Source: Pseudomonas sp. ADAK13
GTDB taxonomy: Bacteria; Pseudomonadota; Gammaproteobacteria; Pseudomonadales; Pseudomonadaceae
Direction: 5' to 3'
Length of the DNA: 64,000 nucleotides
NCBI RefSeq assembly: GCF_012935715.1
Contig: NZ_CP052860.1
Span: 868,001-932,000, forward strand
Under the pieces are notes generated by a model that was not told the DNA's origin, did no database searches, and worked only from the letters and a program-made list of their open reading frames with translations. Position numbers and translations under genes: made by a program. Shown here piece after piece: positions 1 through 64,000 of the stretch. Each line of letters opens with the position of its first letter. Within the stretch, counting starts at the first letter, position 1.

Positions 1-992
1 GCCGGGGCCTGGCCGTTCTGCGCCAGGCTGTAGAGCATGCGCCCGGTGCTGAAGATACCGCCGTTGCATGACGACAACGCCGCAGTGATCACCACGAAGT
101 TAATGATGCCGGCGGCGGTCTTGATGCCAAGACGCTCGAAGGTCATCACGAACGGGCTGCCCTGGGTGCCGATTTCGTTCCACGGGTAGATCGACAGGAT
201 CACGAACAACGCACCGACGTAGAACAGCAGGATGCGCCAGAACACCGAGCCGATAGCACTCGGGATGGTCTTCTGCGGGTTCTTCGCTTCACCGGCGGTC
301 AGGCCGATCATCTCGACGCCCAGGTAGGCGAACATCACCATTTGCAGGGACATCAACACGCCCGTTACGCCGTTGGGCAGGAAGCCGCCGTGGGCCCACA
401 GGTTGGAAATCCCCAGCGCCACGCCGTCGTTGCCGAAACCGAACGCGATGATGCCGACGCCGCCGATCACCATGGCAATGATGGTGACGATCTTGATCAG
501 CGCGAACCAGAACTCGAACTCACCGAACGCCTTGACCGCGATCAGGTTGATGGTGCCCATGCTGACCAGTGCACCAAGGGCCCAGATCCAGCGGGGCACA
601 TCGGGGAACCACACGCCCATGTACACGGCGACGGCGGTGATTTCCGCGACGCAGGTCACCAGCCACAGGAACCAGTAGTTCCAGCCGGTGAGAAAGCCCG
701 CCAGCGGGCCGAGATAGTCTTGTGCATAACGGCTGAACGAACCGGCGACCGGGTTGTGCACGGCCATCTCGCCGAGGGCGCGCATGATCACCAGGATCGC
801 CAGGCCGCCGATGATGTAGGACAGCATGATTGCCGGGCCGGCCATTTCAATGGCCTTGGCCGAGCCCAGGAACAGACCGACACCGATACAGGCGCCGAGG
901 GCCATCAAGCGAATATGCCGTTCGCCGAGTTCGCGTTTCAGCGGACCGCCCTGAGCGGTCTCGCCATGGGGCAGGTGATTGCCAGCTGGCAT
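1..992 (-). CDS. Amino acid permease, APC family (3' end outside window)
   Basis: Inner-membrane amino acid transporter of the APC/AAT family (AroP/GabP/ProY type). About 330 N-terminal residues are visible; the gene runs off the left edge. After a short polar N-terminus comes the family motif around [16 protein letters not shown] and [13 protein letters not shown], followed by repeated hydrophobic helices, with the conserved stretch [14 protein letters not shown] in the middle. The start ATG at 992 is preceded by a GAGG ribosome site ten bases upstream. The substrate cannot be decided from this part: aromatic, proline and GABA permeases share these motifs. It is followed upstream by a non-coding REP-rich gap and looks monocistronic at its 5' side. 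Confidence 0.85.
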
Positions 993-1126
993 AGGGATAC
1001 AACCTCGTCTTGTTATTGGATATGAGCCACCGAGTCCGGGGCGTCGCGGCGGGTGGCCGGGGCGTCCTGATAGCGGGCCTGCCTTTTGGGCAAGACCGTC
1101 TGGCCGGGCCAGATCAGCGGGGGTGC

Positions 1127-1132
1127 AGTATA
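1127..1132 (-). promoter_or_regulatory. Possible -10 element for the permease gene
   Basis: On the minus strand the hexamer TATACT lies about 135 bases upstream of the permease start. No convincing -35 hexamer is seen at the expected distance, so this is only a candidate. Confidence 0.25.
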
Positions 1133-1377
1133 AAAAGCTAAACCCAGGGGTTTTCACTCTATAAACGACAAGATTCAGCGGGAAATCGCGGTAAAGGCCC
1201 CTTTGGCGGAGGAGCATTACCTGTTCCGCGTAGGAATCATCGCCAACAAACGGCGGCGAGTATTGCACGGTAATGGTGCAGCGTCATGCCCCTACCTTTG
1301 GCGGATTTACCGGTGGGGGGAGGCTCTAGGGCGACAGTTGTGGGTCATACGCATGACCTGTGGAGAGAGGTTTCTCC

Positions 1378-1511
1378 TGTGGCGAGGGGGCTTGTCCCCC
1401 GTTGGGCTGCGAAGCAGCCCCAGTAAAGACACCGCATTTCTTCAGGCAGATCCTCATGGCAGGTTTTGGGGCTGCTTCGCAACCCGACGGGGGACAAGCC
1501 CCCTCGCCACA
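1378..1511. repeat. REP doublet (REPIN) upstream of the RAYT gene
   Basis: Two inverted copies of the palindrome beginning tgtggcgagggggcttgtcc face each other around a variable centre (ggctgcgaagcagcc on one side, ggctgcttcgcaaccc on the other). A further half copy (gacaagcccccttgccaca) follows at about 1512-1530. The same family recurs at 2096, 23549 and inside 58300-58422. The arrangement next to a RAYT transposase is the usual one for REP/RAYT systems. Confidence 0.85.
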
Positions 1512-1629
1512 GACAAGCCCCCTTGCCACAAAAAGGTACCTACGCGAAACACGCTGACACTGAACTGCAAGGGAGCACTCCACAGCAACTGCTAGCGTCA
1601 ATTGACTACTTCCCCCAAGGAGCAACGGA

Positions 1630-2088
1630 ATGCTTCACCAGCCCAACTCTCATCTATTACGCCGTGGTCGATATTCAGAATCAGGCCGCCCTTACCTGAT
1701 CACCGCCGTAGTTCACAATCGACAGCCCCTGTTCAACGACTTCCACTTGGGAAGACTACTGGTAGCAGAATTCAGGAAGACCCATGAATTGGGCATGGTT
1801 GACTCTCTGGCATGGGTTGTCATGCCAGATCACTTTCATTGGTTGTTTGAGCTGCAGGATACAAAGTTGTCGCACGCCGTGGGACGGACCAAATCCCGGA
1901 GCACCCTCACCATTAATCGCGCACGCGGAAGCAAAGAGCGATTCTGGCAACTCGGCTACCATGACCGAGCAGTGCGTACCGATGAAGACCTTCGCAAAAT
2001 CGCCCGCTATATCATCGCCAACCCGTTGCGTGCGGGTCTGGTCGAGAACATTGGTGACTACCCGCTGTGGGATGCTGCCTGGCTCTGA
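1630..2088 (+). CDS. REP-associated tyrosine transposase (RAYT), Y1/HUH family
   Basis: A 152-residue single-domain HUH (Y1) transposase-like protein, a usual length for RAYTs, thought to act on single-stranded REP DNA. The metal-binding HUH motif is seen in MPDHFHWLFEL (about residues 63-73). The C-terminal signature IARYIIANPLRAGLV carries the candidate catalytic tyrosine. The ATG at 1630 follows a clear AAGGAG site. REP doublets lie immediately upstream and a REP half-site immediately downstream, which supports the assignment. No terminal IS structure is visible, so it behaves as a resident domesticated transposase rather than an insertion sequence. No stop or frameshift interrupts it, so it is probably functional. 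Confidence 0.9.
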   Translation: MLHQPNSHLLRRGRYSESGRPYLITAVVHNRQPLFNDFHLGRLLVAEFRKTHELGMVDSLAWVVMPDHFHWLFELQDTKLSHAVGRTKSRSTLTINRARGSKERFWQLGYHDRAVRTDEDLRKIARYIIANPLRAGLVENIGDYPLWDAAWL

Positions 2089-2095
2089 TTTTTCC

Positions 2096-2144
2096 TGTGG
2101 CAAGGGGGCTTGTCCCCTCACCACAAAAAGCCCCTTCCCCACAG
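2096..2144. repeat. REP half-site downstream of RAYT
   Basis: The sequence cctgtggcaagggggcttgt and a following cccctcaccaca repeat the upstream REP family. It starts about 8 bases after the RAYT stop codon and may also act as the transcript end. Confidence 0.75.
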
Positions 2145-2240
2145 AACGAACGATTTCGTCTCAGGAAGCGAATATTCACAAATCCCCCCCACTCGCCCAC
2201 CACCGTCTAAGCTTCAACCAAGTCCGATCAATCTACGTAA

Positions 2241-5200
2241 ATGGATCAATCGACTATGGGCGCTTTATGGCAAAACGCTTCGACCAAGGCTGCGGTATCC
2301 ACCGATAGCCCGGATGAACAGCCATTGCCACAAAGCCCCCCTCCCCGCCGGCGATTGTGGTGGCGGCTGGTCTGGCTGGTGCTGCTGATTGCGCTGATCG
2401 CCCTGGGCTTTGCCGCCCTGAGGGAAATGCACACCTCACGGCTGCAGGCCAAAACCTTCACCGACCTCGCGTCAACCCTCACCTACCAAATGCATGCAGG
2501 CCCAAGCGATGCGCGGGTTTATCCCGGGGCCGGGCCGTTCGACAAGCGCCTGGGCTACAGTGCCCTGGGCGAATTCCTGCCGCGCCTGATCAAGCGGGAC
2601 TACCTGATCCAGGCACAAGCACGCTTCTCCCCCGACCTGATGGTCTACGCCCAGCGCGGCCTGTTTGTGCCCTACCCGGAAAAGATCCAGGCCGGCCTGA
2701 CCATCACCGATTGCCGCGCCGCGCCGTTGTATCAGTTCACCTATCCACAGCAGTTCTACCCACGCTTCGCGGCGATTCCGCCGGTGGTGGTCAACAGCCT
2801 GCTGTTTATCGAAGACCGCGACCTGCTGGACCCGAAAAATCCCCAACTCAACCCCGCCGTGGACTGGCCGCGCTTTGCCAAGGCCGCCTGGTCACAGGTG
2901 GCGAAGCTCTTGCACCTGCCCGGCCAGACGGCAGGCGGCAGTACCCTGGCCACTCAACTGGAGAAATACCGCCACTCGCCCGACGGCCTGACCCTGTCCG
3001 GCGGCGAGAAAATCCGCCAGATGATTTCCGCCAGCGTGCGGGCTTACCAGGACGGCCCGCAAACCCTCGCCGCCCGCCAAGACATCGTGCGCGACTACCT
3101 CAACAGCGTGCCCCTGTCGGCGGTACCCGGCCACGGTGAAGTGCACGGCATGGCCGAAGGTCTGCGCGTGTGGTACGGCGCCGACTTCAACCAGACCAAT
3201 GCATTGCTCAACAGCACCGACCCCAAACAGCTGCCACAAAAAGGCCTGGCCCTGCGCGAGGTGTTGTCGCTGATGATCGCCCAGCGCCGCCCGTCTCATT
3301 ATTTGTCCAAGGGCCACAAGGAACTGGCCGACCTCACTGACAGCCACATCCGCCTGCTTGCGCAAAACAACGTGATCGACCCGGCGCTGGCCAAGGCTGC
3401 CCTCGCCAGTAAAATCACCTACCGCGACTGGCAACAGCAGCCAACGATCCAGCCGATCGAAAGCAACAAGGGCATCACCGTCGCCCGTACGCGCCTGGCC
3501 GCGCTGCTCAACCAGCCGCTGTACGACCTCGACCGCCTCGATCTCGCCGCCACCAGCACCTTGCAAGCCGACCTGCAACGCCAGGCCAGCGCTTACCTCA
3601 AGCACCTCGCCGACCCGGCCTTCGCCGCGCAGATCGGCCTGATCGGCCCCACCTTGCTGACATCCGCCAGCACCGCCCAGGTGCGCTACAGCTTCAACCT
3701 CTACGAGATGACACCCGACGGCGCACGGGTGCGGGTGCAGACCGATAGCACCGACCAGCCCTTCGACATCAACGAGGGCAGCAAGCTGGAACTGGGCTCC
3801 ACCGCCAAGCTGCGGGTGATGACCACCTACCTGCAAATCGTCAGTGAACTGCACGACAAATACGGCGCGATGCCGGCTGCCGAGCTGCGCAAAGTCCCAG
3901 TGGACGACCAGGACCGCATCACCCGCTGGGCCCTCGACTACCTGACCCAGAACAGCGACCGCAGCCTGCCGGCCATGCTCGACGCGGCCCTCAATCGCCA
4001 ATACTCGGCCAACACCAGCGAAGGTTTTTTCACCGGTGGCGGCCTGCACCACTTCCACAACTTTCGCAGCCAGGACAACGGCCGTAACCCGACGTTGATC
4101 GAAGCGTTGCGCGAGTCCATCAACCTGCCGTTCATTCGCCTGATGCGCGACCTGGTGCGCTACAGCACCTACCAGGGCCCGAACAACAGCGCCGAATTGC
4201 TCAAGGACGACAACGACCCGCGCCGCCAGGAATACCTGGCCCAGTTTGCCGACCGCGAAGGCACCACGTTCCTGCTGAAGTTCTGGAAAAAGTACCGCAA
4301 CAAGAACACCCAGGCCCGCCTCGACACCTTCCTCGACAGCATGCACCCCACCGCCATACGCCTGGCCGCCGTGCACCGCTACCTGCTGCCCAACGCCAGC
4401 CAGTCGAGCTTCAACAGCTTTATCCGCTCACACCTGAGCAGCGTGAAAAGCACCGAAAAACTCACCGACGAGCGCCTCGACAAGCTCTACCAGAACTACG
4501 GCCCGGGCGCCTACGACCTGCCCGACCAAGGCTATATCGCCAAGGTCCACCCACTGGATTTGTGGCTGATGGGCTACCTGCTGAACAACCCCGACGCCAC
4601 CTTCACCCAGGCCACCGCCGCCAGTGAACACGAGCGCCAGGAGGTTTACAGCTGGCTGTTCAAAAGCCGCCACAAGAGCGCCCGCGACAGCCGCATCCGC
4701 ACCATGCTGGAGATCGAAGCCTTCCTCGATATTCATCAGCGCTGGCAAAAAGTCGGCTACCCGTTCGACCACCTGGTGCCGTCGCTGGCCACCGCCATCG
4801 GCAGTTCCGGCGACCGCCCGGCCGCCCTCGCGGAACTGGTGGGGATCATCCTCAACGACGGCGTGCGCCAACCCACGCTGCGCATCGACAGCCTGCGCTT
4901 TGCCGCCGACACGCCTTATGAAACCCGCCTGATCAACGACCCCAATCGGGGCAAGCGGGTCATGCCATCGGAGGTCGCCACCGCCCTGCGCGGAGCCTTG
5001 TCGCAAGTGGTGGACGCCGGTACCGCACGCCGCGTGTCCGGCAGTTTCAACCTGGCCGACGGCACACCGCTGGCCATGGGCGGCAAGACCGGCACCGGCG
5101 ACAACCGGATCGAAGCCATCGGTGCCGGCGGGCGGATCCTCAGCTCCAAGGCGATCAACCGCACCGCAACGTTTGTGTTCTATATCGGCGACCACCATTT

Positions 5201-5366
5201 CGGCGCGCTGACCGCGTTTGTACCCGGCGCCTCGGCCCAGGGTTTCAAGTTCACCTCGGCGTTGCCGGTGCAGGTGCTCAAGGGCATGGCGCCGATTCTC
5301 ACGCCCTATTTGCAGCCGGGAAACAACACCCTGTGCCAGGTACTTCCCACTAACGCCGCGCGCTGA
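2241..5366 (+). CDS. Large bifunctional class A penicillin-binding protein (GT51 + transpeptidase)
   Basis: A 1041-residue inner-membrane peptidoglycan synthase-like protein. One N-terminal membrane helix (about residues 40-60, after an arginine cluster) is followed by a glycosyltransferase-51 domain: the catalytic glutamate is in FIEDRDLLD (E191), and GGSTLATQL starts at residue 232. The transpeptidase domain has S520-T-A-K523, S626-I-N628 and K949-T-G-T-G. The SxN-to-KTG distance of about 320 residues is much longer than in E. coli PBP1a/1b, so a large insertion is present. No strong ribosome site precedes the ATG at 2241, so a slightly later start is possible. It is followed by a terminator hairpin and then the NEL-domain gene. 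It is not a standard mrcA or mrcB, and its physiological role is unknown. Confidence 0.85.
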   Translation: MDQSTMGALWQNASTKAAVSTDSPDEQPLPQSPPPRRRLWWRLVWLVLLIALIALGFAALREMHTSRLQAKTFTDLASTLTYQMHAGPSDARVYPGAGPFDKRLGYSALGEFLPRLIKRDYLIQAQARFSPDLMVYAQRGLFVPYPEKIQAGLTITDCRAAPLYQFTYPQQFYPRFAAIPPVVVNSLLFIEDRDLLDPKNPQLNPAVDWPRFAKAAWSQVAKLLHLPGQTAGGSTLATQLEKYRHSPDGLTLSGGEKIRQMISASVRAYQDGPQTLAARQDIVRDYLNSVPLSAVPGHGEVHGMAEGLRVWYGADFNQTNALLNSTDPKQLPQKGLALREVLSLMIAQRRPSHYLSKGHKELADLTDSHIRLLAQNNVIDPALAKAALASKITYRDWQQQPTIQPIESNKGITVARTRLAALLNQPLYDLDRLDLAATSTLQADLQRQASAYLKHLADPAFAAQIGLIGPTLLTSASTAQVRYSFNLYEMTPDGARVRVQTDSTDQPFDINEGSKLELGSTAKLRVMTTYLQIVSELHDKYGAMPAAELRKVPVDDQDRITRWALDYLTQNSDRSLPAMLDAALNRQYSANTSEGFFTGGGLHHFHNFRSQDNGRNPTLIEALRESINLPFIRLMRDLVRYSTYQGPNNSAELLKDDNDPRRQEYLAQFADREGTTFLLKFWKKYRNKNTQARLDTFLDSMHPTAIRLAAVHRYLLPNASQSSFNSFIRSHLSSVKSTEKLTDERLDKLYQNYGPGAYDLPDQGYIAKVHPLDLWLMGYLLNNPDATFTQATAASEHERQEVYSWLFKSRHKSARDSRIRTMLEIEAFLDIHQRWQKVGYPFDHLVPSLATAIGSSGDRPAALAELVGIILNDGVRQPTLRIDSLRFAADTPYETRLINDPNRGKRVMPSEVATALRGALSQVVDAGTARRVSGSFNLADGTPLAMGGKTGTGDNRIEAIGAGGRILSSKAINRTATFVFYIGDHHFGALTAFVPGASAQGFKFTSALPVQVLKGMAPILTPYLQPGNNTLCQVLPTNAAR

Positions 5367-5382
5367 AAAGCAGGGGCTAGAC

Positions 5383-5405
5383 ATGCGCTTTATAGGCGCA
5401 TTTTT
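5383..5405 (+). terminator. Rho-independent terminator after the PBP gene
   Basis: Inverted repeat ATGCGC / GCGCAT with a seven-base loop is followed directly by a T run, 17 bases after the stop codon of the penicillin-binding protein gene. Confidence 0.75.
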
Positions 5406-5506
5406 CCGCTGGTTCCGTGCGGTTTTCCAGCCAGTATTCGAACTTATCCAAAGCCCCCGCCCTGAATAGACTGAATGGCAATTCTTGTTTTATTCAGGTT
5501 CTCCCC

Positions 5507-8500
5507 ATGCCCGACCCTCTTTCCCAAACGCCCGCCGATGACTTCAAAGGTGCGCATTACCAACACTTCAAAAACGCGCTGCCCCTGTGGATAAAAAGCG
5601 CCTCACCTGAACGTGTGCGATCACTCAAAAACACCCCGCGCCAGACCGCCCGGCCTTATCCACAGGCCTTGAATCATCCGCAGCTCAAGGCTGCAATCGC
5701 CGCCCAATGGCACAGCCAGAACCGCCTGGACCAGACCTTTCGCGACCTCAATGACGTCCAGGCCTTTGCCGAACCCTTGCTCAAAAATGCGCTGGCCTAC
5801 TACGGCGACATCGACGTCCGGGCCACCTTCATCCGCCTGTATGCCAAGGCCGACCTGGCCTGGTGGGCACGGGACATCACCGAAGGCGTGACCAGCCGCA
5901 CGGTGTCTTTACTGGAGGCGGCCCTGCACAACTTCGCCGCCTCCGACCGCTTTGTGGACCATGCCTTTTTGTCTGCCGAAGACCCGCGCGGGCAACGCGA
6001 CATCCTCACCCTGCGCCACCGCAGCACCGGCGCCGTGCTGACCGCCGAGCAATTCAAGGACATCTGCCGCGCACTGGACATCGGCGCCCGCTACCAGGTG
6101 CGCCTCAAGGAAACGCTGGGGTTCAACGACCGCAGCGTGGCACGCACCCTGCGCCTCGACGTGATTGCCAGCCAGAAAAACGCCCTCGCCGTCGCCGCCC
6201 ACCTGGCCCTGGCCAAGCGCGATATTGCACCGGACGCACACAGCGCATTGCTCAGCCTGATTGCCGGCCAGCAACCCCGACTTGATGGTCGCCTGCTCAA
6301 GCCCTACACCCTGCGCCTGATGAACACCGCTCTGACGGGAATCGTGGTGTTCTGCCCCTCCCCCGACTCGCCGATCCCCCTTGGCCGGCTGCTGGCCTAT
6401 GTGCCCGAAGACCCCGAGCACCCGCTCAAGGAATACCCGTCACCTGCCGCGCTCATGCAGGCACTCACCCGCCAGTTGCGTGACACCCAGCGCTACCAGG
6501 CGTTTTTCAGCCAGTTCGTGGCACAGGCGGAACGGGGCTATTTCTTTGCCAACCTGAATAGCCGTCTCAGCCGGGTGCGCTGGCACCAGAAGGCAGCCAC
6601 CGACCCCGAGCCGACCTGGAAAGACACCCCGGTGGACACGCCCAACCTGCAATTTCGCCTGCAGGACATTGCCGAGGATTATCAGAACCGCTCCAGCCTC
6701 AGCACCGAAAATGACCTGTGGAACTACCAGTACCGGCTCAAGCTGAACAAGGTGCTCAATGATGCCCAGGAGATCGCCGTGTCCACCGCCCTCGCCGACC
6801 GGCACGCGCGCTGGGCGTGGTGGGACAATCTGGAAAAAATCCTTTCGGACATCCTCAATGTGGCGTTGCTGGTGGTGACACCCTTTGTGCCGGTGCTGGG
6901 GCAATTGATGCTGGCCTACACGGCTTATCAGCTCGCCGATGACGTGTTTGAAGGCATAGTCGACTGGTCCGAGGGCCAGGGGCTTGAAGCCACGGATCAT
7001 CTGCTCGGAGTACTAAGCAGTCTTGAGCAATTTGCCTTGTTTGCCGCCGGCAGTGCCTTGGGCTCGTTCGCACGCGTGAAGCTCTCGGCGTTTGTCGAAG
7101 GGCTTAAACCGGTGGAAATGCCCGACGGCGCCCTGCGCTTGTGGAACCCGGACCTCGCGCCCTATGCGCTGAAAAACCTGGAGCTGCCCATCGATGCAAA
7201 ACCCGACACCCGCGGGTTACATCAACACCAGGGCAAACAGATTCTGGCGCTGGACAACGACCATTACGAAGTGCACACGGTCGCCGAAGAAGGCATCCAT
7301 CGCATCCCCCATCCGCAGCGCCCGGGCGCCTACGCGCCGAAGGTATTTTTTAATGAGCAGGGCGCCTTCGCCCACGAGGCGGAGCAGCCCCGCAGTTGGG
7401 ACAGCACCACCCTGATGCGTCGCCTCGGGCACCGCACCCAGGCCTTCAGCGATCTCGAACTGCAGCAGGTACGGCGCATCAGCGCCACCGACGAAGACGT
7501 GTTGCGCGGCGTGTACGTGTACAACCGGCCCACACCGCCGTTGCTGGAGGCGACGTTCAAGCGCTACGAAGCCTGGCATGTCGCAAAAGAAGCGAGCGAG
7601 ACCCTGCGCGCCGGCTCGCCGCTGCCCGCAGACCCGTCATCGGCGTGGTTCGAACAGACCGTCACCGAGCTCCCTGGCTGGCCGGAAAACACCGCGTTGC
7701 AGGTGTTCACCCGTGCCGACCTGACCGGGGATTCACGCACCTACACCAAGCCCGATGCGCTTCCAACCGCAACCCTGAAAGTCAGCCTCGGGGACGTGAT
7801 GGCCGGAAAATTGCCGGAGAAGGTGCTGGGTTTTCTCGACGACAGTGCCGTGCGCACCTTGCTCGGCCGGGACGTGCCCGATACTGAACGGGTGCAGGTG
7901 CTGCGGGATCAGTTGGCCGACTATGTGGCCACGCAAACCGGCGACATCGGGCAATACATCCACCAGATCAAGGACCAGTCCAGCGACCCGTTCGTGCGTC
8001 TGCTGCGTCAACCATTGCCCGATCTCGACTCAACCCTTGCCCAATCCGTCGTCCAGACCGCCAACCGCACCGAGCGCCAAGCCATGGAAGAAAATCACCT
8101 GCCACTGCGGCTGCTCAACCAGGCCCAGGAACTGGGTTTCGTCGCCGACGCCAACCAGGCCTACGCAGGCTTTTACACACCCTGGCCCATCACGCCGGGC
8201 ACCGAACGCATGGCCCTCAACACCCTGAAACTGCACAGCGATGCCTTCGCCGACCTGCACCTGGAGATCCGCGAGCAGACCCCGGACGGCCCGTTGCGCT
8301 GCGAGGCGGGCCCGGCGAACGCATCGCAACGGCGGATTCTGGTGCGCAAAAATCACCAGGGCTATGAAGTGTTCGATCAGGCCCAACAGCGATTGAGCGG
8401 GCTCGATGACCTGTATGAATCGCTGCTGCACGCCGTCCCCGTTCCGGGCCAAAAACCCGGCCAGGGTGCCGAGCTGAAACGCTGGTTGATGGAGAAACTC

Positions 8501-10639
8501 CACACCCTCGCCGAGCGCCGCCGGGTGCTGGCGCGACCACCAGAACGCAGCACGGTGGACAAACAGACCAGCCAGTTGCTCAGGGGCCCCGGCGCCAGCC
8601 GGCACCCGCGTGCGCCTCAGCACACCGAAGCGACCCACAGCCGGGAAGTCCTGCAACTGTTGTTTCCTTCAATGGGCGAACAACGACTCAACCGATTTAT
8701 CGACAACATCGGCCCCGCGCAGATGCGCACCGTCCTCAATCAACTGACGGCCGAGAACCACAGGCTGCGCAGAGTGCTGGAAACGTGGAAGCGCGCCCCC
8801 AGCCGCCACCCCAAGGACAGCCGGGATTACCGCGCAGAAAAAGCCGCGAGGCATTTTGTCGCCGATGCCCTGTACCGCTGCTGGGAAGACCGCATGGCCG
8901 AACACACCGATGCCTGGGGCCATGTGCAGCAGGGTGCCGAACTGGACCTGCGAGGCATCGTCTTGCCCGACAGATTGCCCGACCTGCACAGCGGTTTCGA
9001 GCACGTGACCCGCCTGGTGATTACCCACAACACCTTCTCCGAGGACCACGCGCCGTTTCTCCAGGCCTTCCCGGCCCTGCGCTCGCTGGACCTGAGCCAT
9101 AACCAGCTGGATGAACTCCCCGCGGCCATCGGCGACATGCGCTTTCTGAAACACCTCGACCTCAGCGACAACCTCATTGAACTGGATGCCGACGACGAGC
9201 CGCGCCTGGCCAACCTGCGACGCATGGAACACCTGATACTGGATAACAACCCCCTGCGCCGCGCACCGGACATCTCAAAAATGCCCAACCTGCGCCGCCT
9301 GCTATTGAGCCGAACCCAGATTACCTCGTGGCCCACCGGGATCTTTGTACACCCCGCGAGCCGAGACTTTTTGCTGGACCTGCGAGGCAATCGGATTGAG
9401 TGGGTGCCCAACTTCCCGCCGGACACCCCGCACGCCGGACTGGTCGCCCGCACACGCCTCGACCGTAGCGCCTTGTCGAACGAACAACGCCTGCGCTTTG
9501 AAAGTTACCGCCTCGCCGCCGGGCTGGACCCCAATCGCACCTACGACCCCAAGGGCGACAGCGGTTATTGGCTGGAAGCGATGGACCCGCAACTGCACGA
9601 CTATCGCAAGCTGTTGTGGGACACGCTGGAGCAAGAGCATGGCTCCCAGGGGTTGTTTGAAGTGCTCAAGTCCCTGGAGTTGCAAAACCATGCCCAGACC
9701 GAGCTGGACCAGCAACGCATTGAAACCAATCGCACCGAACTCACCCAACGAGTATGGCAACTGATCCTCGCCGCCAGCGTCGACACCCCGCTGCGGGAAA
9801 CGCTGTTCAAGCTGTCGAGTTTCCCCGGCCTGTGTGCCGATGGGGGCGCGCAGATTTTCAACAACCTGGGCATCGAAGTCCTCGCCACCGAGGCCCAACG
9901 CTACTCGCTGTCGGACGGCGAACGGGCGAACAGGCTGGTCACCCTGGCCAAGGGGCGCGCGCACCTGAGACAACTGGAAAAAATCATCCAGGAAGACATC
10001 GCCCACCGCCTCAAGCCCGTCGACAAAGGCGGCCTGGGCCAACGCCTGCGCTCGGAGATGCTCGATGGGGAACCCGGTGAAGTGGACGAAGTGGAGGTGT
10101 ACCTGGCGTATCAGACATCTCTGGCAGACAAGCTGGACCTGCCGTGGCTGTCGGACCACATGCTGTACCGGCTGACGGCCAATGTGACTCAAGCGCAGAT
10201 TGACCAGGCGCACACCACCGTGCTGGAACTGAGTGAAGGCGACGGCCTGGTGAACCAGATGCTGCTCGAACCCTACTGGGAACAGTACCTGCGCGACAGC
10301 CACGACCGCGAGTATCGCGACAACGAGCAGCGCTACACCGAGAAGTTTTTCAAGCTGGATGAGTTGCAGGAAGCGCAGGCGCAATGGGCAGGCTCACAGG
10401 ACCTGGGCCCGGAGCAGAAGGACGCGCTGAAGCAATCGCTCAAGCACCTTGCCGATGAACTGGAGGTGCCCGAAAGCGTAGTGCTCTCGGGCAACGCCCT
10501 GTCGGATGAGCTGTACGGCAGGTTGCTCAATGACTTGGGCTACAACGAAAAAGAATGGATGCGCCGCCTGACCCGCGAGGCCATGACCAGGGCCACCGGC
10601 ATGACCAATCGGCAGACAGTGCTCTCCACCCGACTCTAA
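5507..10639 (+). CDS. LRR protein with C-terminal NEL-type E3 ubiquitin ligase domain (toxin/effector-like)
   Basis: A 1710-residue protein. The ATG at 5507 (MPDPLSQTPADD) is chosen; an in-frame ATG 90 bases upstream would add residues that look like untranslated leader. The long N-terminal half resembles the dermonecrotic-toxin-like DUF6543 region of large Pseudomonas proteins. It contains hydrophobic stretches at about 444-487 and 491-521 that could insert in membranes. About five leucine-rich repeats lie at roughly 1155-1306 (for example LRSLDLSHNQLDELP). The C-terminus matches the NEL domain of IpaH/SspH ligases: a helix ending LRETLFKLSSFPGL is followed by the CxD motif C1443-A-D. Known NEL enzymes transfer ubiquitin to eukaryotic host proteins through this cysteine. 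No signal peptide is evident, so export would need a dedicated secretion system, and none is encoded nearby. The gene is intact. Confidence 0.88.
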   Translation: MPDPLSQTPADDFKGAHYQHFKNALPLWIKSASPERVRSLKNTPRQTARPYPQALNHPQLKAAIAAQWHSQNRLDQTFRDLNDVQAFAEPLLKNALAYYGDIDVRATFIRLYAKADLAWWARDITEGVTSRTVSLLEAALHNFAASDRFVDHAFLSAEDPRGQRDILTLRHRSTGAVLTAEQFKDICRALDIGARYQVRLKETLGFNDRSVARTLRLDVIASQKNALAVAAHLALAKRDIAPDAHSALLSLIAGQQPRLDGRLLKPYTLRLMNTALTGIVVFCPSPDSPIPLGRLLAYVPEDPEHPLKEYPSPAALMQALTRQLRDTQRYQAFFSQFVAQAERGYFFANLNSRLSRVRWHQKAATDPEPTWKDTPVDTPNLQFRLQDIAEDYQNRSSLSTENDLWNYQYRLKLNKVLNDAQEIAVSTALADRHARWAWWDNLEKILSDILNVALLVVTPFVPVLGQLMLAYTAYQLADDVFEGIVDWSEGQGLEATDHLLGVLSSLEQFALFAAGSALGSFARVKLSAFVEGLKPVEMPDGALRLWNPDLAPYALKNLELPIDAKPDTRGLHQHQGKQILALDNDHYEVHTVAEEGIHRIPHPQRPGAYAPKVFFNEQGAFAHEAEQPRSWDSTTLMRRLGHRTQAFSDLELQQVRRISATDEDVLRGVYVYNRPTPPLLEATFKRYEAWHVAKEASETLRAGSPLPADPSSAWFEQTVTELPGWPENTALQVFTRADLTGDSRTYTKPDALPTATLKVSLGDVMAGKLPEKVLGFLDDSAVRTLLGRDVPDTERVQVLRDQLADYVATQTGDIGQYIHQIKDQSSDPFVRLLRQPLPDLDSTLAQSVVQTANRTERQAMEENHLPLRLLNQAQELGFVADANQAYAGFYTPWPITPGTERMALNTLKLHSDAFADLHLEIREQTPDGPLRCEAGPANASQRRILVRKNHQGYEVFDQAQQRLSGLDDLYESLLHAVPVPGQKPGQGAELKRWLMEKLHTLAERRRVLARPPERSTVDKQTSQLLRGPGASRHPRAPQHTEATHSREVLQLLFPSMGEQRLNRFIDNIGPAQMRTVLNQLTAENHRLRRVLETWKRAPSRHPKDSRDYRAEKAARHFVADALYRCWEDRMAEHTDAWGHVQQGAELDLRGIVLPDRLPDLHSGFEHVTRLVITHNTFSEDHAPFLQAFPALRSLDLSHNQLDELPAAIGDMRFLKHLDLSDNLIELDADDEPRLANLRRMEHLILDNNPLRRAPDISKMPNLRRLLLSRTQITSWPTGIFVHPASRDFLLDLRGNRIEWVPNFPPDTPHAGLVARTRLDRSALSNEQRLRFESYRLAAGLDPNRTYDPKGDSGYWLEAMDPQLHDYRKLLWDTLEQEHGSQGLFEVLKSLELQNHAQTELDQQRIETNRTELTQRVWQLILAASVDTPLRETLFKLSSFPGLCADGGAQIFNNLGIEVLATEAQRYSLSDGERANRLVTLAKGRAHLRQLEKIIQEDIAHRLKPVDKGGLGQRLRSEMLDGEPGEVDEVEVYLAYQTSLADKLDLPWLSDHMLYRLTANVTQAQIDQAHTTVLELSEGDGLVNQMLLEPYWEQYLRDSHDREYRDNEQRYTEKFFKLDELQEAQAQWAGSQDLGPEQKDALKQSLKHLADELEVPESVVLSGNALSDELYGRLLNDLGYNEKEWMRRLTREAMTRATGMTNRQTVLSTRL

Positions 10640-10653
10640 ACATCACCGTTATC

Positions 10654-10679
10654 TGGCGAGCAGGCCTGGCTGCTCGCCA
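10654..10679. terminator. Hairpin between convergent NEL gene and fimbrial operon
   Basis: Perfect inverted repeat tggcgagca / tgctcgcca with an eight-base loop lies between two convergent genes. There is no clear T run on either strand, so it is probably a bidirectional terminator or mRNA 3' end stabiliser. Confidence 0.5.
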
Positions 10680-10707
10680 CAGGTACGGTGCCAGGCCGTG
10701 AGCCTTG

Positions 10708-11676
10708 TCAGGGCACGCCCATTATCAGTACACCGCTCCCGTTTATGGGCCCGGCGGCAGGCAGGGATCCCGATCGCGAGACCAGCGCAAACGTCACATC
10801 GTCGCCCCCGGAGTTGTTGGTGATCTGGCTTAGGAACGAGCCGTTTACCCTCACCGCACTCCCCCCACGAACAAGCGCCGTCCCCACATCCGGATTGCTC
10901 ATCGTCAGCAGGTTTGAATTGAACGACGACGGCGTGCCTTGGTAGGTAATGGTGATCGGGCTGGTAACACTCCCCGGGCCGGGGCACGAGTAGTTCAGCC
11001 TGCGGTCGCTGCGCACGGACGTTGTCAGCGGGTCGGTGCCGATTGCCCTCTGGTGTACGTTGCCGAAGTCGATCACGATCGGGTTGTTATTGTTGATCGT
11101 GCAGGTTGAGGGGGAGACGGTGAAGTTGTTGGCGGCGGTGTAAGTGACGGTGAGTTGCGACGAACCGCTGCCTGTATTGTTTGTCTGGACTACACGTAGC
11201 GTTCCAAGATTGTCCCCTACTCGAATATCAATCGGCGTCACCGGATTGTTGCGCGTCAAAATGTAGGGGGTGATATCGATCGGGTAAATCACCCTGTTGT
11301 CAGGCATGGTGTTGGTTCGAATGCCAATAGGAACAGGGGTGTTTCGGAAGACTCCGTTTACTCGTAAGCCGGTGCCTTCCCGAGCGAATTTTGGCCCTGG
11401 CGTCCAGGGGGCACCGTTTCCGGTTGTCCAGTAGTCCTCCCCCGCGGAGGGCGTCTGAGGGCCGATGGTATATCGGCATTCAAGCCTCGCCCCTTCGAGT
11501 GAGATTCGGTCCGGGCCGGTCTGCAGCAAGACCGTAACAGGAACCTGCAGGTTTATATTCTGGCCGGCACCTACCGTTACGAACGCTCCGCCATTCACAC
11601 GGCAATCAACGGCCTGCACGGTCGTCGTAACGCCAATCAGGGAGAGGAGCACAATGGCTCCATAAAGTCGTTTCAT
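10708..11676 (-). CDS. Fimbrial protein, probable two-domain tip adhesin
   Basis: A 322-residue secreted fimbrial subunit, last gene of the chaperone/usher operon. The start ATG at 11676 is preceded by a GAGAG site and opens a signal peptide (MKRLYGAIVLLSLIGVTTTV, then QA). Its length is about twice that of the other subunits. The C-terminal part (from about residue 190) looks like a pilin domain with the paired cysteines typical of FimH-type adhesins (STCTI and YSCPG). The N-terminal part would then be the receptor-binding domain. The last position in the operon fits a tip adhesin. The ligand is unknown. Confidence 0.75.
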   Translation of the reverse strand: MKRLYGAIVLLSLIGVTTTVQAVDCRVNGGAFVTVGAGQNINLQVPVTVLLQTGPDRISLEGARLECRYTIGPQTPSAGEDYWTTGNGAPWTPGPKFAREGTGLRVNGVFRNTPVPIGIRTNTMPDNRVIYPIDITPYILTRNNPVTPIDIRVGDNLGTLRVVQTNNTGSGSSQLTVTYTAANNFTVSPSTCTINNNNPIVIDFGNVHQRAIGTDPLTTSVRSDRRLNYSCPGPGSVTSPITITYQGTPSSFNSNLLTMSNPDVGTALVRGGSAVRVNGSFLSQITNNSGGDDVTFALVSRSGSLPAAGPINGSGVLIMGVP

Positions 11677-11717
11677 GTTGTTCTCTCGTTGCTCCGCCTG
11701 CGAACTGATGTTCACGA

Positions 11718-12266
11718 CTACGGATAATCCAGCGTAAAAATAGAGCTCACCCTGTAGGCACCATGCCCAATGGTCTGATCCCTGATGGCGTTCGGCTCAC
11801 CCTGCACATAGGCTTTGAGCTCAATGACGTTGTTGCCATTGGTCAACCGCTGTTCGTCGCTGGCGGTATTCACGGGCAGTAGCTTATTGCTCAGCGTTTC
11901 TATACCGAGCCCGATACCTGAGGCGCCGCTTCCACCATCCAGCGCAAACAACCCGGGTAATTCACGGTTCTCCACACCGCCGAACGTGATGCTGACCGAC
12001 TCGCTGATGGTGGTGTCACAGTCGTCCAGGTGCAGCCTGAAACCTTTGCCCACCGTGCGCGTGTTGATATAGAGGTGCTTGCTGGCAACGTCCCAGAGCT
12101 CCAGCGTGATGGCCTCGTCTCCCGGCCGGATCGTGCAAGCCTGCTCGACCAGGTTGCCCTTGAACCTCAGGTTATCCACCGCATGCCCAGTGGAGGTCAG
12201 GCCGAAGGTCAGCAGTATTGCCAACCCGGCACATGACCAGCCCTTATGAACCCTTTCATGTCGCAT
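11718..12266 (-). CDS. Minor fimbrial subunit
   Basis: A 182-residue fimbrial subunit with a signal peptide ending near STGHA and the pilin pattern of one cysteine early (EQACTI) and one about 45 residues later (DDCDTT), expected to form the pilin disulfide. It ends in a beta-strand rich, aromatic C-terminus (FTLDYP) used for chaperone donor-strand contacts. It lies 41 bases upstream of the adhesin gene and 11 bases after the preceding subunit gene, within the same transcription unit. Confidence 0.8.
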   Translation of the reverse strand: MRHERVHKGWSCAGLAILLTFGLTSTGHAVDNLRFKGNLVEQACTIRPGDEAITLELWDVASKHLYINTRTVGKGFRLHLDDCDTTISESVSITFGGVENRELPGLFALDGGSGASGIGLGIETLSNKLLPVNTASDEQRLTNGNNVIELKAYVQGEPNAIRDQTIGHGAYRVSSIFTLDYP

Positions 12267-12277
12267 AGACTCGACTC

Positions 12278-12757
12278 CTACTGGTATTCGGCCAACAACG
12301 TGGCCACCGCTGTAAACCGGGCGGGGGCCAGAACAGAACCCGGCTGCTTGACGGGTACCACTTCCAATGTCGGCGGTGACGACAAGGTGATGTCCAGCGG
12401 CGTATTGAGTCGAAACGGCAGGTTGTTTTGAAACAGCCGAATACCCAGCTCGGGCACGCTGGTCTGCACCGCTGAGTTGTCAAACGTCGTGGCGGTGCCG
12501 TTGATGCTCAACCTCAGCAACCACGGCAGCGTGGAGGGGCCGCATCGGATGGTGTAGCCGACCGTCCTGCGGTATTTCACGCCGTCGACACGCTTTGTGC
12601 CGACATCGCCAAAGTCCACTTCAATCGTGCTTCCAGAATCAATCGTGCAGGGCGGGGGTTCGTTCAGCGTTCCAGTGAACGTCACGTTGGCCGACGCACC
12701 ACTGCAAAGGCCGATGGAACACAAGGCGAGCAACGCTCGCTGCGACCAAAAAGTCAT
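12278..12757 (-). CDS. Minor fimbrial subunit (adaptor-like)
   Basis: A 159-residue subunit with a signal peptide ending GASA and the pilin disulfide cysteines in PPPCTIDSGS and YTIRCGPS. It shares with the preceding gene's product the pattern PPPC-I-GST, followed by V(D/T)G(V)xYRR and a C-terminus ending in EYQ. The two therefore look like tandem paralogues, as with the adaptor pilins FimF/FimG. Gaps to both neighbours are about 12 bases, so it is co-transcribed. Confidence 0.8.
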   Translation of the reverse strand: MTFWSQRALLALCSIGLCSGASANVTFTGTLNEPPPCTIDSGSTIEVDFGDVGTKRVDGVKYRRTVGYTIRCGPSTLPWLLRLSINGTATTFDNSAVQTSVPELGIRLFQNNLPFRLNTPLDITLSSPPTLEVVPVKQPGSVLAPARFTAVATLLAEYQ

Positions 12758-12770
12758 TGATCGTTCCTCA

Positions 12771-13268
12771 TTATTGGTACTCGATCACGAGGGTGGCGGT
12801 GGCATCAAAGGCCCCGCCCGTCAGCGTGCTGCCCGCCCGTTTGACCGGCACTGCCTGTACGACGGGAAAGTTGGGATGGGTAAATCTCACCGCCGTATTC
12901 AGCGGCCAGTCAGCACCGTTGACGAACAGCTTTACCCCAAGGTCCGCCTTGCGGGTCAAGAGCACGTTGCTATCAAACGCTGCGCCAACGCCCTTGAGCT
13001 CCAGGGTCATTGCATTGCTGTAGACAGGGGGCGTGCAACTGACGGTATACGGCACATCCCGGCGATACGTGACGCCATCAATGCGCGTCGTATGCAGGTC
13101 ATTGCCGAACGGCACATTGAGCGTGCTGCCGCCGTTAATCACACACGGCGGCGGCGCGATGATGACCGCGCGGATGGTCAGGTTGGTTGCCGCCTGCCCA
13201 CTCTGGCTGACCGCCCACAACAGGCACCCACCGATAAACATGGCTCGCGAGCCGGTTAACTTAGCCAT
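12771..13268 (-). CDS. Minor fimbrial subunit (adaptor-like)
   Basis: A 165-residue subunit. I choose the ATG at 13268 because it has an AAGGG site eight bases upstream and starts the signal peptide MAKLTGSRAMFIGGCLLWAV. An alternative ATG at 13286 overlaps the previous gene by eight bases. The pilin cysteines are in PPPCVINGG and YTVSCTPP, and the C-terminus ends TLVIEYQ. It is a tandem paralogue of the next subunit downstream. Confidence 0.8.
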   Translation of the reverse strand: MAKLTGSRAMFIGGCLLWAVSQSGQAATNLTIRAVIIAPPPCVINGGSTLNVPFGNDLHTTRIDGVTYRRDVPYTVSCTPPVYSNAMTLELKGVGAAFDSNVLLTRKADLGVKLFVNGADWPLNTAVRFTHPNFPVVQAVPVKRAGSTLTGGAFDATATLVIEYQ

Positions 13269-13278
13269 CGCTCTGCCC

Positions 13279-13860
13279 TTACTCATAGTTGAGCCTGAAA
13301 TCCACCACGGCCCGAAATGCCCCGCTGGTCAATGGCGCGGAGGTGCGCGTGGGCTGCACATTCCAGGTTTGAGTGCTGTCGCCCAGAGGCAAAAACAGCG
13401 GCTCGCCCCTTGAGCCCAGCTGTACATCCCGGCCCTCGACATCGGTCAAACGCAGGCCCATCCCGGTGATGCCCTGCACCTTGACCAGCCGTGGGTCATC
13501 GGCATCGGCAGGCGCGTTAAACGCCACCGACAGCACGGGTTGGTGGGCACTCCATGTCAGGTTCCCCGTACGCTCACTGGCGATCTTGCCGGCGGTGCGC
13601 TGGCAATCCTTGAAACGCAGCTGAAACGTCTTGGCGGTCGCCTGATCCCCAGGCCGTTGCAACTGGCCGGCAGAGATGGCGCCCAGGTCGATCGTTTGAT
13701 GGACGGACGTCATCTCCAGGCTGCAAGGCATTTCATGCATGGCCCCGCGGATATTCAGCCGGCCCACCATGCCCTCGATATCTTCTTCATCCAGGGCGTG
13801 GGCACTCGCCATCAAGGCCAGTAACAGACAGCCCAAGACCTTCACGTTGTCTAACTTCAT
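13279..13860 (-). CDS. Minor fimbrial subunit
   Basis: A 193-residue subunit with a signal peptide ending ASAHA. Cysteines at EMPCSLEM and FKDCQRT bracket the usual pilin loop, and VDFRLNYE forms the C-terminal strand. It resembles the second gene of the operon (17272-17832), which also has the pattern TVxQTIxL/M and RLLRDGQ/QLQRPGDQ, so the two may be related pilins. It starts 21 bases after the chaperone stop. Confidence 0.8.
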   Translation of the reverse strand: MKLDNVKVLGCLLLALMASAHALDEEDIEGMVGRLNIRGAMHEMPCSLEMTSVHQTIDLGAISAGQLQRPGDQATAKTFQLRFKDCQRTAGKIASERTGNLTWSAHQPVLSVAFNAPADADDPRLVKVQGITGMGLRLTDVEGRDVQLGSRGEPLFLPLGDSTQTWNVQPTRTSAPLTSGAFRAVVDFRLNYE

Positions 13861-13881
13861 GACTTTCTCCGGCAGCAGGCA

Positions 13882-14643
13882 CTACTGACTAGGCTGCGAG
13901 GCTTGCACGTTCACGTTGCACGTTTCGCCACTGCAGGTGAACGCCAGCAGCGGGCGTCCGCCGTAATCATTCACGTAGGCCAGATAGGGGGTTGTGCCGA
14001 GTGCCTTGGCCGTTGGCCCCATAGTTTGCGAACCTCTCGGCGGGACCATCACCGGCTCGAAACCTTCCACGGTGTTGCCGTCCTTGCTGCTGCGTGCGTC
14101 CACCAGAGTCACGTAGTAAGGCGTGGGGTTGTTCACCTGATACAGGTCGCCTTGGCGGGTAAGGGTCAGCTTCTCCTGCCAGGGGGTGGACAGGTCTTGC
14201 TGGCTGGGCGCAATCGCTTTGGGCCGGTAAAACAACTTGATCCGGGTTTGCAGGGCAATTTGCAGGGTGTTGGCCTTGTCGCTGCGGGGCGGAATTTCCC
14301 TCAGGTTGAAGTAGAAGACGGTCTCCCGATCCTGGGGCAGCGACTTGACCGCCGGCAACGCCTGAACTTTCACCTGGCTTTGTTTGCCGGGCTCCAATCG
14401 TTGAACCGGCGGCAGCACGATCAAGGGCGAGGTTATTTTTTTGCCCGCTTCATCCTCGATCCAGCCCTGGGCCAGATACGGCAATTGGGTGTTGTTATTG
14501 GTGATGTTCACGCTGGTGGCATCCTTGCCGCCATCAAAAATCACTCGGGTACGGTCCAGGGCAACCGCGGCGTTGGCGCCCTGGCTCAAGGCCAGGGCCA
14601 ACAGCGCGAAGGCCTGGCAGGTGAGGCGTATGTTCAGCATCAT
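13882..14643 (-). CDS. Periplasmic fimbrial chaperone (FimC/PapD family)
   Basis: A 253-residue PapD-like chaperone that caps pilin subunits in the periplasm and delivers them to the usher. A signal peptide (to about ANA) is followed by the immunoglobulin-like domain with LDRTRVIFDGG. The subunit-binding edge strand VFYFNLREIPP contains the family's conserved phenylalanine-asparagine-arginine pattern. The ATG overlaps the usher stop codon (ATGATG/TGA), showing translational coupling. In this operon the chaperone follows the usher rather than preceding it as in fimCD. Confidence 0.92.
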   Translation of the reverse strand: MMLNIRLTCQAFALLALALSQGANAAVALDRTRVIFDGGKDATSVNITNNNTQLPYLAQGWIEDEAGKKITSPLIVLPPVQRLEPGKQSQVKVQALPAVKSLPQDRETVFYFNLREIPPRSDKANTLQIALQTRIKLFYRPKAIAPSQQDLSTPWQEKLTLTRQGDLYQVNNPTPYYVTLVDARSSKDGNTVEGFEPVMVPPRGSQTMGPTAKALGTTPYLAYVNDYGGRPLLAFTCSGETCNVNVQASQPSQ

Positions 14644-17252
14644 GAGGGTGTGTTCTCCATATCGTTACGCTCGCCGGTCAGCGCTGCTGGCTCGGGCAAG
14701 GATTGATCCACGGCTACCATTTGGCAGCGCAGTTGCAGGGCATCGGTCAGGCCATCAGCCGGTAAAATCACAGGCAGTTCGATGAGGCATCGTTCAGCGC
14801 CGCCCCAACTGACGATCATCTTCTCGCCGGCCTGAATGCCGCTCAGGTAGACATCCCCGCCGTCATTCACCACCCCGGTGTCCTGCTGTTTCATGTTCTG
14901 CACCGTCGCGCCAAAGGGCGGTGCACTGCCATCCGGCAGACGAAGAACAGCCATGGCTTTCGTACCGCTAATCACCTCCAGCGACCGGTAACCAATCGCC
15001 CCTTCGGTGAGGGTCAGTTGGGTCACGGATTGAGTGGCTTCGACGTTGTTCGGCAAGCGCTCCAGATCGACGCTGGCCGCCGTACGCTGATAGCTGCTGA
15101 TATCGGAAATGACCGCCTTGCCGAAGGCGTTACTGCGGGTCGGCGTGCCATAACCCCGTATCGGCACGTCGGGCACACCACCGGTGTCGACCATCAACCG
15201 AGTTCCGCCGGCACTGGTTGTACGGTGGAGCGCCGCGCCGTAAGGCGTGAGCGTGCCGCCACCGCGAACAGACGCACTGAGGGTTCGGTTATTGCCTTGT
15301 TGGGTACTCGCGCTCAGGTCGATGTCGGCCTGGTCCCCGATATGACTCAGGTAACCGTTGGCGGAGTTATCGCTGGCACCCAACTGGTAGCTGTTGCGCT
15401 CGTCGATGCGGTCGCTGAAGCGCGTTGAAAAGCCGTTATCACCCCCGGTTCTACTGGCATCCATCGAGAGTGTGCCGCTGCGCCCGAACGGCAAACTGAC
15501 TGTCAGCGACATCCCGTTATCCTTATGGTGGTACTCCCGGGTGCGGTAGACGTTCAGCGACATGTTCAGGTTTTTGACGGTGCCAAAATTGAAGTAGCGT
15601 GACGCCGACAGGTTCCAGCGCTGGGTCTGCGGCCGGTTCCAGTACGTTTGTTTGTTGTAGCTGGCGTAGACGGTGGCGCCCAGGTCACGGAACTGCTTGT
15701 TCACCGTGACTGTATAAAGGGCCTTGTTGCCGCCAATCGGCCTCCAGTGTTCAACAAGCTCACCGTTCTGGTCATACACGCCCCGCCCGCCGAGTTCGCC
15801 GTTCATCCCGTAATGCTTGGCATCCAGGTATTGGCTCATGCTCAGGAAGTTCTTTTCGGAGAACCGGTAACCCGCGAAGGTGACCTGGCTGTCGTACTGT
15901 TCGAAGTGCTTGGAATATTGAAGCCGGTAGGATTTACCCGTGAGCGTCTCGTTCCAAAGGTGTGCGCGGGACTCTGTCACGTCCACCGAGATGGCCCCGA
16001 ACGCCAGCAGATCACGCCCCACCCCGGCCGACAGCGCACGGTAGTTGTTATCCAATATCGCACCGCCCAACAGCGACCAGCCGTTGCTGATGCCCCAGGA
16101 GAACTCGCCGGTACCAAAGAAGGCACCGTCGTCGTGGTATTGAAGGTTGGACGGCTGCCCGGCAGACAGCTTGTAACGCACCTGCCCGGGACGTGTCAGG
16201 TAGGGAACACCGGCCGTATCGAGCTGGAATTTCTGTACCGAACCGTCCTGCTCTTCCACCCGCACATCCAGCCTGCCGGACACGGCGTCATTCAGGTCCT
16301 GGATACGAAACGGTCCTGCCGCCACCAGCGTTTCATACAGCACACGGCCCTGCTGGCTGATGATGACTTTGGCATTGGTCTTGGCGACGCCAACCACTTC
16401 CGGCGCGTAACCGCGCAAGTTGGGTGGCAGCTGGCTTTCATCCGACTTGAGCCCGGCCCCGGTAAAACGAAAGCTGTCGAACAGGTCCGAATACAGGTAG
16501 TCCTCGCCCACCACCAGGCGCGCTTTCATCTCAGGAAGGGCGCGATACGCGTAGTAACGGCTCCATTCCAGTTTTTGCCGCCGGGCCGACGATTCCCGGT
16601 CTTTCTCGACACGCCCCTGCCAATCCGCCCTCAGGCGCCAGGCCCCCGCATTGGCCCCGACGGTTCCGTTACCCGTGAGGTCATTGCGGGTACCGTCGTG
16701 CCGGCGGTAACTCGACTGCGCCGTCATGTTGTAGTCGACCAGCAGCCCCGGCACCCCTTCATCCCAACGTGAAGGCGGGTCCCAGTTGATGGCGCTGTAT
16801 TCCAGATAGGCCTGAGGCAGGCTGATGCTCAGCGTGGAGGTGGCCAGGTCGGCGCTCACCTCCATACCGGGCAAGCCTTCAGGGTCCAGGCACTGGCCGT
16901 CTTTCCACCAGCGCAGTTTGGCCACGCCGGACTGTTTCAGGCCCAACTGTTCTACAAGTTCCGGGGATAAACAGGCCTGACTTCCCTTGGGATCATTATC
17001 AGGAGGATAGAACGCCACTGAGTATTCAGTCATTGGCTGGGTATTTAACTGCACCACCATCGCGTAGTTGCCGGGCAAGATAAACCCGCTGCGTGCAAAT
17101 CGAGACAAGTCAATATTGGTGCGGTCACTCAGATCAAGCACGTCGGTATTAAATTCAATATCCCCGGCTCCCATTGCAGTTCCTGCCAGTGATATCAACC
17201 CGCCAAAGAAGCCCGGGCGAAGCTTATGTATGACTTTCAACGCATTCCACAT
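14640..17252 (-). CDS. Outer-membrane fimbrial usher (FimD/PapC family)
   Basis: An 870-residue usher that forms the outer-membrane secretion channel for the fimbria. After the signal peptide comes the N-terminal chaperone-binding domain, beginning IEFNTDVLDLSDRTNIDLS. The barrel includes EVVGVAKTNAKVIISQQGRVLYE-like plug-region sequence. The C-terminal domain ends with the cysteine pair CLIELPVIL and LRCQMV. Length is typical for the family. It starts 19 bases after the second pilin gene. Confidence 0.93.
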   Translation of the reverse strand: MWNALKVIHKLRPGFFGGLISLAGTAMGAGDIEFNTDVLDLSDRTNIDLSRFARSGFILPGNYAMVVQLNTQPMTEYSVAFYPPDNDPKGSQACLSPELVEQLGLKQSGVAKLRWWKDGQCLDPEGLPGMEVSADLATSTLSISLPQAYLEYSAINWDPPSRWDEGVPGLLVDYNMTAQSSYRRHDGTRNDLTGNGTVGANAGAWRLRADWQGRVEKDRESSARRQKLEWSRYYAYRALPEMKARLVVGEDYLYSDLFDSFRFTGAGLKSDESQLPPNLRGYAPEVVGVAKTNAKVIISQQGRVLYETLVAAGPFRIQDLNDAVSGRLDVRVEEQDGSVQKFQLDTAGVPYLTRPGQVRYKLSAGQPSNLQYHDDGAFFGTGEFSWGISNGWSLLGGAILDNNYRALSAGVGRDLLAFGAISVDVTESRAHLWNETLTGKSYRLQYSKHFEQYDSQVTFAGYRFSEKNFLSMSQYLDAKHYGMNGELGGRGVYDQNGELVEHWRPIGGNKALYTVTVNKQFRDLGATVYASYNKQTYWNRPQTQRWNLSASRYFNFGTVKNLNMSLNVYRTREYHHKDNGMSLTVSLPFGRSGTLSMDASRTGGDNGFSTRFSDRIDERNSYQLGASDNSANGYLSHIGDQADIDLSASTQQGNNRTLSASVRGGGTLTPYGAALHRTTSAGGTRLMVDTGGVPDVPIRGYGTPTRSNAFGKAVISDISSYQRTAASVDLERLPNNVEATQSVTQLTLTEGAIGYRSLEVISGTKAMAVLRLPDGSAPPFGATVQNMKQQDTGVVNDGGDVYLSGIQAGEKMIVSWGGAERCLIELPVILPADGLTDALQLRCQMVAVDQSLPEPAALTGERNDMENTPS

Positions 17253-17271
17253 GCAAGCAACCCATCACTCT

Positions 17272-17832
17272 TCAAAAGTATTCCAACTTGAACCGCACGG
17301 CGGCCGTGTGATCCCCCGCCAAGAGCGGCACTCCGTTGCCCACCAAGTGCACCGTGTAGTTGAGCGTCATGTCGCCATCAATCACCGGATGCAGCGCCAT
17401 CGGCACTCCCGGAACACTCTCTTCACCCGCCGCATCCTGGATATGGAAGGCGACCCCCTGTGAGCCACCAAAAGCAGCAAAGGAGCGCCCGCCCCGGTCG
17501 GAAGGGCCGTCGAATGTCACGCGCAGGTGTTCCCAATCCGGCAGCGTTACGCCGGGGCGCGAGGGGTCGGGACGAGTCACCGAGCAGTTCACCAGACGCA
17601 ACTGGAAGGGATGTTTCTGCCCCTGTCCGTCTCGTAGAAGCCGGCCGATGGGTTCGGAATCCATCTCGATGGTTTGATCGACAGTGGCCGCTTCCAGCCC
17701 GCAGGCTGAATCGATGATCACGCCTCCCAGCGTGACGACCCCATCGCCTTGCGCATCCGCCTGCGCGAACACCCAAGGGCTGATGAACATCGTCAATGAG
17801 GAGGCGATAGCGAGACTTATGAATGTTTTCAC
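17272..17832 (-). CDS. Fimbrial protein (second pilin)
   Basis: A 186-residue fimbrial subunit. A GTG start at 17832 is chosen because GGGAGG lies six bases upstream and a clean signal peptide (VKTFISLAIASSLTMFISPW) follows directly. The upstream ATG would add a non-signal extension. Pilin cysteines are in DSACGLEA and LVNCSVTR. It lies between the major pilin and the usher, the position of FimI. It may be a second shaft pilin or a terminator/anchor subunit. Confidence 0.8.
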   Translation of the reverse strand: MKTFISLAIASSLTMFISPWVFAQADAQGDGVVTLGGVIIDSACGLEAATVDQTIEMDSEPIGRLLRDGQGQKHPFQLRLVNCSVTRPDPSRPGVTLPDWEHLRVTFDGPSDRGGRSFAAFGGSQGVAFHIQDAAGEESVPGVPMALHPVIDGDMTLNYTVHLVGNGVPLLAGDHTAAVRFKLEYF

Positions 17833-17852
17833 CTGAACCTCCCGCCAGCTTC

Positions 17853-17877
17853 CCCCCGCCACCTGAAGTGGCGGGGG
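17853..17877 (-). promoter_or_regulatory. GC-rich hairpin after the major pilin gene (attenuator / 3' stabiliser)
   Basis: Perfect 10-bp inverted repeat cccccgccac / gtggcggggg with a five-base loop starts seven bases after the major pilin stop. No T run follows on the minus strand, and the next gene's ribosome site lies just beyond. Such elements in fimbrial operons allow partial read-through and raise the level of major pilin mRNA over usher and minor subunits; that role is inferred here. Confidence 0.65.
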
Positions 17878-17883
17878 AAAAAC

Positions 17884-18405
17884 TTACTGATAAGCCAAGG
17901 TGAAATTGGTGACCGCGCTGAACTCACCAGGAACGATTGCGCCGGTGGCCTGGCCTTGTACGTAGGCACCGAATTCCAGCGTGTTGTTACCGGTGGAAAT
18001 GACCTGCGGGGTCGTAGGGGTACCCAGCACGACAGGTCGGCCGCCATGGGTCATCATGACGCCGATGCCACCCGCGCCACCGACAGTGCCGATGGCGCCA
18101 GGCACAGCGCCCGATGGCGCGCCAGTAAAGGTAGTGGTGACGGTGTTATCGGTGAGGCTGGACAGGTCGCAGCCTTCCAGTTCGATACGCACAGGGCGGG
18201 ACTGAGACCGGCCACCGGTTTCCAGCTGATGCTTTGCGATCGCGCCAAGGTGAACCGACTGATCTACGGATTCAGGCTTGATAGAGCAAGCACCCGAGTG
18301 CACAGACCCCAAAAACGTAACCGTTCCATCCGCAGCATTGGCTACAGAGATCGAACCTGCCAGCAGGCCGAGAGTTAACAGCGCAGTTTTCACTTTAGAA
18401 TTCAT
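17884..18405 (-). CDS. Major fimbrial subunit (FimA-type pilin)
   Basis: A 173-residue type 1-like major pilin, first gene of the operon. The signal peptide ends SVANA. The mature protein begins ADGTVTFLGSV and has the cysteine pair SGACSIKP and LEGCDLS. Glycine- and threonine-rich sequence follows, and the typical NNTLEFGAYVQG and C-terminal TNFTLAYQ complete the fold. First position and a downstream hairpin fit high expression relative to the rest of the operon. Confidence 0.88.
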   Translation of the reverse strand: MNSKVKTALLTLGLLAGSISVANAADGTVTFLGSVHSGACSIKPESVDQSVHLGAIAKHQLETGGRSQSRPVRIELEGCDLSSLTDNTVTTTFTGAPSGAVPGAIGTVGGAGGIGVMMTHGGRPVVLGTPTTPQVISTGNNTLEFGAYVQGQATGAIVPGEFSAVTNFTLAYQ

Positions 18406-18676
18406 TTGCAGACGCCCACATAATATTAAATATCACAACGGTATCCTGTCGCAGTTGCACGCAGGACTTGTTAAGCGTTTAACGCTTTCCAGAAAGGGAT
18501 TTGAAGTATTGGTTTTTCCAACTACTTGCATTGCATTTCTGTCATTCGTTCGACGCCGGGCAATTATCCATGGCGATTTTTAATAAAAAAGCCGTCCGAT
18601 TCGCTGAGTTGCGTAGCTTTGTCACACCAAGACACATAGGAAAATTATGGCACTTTGCCAAAACTAAAAAATTGTC

Positions 18677-18694
18677 TGTAAGAACTAGACTACA
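18677..18694. promoter_or_regulatory. TGTAAGAA operator-like repeat, copy 1
   Basis: TGTAAGAACTAGACTACA is an imperfect palindrome matching copy 2 at 14 of 18 positions. The two share the 11-mer GTCTGTAAGAA exactly 54 bases apart. The cognate regulator is unknown. Confidence 0.45.
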
Positions 18695-18699
18695 TGCAA

Positions 18700-18718
18700 T
18701 TTAATGAGAATTATTTGT
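18700..18718. promoter_or_regulatory. Fur-box-like sequence
   Basis: tttaatgagaattatttgt matches the 19-bp GATAATGATAATCATTATC Fur consensus at 12 positions, including the central aatga-aat-att core. It lies about 218 bases before the repressor/ferric reductase start, between the two TGTAAGAA repeats. Confidence 0.4.
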
Positions 18719-18730
18719 AAGCGGGAAGTC

Positions 18731-18748
18731 TGTAAGAATAGGATTACA
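18731..18748. promoter_or_regulatory. TGTAAGAA operator-like repeat, copy 2
   Basis: TGTAAGAATAGGATTACA has five-base arms TGTAA/TTACA and repeats copy 1 at 18677. It is placed roughly five helical turns from copy 1, on the other side of the Fur-like box. Confidence 0.45.
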
Positions 18749-18887
18749 CCTTATAAAAAACAATAGTCATTACTTATAAAAACCAACTAACGGGTTGGCG
18801 AACAGGCCGACTGAACCGGCCTCGGGAGGGAGGCGAGCAAACGCTTAGGTGGGATGACCGTTCGTCTGGTCAGGTTGCTCGCTCACA

Positions 18888-18910
18888 AAGATATATCTTA
18901 AGTTGTATCT
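18888..18910. promoter_or_regulatory. Candidate operator of the PadR-type repressor
   Basis: A perfect AGATATATCT palindrome is followed by TTAAGTTGTATCT, which repeats the TATCT arm. It lies 26-48 bases before the repressor start codon, a natural autoregulatory position. Binding by the adjacent repressor is inferred from location only. Confidence 0.4.
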
Positions 18911-18935
18911 AAACCAAGAGAGAGAGCACCTGGAT

Positions 18936-19499
18936 ATGAGAGACCATCATTCCCACCGCGAGGGCCGCGACGGCTTCGAGAAACGCCCAGGCCGCGAACG
19001 CGGCGGCCGCGGCCCGCGGGTATTCGCCCCCGGCGACCTGAAACTGCTGCTGTTGGCGCTGATCGCCGAACAGCCATGCCACGGCTACGACCTGATCCGC
19101 CAGATCGAAGGCCTGTTCGATGGCGCCTACAGCCCCAGCCCCGGCGTGATCTACCCGACCCTGACCTTCCTTGAAGAAAGCGAAATGATCAGCGGCGACG
19201 CCGAAGGCGGAAAAAAACGCTACACAATCACCGACGCCGGACGTCTTTCCTTAAGTGAGCAAGCAATTGCCCTGGAAGGCGTGCGCATGCGCATTGACGT
19301 GAGCAAGCGCTCCCTGCGTGGCCATGACCGCCCGCCGGAAATTCACGAGGCGGTGCACAACCTGCGCCATGCCTTGCAGCTTCACCACGGACGCTGGAGC
19401 CCGGAAGAAATCGTCCGGGTTGCCGCCCTGCTCAACACCACGGCCCAGGCCATCGTCGACGGTCCGGCTGTTCAACCTGTACCGGAGCAAGCCCAATGA
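18936..19499 (+). CDS. PadR-family repressor, YqjI-like metal sensor
   Basis: A 187-residue PadR-family winged-helix regulator. The N-terminus MRDHHSHREGRDGFEKRPG, rich in His, Arg and Gly, recalls the metal-binding N-terminus of E. coli YqjI, a nickel-responsive repressor of the ferric reductase gene yqjH. The DNA-binding core is DLKLLLLALIAEQPCHGYDL followed by YSPSPGVIYPTLTFLEE. The ATG at 18936 is chosen over an in-frame TTG 33 bases earlier; GAGAGAG lies upstream. Its stop codon overlaps the start of the reductase gene, so the regulator and its probable target form one operon. Fewer histidines than in YqjI and no N-terminal cysteines are present, so metal specificity is uncertain. Confidence 0.82.
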   Translation: MRDHHSHREGRDGFEKRPGRERGGRGPRVFAPGDLKLLLLALIAEQPCHGYDLIRQIEGLFDGAYSPSPGVIYPTLTFLEESEMISGDAEGGKKRYTITDAGRLSLSEQAIALEGVRMRIDVSKRSLRGHDRPPEIHEAVHNLRHALQLHHGRWSPEEIVRVAALLNTTAQAIVDGPAVQPVPEQAQ

Positions 19500-20269
19500 C
19501 TGAACCGAATAAACTCGAAATCCACCGCGTCATGCACGAGATCAAACGCCGCCGCCTGGAAGTACTGAAGGTGGTGGATATCACCCCGCGCATGCGCCGT
19601 ATCACCGTTGGCGGGCCGCAACTGGCCGGGTTTGTGAGCCTGGGTGCCGACGACCATATCAAGCTGCTGTTCCCGCAGAACGCCGCCGAGCAAGCGGCGC
19701 TGGACGACCCGAACTTCAGCCTCCAGGGCGACGGCCCTGCACCCGCCATGCGGGACTACACGCCACGGCGTTTTGACCTGGAGATTGGCGAACTGGAGAT
19801 CGACTTCGTGCTGCACGGCGATGGCCCTGCGTCCACCTGGGCCGAACAGGCCAAGGTCGGCCAGCACCTGCATATCGGTGGGCCACGGGGCTCGCTGATC
19901 GTGCCGGATATCTTCGACAGCTACTTGCTGATCGGCGATGAAACCGCGATTCCGGCCATTGCCCGGCGCGCCGAGGAATTACCGGCAGGGCGTAAGGTAT
20001 TGGCGGTCATCGAGATCGAAAATACGGCGGAACAGCAGCCGCTGCACAGCGCTGCCGAGGTTGAAGTGATCTGGGTGGTACGCGGCCAGGACGACCTGCT
20101 TGAAACCGTGCAGAACCTCACGTTGCCGGGCGGTTCGCTGTACAGCTTTGTCGCCACCGAGGCCAAACTGTCGCGCCAGGTACGGCGGGTGTTGCTGGAT
20201 CAGCACAAGGTGAATGAGGCGTCCCTCAAGGCCGTGGGCTACTGGCGCGCCGACGCCAGCGAGGAATAG
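19496..20269 (+). CDS. Siderophore-interacting protein / NADPH-dependent ferric-chelate reductase (YqjH/ViuB family)
   Basis: A 257-residue cytoplasmic FAD-dependent reductase that releases iron from ferric siderophores. The FAD-binding motif is seen in RDYTPRRFD, the nicotinamide-side elements in HGDGPASTWAEQA and GGPRGS, and the SIP domain in YLLIGDETAIPAIARR. The family-typical tail GYWRADASEE lacks the last glycine of the usual GYWRxG. The ATG overlaps the repressor stop (ATGA), giving coupled translation. The context argues for control by both iron (Fur-like box) and the PadR-type repressor. Confidence 0.88.
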   Translation: MTEPNKLEIHRVMHEIKRRRLEVLKVVDITPRMRRITVGGPQLAGFVSLGADDHIKLLFPQNAAEQAALDDPNFSLQGDGPAPAMRDYTPRRFDLEIGELEIDFVLHGDGPASTWAEQAKVGQHLHIGGPRGSLIVPDIFDSYLLIGDETAIPAIARRAEELPAGRKVLAVIEIENTAEQQPLHSAAEVEVIWVVRGQDDLLETVQNLTLPGGSLYSFVATEAKLSRQVRRVLLDQHKVNEASLKAVGYWRADASEE

Positions 20270-20272
20270 AAC

Positions 20273-20899
20273 TCAGCGGTGGCGGCTGGCAAGCCTGTCC
20301 AGCCCCACCACTGCCAGCGCCACCAGCACGAACCCCGCCAGAATCCCCCCGGCATTGATAAACACCTGTGGATAACCCAGCTTGTCCACGTCAATGAACG
20401 GGTACTGATACAGCCCCCACACATACCCGCGCAACAGCGCATACGCGAAGTACACCACCGGGTAGATCACCCACAGCCCGATGTGTTTGAGCCGCAGGCT
20501 GCCCTTGGGTACGCAGCACCACCAATACACCACAAACACCAACGGCATCACGTCGTGCAGCAACTCGTCCGCCATAAACTGCAGGCCTGCAGGCGCCCAC
20601 ATATGCCGCAGCAACAGGCTGTAGGCGAGGCTGACCACCACAATGCTCACGGCGATGCCGCTGCTGACCACCGGCCCGAGGAAAAACCGGCTCGCTGCCG
20701 TTGGCCGTTGCACCCAGGCATGGGTCAACACCACCGCCACCAGGGTGTTGGTGAGCACGGTGAAGAAGCTGAAAAAATTCACCAGGCCCGGCAACAGGCT
20801 CGCGCCATCAACCCAGCGAAAATAGAAAATGATGTACTGCTGCAGCGCCAGGCCAGCCCAACCGCCGAGGGCTGCCAGGCCGATAAGGTGACGTTTCAC
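20273..20899 (-). CDS. Pr6Pr-family integral membrane protein
   Basis: A 208-residue membrane protein with about six hydrophobic helices, matching the Pr6Pr family pattern: FFSFFTVLTNTLVAV near residue 45, a charged LLHDVMPLVFVVYW segment, and YPFIDVDKLGYPQVFINAG near the end. The biochemical function of the family is unknown. It follows the VF530-like gene by one base on the minus strand, so the two are probably co-transcribed, and it converges on the reductase gene with a three-base gap. Confidence 0.78.
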   Translation of the reverse strand: MKRHLIGLAALGGWAGLALQQYIIFYFRWVDGASLLPGLVNFFSFFTVLTNTLVAVVLTHAWVQRPTAASRFFLGPVVSSGIAVSIVVVSLAYSLLLRHMWAPAGLQFMADELLHDVMPLVFVVYWWCCVPKGSLRLKHIGLWVIYPVVYFAYALLRGYVWGLYQYPFIDVDKLGYPQVFINAGGILAGFVLVALAVVGLDRLASRHR

Positions 20900-20900
20900 C

Positions 20901-21137
20901 TCAATCCTCGACCGGCCGCTTGGTGCGCATCAACTTCACGTACAGACCCTCGACCTTCTCACGTGCCCACGGCGTCTTGCGCAGGAACGACAGGCTCGAC
21001 TTGATGCTCGGGTCACTGGAGAAACAGCGGATGTTGATGCGCTCGGCCAGGCCTTCCCATTGGTAATGCGCCACCAGTGCGGTGAGGACCTGTTCCAGGG
21101 TGACGCCGTGCAGTGGGTCTTTGTTTGTCGCGGTCAT
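20901..21137 (-). CDS. VF530-family small DNA-binding-like protein
   Basis: A 78-residue protein beginning [20 protein letters not shown], with the family core [26 protein letters not shown]. This matches the VF530 (DUF2132) family, whose structure suggests nucleic-acid binding. The role is not established. First gene of a likely two-gene unit with the Pr6Pr protein. Confidence 0.85.
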
Positions 21138-21231
21138 GCCGGGCCTTTTGCAAAAAAGAAGAAAACCAAGCCGCGCACCTTAGCGGACGGGCCGGGCCGG
21201 TGGAAGCACCGCTTTAACTGTAGACGCATTC

Positions 21232-21365
21232 GATCGTTCCCACGCTCTGCGTGGGAATGCCGAATTGGACGCTCTGCGTCCTGCGGCCGACGCGATTTTT
21301 TGCCCTGCGCAATGGTGACGCAGAGCGTCACGGGATGCATTCCCACGCAGAGCGTGGGAACGATC
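21232..21365. repeat. Large inverted repeat of the 'gatcgttcccacgctctgcg' family
   Basis: The arms cgttcccacgctctgcgtggg and its reverse complement face each other over about 134 bases, with internal gctctgcgtc / gacgcagagc repeats. This common Pseudomonas intergenic palindrome fills most of the gap between the VF530-like gene and the zinc-type TonB receptor. A related smaller hairpin is at 46112-46136. Confidence 0.8.
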
Positions 21366-21425
21366 AGAGTGGGAATGATCGAGCAGGGTTTGGGAGAAGT
21401 TCCCCTTGGCAGGGAAAAAAGTGAT

Positions 21426-21438
21426 GTTATATTGTAAC
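21426..21438. promoter_or_regulatory. Zur-box-like operator
   Basis: gttatattgtaac is a near-perfect palindrome matching the GTTATA-TATAAC core of gamma-proteobacterial Zur boxes, and is extended by a second half gataac. It lies 75 bases upstream of the ZnuD-like receptor start. Zinc-dependent repression is inferred. Confidence 0.65.
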
Positions 21439-21512
21439 GATAACTATCAAGGGGTATCGAATCCCTTACCGTTTTCAGCCTTCTCTTTTTGCCGTTTGCC
21501 AAGGAACGACCG

Positions 21513-23531
21513 ATGTCCCTCTCTTCTCTCTGGCGCCTCACCCCGCTGGCCGCCGCCCTGTTGATCACCTCCCAGGCCAACGCCCTGGAGTTGCAACCCC
21601 AAGTCATCACCGGCAACCCGCTGGGCAGCGAAACCCTCGCCTCGCCCACCACCGTGCTGGAAGGCGATGACCTGACCCTGCAACAAAAAGGCAGCCTGGG
21701 TGAAACCCTGAACAAGCAACCCGGCGTGTCGTCCTCGTACTTCGGCCCGGGTGCCAGCCGGCCGATCATTCGTGGCCAGGACGGCGACCGCATTCGCATC
21801 CTGCGCAACGGCGTCGGCGCGCTGGACGCTTCGTCGCTGTCCTATGACCACGCGGTGCCGCTGGACCCGGTCAACGTCGACCGCATCGAAATCGTGCGCG
21901 GCCCGGCCGCCCTGCTGTATGGCGGCAGCGCCATTGGTGGCGTGGTGAACACCTTCGACAACCGCATCCCCACCGAGGCCATTGAGGGCATTCACGGTGC
22001 CGGTGAATTGCGCTACGGCGGCGCCGACACCACCCGCAGCAGCGCCGGCAAACTGGAGGCCGGCAACGGCAGCTTCGCCTTGCACCTGGATGCCAACGCG
22101 CGGGAATTCAACGACCTGAAAATCCCCGGTTTTGCCCGCAGCCGCCATGCGCCGGAAAGCGAAGACGGTGAAGGCAAGAACGGTCGCCTGGGCAACAGCA
22201 ACGGGCGTCAGGACGGCGGCTCGGTCGGCGGTTCCTACACGTGGGACGACGGTTACGCCGGGCTGTCCTACAGCAACTACGACAGCAACTACGGCTCCCC
22301 GGCCGAGCAGGATGTGCGCATCCGCATGAAGCAGGATCACTACGCCTTCGCGTCCGAGATCCGTAACCTGCAAGGGCCGTTCACCTCGGTCAAACTCGAC
22401 GCCGGTTATACCGACTACAAGCACATGGAAATCGAAGGCGGCGAAACCGGCACCACCTTCAAGAACAAGGGCTACGAAGCCCGCGTGGAAGCCCGGCACT
22501 TGCCGATCGGGCCGTTCAACGGCGTGGTGGGCGCGCAAGTCAGCCGCAATGAATTCTCGGCCCTGGGTGAAGAAGCCTTCGTGCCGCAGACCGACACCAA
22601 TGCCGGCGCGCTGTTTATCCTCGAAGAAATGCAGGCCACCGACCGCCTCAAGCTAAGCCTCGGCGGGCGCCTGGAACACACCAACGTCGACCCGGACGGC
22701 AAGGGCAACGCGCGCTTCGCCAATGCCAACAAATCCGCCGACTTCACCGCCGGCAGCCTGTCGTCCGGCGCGGTGTATACCCTGACGCCAATCTGGTCGC
22801 TGGCTGCCACCCTCGGCTACACCGAACGCGCCCCGACCTTCTACGAGCTGTATGCCAACGGCGCCCACGTCGCCACCGGCACCTATGAACTGGGCGACGC
22901 CAACCTGTCGAAGGAAAAAGCCGTGTCCAGCGACCTGGCACTGCGCTTTGACAACGGCACCCACAAAGGCAGCTTCGGAGTGTTCTACAGCCACTTCTCC
23001 AACTACATCGGCCTGCTGGGCAGCGGTCGTACCCTGAATGACGAAGGCGAGGAAGACGCCGGCGGCATCCCTGAGTACAAATACTCCGGCGTGCGTGCGC
23101 GTTTCGCAGGGTTTGAAGCCCAGGACCACATCAAGCTGGGAGAAGGTGCCTACGGCAAGTTCGCGCTGGAGCTGTCGGGCGACTACACCCGTGCGACCAA
23201 CCTGGACACGGGTGAAGCGTTGCCCCGGATTGCGCCGTTGCGTTTGAACAGCGGTTTGTTGTGGGAACTGGATCGTTGGCAGGCGCGGATCGACGTTGAA
23301 CACGCAGCAGGTCAAGGCCGGGTACCGGATAACGAAAGCGGCACCGACGGCTACACCACCCTGGGCGCCAGCGCCGGCTACCGTTTCAATGTGGGCGGCA
23401 GCCAGTGGCTGGCGTTTGTGAACGGCGAGAACCTGACGAACCAGACCGTGCGCTATGCCAGTTCGATCCTGCGGGATATTGCTCCGGCACCGGGCCGGAG
23501 TGTGCAGGTCGGTCTGCGTACCACCTTTTAA
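21513..23531 (+). CDS. TonB-dependent receptor, ZnuD-like (zinc uptake)
   Basis: A 672-residue outer-membrane receptor. The start at 21513 has AAGGA seven bases upstream; the signal peptide ends QANALE. The plug domain has the usual RPIIRGQDGDRIRILRNG and VDRIEIVRGPAALLYGGSA. The barrel ends with the aromatic terminus VGLRTTF. An extracellular loop segment with histidine, glutamate and aspartate (SRHAPESEDGEGKN) fits a metal-binding role as in Neisseria ZnuD. No STN extension is present. With a Zur-like box in front, zinc or zincophore uptake is the best reading, although a TonB receptor for another metal cannot be excluded by sequence alone. Confidence 0.82.
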   Translation: MSLSSLWRLTPLAAALLITSQANALELQPQVITGNPLGSETLASPTTVLEGDDLTLQQKGSLGETLNKQPGVSSSYFGPGASRPIIRGQDGDRIRILRNGVGALDASSLSYDHAVPLDPVNVDRIEIVRGPAALLYGGSAIGGVVNTFDNRIPTEAIEGIHGAGELRYGGADTTRSSAGKLEAGNGSFALHLDANAREFNDLKIPGFARSRHAPESEDGEGKNGRLGNSNGRQDGGSVGGSYTWDDGYAGLSYSNYDSNYGSPAEQDVRIRMKQDHYAFASEIRNLQGPFTSVKLDAGYTDYKHMEIEGGETGTTFKNKGYEARVEARHLPIGPFNGVVGAQVSRNEFSALGEEAFVPQTDTNAGALFILEEMQATDRLKLSLGGRLEHTNVDPDGKGNARFANANKSADFTAGSLSSGAVYTLTPIWSLAATLGYTERAPTFYELYANGAHVATGTYELGDANLSKEKAVSSDLALRFDNGTHKGSFGVFYSHFSNYIGLLGSGRTLNDEGEEDAGGIPEYKYSGVRARFAGFEAQDHIKLGEGAYGKFALELSGDYTRATNLDTGEALPRIAPLRLNSGLLWELDRWQARIDVEHAAGQGRVPDNESGTDGYTTLGASAGYRFNVGGSQWLAFVNGENLTNQTVRYASSILRDIAPAPGRSVQVGLRTTF

Positions 23532-23548
23532 AAGCTGATTGAAACCTC

Positions 23549-23642
23549 TGTGGCGAGGGAGCTTGCTCCCGCTGGAGTGCGTAGCGCTCCCACTATTTTG
23601 GGGCCGCTGCGCAGCCCAGCGGGAGCAAGCTCCCTCGCCACA
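23549..23642. repeat. REP doublet, RAYT family
   Basis: Inverted copies tgtggcgagggagcttgctc and its complement flank a short spacer. The family is the same as the REP elements next to the RAYT gene. It sits between two convergent genes and could serve as their shared transcript end. Confidence 0.85.
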
Positions 23643-23680
23643 ATAAGCACCTTTGCTACAGTCCCGATGTTAACGCTTAA

Positions 23681-25705
23681 CTAGTACCGCGCATCCACCG
23701 GCTTACCGCCCTTAGGCCAATCCTTCACCTTGTCCGGGAAATCCGGGCGAGGTTGTTGGGAGAAGTACGCCGCCACATCCACCGCCTCCTGATCCGACAG
23801 CCCACCCTGCCCCAACGGGAATTTCTCGTGGAACCCGATCGGCATGTTGCGCTTGACGAACGCCGCCGCCGTGTACAGCCGCGCCATCCCCGCCCCGATA
23901 TTGAACGACTGCTCGCCCCACAACGGCGGGTACACCGGTTCGCCATCCGCCCGCGTCAAACCCTGGCCGTTGTCGCCATGGCACACCGCGCACTGCCTGG
24001 CGTACACCTGCTTGCCATTCTCCATGTCCGGCTTGATCGCAGGGTCGACCTTGCCGACCCCGCGCCCCGTCACTTTGTCTTGCGGTTTAGTGTTGTTTTT
24101 CATCCAGTCGAAGTACGCCACCATCGCCTGCATCTCCGCCGATTCCGGTGGCAACGGCGTGCCATTCATCGAGCGCCGGAAGCAGCCGTTGATCCGCTCT
24201 TGCAGGCTTACCACCTTGCCCGCACGCGGCGCATAGCCGGGGAAAAACGCCGAGACGCCCACAAACGGCGAACCGTCGGCCACGGTGCCTGCGTTGAGAT
24301 GGCAACTGGTGCAGTTCAGCGCGTTGCCAACGTTATCGGGCAGCAGTTCCTTGGTTTGCAGGTGCAAGCGCATGCCGCGTACCACTTGATCGGCATTCGG
24401 CGCCGCCAGCAATTCAGCCAGGCGCGGGGTTTCGAACGCGGAAGAATCGGTGGTGACCGGGTTGAGCTGCCCGCGCATTTTCTTCACCTGGGCAGCCGTA
24501 ATGGGCGTGCCTTCGTTGCCCCAACTGCTGCGCACAAAGCTGAGGATTTCAGCGATTTCCTGGTCCGCCAGCCGGGCAAACCCAGGCATGGTGTAGACCC
24601 GTGGATGGGTTGCCGTTTCAGCGGTTTCCCAGCCGGTAAGCGTGATATGCAGCAGTGACGTCGGGTTGTTCGAAGCAACGCCCGGGTTGCCCGCCAGCCT
24701 CGGGAACAAGCCCTTTACCCCGCCGCCGTCGCTGCGGTGGCAGTCACTGCAAAACTGCATGTAGCCCAGGCCGCCACGGCTGGTATACAGGTCCTTGGGC
24801 GGCGCGGCGGGCTCGTGGGCCACGGCGGGCATCGGCAGGTCGTCCTTGCCCGGCGGCAGGGATTTCAAATAGGTCGCGATGGCCGTCAAGTCGGCGTCGG
24901 TGAAGTGCTGGGTGCTGTGATGAATCACATCCGCCATGTTGCCCGAGACCGTGGCAAAGCGGTTCTGCCCGGTCTTGAGCAATTGCACGGTGTCGTCCAC
25001 GGTCCACAGGTTGCGCAGGCTCAAGGCGCGCCAATGCTCCACAGTCTCCCCGGCCAGGTAATGCTGGCCGCTGCGCCCGGCATCGCTCATGGCCTTTTCC
25101 TGGAACGCGATGCCGCGCGGTGTGTGGCAGGAACCGCAATGCCCCAGGCCCTGGACCAGATACGCGCCACGGTTCAACACCTCATCCCTGGCCGGGTCCG
25201 GCGCAAACGGCTGCTTGTCCAGGAACGCAAAATTCCACAACGCCAGGCCCCAGCGCTGGTTGAACGGGAAACCCATCTCGGCCTCCAGGTTCGGTTTGTT
25301 CACCGCCTCCACGCCCTGCATCAGGTAGGCGAACAGGGCGCGCATGTCACCTTCGCTCATCTTTGCGTAGGACGGATACGGCATCGCCGGGTACAGGTTC
25401 TGCCCCGCCGGCGTCACGCCTTCACGCATCACCCGGTCGAACTGCTCGAAGCTGTACTGGCCGATGCCGGTGTCGCGATCGGGGGTGATGTTGCTCGAAT
25501 AAATCGTGCCCATCGGCGTGCTCAGTTCCAGCCCGCCGGCCATTGGCGCGCCCTGTTTGGCGGTATGGCAGGCGATGCAGTCGCCCAGTTGGGCAACGTA
25601 TTTGCCCTGTTCGATCAGCGTGGGGTCGGCTTCGTTGGCGTGCAGGGGAAGAGACAGACACAGCATCACCCCCACAAGGCCCAGACGTGACAGGGGAAAA
25701 ATCAT
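23681..25705 (-). CDS. Pentaheme c-type cytochrome: AdhB-like triheme part fused to TsdA-like diheme part
   Basis: A 674-residue exported cytochrome with five CxxCH motifs: C43-C46-H47, C190-C193-H194, C319-C322-H323, C465-C468-H469 and C572-C575-H576. The signal peptide ends LHANEA and an AAAGGA site precedes the start. Residues 25-400 parallel the triheme subunit of alcohol/sugar dehydrogenases (YPAMPY...SYAKMS, GHCGSCHTPRG) and the paralogue at 39139-40581. Residues 430-674 resemble thiosulfate dehydrogenase TsdA: a heme motif in LNCTSCHLNAG, then SLQERINGCFRRSMNG with C508 39 residues after the heme histidine, where TsdA has an unusual axial cysteine. No flavoprotein partner is adjacent and no C-terminal membrane helix is seen. 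Substrate unknown. Confidence 0.85.
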   Translation of the reverse strand: MIFPLSRLGLVGVMLCLSLPLHANEADPTLIEQGKYVAQLGDCIACHTAKQGAPMAGGLELSTPMGTIYSSNITPDRDTGIGQYSFEQFDRVMREGVTPAGQNLYPAMPYPSYAKMSEGDMRALFAYLMQGVEAVNKPNLEAEMGFPFNQRWGLALWNFAFLDKQPFAPDPARDEVLNRGAYLVQGLGHCGSCHTPRGIAFQEKAMSDAGRSGQHYLAGETVEHWRALSLRNLWTVDDTVQLLKTGQNRFATVSGNMADVIHHSTQHFTDADLTAIATYLKSLPPGKDDLPMPAVAHEPAAPPKDLYTSRGGLGYMQFCSDCHRSDGGGVKGLFPRLAGNPGVASNNPTSLLHITLTGWETAETATHPRVYTMPGFARLADQEIAEILSFVRSSWGNEGTPITAAQVKKMRGQLNPVTTDSSAFETPRLAELLAAPNADQVVRGMRLHLQTKELLPDNVGNALNCTSCHLNAGTVADGSPFVGVSAFFPGYAPRAGKVVSLQERINGCFRRSMNGTPLPPESAEMQAMVAYFDWMKNNTKPQDKVTGRGVGKVDPAIKPDMENGKQVYARQCAVCHGDNGQGLTRADGEPVYPPLWGEQSFNIGAGMARLYTAAAFVKRNMPIGFHEKFPLGQGGLSDQEAVDVAAYFSQQPRPDFPDKVKDWPKGGKPVDARY

Positions 25706-25879
25706 CGCACTATTCCTTTAATAACCCGGGCCTGGGGTGGTCCCCTCGACGCAGGTCTGCAATCGTTTTTATTGGGTCATCAGGCGGATAACCGGGGCAT
25801 GATCAGCCCCAGCTTCGTTGTAGCGGATTTTTTGTGCGCGGCCCTTGATGTGGGTCAGGGCCAGGAGGGATCACACACC

Positions 25880-25967
25880 TGTGGGAGCCGGGCTTGCCCG
25901 CGATGCAGACGACTCGGTACATCAGTAACACCGAGGTGATGCCATCGCAGGCAAGCCAGCTCCCACA
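25880..25967. repeat. Intergenic palindromic repeat ('gtgggagc' family)
   Basis: tgtgggagccgggcttgccc and the inverted gcaagccagctcccaca enclose cctcggtgtt-type sequence. Same family at 33102, 37794, 53219 and, divergently, 56237. It lies in a 286-bp gap with no gene. Confidence 0.8.
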
Positions 25968-25991
25968 GTTGATCTGCGGTGTTTCAGAGGA

Positions 25992-27599
25992 TCAGGCGTT
26001 TTTCAGGTAGCGGGCGGCGTCGAGTTCGATCATCACCGGCTGGCGGGTGCCGGCCAGCGCCTGCAACAGTGTGTGCAAGGCCTGTGGGGTATCCACCGCG
26101 TGATGGGCGATATGGAAGCTGCGGGCCATGGCGGCAAAGTCCGGGGTCATGATGTCGACCCCCAGCGGCGGTATTTCCCGCGCTTCCATGTAGTCGCGAA
26201 TCTCGCCGTAGCACTGGTTGTTCCACAGCACCATGATCACGCCCACATCGGCCTCGCGGGCGGCGATCAGTTCGGCGCAGGAGAACTGCATGCCGCCGTC
26301 GCCCACCAGCGCCACCACCGGGCGTTCGGGCCTGGCCAGTTTCGCGCCGATGGCCGCCGGCAAGCCGTAGCCGAGGGTGCCGTAGCCGGTGCCGGCGTTG
26401 AACCAGCTGTTGGCGGCCGGCGCCTGGTAACCCACCGCGCCCTGGTACACCGGCTGGGTTGAATCGCCGACGATCAACGGGTCCACCAGGCTGTCGCGCA
26501 GCAGGTCGAGCAAGCCTTGCAGGCCCTGTTGCTTGGCAGTCCAGCTGTCGCGCTCGATCCGGTTGACCCGTTGCACGCCATCCTGCGCCCAACTGCCGGA
26601 CGAGGCTTGCGGGGCGACCTGTTCCAGCAGCGCCTGCAAGCCTTCGCGGGCATCGCCCACCAGGCCGACATGGGCCCGTTGCACGCCCATGACTTGCATC
26701 GGGTCGATGTCCAGGCGAATCAGCGGCGCCTTGAATTTCAGCGGGCCGAGGCCGAAGAAATCGTAGTCGGTTTCTCCCAGTTCGGTGCCCACCGCGAGGA
26801 TCACATCGGCCTCGTCAAACAGCGAGCGGCCATGACGGGATGACTGCACGCCGTCCAGCAACAGCGGGTGATTCATCGGCAGCAAGCCACGGGCATTGGT
26901 GGTCAGCGCCACCGGCGCCTGGAGATGCTCGGCGAGTTGCTGCAACACTTGGGCGCAGTCCCGGGCACCGCCACCGGCGAGGATCAACGGGCGGCGTGCT
27001 TCGTTGAGCAACCGCAGAGCGGCGGCCAGCGAGGCCGGTGCCGGAGCCGGCGCGCCGGGCAAGCTGCGGGGCATCAGGTTGAGGTCGACAGCGGGCATGT
27101 CCAGCACGTCCAGCGGGATTTCCAGGTGCACCGGGCGCGGGCGTGCACATTTGAAAACCGCAAAGGCCCGGGCGAGGATTTCCGGGAGTTGCGCCGGTGA
27201 TTGCAGGGTGTGGCTGAAGGCGCACACGCCGGCGACCATCGCGCGCTGGTCCGGCAGTTCGTGCAGGTGGCCGTGGCCCAGGCGCAGGTGTTCGCGGCGG
27301 TTGGTGGTGGAAATCACCAGCATCGGGATCGAGTCGGCGTAGGCCTGGCCCATGGCCGTGAGGATGTTGGTCATGCCCGGGCCGGTGATGATGAAACACA
27401 CGCCGGGCTTGCCACTGGCCCGGGCGTAACCGTCAGCCATGAAGCCGGCGCCCTGCTCGTGGCGCGGGCTGATATGGCGCAGGCGGCTGCCGTGCAGGCC
27501 ACGGTAGAGTTCAACGGTGTGCACGCCGGGGATGCCGAAGACGGTGTCTACGCCATACCCTTCCAGCAGGCGCACCAGTGACTGGGCACAGGTGGTCAT
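25992..27599 (-). CDS. aruI: Thiamine diphosphate enzyme, probable 2-ketoarginine (5-guanidino-2-oxopentanoate) decarboxylase
   Basis: A 535-residue TPP enzyme of the acetolactate synthase/decarboxylase fold. The catalytic glutamate lies in SPRHEQGAGFMADGYARASG, and the TPP pocket is LVGDGGMQFSCAELIAAR with the closing NNQCYG. AruI decarboxylates 2-ketoarginine to 4-guanidinobutyraldehyde in the arginine transaminase pathway. An AruH-like transaminase encoded 4 kb away across the same locus supports this reading. No sensor kinase pair AruS/AruR is seen here; a LysR-type regulator gene precedes it on the same strand. Another 2-keto acid decarboxylase or acetolactate synthase-like activity is the alternative. 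Confidence 0.75.
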   Translation of the reverse strand: MTTCAQSLVRLLEGYGVDTVFGIPGVHTVELYRGLHGSRLRHISPRHEQGAGFMADGYARASGKPGVCFIITGPGMTNILTAMGQAYADSIPMLVISTTNRREHLRLGHGHLHELPDQRAMVAGVCAFSHTLQSPAQLPEILARAFAVFKCARPRPVHLEIPLDVLDMPAVDLNLMPRSLPGAPAPAPASLAAALRLLNEARRPLILAGGGARDCAQVLQQLAEHLQAPVALTTNARGLLPMNHPLLLDGVQSSRHGRSLFDEADVILAVGTELGETDYDFFGLGPLKFKAPLIRLDIDPMQVMGVQRAHVGLVGDAREGLQALLEQVAPQASSGSWAQDGVQRVNRIERDSWTAKQQGLQGLLDLLRDSLVDPLIVGDSTQPVYQGAVGYQAPAANSWFNAGTGYGTLGYGLPAAIGAKLARPERPVVALVGDGGMQFSCAELIAAREADVGVIMVLWNNQCYGEIRDYMEAREIPPLGVDIMTPDFAAMARSFHIAHHAVDTPQALHTLLQALAGTRQPVMIELDAARYLKNA

Positions 27600-27715
27600 T
27601 GCTCACTCCTTTTTTATTGTTCTGTGTCGATGTGCGGGACCATAGGGCGCGCAAGGAGGCGCAACAATCGAAAAATTTCACCACCACTGCCGAAAAAAAT
27701 TCACAGGTCACGCCC

Positions 27716-28606
27716 TCAACTGAGTAAACCGCTGCCCAACTGCAACTTCACCCACTCCCCAAACGCCTGCACCACCGGGCGCTCGACCTTCTGGTGATCG
27801 GCCACCAGGTAATACCCGCGATTGGACTCGATCTCGGTCTCGAACGGCCGCACCAGCCAGCCCTTGGCCAATGCCTCGCCGCTGATCAGGTTGTCGCCCA
27901 TGGCAATCCCCTGGCTGGCAATGCACGCCGACTGCACAAAATGCGCATCGGCAAACACGATGCCGCGCTGCACATCCACATTCGGCGCCCCGGCGGCAGC
28001 CAGCCACACGCGCCAGTCGGAGTAGTCGATCATGTGCAGCAACGGCGCGCCCACCAGGTTTTCCGGGGTCTTGAGCCCGCCCATGGTGTTGACCAGGCGC
28101 GGGCTGCACACCGGGAAATAACGCAACGACACGATCTTCTGCACATGCTGGTTCGGCCAGTCGCCCATGCCGTAGGCCACGAACAGGTCGGCGTTCTGGT
28201 CGCTGGTGTCGTCTGGCGTACGAGGGGAAATCAGGTGCAATTCCACCTGTGGGTACAGCGCCTGGAAATCCGCGATGTGGGTGCACAACCAATACGTCGC
28301 AAACCCCGCCGGGCTGCTGATGCACAGGCGCCCGCTGACCTGCTGGCCGTCAAAGCGCTGCCCGGCTTCGAGGATATTCGCCAGCAGCAGGTGGATGTCC
28401 CGGGCATAGCGCTCGCCCTGCCAGGTGATGCGAATGCTGCGCCCGGTGCGCTCGGTCAGGGCAAACCCCAACGTCTGCTCCAGGCTCTTGATCTGGTGGC
28501 TGATGGCGCTGGGGGTCAGGTTCAGCTCGGTGGCAGCGTCCGACACGCTGCCCAGCCGAGCCACCGCGTCCAGCGCCCGCAAGGCGGTCATGGAGGGGTA
28601 GCGCAT
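27716..28606 (-). CDS. LysR-type transcriptional regulator (GcvA-like)
   Basis: A 296-residue LysR regulator. The N-terminal helix-turn-helix is MTALRALDAVARLGSVSDAA followed by NLTPSAISHQIKSLE. The effector-binding domain follows (GRLCISSPAGFATYWL...). It is divergent from the ABC transporter/transaminase genes and upstream of the AruI-like gene, so it probably controls both arms in response to arginine or a derived keto acid (inference). Confidence 0.88.
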   Translation of the reverse strand: MRYPSMTALRALDAVARLGSVSDAATELNLTPSAISHQIKSLEQTLGFALTERTGRSIRITWQGERYARDIHLLLANILEAGQRFDGQQVSGRLCISSPAGFATYWLCTHIADFQALYPQVELHLISPRTPDDTSDQNADLFVAYGMGDWPNQHVQKIVSLRYFPVCSPRLVNTMGGLKTPENLVGAPLLHMIDYSDWRVWLAAAGAPNVDVQRGIVFADAHFVQSACIASQGIAMGDNLISGEALAKGWLVRPFETEIESNRGYYLVADHQKVERPVVQAFGEWVKLQLGSGLLS

Positions 28607-28732
28607 AGGTCTTCACCGGCGGGTATTTTTGCGCACCATAGCCGTTATCCACCGCCAGACATAGCCACAGCACCGGGAAGTTTTCAGCAGGACAGTTGAA
28701 TTAAATTTCAAGGTCGGGCGAAAAATCCTCGA

Positions 28733-28760
28733 TTGACCTCAAAGGGCCAGTAGCTATTCT
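28733..28760 (+). promoter_or_regulatory. Sigma-70-type promoter of the ABC transporter operon
   Basis: TTGACC at 28733 and TATTCT at 28755 are separated by 16 bases, about 60 bases before the first gene. The AT-rich stretch gaattaaatttcaag just upstream could contain the LysR site. Confidence 0.5.
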
Positions 28761-28821
28761 CGACCTCCATCACGGCGCACCCGTGAGGCCGCTTACCTTA
28801 CAAAAACAAGAGGGATAACCC

Positions 28822-29616
<795 letters not shown>

Positions 29617-29662
29617 TCGCTCCAACACTGCCCCCCAAAAACAACTCAAACAGGGTAATCCC

Positions 29663-30436
29663 ATGCAAAAGCTGATCAAGACTCTCACCGCCGGCTGCCT
29701 GTTCGCGCTCGCCGCCCACAGCGCCGTGGCCGCCGAAAAAATCGTCTTCGGTATCGCCCTGGAACCTTACCCGCCGTTCTCCGAGAAAGCCGGCAATGGC
29801 GCCTGGAGCGGTTTCGAGCCGGAACTGATCAAGGCCTTGTGCGAGCGCCTGCAAGCCCAGTGCCCGCTCAAGGAAGTGTCCTGGGACGGGCTGATCCCGG
29901 CGCTGACCTCCAAGCAGATCGACGTGATCCTCAACTCCATGAGCATCACCGAAGAGCGTGAAAAGGTCGTCGACTTCACCGCGCCGTACTACCAGACGCC
30001 GGCCATGTGGGTGGCCGATGCCAGCCTGGACCTGACCACTACCCCCGAAGGCCTCAAAGGCAAAGTCATCGGCGTACAAGGCTCGACCTCCAACGCCACC
30101 TACCTCAAGGCCTACTACGCCAAGGGCTCGACCCTGCGCTACTACACCACCCAGGACGACATGACCGCCGACCTGCAAAGCGGGCGCATCGACGTGATGC
30201 TGGCCGACGCGCTGACCATCGAGCCGCTGCTCAAATCCTCCGGCGGCAGCGGCCTGGCCGACAAGGGCCTGGCGCCGAAAGACCCGCTGTTCGGTTCGGG
30301 CATCGGTGCGGCGGTACGCAAGGGTGACGACGCCCTCAAGCAGCAACTCAACAGCGCGCTGGCAGCGATGAAGGCCGACGGCACTTACGACAAGATTCGC
30401 AGCCGCTACTTCAGCGTCGACATCTCTGCGCAGTAA
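29663..30436 (+). CDS. Periplasmic amino acid-binding protein of ABC transporter
   Basis: A 257-residue solute-binding protein (SBP_bac_3 family). The signal peptide ends SAVAAEK; FGIALEPYPPFS starts the fold. The ligand-site stretch SMSITEEREKVVDFTAPYY is typical of HisJ/ArgT/AotJ proteins. It lies in operon between the ATPase and permease genes. Basic amino acid or opine-like specificity is likely but not proven. Confidence 0.9.
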   Translation: MQKLIKTLTAGCLFALAAHSAVAAEKIVFGIALEPYPPFSEKAGNGAWSGFEPELIKALCERLQAQCPLKEVSWDGLIPALTSKQIDVILNSMSITEEREKVVDFTAPYYQTPAMWVADASLDLTTTPEGLKGKVIGVQGSTSNATYLKAYYAKGSTLRYYTTQDDMTADLQSGRIDVMLADALTIEPLLKSSGGSGLADKGLAPKDPLFGSGIGAAVRKGDDALKQQLNSALAAMKADGTYDKIRSRYFSVDISAQ

Positions 30437-30454
30437 CACCCGGCGGAAAAACTC

Positions 30455-31168
30455 ATGATTTCTTTGTCCGAACTCTCCCAGCTGTTCGTCGCCGACGGCT
30501 GGCTTCACGCCCTGCTCCAGGGCGCGGTGGTGACCCTGCAGATCTCCGCCGGAGCCTTTGTGCTGGGCCTGGCCATCGGCTTGCTGGTGGCCATGATCAA
30601 ACTCAAGGGCCCGCGCTGGCTGGTGCGCCTGGCCAACGCCTACACCACGCTGTACCGCGCGGTGCCGGAGTTGCTGCTGATTCTGCTGCTGTACTACGCG
30701 GGCACCGACCTGCTGAACATCACCATGGCCGCCATGGGCCGCGACAGCGTCACGGTCAACGGGTTTGCCGCGGCCGTGCTGGTGCTGGGGATCGTGCAAG
30801 GTGCGTATTCGGCCGAGATTATTCGCGGCGCGATCCAGGCGATTCCGGCGGGGCAGATTGAAGCGGCACGCGCCTTCGGGATCGAACGCTGGTTGCTGCT
30901 GCGCCGGGTGCTGCTGCCGAGCATGTTGCCGTTTGCCATGGCCGGCCTGTCGAACCTGTGGCTGGTGCTGGTCAAGGACAGCGCACTGATCAGCATCGTC
31001 GGCTACAGCGAATTGCTCTCCGTGGGCAAGCAGGCGGCGGGCTCCACCAAGCATTACCTGGTGTTCTACCTGGCGGTGGCGGCGGTGTATTTCGTCATCA
31101 CGCTGATTTCCAACGGCGCGTTCCGGGTGTTCGAGCGCCGGATCAACCGCTGGATGCCACAGCACTGA
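30455..31168 (+). CDS. ABC transporter permease (HisQ type)
   Basis: A 237-residue inner-membrane permease of the polar amino acid family. The EAA loop contacting the ATPase is seen in GAIQAIPAGQIEAARAFGI. It lies 18 bases after the binding-protein gene and 12 bases before the second permease, so the pair forms a heterodimeric channel. Confidence 0.92.
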   Translation: MISLSELSQLFVADGWLHALLQGAVVTLQISAGAFVLGLAIGLLVAMIKLKGPRWLVRLANAYTTLYRAVPELLLILLLYYAGTDLLNITMAAMGRDSVTVNGFAAAVLVLGIVQGAYSAEIIRGAIQAIPAGQIEAARAFGIERWLLLRRVLLPSMLPFAMAGLSNLWLVLVKDSALISIVGYSELLSVGKQAAGSTKHYLVFYLAVAAVYFVITLISNGAFRVFERRINRWMPQH

Positions 31169-31180
31169 GGAGCACGGCGG

Positions 31181-31870
31181 ATGGACTTTTCCTGGATCAA
31201 CAGTTTTGCCGGCGAGCTGCTGCACGGCCTCGGCATCACCCTGAAGTTGCTGGTGCTGTCGGGCATCTTCGGCTTTGCACTCGCGGTGCTGGTGGCATTG
31301 GGGCGCTTGTCGTCCAACCCGCTGATCAGCGGCCCGTTGCGCGCCTACACCGCCGTGTTTCGCGGCACACCGCTGCTGGTGCAGATCTACATCCTGTACT
31401 ACGGCGTGGGCAGTGTGTTCGCCAGCTACCCGCTGATTCGCGGCAGTTTTCTCTGGCCATACCTGCGCGAAGGCTTCTGGTACGTGGCCCTGGCGCTGAT
31501 TTTGTGTGTGGGCGCCTACGTCGGCGAAGTGCTGCGCGGCGCCTTGCGGGCCGTGCCCAAGGGTGAGCTGGAAGCCGCGCGGGCCTATGGCATGAAGCGA
31601 ATGATGGTGCTGCGCCGGGTCTGGTTGCCCCGTGCCCTGGAGCTGGTCAAGCCCACCCTGGTCGGCGAGACGGTGCTGCTGCTCAAGGCCACCGCGCTGG
31701 CCTCCACCGTGGCCGTCACCGACTTGCTGGGGGCCGCCAACCTGGTGCGGGCACAGACCCTGCGCGTGTATGAGCCGCTGCTGGCGGTGGCGCTGATCTA
31801 CATTGTGTTGGCGTTCGTGATCGAACACGGCTTCTCGCGCTGGGGCAAAGTCCCGCAGCGCCAGGCTTGA
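31181..31870 (+). CDS. ABC transporter permease (HisM type)
   Basis: A 229-residue permease with the EAA loop GALRAVPKGELEAARAYGM and about five membrane helices. GGAG just precedes the start. It is partner to the preceding HisQ-type permease; the transaminase gene follows 27 bases later, tying uptake to catabolism. Confidence 0.92.
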   Translation: MDFSWINSFAGELLHGLGITLKLLVLSGIFGFALAVLVALGRLSSNPLISGPLRAYTAVFRGTPLLVQIYILYYGVGSVFASYPLIRGSFLWPYLREGFWYVALALILCVGAYVGEVLRGALRAVPKGELEAARAYGMKRMMVLRRVWLPRALELVKPTLVGETVLLLKATALASTVAVTDLLGAANLVRAQTLRVYEPLLAVALIYIVLAFVIEHGFSRWGKVPQRQA

Positions 31871-31897
31871 ATCAATTTTGCTTTAAGGAGAACAAGG

Positions 31898-33079
31898 ATG
31901 CGTTATTCCCCGTTTGTCGAACGCATTAGCGGCGAGTCCGTCAGCGCCTGGGATATTCACTACGCGGCCGTCGAGGCCCGGGGCCGTGGCGAGGACGTGA
32001 TCGTGCTCAGCGTGGGCGACCCGGACTTCGCCACCGACAGCGCGATTTGCGAAGCCGCCGTCGACGCCCTGCGCGCCGGCGACACCCACTACACCCACGT
32101 GCTCGGCCGCCCGGCCCTGCGCGAAGCGATCGCCATCAAGCAAAGCCGGCTGCAAGGCGTTGCGGTGCACGCCGACAATGTGGCGCTGGTGGCCGGCGCG
32201 CAGAACGGTTTGTTTGCCGCCTCGCTGTGCCTGTTCAGCCATGGCGATGAAGTGCTGGTGCCGGAGCCGATGTACCTGACCTACGAGGCCTGCATCCACG
32301 CCTCCGGGGCGCGCATTGCGACCATTGAGCAACCGGCGGCCAACGGCTTTCGCCTGACCCGCGCCGCGCTGGAAGCGGCGATCACCGACAAGACCCGGGG
32401 CATCGCCCTGGCCACGCCCTGCAACCCGACCGGCAACGTCTACAGCCGTGAAGAGCTGGAAATGGTCGCCGAGGTGGCGCGCCAATACGACCTGTGGGTG
32501 ATCTCCGATGAAGTCTACGGGCAGATCACCTACGACCATGAACACCTGAGCATCGCCTCGTTGCCGGGCATGGCCGAGCGCACCGTGGTGCTCAACAGCC
32601 TGTCGAAAACCCACGCCATGACCGGCTGGCGCGTGGGCTGGGTGGTGGGGCCCACACCCTTGATCGGGCATCTGGATAACCTGCTGCTGTGCATGCTCTA
32701 CGGCCTGCCGGGGTTTATCCAGGAAGCCGCGATCAAGGCGCTGGACGTGGATGATGCGGTGGTCAGCGATGCACGGGCGGTGTATCGCCGGCGGCGTGAC
32801 CTGGTGGTGCAAGGCTTGAGCGCGATCACCGACCTGGACTGCCGCGTGCCCCAGGCCGGGATGTTCATGCTGGTGGACGTGCGCCGCACTGGGCTGACCA
32901 GCATGGACTTCGCCTGGCAATTGTTCCGCGCCACCGGCGTTTCGGTGCTCGACGCCCAGGCCTTTGGCGCCAGCGCCGAGGGTTTTGTGCGGATCTCCTT
33001 CACCGTCGCCGATGACACCCTCAAGGACGCCTGCCAGCGCATTGCCGGGTTTGTTCAGGGCCTGCGGGCCAATCGCTGA
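31898..33079 (+). CDS. aruH: PLP-dependent aminotransferase, probable arginine:pyruvate transaminase
   Basis: A 393-residue fold-type I aminotransferase, the same length as P. aeruginosa AruH, whose N-terminus is also MRYS-(D/P)-F. The PLP lysine is in LNSLSKTHAMTGWRVGW, the substrate-binding arginine in FVRISF, and CNPTGN is conserved. AruH converts arginine and pyruvate to 2-ketoarginine and alanine, which AruI then decarboxylates. It is the last gene of the transporter operon, with AAGGAG before the ATG; a palindromic repeat follows. Confidence 0.78.
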   Translation: MRYSPFVERISGESVSAWDIHYAAVEARGRGEDVIVLSVGDPDFATDSAICEAAVDALRAGDTHYTHVLGRPALREAIAIKQSRLQGVAVHADNVALVAGAQNGLFAASLCLFSHGDEVLVPEPMYLTYEACIHASGARIATIEQPAANGFRLTRAALEAAITDKTRGIALATPCNPTGNVYSREELEMVAEVARQYDLWVISDEVYGQITYDHEHLSIASLPGMAERTVVLNSLSKTHAMTGWRVGWVVGPTPLIGHLDNLLLCMLYGLPGFIQEAAIKALDVDDAVVSDARAVYRRRRDLVVQGLSAITDLDCRVPQAGMFMLVDVRRTGLTSMDFAWQLFRATGVSVLDAQAFGASAEGFVRISFTVADDTLKDACQRIAGFVQGLRANR

Positions 33080-33101
33080 TCCACTGACGAAACCCAATCA
33101 C

Positions 33102-33189
33102 TGTGGGAGCTGGCTTGCCTGCGATGCACGCACCTCGGTTTCTCAGTAACACCGAGGTGATCCTATCGCGGGCAAGCCCGGCTCCCACA
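33102..33189. repeat. Intergenic palindromic repeat ('gtgggagc' family)
   Basis: tgtgggagctggcttgcctg and its inverted gggcaagcccggctcccaca surround a small aacaccgaggtg stem. It separates the transaminase operon from the amidohydrolase genes and probably ends the upstream transcript. Confidence 0.8.
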
Positions 33190-33242
33190 CAAGCCAGGTC
33201 CCACAGTTGATCGTCGCCGCTTTGAATATCGAGGTTTACCCC

Positions 33243-34979
33243 GTGACTGCTTCCGACCAATTCAATTCCACCCACTCCGCTGTCAGCCCTCACGCCGACC
33301 TGGTGCTGCACAACGCTCGCCTCTACACCCTCGACCCGGCCCAGCCGTGGGCCGAGGCCGTGGCAATTCGCGACGGGCGCCTGATCGCCGTGGGCACCTT
33401 CGCAGACGTGCAAAGCCTGATCGGCCCGCACACCCGCCAGCATGACCTGCAAGGCGCGTTCTGCATGCCGGGCCTGCACGACATGCACACCCACCCCGAC
33501 CTGGCACTGGCCCCGCGCTACAGCGATGACCTGGACGTGGGCCTCGAAGACCCGACCCCGGAGCAACTGGCAGCGGCGATCCACGCCTACGCCGACAGCC
33601 ACCCGGGCAACGGCTGGATCTACGGCCAATACTGGGTGCGCTACACCTTCCGCGAAGCGGGGCTGACGCCCGGCCGCGACTGGCTCGACAGCATCATGCC
33701 GGACCGCCCGGTGGCCCTGCTCGACCGGATGTGGGGCACCATGATGGTCAACTCCAAAGCCCTGGAACTGGCCGGCATCGACCGCCACACTGCCGACCCG
33801 CGCAACGGCTACATGGAGCGCGACGAACTCAACGGCGAGCCCACCGGCCTGCTGATCGACGGCGCCTACGCGCTGATCCACGCTGCCATGCCGCCAACCC
33901 CGGTGGACGTGCTGCGCCGCGCCTATCGCGATGGCGTGCATTTCCAAAGCTCCCGTGGGGTAACGGCGACCAAGTACGTGCACGTCTGCGAGCGGCGCCT
34001 GGACGCCCTCAAGGAACTGGACGACGCCGGCGAACTGACCCTGCGCGTGGAAGCCGCCATCAGTTGGCAGGATGATATTTTCCCGGTGCGCCGGCGCTGG
34101 GAATTGCTCGGCGGCGAGCGGCACTACTACCGCAGCGCCCGGCTGAATGCGAACGCGGTGAAGTTCCACTTCGACGGCACCGTGGAGCCAAAATCCTCGT
34201 ACCTGATGACTCCCTGGGAAGCCAATTCCACGTGGCGCGGCAAGCTCAACCTGACCCCGGAACACATCACCGACATGGTGGTGGACATGGACCGTCGCGG
34301 CCTGCGGGTGATCGCCCACTGCACCGGCGACGGCGCCTCCGACGTGTTCCTGGATGCGGTGGCCGAAGCCCGGCGGGTCAATGGTGACAGCGGGATTCGT
34401 CACCAGTGTGCCCACAGCACCTTGCTGCACCCGGGCAACCTCAAGCGCTTCAAGGCCCTGAACGTGATCGCTGAATTTTCCCCGGCCGCCTGGTACCCGA
34501 CACCCTTCGCCAGCGGCGCGCGCAGCGGTTATGGCCAGGAGCGCCTCAAGCGCATCTACGACTTCAAAGGCGTACTGGCCGAAGGCGGCCTGGCGGTGAT
34601 GGGCACCGACTGGCCGGTGGCGTCGATCGACCCGTGGCTGGCCCTGGAAACCATGGTCACCCGCCAGAACCCGTGGAACCAGGAACCGGAATGCTTCGGT
34701 GAGCCGATCACCCTCGAACAGGCGCTGCAAGTGGCGACCCTCAACGGCGCCCACGCCATGGGCCTGGAACACGCCACCGGCAGCCTGCAAGTGGGCAAGT
34801 CGGCCGACCTGATCGTGCTCGACCGCGATCTGTTCGCCGAGCCTGCACGCAACTACATCCACCAGACCCAGGTGCAACTGACGTTTGTCGAAGGCCGCCC
34901 GGTGTACGACCGCCTCGGCATCTTCGCCGACACCTCGCTGCAAGCGGTGTGGCAAGGCCTGCCGCCGGTGATCGAATGA
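33243..34979 (+). CDS. Metal-dependent amidohydrolase (YtcJ / amidohydrolase_3 family)
   Basis: A 578-residue amidohydrolase-superfamily enzyme. A GTG start at 33243 is chosen, with GAGG eight bases before it. The HxH metal motif is in LHDMHTHPDLAL. Other likely metal ligands lie in RVIAHCTGDGAS and IRHQCAHST, and the final aspartate in VMGTDWPVASIDP. Family members hydrolyse amide, imide or ester bonds with one or two bound metal ions. The start codon of a COG0523 GTPase overlaps its stop, so this enzyme may be the client of that metallochaperone. The substrate is unknown; proximity to arginine genes hints at a guanidino or amide compound. Confidence 0.82.
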   Translation: MTASDQFNSTHSAVSPHADLVLHNARLYTLDPAQPWAEAVAIRDGRLIAVGTFADVQSLIGPHTRQHDLQGAFCMPGLHDMHTHPDLALAPRYSDDLDVGLEDPTPEQLAAAIHAYADSHPGNGWIYGQYWVRYTFREAGLTPGRDWLDSIMPDRPVALLDRMWGTMMVNSKALELAGIDRHTADPRNGYMERDELNGEPTGLLIDGAYALIHAAMPPTPVDVLRRAYRDGVHFQSSRGVTATKYVHVCERRLDALKELDDAGELTLRVEAAISWQDDIFPVRRRWELLGGERHYYRSARLNANAVKFHFDGTVEPKSSYLMTPWEANSTWRGKLNLTPEHITDMVVDMDRRGLRVIAHCTGDGASDVFLDAVAEARRVNGDSGIRHQCAHSTLLHPGNLKRFKALNVIAEFSPAAWYPTPFASGARSGYGQERLKRIYDFKGVLAEGGLAVMGTDWPVASIDPWLALETMVTRQNPWNQEPECFGEPITLEQALQVATLNGAHAMGLEHATGSLQVGKSADLIVLDRDLFAEPARNYIHQTQVQLTFVEGRPVYDRLGIFADTSLQAVWQGLPPVIE

Positions 34980-35893
34980 ACGCCGCGAGCATCGCGGTGA
35001 CGGTGGTCGCCGGGTTCCTCGGCGCCGGCAAGACCACCCTGCTCAACCGCATGGCCCAGCAGCCGCAGTACGGGCGCATGGCGGTGATCGTGAATGATTT
35101 TGGCGAGCTGAACATCGATGCCGCGATCATCGCCGAAGTCACCGACGCGGTGGTCAGCCTGCAGAACGGCTGCATCTGCTGCACCGTGCAGGAAGACCTG
35201 CTGGCGCAGCTGGTAAGCCTGACGCAGATGCGCCCGCGCCTGGACCGGATCGTCATCGAGTGCAGCGGCGTGTCCGACCCGCAACGCATTGTGCAGACCC
35301 TGGGTTATCCACAGCTCAAGGCGCAGTTGCACCTGGACACGGTGATCACCCTGGTGGACGCCAGCGGTTACCGCGCGCTGGAAGGCGAGTTCGCACGGCT
35401 GTCCCGGGCCCAGGTGGCCTGCGCCGACCTGGTGTTGCTGAACAAGGCCGACCTGGTCAGCGCCGCCGAACTGGAAACCCTGCGTGCCGAGATCGGTGGG
35501 CGGGCACGGGTGCTGAGCACGGTGCAGGCGATGGTGCCGGACGCCCTGCTGCTGGGTGAGCGCGGCGAGCGCAACGGCCTGAGCCCGGTGCTGCCGCGCC
35601 ATGACCAGCTGTTTGAAAGCTGGGTGTGGCAGGGCAACCAGCCGCTGCCCGCCAAAGCCTTGCGCGACTGGCTGGGGCAACTGCCCAAGGACCTGTTCCG
35701 GCTCAAGGGCCTGGTGCATTTGCAAGGCAACGACCAACCGTTCTGGCTGCAACACGTGGGCAGTCGCAGCCAGTTCACCCTGGCCAACGGGCAAACGCCG
35801 GAGCTGGCGGTGCAACTGGTGTTTATCGCCCGGCGCGGCAGTGGCTTGCGTGAGGGGCTGGAGGCTCAGCTGAGTGCCCTGCAAGGCTTGTGA
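34976..35893 (+). CDS. CobW/COG0523-family GTPase, putative metallochaperone
   Basis: A 305-residue G3E GTPase. Walker A is GFLGAGKTTLL, the family metal-binding CxCC is NGCICCTV, Walker B is in IVIECSGVSDP and the guanine-specificity motif NKAD is present. The C-terminal CobW domain follows. ATGA overlap with the amidohydrolase gene shows translational coupling. COG0523 proteins insert or traffic metals, often zinc, cobalt or iron. No Zur box precedes the pair, so it need not be zinc-starvation related. Confidence 0.88.
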   Translation: MNAASIAVTVVAGFLGAGKTTLLNRMAQQPQYGRMAVIVNDFGELNIDAAIIAEVTDAVVSLQNGCICCTVQEDLLAQLVSLTQMRPRLDRIVIECSGVSDPQRIVQTLGYPQLKAQLHLDTVITLVDASGYRALEGEFARLSRAQVACADLVLLNKADLVSAAELETLRAEIGGRARVLSTVQAMVPDALLLGERGERNGLSPVLPRHDQLFESWVWQGNQPLPAKALRDWLGQLPKDLFRLKGLVHLQGNDQPFWLQHVGSRSQFTLANGQTPELAVQLVFIARRGSGLREGLEAQLSALQGL

Positions 35894-35951
35894 TGCCTGT
35901 GGACAACAGGCATAAAGACGCTCCCTTCCCGGTTCGTTTCAAAGGAGCAGC

Positions 35952-36437
35952 ATGTCCCAAGGATTGACCTATCGCCAGGCCCACCTGGATGACCTGCACA
36001 CCCTGTGCGTGCTCGGCCAGCCGTTGAACCGCCTGCACCACCAGGAACGGCCCGATATCTACCGTGCCGCCACCGAGCAGGTGGAGCGCGACCAGTCCCA
36101 TTGGCGGCCCTGCCTCACCAGCCGGGTCCAGGCGGTGTTTCTGGCGGAGTTGCAGGGTGCGGGCGTCGGGTTTATCACCGTGCAAATCATCGAGACGGCC
36201 AGCCCGTTGCTGCAGCCGCTGCGCGTCGCCCGGATCGGCTCGGTCTGCGTGCTGGAGGCCCAGCGCGGCCAGGGCATTGGCCGTGAGCTGATGGCACTCG
36301 CCGAGCGCTGGGCGGTCCGCCAGGGCGCCGGTGATTTGCGCCTGACCGTCTGGGCCTTCAACGAACCGGCCCAACGCCTGTACGAAGAGTTGGGCTATGA
36401 AAAGCGCGCCTTCGAAATGGGCAAGCGCCTCGGTTAA
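35952..36437 (+). CDS. GNAT-family N-acetyltransferase
   Basis: A 161-residue acetyltransferase. The acetyl-CoA motif A is RIGSVCVLEAQRGQGIGREL, followed by NEPAQRLYEELGYEKRAFEM, the motif B region. AAAGGAG precedes the start. The acceptor substrate is not identifiable. It starts 58 bases after the GTPase gene and may be co-transcribed. Confidence 0.85.
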   Translation: MSQGLTYRQAHLDDLHTLCVLGQPLNRLHHQERPDIYRAATEQVERDQSHWRPCLTSRVQAVFLAELQGAGVGFITVQIIETASPLLQPLRVARIGSVCVLEAQRGQGIGRELMALAERWAVRQGAGDLRLTVWAFNEPAQRLYEELGYEKRAFEMGKRLG

Positions 36438-36506
36438 ATCGATGGACAAGCCCCTCGTGGCCCGGCGACTATCGACGCCCTCCTTCATCAGGCACGGACG
36501 CTGACT

Positions 36507-37004
36507 ATGCTCGACATTCTCCAGGGCACGCCTCTTTGGGTGTACGCCGTTTATCTGTGGATCTGCTGGTACGGGATCAAGGCCACCCGCGGCAGCCGCG
36601 AAACCCGCCGGTCGCTGGTTATCCTGCCGGTGGTGCTGGTGATCTGGTCGCTGATGTCCATTGAACACTCGGCACTCTCGATCGGCTGCTGGCTGGGCGG
36701 TGCGGCCGTCGGCAGCCTGTTGGCGATGGCGCTGTTCACCGCCCGGGGTGCAAGCCTCGATGGCAGCACGCTGGTGGTGCCCGGCACCTGGAAAATCCTG
36801 CTGATCTCCCAATTGTTCTTCGGCGTGAAGTATTACCTCGGCTATCAACAGGCCGTGCATCCGTTGCTGTCGAGCACCGCGCCAATGCTGGCCCTGGCGG
36901 GCGGGGCTGCGGGGTTCACGGTGGGCCTGTTTTGCGGGCGGGCGATCAAGCTGCGGCGGGCGTTGGCGTCATTCAGCCGCGATGAGGGCATTGTGCTGCC
37001 TTGA
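36507..37004 (+). CDS. Small integral membrane protein, DUF6622-like
   Basis: A 165-residue protein with four to five hydrophobic helices. The N-terminus MLDILQGTPLWVYAVYLWIC resembles the DUF6622 membrane proteins of proteobacteria. No catalytic motif is visible and no function is known. It stands alone between a GNAT gene and a hypothetical gene, all on the plus strand. Confidence 0.65.
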   Translation: MLDILQGTPLWVYAVYLWICWYGIKATRGSRETRRSLVILPVVLVIWSLMSIEHSALSIGCWLGGAAVGSLLAMALFTARGASLDGSTLVVPGTWKILLISQLFFGVKYYLGYQQAVHPLLSSTAPMLALAGGAAGFTVGLFCGRAIKLRRALASFSRDEGIVLP

Positions 37005-37077
37005 CCTGATCCCCCTCCCCGCTGAAAATGCGCGACGCTTTTCCCGTCTCCCCGTTTACTGAAGTAGTGAAATTTCA

Positions 37078-37782
37078 ATGTCTGATTCCCGTACCGAAGA
37101 ATCCGTAGTCGCCTTGCAGTCCAAAGCTGAATACGAAAACGCCATCAATCTTTCACAGCACGTGCCGGCGGCCAAGACCATCAGCGAGATGGTGCTGGAC
37201 GCGTTCCACACCTCCAAGGAAAGCGACCAGATTCGCGAACTGCGCGTGGCCATCCGCCAGGCGCACGATGCTTTCGATGACGACAAGGCCTACGACCTGA
37301 TGGGCGAGCTCAAGCAGCTCAAGGACGCCGAAGCCGCCGACAACGCCGCCCTCGAAGACCTGAACAGCAAATTCTCCATCAGCCGCATCCTGTCCAGCTT
37401 CAAGGACGACCCGGAGTTTCAGGAGCTGGTCTACGGTTTGGCCCTCAAGGTGCTGAACCAGACCCACCAGGCCATCAGCAACCCGAGCGCCGGTAAAGGC
37501 AAGGCTTCCCGCCCGAAGAAGGAAGCGGAAGTGTTCGCCATCAGCAAGGACGGCATCAGCGTCACCCTGCCGATGCGTTCGCCACGCTCCAAGCCGAATG
37601 TCGACCGCGAGGCGTTTGAGTTCCTCGGCTTTACCTTTGTCGGTGAAGGTGACGAGGCGGAACTGGAAGTTGAAACCTTTGTGGATAACTCGGGCGCCGA
37701 GCAGCCACTGACACGTAAAAGCATCATCACGGCGCTGCAGCAGCAGACCGCGTTTGAGGGCTACAGCATCGCCCAGCAGTAA
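37078..37782 (+). CDS. Conserved hypothetical protein (acidic, probably coiled-coil N-terminus)
   Basis: A 234-residue soluble protein that I do not recognise. The N-terminal 100 residues are highly charged and helical (KAYDLMGELKQLKDAEAADN), suggesting a coiled coil. A lysine-rich linker (GKGKASRPKKEAE) follows, and the C-terminal domain begins VFAISKDGISVTLPMRSPRS. No signal peptide or membrane segment is seen. It could be a chromatin- or stress-related protein, but nothing proves this. Codon use matches its neighbours, and it is followed by an intergenic palindrome. Confidence 0.7.
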   Translation: MSDSRTEESVVALQSKAEYENAINLSQHVPAAKTISEMVLDAFHTSKESDQIRELRVAIRQAHDAFDDDKAYDLMGELKQLKDAEAADNAALEDLNSKFSISRILSSFKDDPEFQELVYGLALKVLNQTHQAISNPSAGKGKASRPKKEAEVFAISKDGISVTLPMRSPRSKPNVDREAFEFLGFTFVGEGDEAELEVETFVDNSGAEQPLTRKSIITALQQQTAFEGYSIAQQ

Positions 37783-37793
37783 CCCGATCTCTC

Positions 37794-37880
37794 TGGGGGA
37801 GCTGGCTTGCCTGCGATAGCATCACCTCGTTGCAGCTGACACACCGAGGTGCCTGCATCGCGGGCAAGCCCAGCTCCCAC
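37794..37880. repeat. Intergenic palindromic repeat ('gtgggagc' family)
   Basis: ctgggggagctggcttgcct and the inverted cgggcaagcccagctcccac lie between two convergent genes. Same family as at 25880 and 33102. Confidence 0.75.
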
Positions 37881-37903
37881 ATTGGGTCTGCGTCGCAGCG
37901 AAT

Positions 37904-38989
37904 TCAGCGTACGACCTGAGCCGCAAACACCTCGCGAAACCGCCGCATCTCGTCAGCATTCCCCACCGTGACCCGCACCCACTGCGGCCAGTTTTTCCAC
38001 ACGCGCCCGATCTTCACGCCCTGCTCGCCCAACTGCTCGATGACCTGTTCGGCCGGACGGCGCACGTCAATCATGAAGCAGTTGCTGTGAGACGCCGTGC
38101 AGGTGAATCCCCGGCTTTTTAGCCACGCCACCGTTTCATCCCGCAACCGTGTATTCAGCGCCTTGCGCGCAGGCACCAGTTGCGTATCCGCGAGGCTGGC
38201 GCGGCCGGCGAGCAAGCTGGCGGCAGCCGGCACGTTATCCCCGCCATACACCGCCAACTGTTCCAGCAACGCCGGATGACCGATGGCCAGCCCCAGGCGC
38301 GCGCCGGCCAGGCCGTAGATTTTCGAGAACGTACGCAGCACCAGCAAGTCGTCATGGTCCCTGACCCACGCCACGCAACTGGGCGCATCGCTGAAGTCGA
38401 TGTAGGCCTCGTCCACCAGCAAAATGCTGCCTTTGGGCTTGTTCGCCAGGGCCTGTTCGATGGCCTTGGCGGGTGTGAGGGTGCCGGTGGGGTTGTTCGG
38501 GTTGCAGAGGTAGATCAGGCCGGGCTGCCGGTCAATGGCGAGCATGGCGGGAAGGTCATGGGCGTGATCGGCGGTGAGGTCTACTTCGTGCACCTTGGCC
38601 TTGCGCGATTCGGCAGCCTCGCGCGGTACTTCGTAGGAAGGCGTGGCCATCACCAGGCTGCGGGTTTCGCTGGTAAACGCCAGCACCGCGTAACGCAACG
38701 CGGCCATGGAGCCGGCGAACACCGCCACCTGCTCCTCCAGAATGCCCTGCTGTTTGGCAAACTGTTCGACCAGCGCGTACATGTCCGGGTAAGGATAGCG
38801 CCCCGAGGCGGCAATGCCGCGCTGCATCGCCTGCCGCGCAGCCGGCGAGGGGCCGTAGGGGCTTTCGTTGTAGTTGAGCAGCGCCTCGGGCGCCGCCACA
38901 GCCGGACTCGCTTCAGCCCACTCCAGGCGCCCCAGCAAGGGCAAGGCCGCGCCCAGTGCGATCAGGGAACGACGACTCACGTTGACCAT
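37904..38989 (-). CDS. Tat-exported PLP-dependent aminotransferase (HisC-like; PtaA candidate)
   Basis: A 361-residue aminotransferase of the histidinol-phosphate family with a twin-arginine signal (VSRRSLIALGAALPLLG), so it should fold in the cytoplasm and act in the periplasm. The start at 38989 is chosen because AGAGGT lies five bases upstream and it places the Tat motif at residues 4-6. The PLP lysine is in LRTFSKIYGLAGARLG, with CNPNNPTG and VDEAYIDF. The known periplasmic transaminase of P. fluorescens, PtaA, modifies the glutamate side chain of pyoverdine; this gene is a plausible homologue. That identity is inferred, and no pyoverdine genes are nearby. Confidence 0.78.
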   Translation of the reverse strand: MVNVSRRSLIALGAALPLLGRLEWAEASPAVAAPEALLNYNESPYGPSPAARQAMQRGIAASGRYPYPDMYALVEQFAKQQGILEEQVAVFAGSMAALRYAVLAFTSETRSLVMATPSYEVPREAAESRKAKVHEVDLTADHAHDLPAMLAIDRQPGLIYLCNPNNPTGTLTPAKAIEQALANKPKGSILLVDEAYIDFSDAPSCVAWVRDHDDLLVLRTFSKIYGLAGARLGLAIGHPALLEQLAVYGGDNVPAAASLLAGRASLADTQLVPARKALNTRLRDETVAWLKSRGFTCTASHSNCFMIDVRRPAEQVIEQLGEQGVKIGRVWKNWPQWVRVTVGNADEMRRFREVFAAQVVR

Positions 38990-39091
38990 GAAGACCTCTC
39001 CTTGTCGGCTCGCAGCGTCAGGTGCGGGATTCGCCCCCGTTCCTGCCATTGGGTATGACGAGGAAAGCACCCGCTGATTTACCCGGCCAAC

Positions 39092-39128
39092 AAAAAGCCC
39101 CGCGCTTCAGACCGAAGGCGGGGCTTTT
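39092..39128 (-). terminator. Rho-independent terminator of the sugar dehydrogenase operon
   Basis: On the minus strand a GC-rich stem (GCCCCGC / GCGGGGC) is followed by a T run, 11 bases after the cytochrome stop codon and about 100 bases before the Tat aminotransferase start. Confidence 0.88.
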
Positions 39129-39138
39129 GCGTTTCTAC

Positions 39139-40581
39139 CTACTTGGAATGAAAACGCCGGTTCAATGCGATCCGCTTGGCCTCCACTTCCCGCAGGTGTT
39201 TGCGGTGACGGCGCCACAGCACCAGCACGATGATCAGTACCAACACCACAAAACCACCGCCCCACAACAGATACGGCATGGCAGTGATCAACAAGGGCAC
39301 ATCCCCACCGCGACGCAGGCTGGTGACTTCTTCGGAACTGACGCTCAGCGCCGGGTTGCCGAAGGTGTGCAGGCTGTAGTTGGCAATGGCGGCGATTTGC
39401 GCGTCGTTCAGGTCGCCGCCCAGGGCCGGCATGCTCACGGCACCATCGGCCCCTTTACGGTCGATGCCCGCGATGATCGCCATCACCAGGTTGTTGGCCT
39501 GGTTGCCGTTGAGCGCGGTGTTGAGGCTCAGGGACGGGTAAAACTTGTCGGCACTGCCCTGGCCATCGCGGCCATGGCAACTGGAACAGGCCGAGTTGTA
39601 GAGGCGTGCGCCATTCAGGCCGGTGGCATCGGCCAGTGAGGCCTGGTCGCCCTGGCCGGTTTCCAGGGTGCTCATGTCCACGGGTGTGACCTTGCGCACG
39701 ACGCGCTCGGTCTGCCCGGGGTCGCGGATCGGCGGCACGCTGTGCAGGTAGGCGGCCATGGCGTGCAGGTCGCTGTCGCTGAGGTAGCGGAAGCTGTTTT
39801 CCACGGCTTCGGCCATGCCGCCTGCCGCCTGGGCCTTGTCGGCGAGGTGACCGTTTTTCAGGAAGTTGACCAGGTCGTCGTCGCTCCAGTCCCCCAGGCC
39901 ACTGACCTTGTCGGAGGTGATGTTGGGCGCGACCCATCCCCCCAGTTTCGCACCGGCCAGGTACTGGCTGTTGTCCTCGGCCATCAACGCATTACGCGGG
40001 GTGTGGCAGGCGCCGCAGTGGGCCAGGTTGTCCACCAGGTACTGGCCACGGCTGACCTGTTCGGTGGCGCCGGGCTTGGGTACAAAGCCCTGGCTGTCGA
40101 GGAACACCAGGTTCCAGCCGAACATCAGTTGGCGGATGTTGAACGGGAACGCCAGGTGGGTTTCCGGCACCGGTTGGTCCACGGCTTTGACGCCCTGTTG
40201 CAGGTACACGTACAAGGCGTGGATGTCGTCATCGCTCATGCCCTGGTACGAGGTGTAAGGCATTGCCGGGTACAAGTGCTGGCCCTTGGCGTTGATGCCT
40301 TTGCGCAAGGCGTCCGCCAGTTGCTGCTCGGTGTAGTCGCCGATGCCGTAGGCCTTAGACGGGGTGATGTTGCTGGAGATGATCTTGCCCATGGGCGAGT
40401 CGATCACATACCCGCCGGCCAGCGGCGCGCCGCCGTTTTCAGCCGTGCGGTGGCAGGCTTCGCAGTCGCCGGCACGGGCCACATAGGCGCCTTTCTGGAT
40501 CAGCGCGGCGGTGTCTTCAGCGGCAAACGCCGGCAACGCGGTGAGCAGCAAGGCCAGCAACGGAAATTTAAGCAATCCCAT
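39139..40581 (-). CDS. Triheme cytochrome c subunit of membrane sugar/alcohol dehydrogenase
   Basis: A 480-residue membrane-anchored cytochrome c. The signal peptide ends PAFAAED. Heme motifs are CEACH, CGACH and CSSCH. A single C-terminal helix (LLWGGGFVVLVLIIVLVL), followed by arginines, anchors it to the inner membrane. It passes electrons from the flavoprotein subunit to ubiquinone, as in gluconate, fructose and sorbitol dehydrogenases. It starts three bases after the GMC gene and is the last gene of the small-large-cytochrome operon. Confidence 0.92.
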   Translation of the reverse strand: MGLLKFPLLALLLTALPAFAAEDTAALIQKGAYVARAGDCEACHRTAENGGAPLAGGYVIDSPMGKIISSNITPSKAYGIGDYTEQQLADALRKGINAKGQHLYPAMPYTSYQGMSDDDIHALYVYLQQGVKAVDQPVPETHLAFPFNIRQLMFGWNLVFLDSQGFVPKPGATEQVSRGQYLVDNLAHCGACHTPRNALMAEDNSQYLAGAKLGGWVAPNITSDKVSGLGDWSDDDLVNFLKNGHLADKAQAAGGMAEAVENSFRYLSDSDLHAMAAYLHSVPPIRDPGQTERVVRKVTPVDMSTLETGQGDQASLADATGLNGARLYNSACSSCHGRDGQGSADKFYPSLSLNTALNGNQANNLVMAIIAGIDRKGADGAVSMPALGGDLNDAQIAAIANYSLHTFGNPALSVSSEEVTSLRRGGDVPLLITAMPYLLWGGGFVVLVLIIVLVLWRRHRKHLREVEAKRIALNRRFHSK

Positions 40582-40584
40582 GAC

Positions 40585-42174
40585 CTAGACCTCCCGCGCA
40601 ATGATGTCGGCCATACGGATACTCAGCGCCACGCCCGCCAGGGTCGGGTTGATGGTGCCGGACGCCGGGATCACCCCGGTGGTGGCGAGGAACAGGTTGG
40701 CGTGGTCGTGGGTGCGGCACTCGTGGTTGACCACCGAGTCCTTGGGGTTGGCGCCCATGATCACGGTGCCCATCAGGTGGTCGCGGTTCTGGTAGCCGGT
40801 GTTGTCTTCCACCACCGTGCCGCCCATCAGTTGCACGAAGTGCGCATAATCTTCGGTGACGCCGGCCTTGGCCGCCTTCACGTAATCGCCCACCTCGTAG
40901 TTGACCACCAGCATCGGGATGCCCAGGGCGTCCTTGCGGGTGCGGCTTGGGCGCACGGTGTTGGTCTGCAACGGCAGGGTTTCATACACGGTGGACACGT
41001 CGACCCAGCGCGCCGCGTCGTGGCGGATGCGCTCGTCCAGCTCCTTGCCGTACACGCCCTGGGCGATCAGCCGTTTGGCCACGGCAATGTTCGGCACGTT
41101 GTTGGAGATCGAGTGTTTGACCGAAGCACGCTCCTTGCGGAACTCACCGTCGCGACGATTGAAAATCCCGCCCTGTTGCACCGCCCCGCGCCCCGGCCAC
41201 AACGGCTCGTCGGCGATAAATTGCAGGCCCTGGCCGGTGTGGTCCATCAGGTTGCGACCGACCTGGTCGGAGGAGTTGGCGACCTCGGAAATCAGCAACA
41301 GCTTGGGGGTTTCCAGGCCATGGGCGGCGACGATGAAGTACTTGGCCGTGAGCCGCACATCGGCGCCGGTGGAGCTGCGGTAATGGATCGCGACGATCTT
41401 GTCGTCGGCGCCTTTTTCCAGCTTGTAAGCGGTGGCGTCGGTGATCAGCTTGGCGCCGGCCTGTTCAGCGTGGCGGGCATGCACGTCGCCGCTGTACATC
41501 GCCCCGATGGGGCAGACCGGCATGCAGTTGTTGTTGCCGCTGCACGCCGGGCGCCCGTCGTAGGGTTCGGTGGCGCGGCCGTTGGGCTCATGGATAAAGT
41601 GATACCCCGCCGGGGCCATGCGTTCGCGCAGGCGCTGGAACAGGTAGGTGTCGCCTTCCGGCGCCATCGGATAGGGGCTTGAGCGCGGCGGGAACGCGCC
41701 GCCGCCCTGCCCGCTCTGGTCCTGGGTGTCACTGCCGCACACGCCCAGGGCAATTTCTGCGCGCACGTAATAGGGTTCCAGCTCGCTGTATTCCAGCGGC
41801 CAGTCGCGACCTACGCCGTACAGGGTCTTGAGCTTCATATCGTTGGGCAAGTAACGCCAGCACGCCGCCGCCCAGTGCCAGGTGGTGCCGCCCACCAGTT
41901 TCAACATGCCGGGGCGGAACTCGAAAGAACCGGTGTTCTCAATGTATTGCTCATCATAAGAATGATGGGCCCACGGCTCATTCGGATACGGCGAGTTGTA
42001 ATTGCCTTTGTTCGACGAATTACGGAAGTTCTCGACTATCTTCCAGCGGGGAATATGTTCACCCGCTTCCAGAATAATCACCGACTTGCCGTGTTTGGCC
42101 AATTCAAATGCTGCGTTACTGCCTAATGCGCCGGAGCCAACCACAATGACATCGGCGTCAAAATCCTGATTCAT
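40585..42174 (-). CDS. GMC oxidoreductase, FAD catalytic subunit of sugar dehydrogenase complex
   Basis: A 529-residue GMC-family flavoprotein. The FAD-binding motif is VIVVGSGALGSNAAFELA. A cysteine cluster C211-x5-C217-x3-C221 (ACSGNNNCMPVCP) matches the spacing of the 3Fe-4S ligands in bacterial FAD-glucose and fructose dehydrogenases. The C-terminal catalytic region is ATTGVIPASGTINPTLAG. It has no own signal peptide and should be exported folded with the Tat small subunit. Substrate candidates are sorbitol, fructose, glucose or 2-ketogluconate; sequence alone does not decide. Confidence 0.9.
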   Translation of the reverse strand: MNQDFDADVIVVGSGALGSNAAFELAKHGKSVIILEAGEHIPRWKIVENFRNSSNKGNYNSPYPNEPWAHHSYDEQYIENTGSFEFRPGMLKLVGGTTWHWAAACWRYLPNDMKLKTLYGVGRDWPLEYSELEPYYVRAEIALGVCGSDTQDQSGQGGGAFPPRSSPYPMAPEGDTYLFQRLRERMAPAGYHFIHEPNGRATEPYDGRPACSGNNNCMPVCPIGAMYSGDVHARHAEQAGAKLITDATAYKLEKGADDKIVAIHYRSSTGADVRLTAKYFIVAAHGLETPKLLLISEVANSSDQVGRNLMDHTGQGLQFIADEPLWPGRGAVQQGGIFNRRDGEFRKERASVKHSISNNVPNIAVAKRLIAQGVYGKELDERIRHDAARWVDVSTVYETLPLQTNTVRPSRTRKDALGIPMLVVNYEVGDYVKAAKAGVTEDYAHFVQLMGGTVVEDNTGYQNRDHLMGTVIMGANPKDSVVNHECRTHDHANLFLATTGVIPASGTINPTLAGVALSIRMADIIAREV

Positions 42175-42188
42175 AAAAGTGCCTTGTC

Positions 42189-42725
42189 TTAGTCGTTGGC
42201 CAGCGTGGCCGGAGGATTAACCCAGTAATTGGTTTTTCCCCGGGAGTACGTCGGGATCACCGTGGCGTCTGCGGTTGGCGCGTAGGCCAGGGCGCCGGTG
42301 AAGGTCACCAGCCGCGTGCCGTCGGTGGCGCGCAGGGACACCGGGGTGCCGGTGTAACCCAGGTACCAGGCCGAAACGATTTTCTGCGTCGTGTCCTTGA
42401 CCACCGGGTCGCGGTAGAACGGGCTGCCGGACAACTGGCTGACGCTGCGCAGGTGATGCTGGCCGACCTTGCTCCACAAGGCTTTGATCTTCTCGGGGAA
42501 TGCAGGGTCGTTCTGGGTGCACTGGGCCAGGATGCGCAAGGACAAGGCGGCATCCAGGCTCGGGCGTTCGAGGAGGAACATCGACAATTGGCGGAAGGAT
42601 TCAATGTCATCGCTGGCGGCGCTGCTGACGTCCTGCGCCAGCGCGGCACCGGCCCACAGCGGGGCAAACAGGCCGGCGCCGGTCAAGGCTGCGCCTGAAT
42701 AAAGAAGTTTTCTTCGGGTTATCAC
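42189..42725 (-). CDS. Sugar dehydrogenase complex small subunit with Tat signal (FAD-SLDH small-subunit family)
   Basis: A 178-residue subunit. A GTG start at 42725 is chosen: GAGGAG lies seven bases upstream and the Tat signal ITRRKLLYSGAALTGAGLF then begins at once. The mature part shows the sorbitol-dehydrogenase small-subunit pattern IVSAWYLGYTG and IPTYSRGKTNYWVNPPA. It acts as the hitch-hiker carrier that exports the FAD subunit. First gene of the three-gene operon, 14 bases before the GMC gene. Confidence 0.88.
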   Translation of the reverse strand: MITRRKLLYSGAALTGAGLFAPLWAGAALAQDVSSAASDDIESFRQLSMFLLERPSLDAALSLRILAQCTQNDPAFPEKIKALWSKVGQHHLRSVSQLSGSPFYRDPVVKDTTQKIVSAWYLGYTGTPVSLRATDGTRLVTFTGALAYAPTADATVIPTYSRGKTNYWVNPPATLAND

Positions 42726-42858
42726 GGGGTATCTCCTCATGAGTCGAACAACAATCGGCGCAGAGGCCAAGTTCGACTTCACTGCAAAAGGCTGAGTACT
42801 TCGTTCACGGAGGTTGAACGGACTTTAAGAGCCCTTTTTATAACTGCCAGGAGAACGT

Positions 42859-42877
42859 CAAGCTGTCGTGCAGCTTG
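42859..42877. other. Hairpin between sugar dehydrogenase operon and SHMT-like gene
   Basis: Perfect inverted repeat caagctg / cagcttg with a five-base loop. No T run follows on the minus strand, so termination of the SHMT-like transcript is only possible, not clear. Confidence 0.3.
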
Positions 42878-42981
42878 TTAATTATGGATATAAGCAATAG
42901 CGCGACCGTCTATAACAGCCGCTTAAACACCGTACAGCAATTTATCCCGTAATAACATGAAACATCCCCCGGGGTAATGAC

Positions 42982-44343
42982 TCAGTCGGGCAGGTAATCC
43001 GTGAGGGGGTACTTCGCGCATAAGGTTCGGGCCTGTAAACGCAGGGATTCCTGCGCGACGGGATCGAGGGTGTATTTGTGCTCGTTGAGGGGCGTGACGG
43101 CGTCGAGTACCCGGCCAACCAGCTCGACTACCTGGCGGCATCCATGGGCATCCACGTGGCGTTGCGCCAGGGAGCCGCTACCGATACACAACCCGTTGGC
43201 AACAAATGACGGTCGCGTCTCACCCGGGGCGCGATGTTTGTCCACGATGATGCCGCATTGCTCCAGCGCCGCCTGGGCGACAGAGCCGGTGATGCCGCCA
43301 CGCAGGCGGATCAGGATCGAGTGGTTCTCACTGCGCCCGCCCACCACCTCGTAGTCACAGGCCTGAAACGCGTTGGCCAGTTCATCGGCGGTGGTGCGAA
43401 TCCGCGCCATCCAGGCGTCGAATTCCGCCGACATGGCGTAGCCGAACGCCGCCGCTTTCGCCGCGATCATGTTGAAGGCCGGCGCGCCCTGCATCCGCGG
43501 GAACACGGCCTGGTCGAGAAGACGACTGAAGGTGGTCTTGAGGCCGGGCACCTTGGTTTCCGCGTCGCGCCCGGAAAGGATCAGGCCGCCGCGCGGGCCG
43601 CCCAGTTGCCTGTGAGTGCACAGCGTGGTGACGTGGGCCGCGTCGACCGGGCTCGGATGGCGTCCGGTGGCGACCAGGCCGGCGACGGTCGAAATATCCG
43701 CCAGCAGGATCGACCCGGCTTCGTCGGCAATCGCGCGGAACCGTTCAAAATCGATGAGGTGCGAGTAGGCCGTCGCACCGCAGATGATCACGCGCGGGCG
43801 ATGGGCCAGCGCCTGTGTGCGCACCTGTTCGTAGTCGATCACGCCCTTGGAGGTGGTGCCATATCTGAGCGCCTTGTAGTACGCGCCAGTGAACGCCACC
43901 GGGCTGCCATGGCTCAGGGGCCCGCCATGATCGGTGGCCATGCCGAGCACCGTGTCGCCGGGCTCGAGCAAGGCCGCCAGCACCTGGTAGTTGGCCGTCG
44001 ATGCGGAGTGAGGTTGCACGCCGGCGTATTGCGCGCCGAACAGCTCACGCGCCCGGCGGACCGCCAGGGCTTCGACCCGGTCGGCGTTCTCGCAGCCGGC
44101 GTGATGACGCCAGCCAAGGGCACCCTCGGCGGTCACGTTGACCAGCACCGAGGCGGACGCCGCCAGGATGTGCGGCTTCACGGCGCAGGACGAAGCGGCC
44201 AGTGACAGGGTTTGGTGCTGGCGCGTGACTTCTGCATCCAGCAGCCCCGCCAGCTCTGCGTCTTCTGCCCGAAGATCCGTCCGCCCTCGTTGCAACAGGC
44301 CGGCGTGGTGGGTAAGTGGTTGCATGTTGACTGTCATAGTCAT
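42982..44343 (-). CDS. Serine hydroxymethyltransferase-like protein lacking the PLP lysine
   Basis: A 453-residue protein with the SHMT fold signature throughout: TAEGALGWRHHAGCE, RARELFGAQYAGVQPHSAST, LEPGDTVLGMATDHGGPLSHG and GPRGGLIL. The active site is altered. Where GlyA has THKTLRGPRGG this protein reads THRQLGGPRGG, so the Schiff-base lysine is R245. The catalytic glutamate of the SEN motif is absent (ASSCAV), the Tyr of YAEG is Thr, and DxAH reads DIST. These are coordinated substitutions rather than a single error. Threonine transaldolases are distant relatives but keep the lysine. It may bind a substrate or PLP non-covalently, or be a pseudoenzyme. It is divergent from the HTH/VUT transporter pair. 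Confidence 0.8.
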   Translation of the reverse strand: MTMTVNMQPLTHHAGLLQRGRTDLRAEDAELAGLLDAEVTRQHQTLSLAASSCAVKPHILAASASVLVNVTAEGALGWRHHAGCENADRVEALAVRRARELFGAQYAGVQPHSASTANYQVLAALLEPGDTVLGMATDHGGPLSHGSPVAFTGAYYKALRYGTTSKGVIDYEQVRTQALAHRPRVIICGATAYSHLIDFERFRAIADEAGSILLADISTVAGLVATGRHPSPVDAAHVTTLCTHRQLGGPRGGLILSGRDAETKVPGLKTTFSRLLDQAVFPRMQGAPAFNMIAAKAAAFGYAMSAEFDAWMARIRTTADELANAFQACDYEVVGGRSENHSILIRLRGGITGSVAQAALEQCGIIVDKHRAPGETRPSFVANGLCIGSGSLAQRHVDAHGCRQVVELVGRVLDAVTPLNEHKYTLDPVAQESLRLQARTLCAKYPLTDYLPD

Positions 44344-44614
44344 GTGTTCCTTCCCTGAAAATCCCGAGCACCTTTCCGTTGGGCGCAGGGCAATTAAGCA
44401 GAAAAATGAACATTTTCCAAATTAAATGATTCTTTTTGCCGGGGTACGGGGGGACAAGGCGCGGTTTTCCCTGGCTGGATGCTGGCCAATCGCCAAAAAA
44501 CTGATCACGGTCTTTATTCTTGTAGCGGGCGCATGCAACACTTCGCGCCGCGGCGAAGCCCGCAACCCGGCCAGAATGGACGCTCGGTGTAAAACATAAG
44601 GAAGTGGTGGGCAT

Positions 44615-45220
44615 TTGATTCATAGAAAAGAACGCACCGAGTATTTGAAGAGCAATATCAAATACCTGATCAAAAGCCGCGGAGAGACGCAGCTGTCGTT
44701 GTGCAACGCGGCCGGCCTGACCAGAACCACGATCTACAACATTCTGGAAGGCAAGGTCGTCAACGTACAGCAGTCCACCGTCCGCAAGATCTCGGATTTC
44801 TTTGGCGTCTCCTATGAAGAAATCGAGACCCTCGACTTTGAAGAAAAAGAAATCATCGACAGCAGTATTTCCCCCCAGGGAAATATGAACCCGGCTGCCG
44901 TGCCGATCATCAAGCAAAGCCTGGTCATGGCGAGCATGCACAAGCGCATTGGCGAACTCGCCACGCTGTACCCGCTGACCTACTACTTCGGCACCTCCTA
45001 CAACTTGATCGCTGTTCTGCTGGAACATGAAATTGCCGGCGTCAACGAGCCGGGGGATTTGTTGATCGTGCAGAAGGGCTCGTCGAGCGACGATAAGGAA
45101 AAGTTGGTGTACGACTGCGTCAGCAAAACACTATTCATCACGGATGAAGCGTGTGTGAGCTCGGATCGTATCTGTGTGGTGGGAGATATCATCGAGGAGC
45201 GCTTCAATGACCACGTATGA
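44615..45220 (+). CDS. HTH regulator with degenerate S24/LexA-like C-terminal domain
   Basis: A 201-residue protein. An XRE-type helix-turn-helix is read in LSLCNAAGLTRTTIYNILEG. The C-terminal half (NLIAVLLEHEIAGVNEPGDL and RICVVGDIIEERF) follows the S24 peptidase/LexA pattern but lacks the catalytic Ser-Met, so it would be a sensor rather than a protease. A TTG start at 44615 is used: AAGGAAG lies upstream and no ATG exists before residue 90. The gene overlaps the transporter start by 14 bases and is divergent from the SHMT-like gene, so it is the likely local regulator. Base composition is lower in GC than the flanks, suggesting acquisition. Confidence 0.75.
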   Translation: MIHRKERTEYLKSNIKYLIKSRGETQLSLCNAAGLTRTTIYNILEGKVVNVQQSTVRKISDFFGVSYEEIETLDFEEKEIIDSSISPQGNMNPAAVPIIKQSLVMASMHKRIGELATLYPLTYYFGTSYNLIAVLLEHEIAGVNEPGDLLIVQKGSSSDDKEKLVYDCVSKTLFITDEACVSSDRICVVGDIIEERFNDHV

Positions 45221-46103
45221 ACACGACGTCGAGAACAGCAAATACAAGTTGCTGGGGTTCGAGAATGACAAGAGCCTGGCGGTGATCATGGTGATCGCCA
45301 CGGGCAAGGTCATTCGAGTAAAGCTGAGCGAAGTGCTGAACAGCGAAATCATGGACAATTTAAATAAAATGGAAGTCAAGAACATGTACAAGAAGTTCTA
45401 TTCCCAGGGCGGGGCGCTCACCGCGTACGAGCTCAATGACCGCAATGAGAACTCATGGATGATCTATATCATCCTGAACTTGCTGCTCTTTACGTTCTAT
45501 ATCTTTACCAGCATCGCCGCGACCAAACCGATTTACCTGGAGTCGCTGGGCATTATCGTCACACCCGGCACGTTTCTGTACCCGCTGACATTCCTGATCG
45601 TGGACTTGCTCAACGAGCAGTTCGGCCTCCGGCTGGCGCGAAGGGCCATCCTGTTTGCGTTTGCCAGCAACGCGATGATCATCATCCTGCTCTACGGCTC
45701 GACCTTCCTCCCCGGCTTGCCCGGCTGGAAGCTCGACGGGCCTTACAACGACGTGATCATCCAGGTGTCGTCGGTGTTGATCGCCTCTTCGGTCTCGTTC
45801 CTGGTGTCGGAGAACATAAACTCGTACCTGCTGTGCAAGATCAAAGAGCTGACCAACTCCAGGTATTTATTCCTGCGGATTTTCCTGAGTACGTTTTTCG
45901 CGGTGATTATCGACAGCTTCCTGTTCTGCTTCATCGCGTTCTACGGCGCCATGCAGACCAGCGACATCCTGAACATGATCTATGTGCAGATCGCGATCAA
46001 AGTCTGCTTTGCCTTCTTCAACATCCTGCCGGCCTATGGCGCCCGCTCGTTGTTCAAGCGCTACATCACAGGCGATAACCAGGCTGCGCAGCAAGCCAAC
46101 TGA
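45207..46103 (+). CDS. VUT-family (queuosine precursor) transporter with N-terminal soluble extension
   Basis: A 298-residue protein starting at 45207, seven bases after GAGGAG. Residues 1-90 are soluble (YKLLGFENDKSLAVIMVIAT...) and not part of the usual YhhQ/VUT fold. From about residue 92 come six or so membrane helices with VUT features: SIAATKPIYLESLGIIVTPG, TFLIVDLLNEQFG and NILPAYGARSLFKR. YhhQ-type proteins import 7-cyano-7-deazaguanine or related queuosine precursors. A QueC gene converges on it from the next position. The extension could sense or bind substrate. Translation is coupled to the HTH gene. Confidence 0.8.
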   Translation: MTTYEHDVENSKYKLLGFENDKSLAVIMVIATGKVIRVKLSEVLNSEIMDNLNKMEVKNMYKKFYSQGGALTAYELNDRNENSWMIYIILNLLLFTFYIFTSIAATKPIYLESLGIIVTPGTFLYPLTFLIVDLLNEQFGLRLARRAILFAFASNAMIIILLYGSTFLPGLPGWKLDGPYNDVIIQVSSVLIASSVSFLVSENINSYLLCKIKELTNSRYLFLRIFLSTFFAVIIDSFLFCFIAFYGAMQTSDILNMIYVQIAIKVCFAFFNILPAYGARSLFKRYITGDNQAAQQAN

Positions 46104-46111
46104 TCGGTGAA

Positions 46112-46136
46112 CGTTCCCGTGCTCAGCACGGGAACG
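46112..46136. terminator. Hairpin between convergent VUT and queC genes
   Basis: cgttcccgtgc / gcacgggaacg form a perfect 11-bp stem with a three-base loop in the 40-bp gap between convergent genes. There is no clear T run; it resembles half of the 21232 repeat family and probably serves as a bidirectional transcript end. Confidence 0.55.
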
Positions 46137-46143
46137 CTCGGCA

Positions 46144-46836
46144 TCAAGCCAATTTGCTTTTCAGGCTCTGCAGGACGGCTGCCTTGTTTTCCAGGTAGTC
46201 GTTCAGGCCACGTGCGCGAAGGTTGCACGCATCGCAGTTGCCACACCCCGTGCCGATGATGCCGTTGTAGCAGGTCAGGGTCTGGTTGCGGATCAGGTCC
46301 AGCTGGTGGTGATAGTCCGCCAGGGCCCAGGTCTCGGCCTTGTTCAGCCACATCAGCGGCGTCTCCAGACGCACGTCGTATTCCATGCCCAGTTGCAGCG
46401 CTTTATTCAGCGCCTTGACGAACTCGTCCCGGCAATCCGGGTAACCCGAGAAGTCGGTTTCACACACGCCGGTGATCACGGTTTCTGCCTTGACCTGATA
46501 GGCGTAAATCGCCGCCAGGGTCAAAAACAGAATGTTCCGGCCCGGCACGAAGGTGCTTGGCAGGCTCTCGCCGGAGCTGTTCACCGTGGGCACCGGAATG
46601 TTGTCGCGGGTCAGGCTGCTGATGGCCAGCTCGTTCAGCAGGGACACGTCCATCACCTTGTGAACGGTGGCGCCCAGCTGCCTGGCGAGTTTCTGCGCGA
46701 CTTCGATTTCTGCCACATGCCGCTGGCCATAGTCGAAGGTAATGCAGTGCACCTCGTCATACAGCGGCAGTGCCTGGATCAGGCAGGTCGTCGAGTCCTG
46801 CCCACCACTGAAGACGATAACGGCTTTTTTACTCAT
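46144..46836 (-). CDS. queC: 7-cyano-7-deazaguanine synthase QueC, enterobacterial type
   Basis: A 230-residue QueC that converts 7-carboxy-7-deazaguanine to preQ0 with ATP and ammonia. The PP-loop is [36 protein letters not shown] and [15 protein letters not shown] are diagnostic. The zinc site is the cysteine group in [14 protein letters not shown]. The start at 46836 is chosen, with GGAAGC upstream. The sequence is close to E. coli QueC and unlike the QueC normally next to tol-pal in Pseudomonas, so it may be a second, transferred copy supplying preQ0 beside a VUT transporter. Confidence 0.92.
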
Positions 46837-46888
46837 CACGCTGCTTCCTGCATTTGTAAGATTTGGCATAGTTTAAAGGCCCCTCAAT

Positions 46889-46925
46889 AAAAAACCCCGC
46901 GCTTCTTTCGAAGGCGGGGTTTTTT
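46889..46925 (-). terminator. Rho-independent terminator of the cyo operon
   Basis: Minus-strand stem CCCCGCCTTCGAA / GAAGCGCGGGG followed by TTTTTT, 14 bases after the cyoE stop codon. A-rich sequence on the other side makes it potentially bidirectional. Confidence 0.9.
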
Positions 46926-46938
46926 ACTGCTTGATCAC

Positions 46939-47826
46939 TCAGTGGGCGTACGTCAGCAGCAACTCTTTCGGCACCTGGAAATCCAGGGACATCATCACGC
47001 TCAAGGCGGTGATGGTGAAGATCGAGAAGACGAACAGCTTGCGTGCCCAGACGGTGTCATCCACCGCCTTGTAGCCGGTCCAGGCCATGTACAACCAGTA
47101 CATGCCCATGGCGGCGGCGACGGCGAGGTAGCTCATGCCGGCGTAGCCACTGAAGGTCAACATCAAGGTCGCCACGAGGAAGGCCAGGATGTAGAGCAGG
47201 ATGTGTTTCTTGGCGACCCGGATGCCACGCTTGACCGGCAGGACCGGAATCGAAGCAGCCAGGTAGTCGTTGAAGCGGAAGATCGCAATGGCATAAGAGT
47301 GCGGCATCTGCCACAGGCTGAACATCACCAGTAGCACCAGCGCGGCCATGTCGAAGCTATTGGTCACAGCCACATAACCAATCACCGGCGGCATCGCCCC
47401 CGACAGACTGCCCACCAGCGTGCCGTGAACCGACTTGCGCTTGAGGTACAGGCTGTAGAAGCCGACGTAGATGACAAAACCGATCACGGCAAACAGCGCC
47501 GCCAGCGGGTTGGCCACCTTGTACAACAACACCACGCCTGCGATACCCAAAACGGTCGCGAAGATCAGTGCCAGCTTCAGGGAGATAAGGCCCTGCACCA
47601 GCACACGATTCTTGGTGCGCTCCATCTTGATGTCGATATCGCGGTCGATGCAGTTGTTGAATACACAACCGGAAGCTACCACCAAGGACGTGCCGATCAT
47701 CGCAGCCAGGAATATGGCCAGATCGACATGCCCCTTGGAGGCCAGGAAGAAACCGCCTGCCACAGAAAGCACGTTACCGAAAATGATCCCCGGTTTGGTG
47801 ATTTGGATAAAGTGCTTAAGCGACAT
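46939..47826 (-). CDS. cyoE: Protoheme IX farnesyltransferase (heme O synthase)
   Basis: A 295-residue UbiA-family membrane prenyltransferase that makes heme O for the bo3 oxidase. The conserved aspartate-rich motif is [18 protein letters not shown], with a second motif region at [20 protein letters not shown], and about nine helices. Last gene of the cyo operon, 11 bases after cyoD. Confidence 0.96.
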
Positions 47827-47837
47827 CGGGTCTTACC

Positions 47838-48173
47838 TCACTTCGCCATCATGAACGTATGGATGCTGAACATGATCCATACCGACAGGCCAACCAGCAG
47901 GAGGATCACCAAGCCTGCGAACACGAACGCAATCACGTTATCGCGTTGAGCCTTCGAGCGGTCCAGGTGCAGGAAGTACACCAGGTGAACCAGCACCTGA
48001 ATCACCGCGAACGCCAGGACGATCATCAAGGTGATCGACTTCGGCAAGGTTGGGTACATCACCAGGCCGAACGGGATCAGCGTCAGGATGACCGACAGGA
48101 TGAAGCCGATGGCGTACGACTTGACGCTGCCGTGGCTGTCATCGTGGCTGTCATGGGAATGTGCATTAGCCAT
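47838..48173 (-). CDS. cyoD: Cytochrome bo3 ubiquinol oxidase subunit IV
   Basis: A 111-residue subunit with three membrane helices and a histidine-rich N-terminus (ANAHSHDSHDDSHG). It helps assembly of the CuB/heme site in the oxidase. Its first base overlaps the last base of cyoC. Confidence 0.95.
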   Translation of the reverse strand: MANAHSHDSHDDSHGSVKSYAIGFILSVILTLIPFGLVMYPTLPKSITLMIVLAFAVIQVLVHLVYFLHLDRSKAQRDNVIAFVFAGLVILLLVGLSVWIMFSIHTFMMAK

Positions 48174-48799
48174 TACAGAGTCCCCATCAGGTAGACAACG
48201 GTGAAGACGCAGATCCAGACCACGTCCAGGAAGTGCCAGAACAGGCTCAGGCAGCTCAGGCGAGTCTTGTTGGTGTTGGTCAGGCCATGTTTGTTGACCT
48301 GATACATCATGGTCGCCATCCAGATCAGACCGGCAGTCACGTGCAGACCGTGGGTGCCTACCAGCGTGAAGAACGCCGACAGGAAGCCGCTACGGTGCGG
48401 GCCGTAACCTTCGGAGATCAGCAGGTGGAACTCGTTGACCTCCATGCCGATGAAGCCCAGGCCGAACAGGAAGGTCAGTGCCAACCAGCTCAGGACGCCT
48501 TTCTTGCTGCCCTTGTAGAAGGCCAGCATGGCGAAGCCGTAGGTGATCGAACTGAACAACAGCAAGGCGGTTTCGCCGAGCACGTAAGGCAGTTCGAAGA
48601 TGTCGTGGCCCGACGGGCCACCCGCTACGTTGTTTACCAGTACCGCGTACACCGCGAAGATCGACGCAAACAAGATGCAGTCGGTCATCAGGTAGAGCCA
48701 GAAACCGAAGACGGTCATTGGCCCCGAGTCGTGGTGATGGTCATCGTGCCCATGGTCATCGACATGGGCGTGTCCAGCATTGGTCACTAAGTTCGACAT
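48173..48799 (-). CDS. cyoC: Cytochrome bo3 ubiquinol oxidase subunit III
   Basis: A 208-residue five-helix subunit III of the heme-copper oxidase with a histidine/aspartate-rich N-terminus ([17 protein letters not shown]). The helices include the conserved [14 protein letters not shown]. It lies three bases after cyoB. Confidence 0.96.
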
Positions 48800-48802
48800 G
48801 GT

Positions 48803-50821
48803 TTAAGCCTGTTCCAACGAGGTTTCAACACGGTTGGCCGGGATCTTCTTCTCGGCAACCAGGCGAGCGTGTTGCTCGGCTTCGATGCGTTCGATCACGT
48901 CGACCGGCACCATGTAGCCTTGGTCATCACGGGCAGCGTGAACGATGAAGTAGCCGATGGTGCCCACCAGGCTCACGATGGCCAGCCACCAGATGTGCCA
49001 GATCATCGCGAAACCGAACACGGTCAACAGTGCGCCCATCACCACGCCAGTGGCGGTGTTGTTAGGCATGTGGATCGGTTCGTAACGCGCAGGCTTCTGG
49101 TACGCAGTACCGTCTTCCTTGGCTTCGGTGAACGGATCGATGCTGTCAGCCTTAGGCAGTACGGCAAAGTTGTAGAACGGCGGTGGCGACGAGGTCGACC
49201 ATTCCAGGGTGTGTGCATTCCATGGGTCGCCGGATTCGCACAGGTTCTGCTTGCGATCACGCACGCTGACATACAGCTGGATCAGCTGGCAGGCGATACC
49301 GACAGCAATCATCAGTGCACCGACCATGGCGACGTACAGGTACGGCACCCACTCAGGGTTGGTAGTGGCGTTCAGACGACGGGTCATGCCCATGAAGCCC
49401 AACGCGTAGAGCGGCATGAACGCGACGAAGAAGCCCGAGATCCAGAACCAGAATGCAGCCTTGCCCCAGCCTTCGTGCAGCTTGAAGCCGAACGCTTTCG
49501 GGAAGTAGAAGCTGAAGCCTGCGATGTAGCCGAATACCGCGCCGCCGATGATCACGTTGTGGAAGTGAGCAATTACAAACAGGCTGTTGTGCAGTACGAA
49601 GTCAGCACCCGGGATGGCCAGCAGTACGCCGGTCATGCCGCCGATCGCGAAGGTCACCATGAAGCCCAGGGTCCACAGAACCTGGCTGGTGATACGCAGA
49701 CGACCGTGATAGATGGTGAATAGCCAGTTAAATAGCTTCACCCCCGTCGGGATGGAAATCAGCATCGTCGCCAGTCCGAAGAACGCGTTGACGCTGGCCC
49801 CCGAACCCATGGTGAAGAAGTGGTGCAGCCAAACCATGAAGCCCAGTACCGAGATCGCGCCCGAGGCGTAGATCATCGAGTGGTGACCGAACAGGCGCTT
49901 GCCCGAGAAGGTCGAGATCACTTCAGAGAAGATACCGAACGCTGGCAGGATCAGGATGTACACCTCAGGGTGACCCCATGCCCAGAACAGGTTCACGTAC
50001 ATCATTGGATTGCCACCAAGTTCGTTGGTGAAAATGTGGAAATCCAGGTAACGGTCAAGCGACAGCAACGCCATGGTTGCAGCCAGAATCGGGAACGATG
50101 CAACGATCAGTACGTTGGCCCAGGTGCAGGTCCAGGTGAAGATCGGCATGTCCATCAGCTTCATGCCAGGGGCGCGCATTTTCAGGACGGTGGCCAGGAA
50201 GTTGACCCCCGTCAGTGTCGTCCCGAGTCCTGATAACTGTAGCGCCCAGATGTAGTAATCCACACCCACGCCCGGACTGTAAGCCAGGCCCGACAACGGC
50301 GGATACGCAACCCAACCGGTCTTGGCGAATTCGCCGACGCCCAGGGACAGGTTGATCAGCACCACGCCGGACACCAGCAGCCAGAAGCTCAAGGAGTTCA
50401 GGAACGGGAACGCAACGTCACGCGCACCGATCTGCAGCGGCAAGGCAAGGTTCATCAGGCCGGTGAAGAAAGGCATCGCCATGAAGATGATCATGATCAC
50501 ACCGTGGGCGGTGAAGATCTGGTCATAGTGTTCAGGAGGCAGGTAGCCAGGCGAACCCTCGGTGGCCATGGCCAACTGGGTACGCATCATGATGGCGTCG
50601 GCAAAACCACGCAGCAGCATGACCATGGCAACGATGACGTACATGACGCCGATTTTCTTGTGGTCGACCGAAGTCAGCCACTCGGTCCACAGGTAGGTCC
50701 ACTTCTTGAAGTACGTGATACCTGCAAACAGTGCCAGACCACCCAGCGCGATCATGGCGATGGTCACCATCACGATCGGCTCGTGGAACGGGACCGCATC
50801 CCAACTTAATTTACCAAACAT
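48803..50821 (-). CDS. cyoB: Cytochrome bo3 ubiquinol oxidase subunit I
   Basis: A 672-residue catalytic subunit of the proton-pumping quinol oxidase. Copper and heme ligands are visible in [35 protein letters not shown] and [13 protein letters not shown]. The glutamate of the D channel lies in GHPEVY. Length equals E. coli CyoB. It lies three bases after cyoA. Confidence 0.97.
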
Positions 50822-50824
50822 CGT

Positions 50825-51766
50825 TTACTCCTCTGCCCCAGCAGTTGAATGCGAGCCCGTGTCAGAACCTTCAACCGCGGCCACTTCTTTCTTCTCGTGC
50901 TCGATCGGCTTGCCTGGCTTCATACCTTCGTACTTGTCGACGATTTTCTGAAACAGGTCCGGCTCGTACGTGGAGTACAGGGCGACTGGGTTGTTCTGGC
51001 TTGGTTTGGCAAGGGCGTCGTATTCAGCTTGATCAAGCTGTTTAGGTGCGGCCTTGACTTCGGCTACCCAGGCGTTGAAATCTTCCTGGCTCGTCGAGAT
51101 CGCTTTGAATTTCATGCCGGTGAAGCCAGCACCGCTGTAGTTGGCGGAGATGCCTTCCATTTCAGCTTTTTCGTTCGCGATCAGGTGCAGACGGGTCTGC
51201 ATGCCTGCCATCGCGTAGATCTGGCCACCCAGTGCAGGGATGAAGAACGAGTTCATCACGGCGTCGGAGGTGATCCGGAAGTTAAGCGGGGTGTTCTCCG
51301 GGAACCGGATCTGGTTCACAGTGGCGATACCCAGGTCCGGGTAGATGAACAGCCACTTCCAGTCCAGCGCGACCACTTCGATGTTGATCGGCTTGACGTC
51401 GGAGTCCAGCGGACGGTACGGGTCCAGCTCGTGGGTCGACTTATAGGTGATGTAACCCAGGGCGATGATGATGAGGATCGGAACCAGCCACACCGCGATT
51501 TCAATCTTGGTGGAGTGCGACCACTTCGGCGCGTAGGTGGCGCTGGTGTTCGACGCGCGGTATTTCCAGGCGAAGGCGAACGTCATGATGATCACGGGCA
51601 CTACAACCAACAGCATCAGCAGAGTGGCGGTGATAATCAGGTTTCGTTGATCCAGACCGACCTGACCTTTGGGGTCGAGCAAGGTCCACTTGCAGCCTCC
51701 CAGCATTAACAGCATGCCGAGCAGCGGCAAAAAGCCTAGTAATCGGGGGTACCTGTTTTTACTCAT
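50825..51766 (-). CDS. cyoA: Cytochrome bo3 ubiquinol oxidase subunit II
   Basis: A 313-residue lipoprotein subunit. The start at 51766 is chosen (AGAGGT seven bases upstream); an in-frame TTG-initiated extension is rejected. A lipobox LLMLGGC is followed by two membrane helices and a cupredoxin-like domain that lacks the CuA cysteines, as expected for a quinol oxidase. First gene of cyoABCDE. Confidence 0.96.
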   Translation of the reverse strand: MSKNRYPRLLGFLPLLGMLLMLGGCKWTLLDPKGQVGLDQRNLIITATLLMLLVVVPVIIMTFAFAWKYRASNTSATYAPKWSHSTKIEIAVWLVPILIIIALGYITYKSTHELDPYRPLDSDVKPINIEVVALDWKWLFIYPDLGIATVNQIRFPENTPLNFRITSDAVMNSFFIPALGGQIYAMAGMQTRLHLIANEKAEMEGISANYSGAGFTGMKFKAISTSQEDFNAWVAEVKAAPKQLDQAEYDALAKPSQNNPVALYSTYEPDLFQKIVDKYEGMKPGKPIEHEKKEVAAVEGSDTGSHSTAGAEE

Positions 51767-52512
51767 CTCACGACCTCTAAAGCAGCTTGCGCAATGCAGT
51801 TGGGTTTTGATCGCCAACACTTCACCCTGCCAAGGGTTGGCATTTCTCTTCGATTGAATAAGGGCCTGCCCGTCGCACCTTGCGCGAATCGACACGTCCC
51901 GGGCTAGCGGTGAGTTCTTATTCGAATTCGTTGGTCAAAGGCCTTGTTACAGACCAATTCCATTTGGTGCGGATAGTTGAAAGGCTGCCGGCACCTGGGG
52001 TCGCATGAAACGTTACATCCGCTTCTCGACCGCCCTAGTTTGCTCAGGGGTGAGCAGCACCGGACATTCAGTGCGGGCGATTGTAGTTAGCTAGCGATGT
52101 ATAAACCATGTCTTATCCAGAAATAATTTTTATCGTTTCCAGCAATAATCCTTCACCATTATTGCAAAGGTCCGCGATCGTATCGCGTTTGATTCTCGAC
52201 AAAAACCACAAAAAATGCCGTGTTATTGGGCAGTTTGCCACATCCCCTACAGGCTGTAAGGGCATCGAAAACGGATCCAAGTGCCCTGAAAACAAGGCAT
52301 TCGGACATCCGCCAATGTCGCCGACCTCACGCCATTCGCGGCGTCGGCCAGACGACGAACTGACAGCCATAAAACGCCGCTTCATGCAAATTTATGCCGC
52401 GTTTACGGGCATCAGAAACGTCCTGCGACAGCGTCCGTGTGACAACATGTCGCATGCTGCGCGCACCCAAACTTGCCCCGCGTCACGGTCCCTTCACAAA
52501 ATGCCTACAAAC
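51767..52512. other. 746-bp non-coding region upstream of the cyo operon
   Basis: No convincing gene is seen; the longest frame (52108-52554) runs through the dsbB terminator and has no recognisable sequence. It should contain the cyo promoter and any oxygen- or iron-responsive sites. I found no clear Anr (TTGAT-N4-ATCAA) or Fur box by eye. Confidence 0.5.
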
Positions 52513-52552
52513 AAAAACGCCCCGGCCTTCTTTATAGGAAGGCCGGGGCGTT
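52513..52552 (-). terminator. Rho-independent terminator of dsbB
   Basis: Minus-strand stem ACGCCCCGGCCTTC / GAAGGCCGGGGCGT with a short ATAA loop and a following T run, 14 bases after the dsbB stop. Confidence 0.93.
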
Positions 52553-52565
52553 GACGGGCTACCGC

Positions 52566-53072
52566 TTAGGCTTTGCCCTGGCGATTACGGTAGATGCCCA
52601 GCGGCACCAGGATCACCGTGAGCACAAAGGCCACCAGCGCCCACTGGGCCAGAGACAGGCCGAGGACCGGCGGGTACGGCGTCTCGCAGAAACCGTCGAC
52701 CTGGAACCCCAAGGGGAACACCGAGGCCAGCGGCAAGCCATCGACAATCGGTTGCAGCACATCGATGCCGCAGCTGACCTTCGGAAAGAACTGGATGTAC
52801 ACGTGATAGCCGGCAGCGGCGACGCCACCGAGGGCGCTGAGGGTCACCAGCGCTTCAAACACCGTGACACTGCGGGTGGTGCGCATGGCGGCACCGATGA
52901 AGGCGAAGAGCGCGATCAGCAGCAAGGCATAACGTTGCAGGATGCACAGCGGGCATGGCGCCTCGCCCAACACCACCTGCATGTACAGCGCCCCGCCGAT
53001 CAGCGCCAGGCAGATGATGCCCAGCAGTACCAGAAAGCGTCGCTCCCTGCCCAAACGCAATTCGTCGATCAT
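52566..53072 (-). CDS. dsbB: Disulfide bond formation protein B
   Basis: A 168-residue inner-membrane protein that reoxidises DsbA and passes electrons to quinone. Four helices are seen. The first redox pair is in APCPLCILQRYA and the second loop has KVSCGIDV and DGFCETPYPP. Position beside the cyo genes fits a link to aerobic respiration, but it has its own terminator and is a separate unit. Confidence 0.94.
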   Translation of the reverse strand: MIDELRLGRERRFLVLLGIICLALIGGALYMQVVLGEAPCPLCILQRYALLLIALFAFIGAAMRTTRSVTVFEALVTLSALGGVAAAGYHVYIQFFPKVSCGIDVLQPIVDGLPLASVFPLGFQVDGFCETPYPPVLGLSLAQWALVAFVLTVILVPLGIYRNRQGKA

Positions 53073-53218
53073 CCCCGTTTCCCTTTAGCCAATTGTGGTT
53101 GTGCCAATGGCCGCAAGTTTACACGCGGACGGTGAAAGTTGAGCAGTTGGCGTGAGGAGGTTTAAACAGGGAGGGTTAACAGCGGATTAATCGGGGAAAT
53201 GTTGTGAATGTACTGACG

Positions 53219-53304
53219 CCATCGCGGGCAAGCCCGGCTCCCACATTTGACTGAGTTGCCCAAGCAAACACTGTCCCATGTGGAGCCGGGCTTGCCCGCG
53301 ATGG
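53219..53304. repeat. Intergenic palindromic repeat ('gtgggagc' family)
   Basis: ccatcgcgggcaagcccggc and the inverted gccgggcttgcccgcgatgg face each other between hmp and dsbB. It probably marks the end of the hmp transcript. Confidence 0.8.
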
Positions 53305-53330
53305 GGCCGACCCGGTGTATCGATTAAATC

Positions 53331-54512
53331 CTATTCCAGCGCCGACGCCGGCCCAAAGAACTCATACCGGCTCTGCTGCTCCGGCACGCCCAGGGCCTTC
53401 AGGTGACGCTTGATCGCCGCCATGAAGCCTTTTGGCCCCAGGAAGTACGCATCCACGTCGCGCTCCTGCGGCAACCACGCCGCCAGTTGCTCCTGGCTGA
53501 GCATGCCGACCTTGTCCGCCGCCGGGCTCACGCCATCATCTTCGGCGTAGCAATAGAAGCGCTTGAGTTGCGGATGCTGCGCAGCCAGGCCGTCCACCCA
53601 GTCGCGGAACGCATGCACGCCGCCGTTACGCGCGCAGTGGATAAAGTGAATCGGACGCTCAGTGGCCAGGGCCGCTTCAAGCATCGGCAGGGTTGGCGTG
53701 ATACCCACGCCGCCGCTGATCAGCACCAAGGGCTTGTCGCTGGCCGCCAGGGTGAACTCACCCGATGGCGGGAACAGGTCGATGGTCGCGCCCACCGGGA
53801 ATTGGTCATGCAGGTAGTTGGACACCCGGCCACCGGCTTCGCGCTTGACGCTGATGCGGTACTGGCCCGAGTCGCCACGCGCCGACAGGGAATAGTTGCG
53901 GCGCACTTCCTCGCCATCCAATACCAGCCTCATGCCGATGTACTGACCAGGCTCGGCGGCCAGGATCGGGCCGTTATCCACGGGCGCAAAGTAAAACGAG
54001 ATGATTTCCGCGCTCTCCTCCACCCGCTTGACCAGGGTGAACGCGCGCGCACCGCGCCAGCCGCCCGGCGCCTCTTCCTTCTCTTTATAGATAGCCGCTT
54101 CGGCACCGATCAGGATGTCGGCCAACTGGCCATAGGCGGCGCCCCAGGCGCTCATCACTTCCGGGGTGGCGATCTCGCTGCCCAATACTTCGGAAATCGC
54201 CCGCAACAGGCAGGTACCCACAATCGGGTAATGCTCCGGCAGGATTTGCAGGGCCACGTGCTTGTTGATGATCTTCGCCACCAGGTCGCCCAACTGGTCC
54301 AGTTGGTCGATGTGCCGGGCGTACATCAGCACGCCATTGGCCAGGGCCCGGGGCTGATCGCCGCTGGCCTGGTGGGCCTGGTTGAACAGTGGGCGAACTT
54401 CCGGGTACTCGGACAGCATCATGCGGTAGAAATGGGTGATCAGGGCTTCGCCGCCGCTTTCCAGCAGGGGCACGGTGGATTTGACGATGGCACGGTCTTG
54501 GGCACTAAGCAT
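53331..54512 (-). CDS. hmp: Flavohaemoglobin, nitric oxide dioxygenase
   Basis: A 393-residue flavohaemoglobin (Fhp in pseudomonads) that oxidises NO to nitrate. The globin domain (1-140) has the heme region NKHVALQILPEHYPIVG. The FAD domain has RRNYSLSARGDSGQYRISVKR-like sequence (RxYS), and the NAD domain GGVGITPTLPMLEAAL. AGGAG lies six bases before the start. It is divergent from the norR/fhpR activator with NorR-type sites between. Confidence 0.95.
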   Translation of the reverse strand: MLSAQDRAIVKSTVPLLESGGEALITHFYRMMLSEYPEVRPLFNQAHQASGDQPRALANGVLMYARHIDQLDQLGDLVAKIINKHVALQILPEHYPIVGTCLLRAISEVLGSEIATPEVMSAWGAAYGQLADILIGAEAAIYKEKEEAPGGWRGARAFTLVKRVEESAEIISFYFAPVDNGPILAAEPGQYIGMRLVLDGEEVRRNYSLSARGDSGQYRISVKREAGGRVSNYLHDQFPVGATIDLFPPSGEFTLAASDKPLVLISGGVGITPTLPMLEAALATERPIHFIHCARNGGVHAFRDWVDGLAAQHPQLKRFYCYAEDDGVSPAADKVGMLSQEQLAAWLPQERDVDAYFLGPKGFMAAIKRHLKALGVPEQQSRYEFFGPASALE

Positions 54513-54552
54513 GGCAGACTCCTGAGTCTTCTTACTGAATACCCTTTACTAC

Positions 54553-54567
54553 TCAGTATTCGTGCCA
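54553..54567 (-). promoter_or_regulatory. Sigma-54-like promoter of hmp
   Basis: On the minus strand TGGCACG is followed by aata and ctga, giving the -24 GG with an imperfect -12 element (GA instead of GC). Position, 41-55 bases before the hmp start and below the NorR-type sites, fits. Confidence 0.5.
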
Positions 54568-54608
54568 ACAAATAAACACTTATAAATCAACATCTTGAAA
54601 ATAATATA

Positions 54609-54619
54609 GTCAATATGAC
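54609..54619. promoter_or_regulatory. NorR operator site 1
   Basis: GTCAATATGAC, the GTCA-N3-TGAC form of the NorR enhancer (GT-N7-AC), about 45 bases upstream of the sigma-54-like hmp promoter. Confidence 0.7.
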
Positions 54620-54634
54620 TTCCTACACTTTATA

Positions 54635-54645
54635 GTCACTATGAC
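54635..54645. promoter_or_regulatory. NorR operator site 2
   Basis: GTCACTATGAC, second GTCA-N3-TGAC site, centre 26 bases from site 1. Confidence 0.7.
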
Positions 54646-54653
54646 TACAAGGA

Positions 54654-54664
54654 GTCATTATGAC
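54654..54664. promoter_or_regulatory. NorR operator site 3 overlapping the activator start codon
   Basis: GTCATTATGAC contains the ATG of the activator gene itself, centre 19 bases from site 2. Binding here could block expression of the activator (autorepression). Confidence 0.65.
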
Positions 54665-56204
54665 TGCGCAACCGCTGCTCACCACCCTGCTGCCCCTGGT
54701 CGCCGACCTCTCCCGCGAGCTGCCCGAAGGCGAGCGTTACCGGCGCCTGCTCCAGGCCATGCGCGCCCTGCTGCCCTGTGACGCCGCCGCCCTGCTGCGC
54801 CTCGACGGCGAATGGCTGGTACCGCTGGCGGTGGACGGCTTGAGCACCGACACCCTGGGCCGGCGCTTCAAAGTCAGCGAGCACCCGCGCTTTGGCGTGC
54901 TGCTCAGCAGCCCCGGCCCGACCCGTTTTGACAGCGACAGCGAACTGCCCGACCCCTACGACGGTCTGGTGGACGGCCTGCACGGCCATCTTGAAGTCCA
55001 CGACTGCATGGGCTGCCCGCTGTTTGTCGATGACCAGCCTTGGGGCCTGCTGACCCTCGACGCCCTCGACACCGAGCGTTTCGAGCGGGTGGAACTGGAC
55101 GCCCTGCAAGCCTTCGCCAGCCTCGCGGCGGCGACGGTGAATGTCGCCGAGCGCATCGAACGCCTGGCCCTGCGGGCCGAAGACGAACACCAGCGGGCCG
55201 AAATCTACCGCCAGGCCAGCGGCCAGCAGCACAAGGAAATGATCGGCCAGAGCAAGACCCACAAACGCCTGGTGGAAGAAATCAACCTGGTGGGCGGCAG
55301 CGACCTGACGGTACTGATCACCGGCGAGACCGGCGTGGGCAAGGAGTTGGTGGCCCAGGCGATCCACGCCGCCTCCTCCCGGGCCGAGAAACCGCTGATC
55401 AGCCTCAACTGCGCCGCGCTGCCGGAAACCCTGGTGGAAAGCGAGTTGTTCGGCCATGTGCGCGGGGCATTTACCGGCGCGCTGAATGAACGCCGGGGCA
55501 AGTTCGAACTGGCGAATGGCGGCACGCTGTTCCTGGATGAAGTGGGCGAACTGTCCCTCACCGTGCAGGCCAAGCTGTTGCGGGTGCTGCAAAGCGGCCA
55601 GTTGCAGCGCCTGGGGTCCGACAAGGAACATCAGGTGGATGTGCGCCTGATCGCCGCCACCAACCGGGATTTGGCCGAAGAAGTACGAAACGGTCGCTAT
55701 CGTGCGGACTTCTACCACCGTTTGAGCGTCTATCCGCTGCAAGTGCCCGCGCTGCGGGAGCGTGGCCGCGACGTGCTGTTGCTGGCGGGTTTTTTCCTTG
55801 AGCAGAACCGCTCACGCATGGGCCTGGGCAGCCTGCGCCTGACCAGCGATGCCCAGGCGGCACTGTTGGCTTACGCCTGGCCGGGGAATGTGCGCGAGTT
55901 GGAGCACTTGATCGGCCGCAGTGCATTGAAAGCGTTGGGCAACTGCCGGGAACGGCCGAAGATTCTCAGCCTGGACGCGACAGACCTGGACTTGCCGAAC
56001 GTCACTGCGCCGCAGGCCGAAGAGCAGCCGGTCGACGTGCCGGACGTCAGCGGTGACCTGCGCCTGGCCACCGAGAACTACCAGCGCCAGGTCATCAATG
56101 CCTGCCTGGAACGCCACCAGCACAACTGGGCCAGCGCCGCCCGCGAGCTGGGCCTGGACCGGGCCAACCTGGGGCGGATGGCCAAGCGGTTGGGCATGAA
56201 ATAA
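54660..56204 (+). CDS. norR: NO-responsive sigma-54 activator NorR/FhpR
   Basis: A 514-residue bacterial enhancer-binding protein. An N-terminal GAF domain (about 1-190), which in NorR senses NO through non-haem iron, is followed by an AAA+ domain with Walker A GETGVGKE (222-229), the sigma-54 contact loop GAFTGA (269-274) and Walker B GGTLFLDEVGEL. A C-terminal Fis-type helix-turn-helix (HNWASAARELGLDRANLGRM) completes the protein. AAGGAG precedes the ATG. It is divergent from hmp, its expected target. Confidence 0.93.
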   Translation: MTAQPLLTTLLPLVADLSRELPEGERYRRLLQAMRALLPCDAAALLRLDGEWLVPLAVDGLSTDTLGRRFKVSEHPRFGVLLSSPGPTRFDSDSELPDPYDGLVDGLHGHLEVHDCMGCPLFVDDQPWGLLTLDALDTERFERVELDALQAFASLAAATVNVAERIERLALRAEDEHQRAEIYRQASGQQHKEMIGQSKTHKRLVEEINLVGGSDLTVLITGETGVGKELVAQAIHAASSRAEKPLISLNCAALPETLVESELFGHVRGAFTGALNERRGKFELANGGTLFLDEVGELSLTVQAKLLRVLQSGQLQRLGSDKEHQVDVRLIAATNRDLAEEVRNGRYRADFYHRLSVYPLQVPALRERGRDVLLLAGFFLEQNRSRMGLGSLRLTSDAQAALLAYAWPGNVRELEHLIGRSALKALGNCRERPKILSLDATDLDLPNVTAPQAEEQPVDVPDVSGDLRLATENYQRQVINACLERHQHNWASAARELGLDRANLGRMAKRLGMK

Positions 56205-56236
56205 CGAACGCTGGTTCTCAGGCAAAAGGGATCAAC

Positions 56237-56343
56237 TGTGGGAGCTGTCGAGCTTTAGCGAGGCTGCGATGGCATCACCGCAGCGCACCTGCAAGACCGC
56301 AGCGCCTGCATCGCAGCCTCGCCCGGGCTCGACAGCTCCCACA
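56237..56343. repeat. Long palindromic repeat (variant 'gtgggagctgtcgagc')
   Basis: tgtgggagctgtcgagcttt and the inverted cgggctcgacagctcccaca enclose gcgaggctgcgatg / catcgcagcctcgc. It lies between convergent norR and the EamA gene and is a diverged member of the 'gtgggagc' group. Confidence 0.75.
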
Positions 56344-57255
56344 CTAAACCTGCTTCGCCTTGTAGATTGGATTGATTGGCGCGCCAGCCTTGGGCTTGCG
56401 AAACACCAACACATTGCCCGCCATCACCAGCACCAGGCCGGCCAACGCCGGTGCGGTCCACTGATAGCCCTCGGCAAATGCCGAAACGTTCAACGCCACC
56501 ACCGGGAACAGCACGGTGCAATACGCCGCCCGCTCCGGGCCCATGCGCCCGACCAGCGTCAGGTAGGCGGTAAACCCGATCACCGAACCCGGTATCACCA
56601 GGTACAGCAACGAACCGATGTAGCGACTGTTCCATTCCATATCGAACGGAATGCCCTGCACTGCGCAGTACATCGCCAGCATCGACGCGCCATAGGCCAT
56701 GCCCCAGGCATTGGTGGTCAGCGGCTTGAGGCCGGCCTTCTGTTGCAGGCTCGACAGCAGGTTGCCCGCCGAGAAACACATCGTGCCGAGCAACGCCAGA
56801 CCCAGGCCGAGCAGGGTTTGCGGGCTGGCGGTGTGGCCCACCAGTTCCGGCCAGAACAACAGCCCCAGGCCGAGCAAGCCAAGGCCGCCGCCCATCAACA
56901 CATTGCGCGCGACTTTCTGGCCGAAAAACACCCGGGCGTTCAGCGCGTTCCACAAGGTGGCCGTGGAGAACACCACCGCCACCAGGCCGCTGGGGATCCA
57001 TTGGCTGGCAGTGAGGAAGCACATGAAGTTGACGCAAAACAGGCACAAACCCTGAGCCAGGCAGATCAAGTGCCCGCGCCGGTTCATCACCTGCAGCTTG
57101 CGGCTGAGCAGCAACATCACGAACAGCACCAGCGCCGCCAGGCCAAAGCGATAGACGATGGACACCGGAATCGCCACCACGCCCAGCTGCCATTTGAGGG
57201 CAATCCAGGTGGTGCCCCAGATCAGCACGGTGAGTAAATACAGGAATAGGTTCAT
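56344..57255 (-). CDS. EamA/DMT-family transporter
   Basis: A 303-residue ten-helix drug/metabolite transporter with two EamA repeats: YLLTVLIWGTTWIALKWQLG at the start and IGSLLYLVIPGSVIGFTAYL in the second half. The start at 57255 is chosen because AAGGAG lies six bases upstream. It is divergent from the AraC-family gene, which may regulate it. Substrate, often an exported amino acid or metabolite, is unknown. Confidence 0.88.
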   Translation of the reverse strand: MNLFLYLLTVLIWGTTWIALKWQLGVVAIPVSIVYRFGLAALVLFVMLLLSRKLQVMNRRGHLICLAQGLCLFCVNFMCFLTASQWIPSGLVAVVFSTATLWNALNARVFFGQKVARNVLMGGGLGLLGLGLLFWPELVGHTASPQTLLGLGLALLGTMCFSAGNLLSSLQQKAGLKPLTTNAWGMAYGASMLAMYCAVQGIPFDMEWNSRYIGSLLYLVIPGSVIGFTAYLTLVGRMGPERAAYCTVLFPVVALNVSAFAEGYQWTAPALAGLVLVMAGNVLVFRKPKAGAPINPIYKAKQV

Positions 57256-57393
57256 GGCGGGCTCCTTGGGGTTGAGCCACAGTTTCGCCCCGGACGGCAC
57301 CCAGCCTCTTGCAGATTCTTGCGCTTTTGTCGGCTGCCGGGATCACAGCCGCCGTCGCTGGGAGTAGGATGCAAGCCGTCAGAGAGTACGAAT

Positions 57394-58269
57394 ATGCCGC
57401 CACTGGAAACCCTGCAAGTCTTTCAATCCCTCAACCGCTCGCCCAACGCTCGCCTTGAGCTGTGCGCCGAGCTCGGTGACGGCTTGTCTGCAGCCTTGTG
57501 GAGCAACCATCACGACGCCCAGGATTACGAAGCGCCTGACCACCACACCCTGTCCTGCTACATCGGTGGCGGCACCGGCACCTTTCGCCGCGACCAGCCC
57601 GGCACCAAGGGCGGCCCGGACAAGCTGTGCATCCTGCCGGCCGATCATCAGTCGGCCTGGGTGATCAACGGCGAAATCCGCCTGGCCCACGTGTATTTCA
57701 GCCCGGAGCAATTCGCCCTGGGCTGCGTGACACTGCTGGACCGTGAGCCGCGCGAGTTGCTGTTGCGTGAGAGCACGTTCCTCGACGATGCCCAGCAAGC
57801 CCGGCGTTTTCACCAACTGATCAGCCTGAACTGGAAAGAACCCGGCGAACGCTTGCTCACCAGCAGCCTGGCCCATGAAATGCTCAGCCATACCTTGCTC
57901 AGCCAGGTGGGAATGCGTGAGGGCCTGCGCTTGAAGGGCGGGCTCGCCGCCCACCAGCGCCGGCAATTGGTGGAGTACATCGACCAGCAACTGGCCGAGC
58001 CGGTCAGCCTGGGGCAGTTGGCGGGGTTGTGTGCGTTGTCGGAGTACCACTTTGCGCGGATGTTCCGCGAGAGCTTTGGCCTGCCGCCCCACCAGTACCT
58101 GCTGGCGCGGCGACTGGCCCGCGCCCGGGAGCTGTTGCGGGGCGGGTCGTTGCCCCTGGGCGAGATCGCCCTGGCCTGCGGGTTTTCCAGTGCCAGCCAC
58201 TTTACCAACCGGTTCCGCCAGGCGATGGGCGCGACGCCCGGGGAGTACCGGCAGGCGTTTATGCCTTGA
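57394..58269 (+). CDS. AraC-family transcriptional regulator
   Basis: A 291-residue regulator. The N-terminal part is a cupin-like sensor (SCYIGGGTGTFRRDQPG). The C-terminal AraC DNA-binding domain has LGQLAGLCALSEYHFARMFR and the second helix pair LGEIALACGFSSASHFTNRF. Start chosen at 57394. Divergent from the EamA transporter gene, its likely target. Confidence 0.9.
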   Translation: MPPLETLQVFQSLNRSPNARLELCAELGDGLSAALWSNHHDAQDYEAPDHHTLSCYIGGGTGTFRRDQPGTKGGPDKLCILPADHQSAWVINGEIRLAHVYFSPEQFALGCVTLLDREPRELLLRESTFLDDAQQARRFHQLISLNWKEPGERLLTSSLAHEMLSHTLLSQVGMREGLRLKGGLAAHQRRQLVEYIDQQLAEPVSLGQLAGLCALSEYHFARMFRESFGLPPHQYLLARRLARARELLRGGSLPLGEIALACGFSSASHFTNRFRQAMGATPGEYRQAFMP

Positions 58270-58299
58270 AATGCAATCTGCCTAATGGCTCAGGTCCAA

Positions 58300-58422
58300 T
58301 GTGGGAGCGGGCTTGCTGTGGTGAGCGGGCTTGCCCCGCGCTGGGCTGCGAAGCAGCCCCATCAATCTGTGGTGAACCCGACGGGGGACAAGCCCCCTCA
58401 CCACAGCAAGCCCGCTCCCACA
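58300..58422. repeat. Composite nested palindrome: 'gtgggagc' element enclosing a RAYT-type REP pair
   Basis: An outer pair tgtgggagcgggcttgctgt / acagcaagcccgctcccaca encloses an inner pair gtggtgagcgggcttg / caagccccctcaccac. The inner part is the REP family seen next to the RAYT gene. It separates convergent araC-type and dacB genes. Confidence 0.75.
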
Positions 58423-58440
58423 GTTGATCTTCAGCGTTCG

Positions 58441-59898
58441 TTAGTCCGTGCTGTTGGCCAATACCGTGGCCAGGCGGTTCTCCAATGCCTTGACCCGCGC
58501 CCCTTCGACCACGTAATTGTTGGTCACCACCGCGAACACCAACTTACGCCCATTGGCATCGGTGACATAACCGGTCAACGACGACACACCACTCATGGAG
58601 CCGGTCTTGCCGTGCAGGTTGTTCTCGGCGGCAGTGCCCCGCAGGCGATAGCGCAGGCTGCCACCCGCCAGGCGCTCCGGATTGCCGGCAATCGGCAACG
58701 CGTTGTACCAAGCGTTGAACCAAGGCTGTTTGCTGGCGGCCAGCAGCAGGTCCGTCAGGTTTTGCGACGACACCAGATTGCGTCGCGACAGCCCTGAACC
58801 GTCCACCTGGCTCAAGGTTGACGCATCAATCCCCTGACGCTTGAGGAACCCTGCCACCGCCGCCACACCCGCCTGGGCCGTCCCGGCATTGGCCGTCTTG
58901 CGGCCCATGGTCTTGAGCAACGCTTCAGACATGTTGTTGTTGGACAGCTTGAGCAGTGGCGTGATCAATGCCTGCAACGGCGCCGACTCGTGCATCGCCA
59001 GCACCGTCGCCGTGGTCGGCGTGACACCGCCGATAACACGACGCCCCAGCACGCTAATCCCTTGCTCCGCCAACGCCTGCCCGAACAGGTTCGCCACCAG
59101 TTGCGTCGGCTCCCACACACTGACCAGTTGCGGGCTCTGTTTGCCAGGCGCCAGCGCGCCACTGAGGCGCAACAGGTTGGTGCCGTGCTGGCGGTTGATC
59201 CCGTAGCTATTGCCCGCCCCACTGACCGCACGGTTGCTGATCTGCACGTAATCGGTGGCCGGGAAGAGATCCACCGTCACCGGGCGCCCCGCCGCCACCG
59301 GCGCCCTGGCCGTGACCAATAGGGAGCCCGCATCAAAATCCGTATTAGGCGACACCGTCAGCGCCGAGATCTGCGCGCCGTAGTAGGTGCTTTCGTCGTC
59401 CTGGGACCAGTCGACGCCCAGGCGCTCGGCGTCGAAAAAGCTGTCATCGAACACCAGGTCGCCTTGCACCTGCTTGATGCCCTGCTGCGCCAGGCTGGCG
59501 GCCAACGCCTGATAATCCGCCCACTGGACCGTCGGGTCGCCCTGGCCGCGCAGGTACAGATTGCCGTTAAGCACCGCGCCCTGGCGCAGGCCATCGCCCA
59601 ACAGTTGGGTGGAAAACCGATACTGCGGCCCCAGCACATCCATCGCCGCCGAGGTGGTCAGCAGCTTGAGGCTGGAGGCCGGAGTCAGCCGCGTGCGCGG
59701 GTTGTGTTGGTAGAGCGTGCTGCCACTGCGGGCATCACGCACCATCAACGACACGCTGGCACCGTGCAGGGCCGGGTCGGCCAGCAACTGGTCGAGGCTG
59801 GCGCTGGTGGAAGTGTTCGGCGCCGAGGCGCAACCGCCCAGCAACAAGCTCAGGCCCAGCAGCAGCCCGCTGGCGTGTGTCCATCGTCCCAACTGCAT
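58441..59898 (-). CDS. dacB: D-alanyl-D-alanine carboxypeptidase/endopeptidase (PBP4)
   Basis: A 485-residue S13-family peptidase that trims peptidoglycan peptides; in pseudomonads its loss induces AmpC. The active-site S75-S-L-K78 is in TPASSLKLLT, SxN in KLSNNNMSE and KTG in LHGKTGSMSG. The N-terminus carries a lipobox-like LLLGGC, so it may be a lipoprotein rather than a fully soluble periplasmic protein. It follows the siderophore receptor gene on the same strand, with a hairpin between. Confidence 0.92.
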   Translation of the reverse strand: MQLGRWTHASGLLLGLSLLLGGCASAPNTSTSASLDQLLADPALHGASVSLMVRDARSGSTLYQHNPRTRLTPASSLKLLTTSAAMDVLGPQYRFSTQLLGDGLRQGAVLNGNLYLRGQGDPTVQWADYQALAASLAQQGIKQVQGDLVFDDSFFDAERLGVDWSQDDESTYYGAQISALTVSPNTDFDAGSLLVTARAPVAAGRPVTVDLFPATDYVQISNRAVSGAGNSYGINRQHGTNLLRLSGALAPGKQSPQLVSVWEPTQLVANLFGQALAEQGISVLGRRVIGGVTPTTATVLAMHESAPLQALITPLLKLSNNNMSEALLKTMGRKTANAGTAQAGVAAVAGFLKRQGIDASTLSQVDGSGLSRRNLVSSQNLTDLLLAASKQPWFNAWYNALPIAGNPERLAGGSLRYRLRGTAAENNLHGKTGSMSGVSSLTGYVTDANGRKLVFAVVTNNYVVEGARVKALENRLATVLANSTD

Positions 59899-59954
59899 CG
59901 GTCTTGTGTTCCCGCAAAGTCATTAAAGGCGGCAACGCTAGCAGCTCGACAACT

Positions 59955-59986
59955 TTATGGCGAGGTAACCCGCTACATCGCCATAA
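59955..59986 (-). terminator. Hairpin between siderophore receptor and dacB
   Basis: Inverted repeat ttatggcga / tcgccataa with a 14-base loop, 14 bases after the receptor stop codon on the minus strand. A short A/T tail only, so termination is probable but not certain. Confidence 0.45.
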
Positions 59987-59999
59987 GGTGTCACCGAAT

Positions 60000-62426
60000 T
60001 TAGAAGGTCAGCGTGCTGGAAACCGACACCTGCCGCGCATCGCCAATGGACACGAACTGGGTGTTCACGGCAGAGGTGTAATAGGTGCGGTCAAACAGGT
60101 TCTTCACGTTGAGCTGGAACTTGACCTTCTGTCCATCGACCTTGGTGTCATACGTGGCAAACGCATCGGCCACGGTATAACCCGGCAGGTCGAAACTGTT
60201 GGCCGCATCGCCCGAGCGTTCGCCCACATAACGTGCACCGGCGCCCACCCGCAGTTGGTCACCCCCGAGGATGCTGCCGAAGTCATACACCGCCGACAGC
60301 GAGCCGGTGTTTTTCGCGACGTTTTGCAGGCGGTTGCCCTTCAGCTCCGGGTCTTCGGTGACGACCGCGTCGGTGTAGGCATAGCTGCCGATCACGCTCC
60401 ACTTGTCCGTCAGCTGACCGCTGGCGTCCAGTTCCAGGCCACGGGAGCGCACCTTGCCGGCGACGCTGTAGACCGAGGTCAGGCCATCGCCCACCTGGAC
60501 CAGCACGTTACGTTTTTCGATGTTGAACAACGCTGCGCTCGCGGTGATGCGACCCGGCATGTCGAGCTTGGTCCCCAGCTCCCAGGACTTCGACTGTTCC
60601 GGCTCGAGGCTGCCGTCCAGGATCGTTTTGTTGGCGAGCGGCGCGATGGTGGAGTTGGGTTTGAACGACTCGGTGTAGCTGCCGTAGAACGACAGCTCGT
60701 CGGTGTAGCGGTACACCAGGCCAACGCGGGGGACCCATTTCTGGCCATTGCCGTCGGTGTTGGCGGTGAACGGGACGCCCTTGCCGGCGTATTGGTCGTA
60801 CATCTGATAGCGCGCGCCGCCCACCAGGATCCATTGATCGGTGAGGTGGATCGCGTCCTGCATAAACAGCGAGTCGCTGCGCAGCAGGTCGGTCTGGTTG
60901 CTGTCCGGCGCGCTGACGGTGGTGCCCGCCACTTCATTGCCGTAGACCGGATCGTTGTAATTGAACGTGCCACGGGGCGCCTGGCGGATCAGGTCGGCCC
61001 GGTAGATCTTGCGGTACTCGTCATCCAGGCCGAAGGTCAGGTCGTGCTGCATGCCGGCGACGTTCACCTTGCCTTCAAGGCTGGCGGTGGCGAAGCGGTC
61101 CGTGGTCAGCGCGCCCTGGGTGCCGTCCATGCTACGGGTCAGGGTGCCGTTGGTGTTGACCTTGACCACACGCACCTGACTGGCGTCGTAGGTCTCGCGG
61201 TTCCAGCTGTAGCCGAAGTGGGCTTTCCAGTCGTCGTTCAGGTCGTGGTCGGCTTCGAAGCGGTACAGGTCGGAGCGGCCTTCCATGTTGTTGAAGGGCT
61301 CATCGAGACGGCGAGTCGACGGGATATTCAGCGGGTGGTTGGTCTTGGGGTCGATGGCGGTGCCCCGGTCGAACGGCGAGAGAAACTCCCGATGCTCATA
61401 GGCAAATAACAGCTTGGTGCTGTCGCCATACCAGGCCAGCGACGGGGCAATCAGGCTTTCGCGGTGAGTGCCGTAGTTGCGCCAGTAGTCTTCGTCTTCA
61501 TGGTCGACGATCAGGCGGTAAGCCAACCCGCTGTCACCGATGGGGCCAGTGGTGTCGAGGTTGCCGCCGCTGCCGTTCTTGCCGTCACCAAAGGTCGAAC
61601 CGCGCACGGTCAGGGAGGTGGATTGGACCAATTCCGGTTTCTTGCTGACGATATTCACCACGCCGCCCGGGTCCTGAATGCCGTATAGCAACGACGACGG
61701 GCCCTTGAGCACTTCGACGCGCTCGGCGGTGGAGTTCAGCGCGCGGCCCTGCACCAGGGGCATGCCGTCCTGCATGATCGAGCCGTTACGGTTATCACCA
61801 AAACCGCGCAACATCACCGCATCCTGAGTGCTGCCCAAGGTGTTGGCCTGGGTGATGCCGCTGATGTTGGTCAGGGCGTCGTCGAGGTTGCGCGGCTGTT
61901 GATCGCGCATCACCTGGGCCGGCACCACGTTGACGGTTTGTGGGGTTTCCAGCAGCAGACCGTGGGAACGCATCACCGAACTGGTAGGCGGCGGCTGATA
62001 GCTGGTGGTATCCGAGGCCAGGGCGGCGCCGTTGATGGTCGTAGCGCCGAGGTTCAGCGCGCCGTCGGTCGGCAGCGGCTCCAGGGCCAGGGTGCGGGCG
62101 TCGATCTGGCGGAAGGTGAAGCCGGAATTGCCCAGCAGGCGTTGCATGGCCTGGGTCGCGCTCATCTGCCCGGTGATGGCCGGGGCCTTGATCGCGTAGG
62201 GCGCTTCGTCGGTGTAGACCACGCTGATGCCGGTCACCCGAGTGAAATCACTCAAGGCCTGGGGCAGCGGCTTGGCGGCCAGGGCAAAGTTGAACAGCGT
62301 GCTCTGTTGCTGCGCCTCAGCCGCCTGCGCCACGCCAAGGGGCAGCAGCGCCAGCCCCGAAACCGCCAATATCGAGGCTCCCAGCCACTGTTTAACCGAA
62401 CCCGCCGACGTTGCCCTGGACTTCAT
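60000..62426 (-). CDS. TonB-dependent siderophore receptor with STN signalling domain
   Basis: An 808-residue outer-membrane receptor. A long signal peptide (to about AQAAEA) is followed by an STN domain, residues 45-120, including LPQALSDFTRVTGISVVYTD and GQMSATQAMQRLLGNSGFTF. The plug has QTVNVVPAQVMRDQQP and RVEVLKGPSSLLYG. The barrel ends VSVSSTLTF. STN receptors normally signal to an anti-sigma/sigma pair, but no such genes lie next to it. Hydroxamate receptors (FiuA, FoxA type) are the closest functional guess. A Fur-like box lies 29 bases before the start. Confidence 0.9.
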   Translation of the reverse strand: MKSRATSAGSVKQWLGASILAVSGLALLPLGVAQAAEAQQQSTLFNFALAAKPLPQALSDFTRVTGISVVYTDEAPYAIKAPAITGQMSATQAMQRLLGNSGFTFRQIDARTLALEPLPTDGALNLGATTINGAALASDTTSYQPPPTSSVMRSHGLLLETPQTVNVVPAQVMRDQQPRNLDDALTNISGITQANTLGSTQDAVMLRGFGDNRNGSIMQDGMPLVQGRALNSTAERVEVLKGPSSLLYGIQDPGGVVNIVSKKPELVQSTSLTVRGSTFGDGKNGSGGNLDTTGPIGDSGLAYRLIVDHEDEDYWRNYGTHRESLIAPSLAWYGDSTKLLFAYEHREFLSPFDRGTAIDPKTNHPLNIPSTRRLDEPFNNMEGRSDLYRFEADHDLNDDWKAHFGYSWNRETYDASQVRVVKVNTNGTLTRSMDGTQGALTTDRFATASLEGKVNVAGMQHDLTFGLDDEYRKIYRADLIRQAPRGTFNYNDPVYGNEVAGTTVSAPDSNQTDLLRSDSLFMQDAIHLTDQWILVGGARYQMYDQYAGKGVPFTANTDGNGQKWVPRVGLVYRYTDELSFYGSYTESFKPNSTIAPLANKTILDGSLEPEQSKSWELGTKLDMPGRITASAALFNIEKRNVLVQVGDGLTSVYSVAGKVRSRGLELDASGQLTDKWSVIGSYAYTDAVVTEDPELKGNRLQNVAKNTGSLSAVYDFGSILGGDQLRVGAGARYVGERSGDAANSFDLPGYTVADAFATYDTKVDGQKVKFQLNVKNLFDRTYYTSAVNTQFVSIGDARQVSVSSTLTF

Positions 62427-62454
62427 GCTTGAGAACCCGTGTGTAAAAAGCGCT

Positions 62455-62473
62455 GTTAATGCGAATTAATCGC
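62455..62473. promoter_or_regulatory. Fur-box-like operator of the siderophore receptor
   Basis: gttaatgcgaattaatcgc matches the 19-bp Fur consensus at 13 positions and is close to the receptor start. Iron repression is the natural reading. Confidence 0.55.
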
Positions 62474-62536
62474 AGTTTCAAGCACTACACGGATGGCCGA
62501 CAGGTTTACCTCACACCGATTTGAAAATAATTTCAG

Positions 62537-63472
62537 TCATACCGGTTGGATCCGAAATCCGAAGCGTGGAAAGTGCACATGCACGGTGCCGCCACGTTCG
62601 TCGGTGCGCCGCACAATCAGCTGTTCACGGCCGGTGAACAGCAACTCGCCGGCCACTGGATCGACGCCATAATCGGTAGCACTGATGGTCACCTGCTGGC
62701 CGGGCTTGAAGCCGTTCGGGTCTTCGAAGATTTCTTCCGGCAAGTTGGCTGGCGTGGCATTACGCGCGACGTCCAGGGCTTGTTCGGCGGTCATCTGGCT
62801 AGAGGTGCCATGGCCGAAACACAGCACCCGGGCCAACCAGGCGGCCACGGCGGGATAGGTTTCCACCAGCGGCGACGTCACCGGCGAGCCCATGAGGAAC
62901 CACAACGGATGCGCCAGGGCAAAGTCGGCAATCGACGGCTCGCCGAACAGGAAGTCGCCCTGCTGATGCTGTAACTGTTGATTGATACGGCCAATGATCA
63001 CCGGCCATTGGTGTGTGGCCTGGTCCAGTTGCACACGGGTGGCGGTGCCACCGCTGAACAACTTGCTGCGGTCGGCCACCAGTACCTGGATCATTTCCGG
63101 CGGTACCTTGGCGAACTTCACCGCCAGGGACTCCGGCTGGAACACCAGGCTCACCGCATGGGAGAACACCGTCGAATCGGCCCAGGCGGCGAAGCCCTGG
63201 CTGACCAGTTCGAGGCCTTGGGGAAACAGCGCCGGCGCGGCCTTTTCCTGCTCCAGGCGGCGGGCGATCAGCGCGGTGTCGCAGTAGATATCGGCGCCGA
63301 CCTGCAGCACCGGGGTCTTGCGATAACCGCCAGTGAGGGCGGTCAAGTCAGGCTTGGGCATCACCGGTGAGATATGCACCGAGCGCCAGGACAGGCCTTT
63401 GAAGCCCAGCAACAGGCGGGCTTTTTCAGCAAACGGGGATTGCGGGTAGTGGTGGAGGATCAACTCAGACAT
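62537..63472 (-). CDS. Glutathione S-transferase-family protein with C-terminal extension
   Basis: A 311-residue protein. A thioredoxin-like N-terminal domain (ELILHHYPQSPFAEKARLLL and GYRKTPVLQVGADIYCDTA) and an all-helical C-terminal domain (FGEPSIADFALAHPLWFL) match GSTs. About 80 further residues (PNGFKPGQQVTISATDYGVD...) form a beta-rich domain not found in typical GSTs. The real substrate is unknown. Confidence 0.85.
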   Translation of the reverse strand: MSELILHHYPQSPFAEKARLLLGFKGLSWRSVHISPVMPKPDLTALTGGYRKTPVLQVGADIYCDTALIARRLEQEKAAPALFPQGLELVSQGFAAWADSTVFSHAVSLVFQPESLAVKFAKVPPEMIQVLVADRSKLFSGGTATRVQLDQATHQWPVIIGRINQQLQHQQGDFLFGEPSIADFALAHPLWFLMGSPVTSPLVETYPAVAAWLARVLCFGHGTSSQMTAEQALDVARNATPANLPEEIFEDPNGFKPGQQVTISATDYGVDPVAGELLFTGREQLIVRRTDERGGTVHVHFPRFGFRIQPV

Positions 63473-63547
63473 GCCAGGCTCCGCTCAATGTGTGAGCGTC
63501 CAGCTTAGCCTGCAAACCCGGCAAAGGCGCGCATGGGAACCTATCAG

Positions 63548-63823
63548 TCAAATTGATGGACCGATCGCCGCCAGGCACTCCTTGGCGCTTTTCTTCAATT
63601 TCTTGATCAGCCGTTCCTGACGCAACGCCTCGGCCTTGCTGGCACAGGCTTCGGTGTACACCAGCGCCACGGCGGGGCTTGAGAGAAAAAACCGTGCACC
63701 CTTGCCGCTCTGGTGAGTGGCAAAGCGGCGCACCGGGTCATTGCTGATGCCGCAATAGAGCGAGCCGTTGGCGGCACGCACCAGGTACACAAACCACGGC
63801 TTGGCTTCAGAGGGAGTGGTCAC
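63548..63823 (-). CDS. GIY-YIG nuclease-domain protein (UPF0213 type)
   Basis: A 91-residue single-domain protein. The GIY-YIG pattern appears as [22 protein letters not shown], where LYCGIS takes the YIG position; YTE and [16 protein letters not shown] follow as in UhbX/YhbQ proteins. These small proteins are often annotated as endonucleases; the cellular role is not established. Confidence 0.9.
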
Positions 63824-63860
63824 GGATCAATTCGGCAAACCAAAGGAACGCCAATCTTAT

Positions 63861-64000
63861 CAACGACTGGCCTGGAACGCCTTCAAGCCTTTCAGCGCCT
63901 GGGCCCGCACGGCGTTTTTCACCAGCGGCGTCCAGCCCAGCAACAGGCCTTTGGTGCCCAATGCCTGGCGCGACCAACGCCACAGGTCGAAGTGGTCGTG
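63861..64000 (-). CDS. C-terminal end of an unrecognised protein (truncated by window edge)
   Basis: The last 46 residues of a minus-strand gene are visible, from DLWRWSRQALGTKGLLLGWT to LKGLKAFQASR and a TGA stop at 63861. This tail is not enough to name the protein. The gene's start lies beyond the right edge. Confidence 0.6.

Follow-up and report, generated by a model that had tools for sequence, protein, structure and literature searches.

An obligate regulator–transporter gene pair linked to QueC or QueF in Pseudomonas and at plasmid transfer operons

Queuosine precursors serve as a micronutrient and as a building block of tRNA, and preQ1 is also a riboswitch ligand. In Pseudomonas sp. 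ADAK13, genes for a predicted queuosine-precursor transporter, an HTH regulator, a second QueC and an SHMT-like protein lie together beside the cyo genes. Do these four genes form one unit, and what would such a unit control? We addressed the question by computational comparison of the locus with other Pseudomonas genomes, with Enterobacterales and with conjugative plasmids.

The locus and its conserved core

The four genes are located in the window, the 64,000-nucleotide stretch of ADAK13 DNA analysed here, where the initial annotation had placed them, as coordinates and family matches both indicate.

42982..44343, minus strand: SHMT-like protein, 453 aa (PF00464, NCBIfam PRK00011.1)
44401..44418, no strand assigned: candidate operator GAAAAATGAACATTTTCC (suggestive only), an imperfect palindrome that lies about 60 bp upstream of where the SHMT-like gene starts
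44615..45220, plus strand: HTH regulator of the XRE/Cro-C1 type with a predicted beta-rich C-terminal domain, TTG start, 201 aa (PF13443, PF01381)
45207..46103, plus strand: VUT/COG1738-family queuosine-precursor transporter, predicted, ATG at 45207 (PF02592, TIGR00697)
46144..46836, minus strand: QueC2, a second 7-cyano-7-deazaguanine synthase of the enterobacterial (PRK11106) type, assigned by PRK11106, motifs and a QueC tree

The overlap of regulator and transporter genes noted originally amounts to 14 nt, and the SHMT-like gene, on the minus strand, is indeed divergent from them. The QueC2 gene is convergent with the VUT gene; a further in-frame ATG lies upstream of it, at 46869.

The HTH gene was directly upstream of the VUT gene in 80 of 80 loci, overlapping it in part of them, and the two constitute an obligate adjacent pair. 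QueC2 lay beside the pair in 62 of the 68 Pseudomonas loci; one of the six remaining loci ends there. Across 199 Pseudomonas genomes, QueC2 was present in 46, including 35 of the 40 VUT-positive genomes (Fisher p 5e-24, kinship ignored). The pair is dispensable, because the VUT frame carries internal stops in 4 of these 40 genomes and 11 of the 46 QueC2 genomes have no VUT. With QueC2 restricted to 46 genomes and cyoE present at 36 of the 68 loci, QueC2 is not a fixed neighbour of cyo.

In Enterobacterales, a QueF-type gene, not QueC, follows VUT in 11 of 11 loci (3 of the 11 were also scanned). QueC makes preQ0 and QueF consumes it, so the shared metabolite would be preQ0. The HTH-VUT pair together with QueC or QueF is found again in Pseudomonas, Serratia, Pantoea, Xenorhabdus, Cedecea and Arsenophonus, and related sets have unrelated genes next to them, on chromosomes as well as on plasmids; the Vibrio plasmid p2-ED002 carries the pair with neither QueC nor QueF annotated. 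Most chromosomal copies in Serratia have a co-directional cytosine-permease-like gene upstream and no divergent target. The genes therefore recur together outside this strain, and the proposal of a conserved, horizontally distributed, deazaguanine-linked set is borne out. A single tight cassette of four genes is not: HTH-VUT is an obligate pair, QueC2 a strong partner and the SHMT-like gene a looser one.

The window VUT scored 122.6 bits against Vut_1 (PF02592, curated cut-off 27.2) and 92.3 bits against TIGR00697 (curated cut-off 50.95); against PRK11212, the YhhQ equivalog, it reached 39.4 bits, far under the cut-off of 252. It is extended, as first described, by about 80 N-terminal residues (about residues 1-84) common to 24 hand-chosen, aligned homologues. 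This extension was found in 5 of 398 genomes of the phylum (four Pseudomonas and one from another family of the same class) and in 2 of 197 genomes from the order of that other-family genome. VUT dN/dS values of 0.02-0.07 in 7 chosen pairs indicate strong purifying selection. A fold search was dropped, as the predicted model (mean pLDDT 65) was judged too weak. From the linkage to QueC or QueF, we infer that VUT would carry preQ0 or preQ1.

The window HTH protein matches HTH_26 (PF13443) and HTH_3 (PF01381). Its AlphaFold2 model (mean pLDDT 85.8) has a beta-rich C-terminal domain of uncertain assignment. The best whole-length Foldseek match was the lambda-186 hybrid repressor 7jvt, with a TM-score of only 0.29, and the VIA-align rows were dominated by the HTH domain. 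Pfam gave no Peptidase_S24 match in this protein. The label "S24-like HTH" thus stands for its HTH part; with no S24 match and an uncertain C-terminus, the S24 part is unproved.

A general palindrome scan upstream of the HTH genes gave no signal above shuffles. Scanning for AATGA/TCATT half-sites at 9/10 or better matched 46 of 117 HTH upstream regions, compared with 7.8% of resampled sequences; permuted half-sites matched a median of 7 regions, although one of them, AAATG, matched 55 and coincides in part with these very sites. Because the half-site scan was post hoc and the loci are phylogenetically redundant, GAAAAATGAACATTTTCC is only a candidate operator. A riboswitch or known RNA in 42000-47900 was rejected, the three Rfam matches all falling below the gathering score.

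QueC2, its likely acquisition and the SHMT-like partner

The window QueC2 scored 440.5 bits against PRK11106 (cut-off 378) and carries all five catalytic and zinc motifs of canonical, cluster 1 QueC: SGGxDS, YxQxHxxE, VPxRN, YPDC and C(x)8CxxCxxC (PMC13329287). Each motif is present in 84-85 of 85 Pseudomonas QueC2 rows, some of which represent one gene in overlapping loci, and the motifs are found in 12 of 12 plasmid QueC rows, two of them partial. In a control, the zinc pattern as written, which requires Y behind the first Cys, was found in 0 of 2 QueC1 rows and in 8 of 13 rows from enterobacterial-order genomes, and is therefore type-specific.

The tree grouped QueC2 with enterobacterial QueC, not with Pseudomonas QueC1, in line with the PRK11106 score and the enterobacterial assignment made initially. 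Lower GC in the regulator and transporter had also been taken as a sign of acquired DNA. GC is indeed low (HTH 0.517, VUT 0.527), and GC3 of the HTH gene (0.728) is below that of its neighbours (0.78-0.84). VUT (0.833) and QueC2 (0.805) are host-like in GC3. Composition therefore argues only weakly for acquisition, and the QueC tree is the better evidence. A viral origin was rejected, no HTH or VUT relative being confirmed in viral contigs; two weak matches to the VUT core were seen in phage records.

At E<=1e-60, the housekeeping QueC1 was not found in 11 of 194 near-complete Pseudomonas genomes, and all 11 have QueC2 (p 4.9e-8, kinship ignored); none of the near-complete genomes lacks both QueC1 and QueC2. 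The canonical motifs and these 11 genomes make it very likely that QueC2 synthesises preQ0, and the absence of QueC1 from them indicates that it probably supplies the ordinary queuosine pathway. In Pseudomonas, this points to a horizontally acquired QueC having replaced the housekeeping enzyme.

The SHMT-like protein is a clear family member (338.8 bits against PF00464, cut-off 27; 374.1 bits against NCBIfam PRK00011.1, cut-off 335). Compared with 20 canonical SHMTs, the position of the PLP-binding lysine is occupied by Arg245. The substrate-carboxylate arginine is replaced by Cys386. Judged by this alignment, the window protein has lost SHMT active-site residues and its active site is degenerate. 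Over 49 SHMT-like rows, the lysine position holds K in 38, R in 5, T in 5 and Q in 1, and the arginine position C in 30 and R in 19; "lysine-less" hence describes the window gene and not the family. The dN/dS of the gene, 0.11-0.17 in 7 chosen pairs, reflects purifying selection. The gene was found at 44 of 68 Pseudomonas loci and in 20 of 199 genomes, 19 of which have VUT. Since 21 of the 40 VUT genomes lack it, its equal membership in a cassette is not supported.

Related sets in the traJ slot of conjugative plasmids

Plasmids of Serratia, Arsenophonus and Vibrio have related HTH-VUT-queC/queF sets that open their conjugation operons, with queC in some copies and queF in others. Two Cedecea copies had no transfer genes beside them within the stretches read. 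TraJ-type regulators of F-like plasmids lie in the traM-traY interval. Of 28 Serratia F-type plasmids whose tra genes are alike, 22 have a VUT+HTH module in the traJ slot, the interval from traM to traA. Three different modules occur there (type A in 9, B in 10, C in 3), with the matched slot gene ending at most 2.42 kb upstream of traA. Types were assigned by HTH match (A, B) or VUT match (C), and the neighbourhoods of 9 A, 3 B and 2 C slots were read. The three other slots read (type D) hold a hybrid sensor kinase together with an HTH regulator. Where traY is annotated in copies of types B and C, it and the HTH gene are divergently oriented, and the type C regulator matches Peptidase_S24 above the cut-off.

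On other backbones, the unit was found at a transfer or pilus operon in pJSRIV006, pE36_3, Arsenophonus paNv_CAN7, Vibrio p2-ED002 and S. symbiotica. A Pantoea plasmid has a PAS-annotated protein in the traM-traY interval, with a Pfam PAS match below the cut-off. Vibrio "plasmid" records of 1.8-2.1 Mb, probably second chromosomes and without annotation, were left out. F-type tra regions are common (at least 5000 records, with Klebsiella and E. coli predominating among the matches listed), yet the type A HTH was found in only 22 records; for the type B HTH there were 11 Serratia records and 8 distant matches. The slot theme is therefore centred on Serratia. BLASTP gave no significant similarity of the type B and C regulators to the window HTH (profile probability for B, 25%); what the slots share is therefore a theme and not one lineage. 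Because related sets often stand where a plasmid transfer switch is expected, the arrangement suggests that they may sense a nucleobase signal. The initial annotation overlooked this conjugation-operon context, the alternation of QueC and QueF and the absence of QueC1.

Proposed role and comparison with known systems

We propose, with the chances about evenly balanced, that HTH-VUT and QueC or QueF would form a preQ0-linked sensory or regulatory module controlling neighbouring genes. VUT would carry preQ0 or preQ1 across the membrane, or sense them, and QueC or QueF would set the internal preQ0 pool. The HTH protein would read this pool either directly, with its C-terminal domain, or via the VUT N-terminal domain, and would control both the operon it belongs to and the gene or operon next to it. 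Its targets would be transfer genes on plasmids; in Pseudomonas they would perhaps be the SHMT-like gene or genes of the DUF6124 type. In this lineage QueC2 would feed normal queuosine synthesis too.

A less probable but serious reading is plain queuosine salvage, with the HTH protein repressing only VUT, and perhaps QueC2 or QueF, when deazaguanine is plentiful, and the SHMT-like and tra genes chance neighbours. The COG1738 protein YhhQ of E. coli is required for preQ0 and preQ1 salvage (PMC5372724), and the linkage to QueC/QueF and the 11 QueC2 genomes missing QueC1 fit as well. However, salvage leaves unexplained why three different VUT+HTH types share the traM-traA slot across 22 of the 28 Serratia plasmids, and why the transporter has a constant regulator partner and an N-terminal extension.

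A bolder form of the regulatory proposal, tentative and rather doubtful, is that preQ0 or preQ1 would act as an intracellular or intercellular conjugation signal: plasmid QueC/QueF, VUT and HTH in the traJ slot would gate transfer according to how much deazaguanine is available, and the Pseudomonas copy would be a domesticated version controlling an SHMT-like pseudo-enzyme and taking over preQ0 supply in some lineages. If true, a plasmid-borne protein module at conjugation operons would couple queuosine-precursor transport and synthesis to transcription, and these precursors would serve as a currency of signalling in horizontal gene transfer. The module offers a cheap test of why bacteria retain second QueC/QueF copies and VUT proteins.

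Mobile cargo inserted by chance beside transfer operons, with no regulatory role, is improbable: plasmids do hold cargo near variable regions, and the Cedecea copies fit, but every slot read contains sensors and regulators (HTH in A, B and C; hybrid kinase with HTH regulator in D), and the divergent orientation relative to traY in types B and C is also against it. Least probable is a system, hinted at initially, that makes a deazaguanine-derived natural product or modifies DNA and uses the SHMT-like protein for tailoring. Purifying selection on the SHMT-like gene would suit it. Against it stand the degenerate active site, the absence of this gene from over half of the VUT genomes, and the plasmid copies read, which have nothing in common beyond HTH, VUT and, in most cases, QueC or QueF; no tailoring or TGT/DpdA-like gene was noticed in the annotations of those plasmid stretches. 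The preQ0-derived compound envisaged initially is likewise not supported, no tailoring genes having been noticed in the stretches read.

The regulatory module proposed here resembles several known systems in part. Like YhhQ/COG1738 transporters, the window VUT exceeds the curated cut-offs of PF02592 and TIGR00697 and lies beside queuosine genes; unlike them, it has the N-terminal extension and a constant HTH partner gene. QueC2 keeps the motifs and PRK11106 score of canonical cluster 1 QueC (PMC13329287), and differs from Pseudomonas QueC1 as a second type tied to a transporter-regulator pair. On Mesorhizobium symbiosis ICEs, queCDE is described under cargo genes (PMC8627217), placing preQ0 genes on conjugative elements as in our plasmid sets; the available part of that account describes no VUT-HTH module. 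The window regulator shares an HTH and a beta-rich C-terminal domain with LexA/CI-like XRE-S24 regulators and differs in lacking an S24 match. Finally, the plasmid relatives occupy the same interval upstream of traY/traA as the TraJ-type regulators of F-like plasmids, but in place of a TraJ-type, PAS-like protein the unit there combines an XRE-type HTH protein with a VUT membrane protein and an enzyme that acts on preQ0 or makes it.

The HTH-VUT pair and its partners across genomes

The source strain is close to P. yamanorum, and its VUT is 99% identical to that of the P. yamanorum representative genome. In this 7.30-Mb genome, where the window corresponds to C1:868001-932000, a second VUT-like match scores below the family cut-off, and a second, housekeeping-type QueC (QueC1), 40% identical to the QueC2 of the window, is located at C1:645577. 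The gene order in the window is:

sugar dehydrogenase gene set
minus strand, SHMT-like gene
plus strand, HTH regulator gene
plus strand, VUT transporter gene, overlapping the HTH gene by 14 nt
queC, convergent
cyoE

Genes for a GMC dehydrogenase and an FAD-SLDH subunit (window 39139-42782) adjoin the module, an arrangement seen only in loci L029-L033 (5 of the 83 loci compared).

The VUT protein was queried against 84,980 species genomes. Among 101 confirmed relatives, the best 80 were kept: 68 from Pseudomonas, 11 from Enterobacterales (Serratia, Pantoea, Xenorhabdus), and 1 from an unclassified gammaproteobacterial MAG. An HTH gene lies directly 5' of VUT in all 80 of these best loci, and the two genes overlap in many of them, including the window, but not in all (no overlap, for example, in loci L097 and L098). 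QueC2 adjoins VUT in 62 of the 68 Pseudomonas loci, and one of the other six is interrupted by a contig end; 44 of the 68 include the SHMT-like gene. The Enterobacterales loci, all 11 of them, have a gene from a single cluster after VUT, identified as QueF by the NCBIfam equivalog in the three scanned.

An evenly drawn sample of 199 Pseudomonas genomes was then scored for VUT and QueC2 (both E<=1e-60) and the SHMT-like protein (E<=1e-150), which were found in 40, 46, and 20 genomes, respectively; Fisher values for co-occurrence ignore relatedness. VUT and QueC2 occur together in 35 genomes, no more than 160 bp apart by coordinates in 34 and split over two contigs in the other. Five genomes carry VUT with no QueC2 match, one of them retaining a QueC2 remnant. 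Conversely, 11 genomes carry QueC2 without VUT, and QueC2 adjoins cyoE in 9 of these.

The Pseudomonas sets occupy several different neighbourhoods. cyoE is near the set in 36 of 68 loci, and other neighbours include a putative amino-acid-permease-like gene, read from sequence, and DUF6124-type genes (one scanned). In a QueC tree of 60 rows, hand-chosen from a larger set, the 40 Pseudomonas QueC2 rows all fall into a single group (99/98). This group sits amid QueC of the chromosomal enterobacterial type, separate from Pseudomonas QueC1, and the five plasmid-borne QueC rows fall outside it. Rows that have HTH-VUT are intermixed with rows that lack it, a pattern that fits one main acquisition, movement, and repeated loss of HTH-VUT.

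QueC2 and the SHMT-like protein

QueC1 (E<=1e-60) was detected in 186 of the 199 Pseudomonas genomes. Among the 13 lacking it, 11 are near-complete and all carry QueC2, and 2, of 87-88% completeness, are without QueC2 (QueC1 absence versus QueC2 presence, Fisher p 4.9e-8 over 194 near-complete genomes, relatedness ignored). The QueC2 of the window retains every catalytic motif of canonical QueC, as set out in PMC13329287. Judging by these motifs and by the 11 genomes in which QueC1 is missing, QueC2 very probably functions as a preQ0 synthase.

The SHMT-like gene, which the initial annotation had placed in the same cassette, is tied to the module, but loosely: SHMT-like and VUT co-occur in 19 of the 199 genomes. 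A 70% identical SHMT-like gene (L026:8212-9567) was also seen in a Pseudomonas genome where neither VUT nor QueC2 is matched at E<=1e-60. We compared 49 SHMT-like rows, including the window and with some strains possibly represented twice, with 20 canonical SHMTs. At the PLP-lysine position, 38 rows have K, 5 R, 5 T, and 1 Q, and at the carboxylate-arginine position 30 have C and 19 R; many further positions invariant in canonical SHMT are altered. Pfam and NCBIfam nonetheless score the protein above the cut-offs of their general SHMT models. The dN/dS values of 0.11-0.17 (seven chosen pairs) show that it has been kept, which makes it a diverged SHMT-fold protein, and a working SHMT in this strain is improbable. 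The divergent orientation to the HTH gene marks the SHMT-like gene as a candidate target, not as a partner in a pathway.

Plasmid copies and the traM-traA interval

A tblastn search of the plasmid collection with the HTH of the window family (type A) matched 22 records (Serratia 12, Vibrio 5, Arsenophonus 4, Cedecea 1), four of which are Vibrio replicons of 1.8-2.1 Mb. Nine Serratia F-type plasmids share the order traM, HTH, HTH-VUT with queC antisense, traA; in two of them the annotation lacks traM and the second HTH, and in two others it lacks queC. HTH-VUT-queF is divergent from traY-traY-traA on pJSRIV006 and from a VirB operon on Arsenophonus paNv_CAN7. HTH-VUT-queC is followed on pE36_3 by transglycosylase, VirB3-, and VirB4-type genes, and in S. 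symbiotica type IV pilus genes lie a few kb beyond it. Two more Arsenophonus plasmids hold an interrupted VUT and queF (three of the four Arsenophonus records covered in all). On Vibrio p2-ED002 the module, without queC and queF, is divergent from trbC-E genes. The exception is a Cedecea plasmid that carries the module twice, once with queC (L142) and once with queF and then the guanine deaminase gene guaD (L154:5381-9149); no transfer genes were found nearby in the stretches examined. Rpn family nuclease/transposase genes lie near three plasmid copies (L143:7281-8207, L144:13162-14094, L146:11928-12866).

The interval from traM to traA corresponds to the traJ position of F-like plasmids. The traA-traB region of pS50079-3 matched at least 5000 records, the majority of them F-type plasmids of Klebsiella and E. 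coli. From the 40 matches listed, the 28 from Serratia that were covered to at least 97% served as the sample. Type A occupies 9 of the 28 slots, a type B HTH-VUT pair 10 (three neighbourhoods examined), and type C 3 (two examined), and in all 22 the matched gene ends no more than 2.42 kb upstream of traA. Of the remaining six, four were examined: three hold a hybrid sensor kinase and an HTH regulator (type D), and the fourth is truncated where its record begins. The layouts in the plasmid stretches are:

L174:5102-6513, L178:4102-5513, L179:4102-5513: type B pair, divergent from traY wherever that gene is annotated
L175:3923-6433, L180:2924-5434: type C, with genes for VUT, a metallophosphoesterase, a hypothetical protein, and an HTH regulator (the one scanned matches Peptidase_S24)
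L176:2122-6149, L181:2122-6149, L183:2122-6149: type D, located upstream of traA, with genes for a hybrid sensor kinase, a family 9 glycosyltransferase, and an HTH regulator (the one scanned has BetR and receiver domains)

Type B VUT is 23% identical to the window VUT by BLASTP, with a full-length profile match including the extension, and the type B HTH has no significant similarity to the window HTH; in one of the ten type B records (CP123617), the match to the type B HTH is itself partial. Relatives of type C VUT were also matched on Arsenophonus and Cedecea plasmids, and the slot protein of a Pantoea plasmid is annotated as a PAS fold. Thus, the examined slots hold sensors and regulators, including three kinds of VUT+HTH module, a theme found mainly in Serratia. 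The slot contents are the strongest argument for HTH-VUT as a sensory unit, one made post hoc and from interrelated plasmids.

A proposed preQ0-responsive unit

Among the titles and abstract openings listed for open-licence PubMed Central papers, none connects a VUT/COG1738 protein with a neighbouring HTH regulator or with the control of conjugation. With the subscription literature mostly outside this search, novelty is provisional. As the product of QueC and the substrate of QueF, preQ0 is the metabolite shared by the queC and queF sets. No known riboswitch was found by Rfam in window 42000-47900. An AAATGA/TCATTT-type palindrome is found repeatedly 5' of HTH, at varying sites, and is no more than a candidate operator. 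We propose that the HTH protein reads the preQ0 pool, directly or via the N-terminal extension of VUT, and controls VUT together with the adjoining gene or operon. In E. coli, salvage of preQ0 and preQ1 requires YhhQ (PMC5372724).
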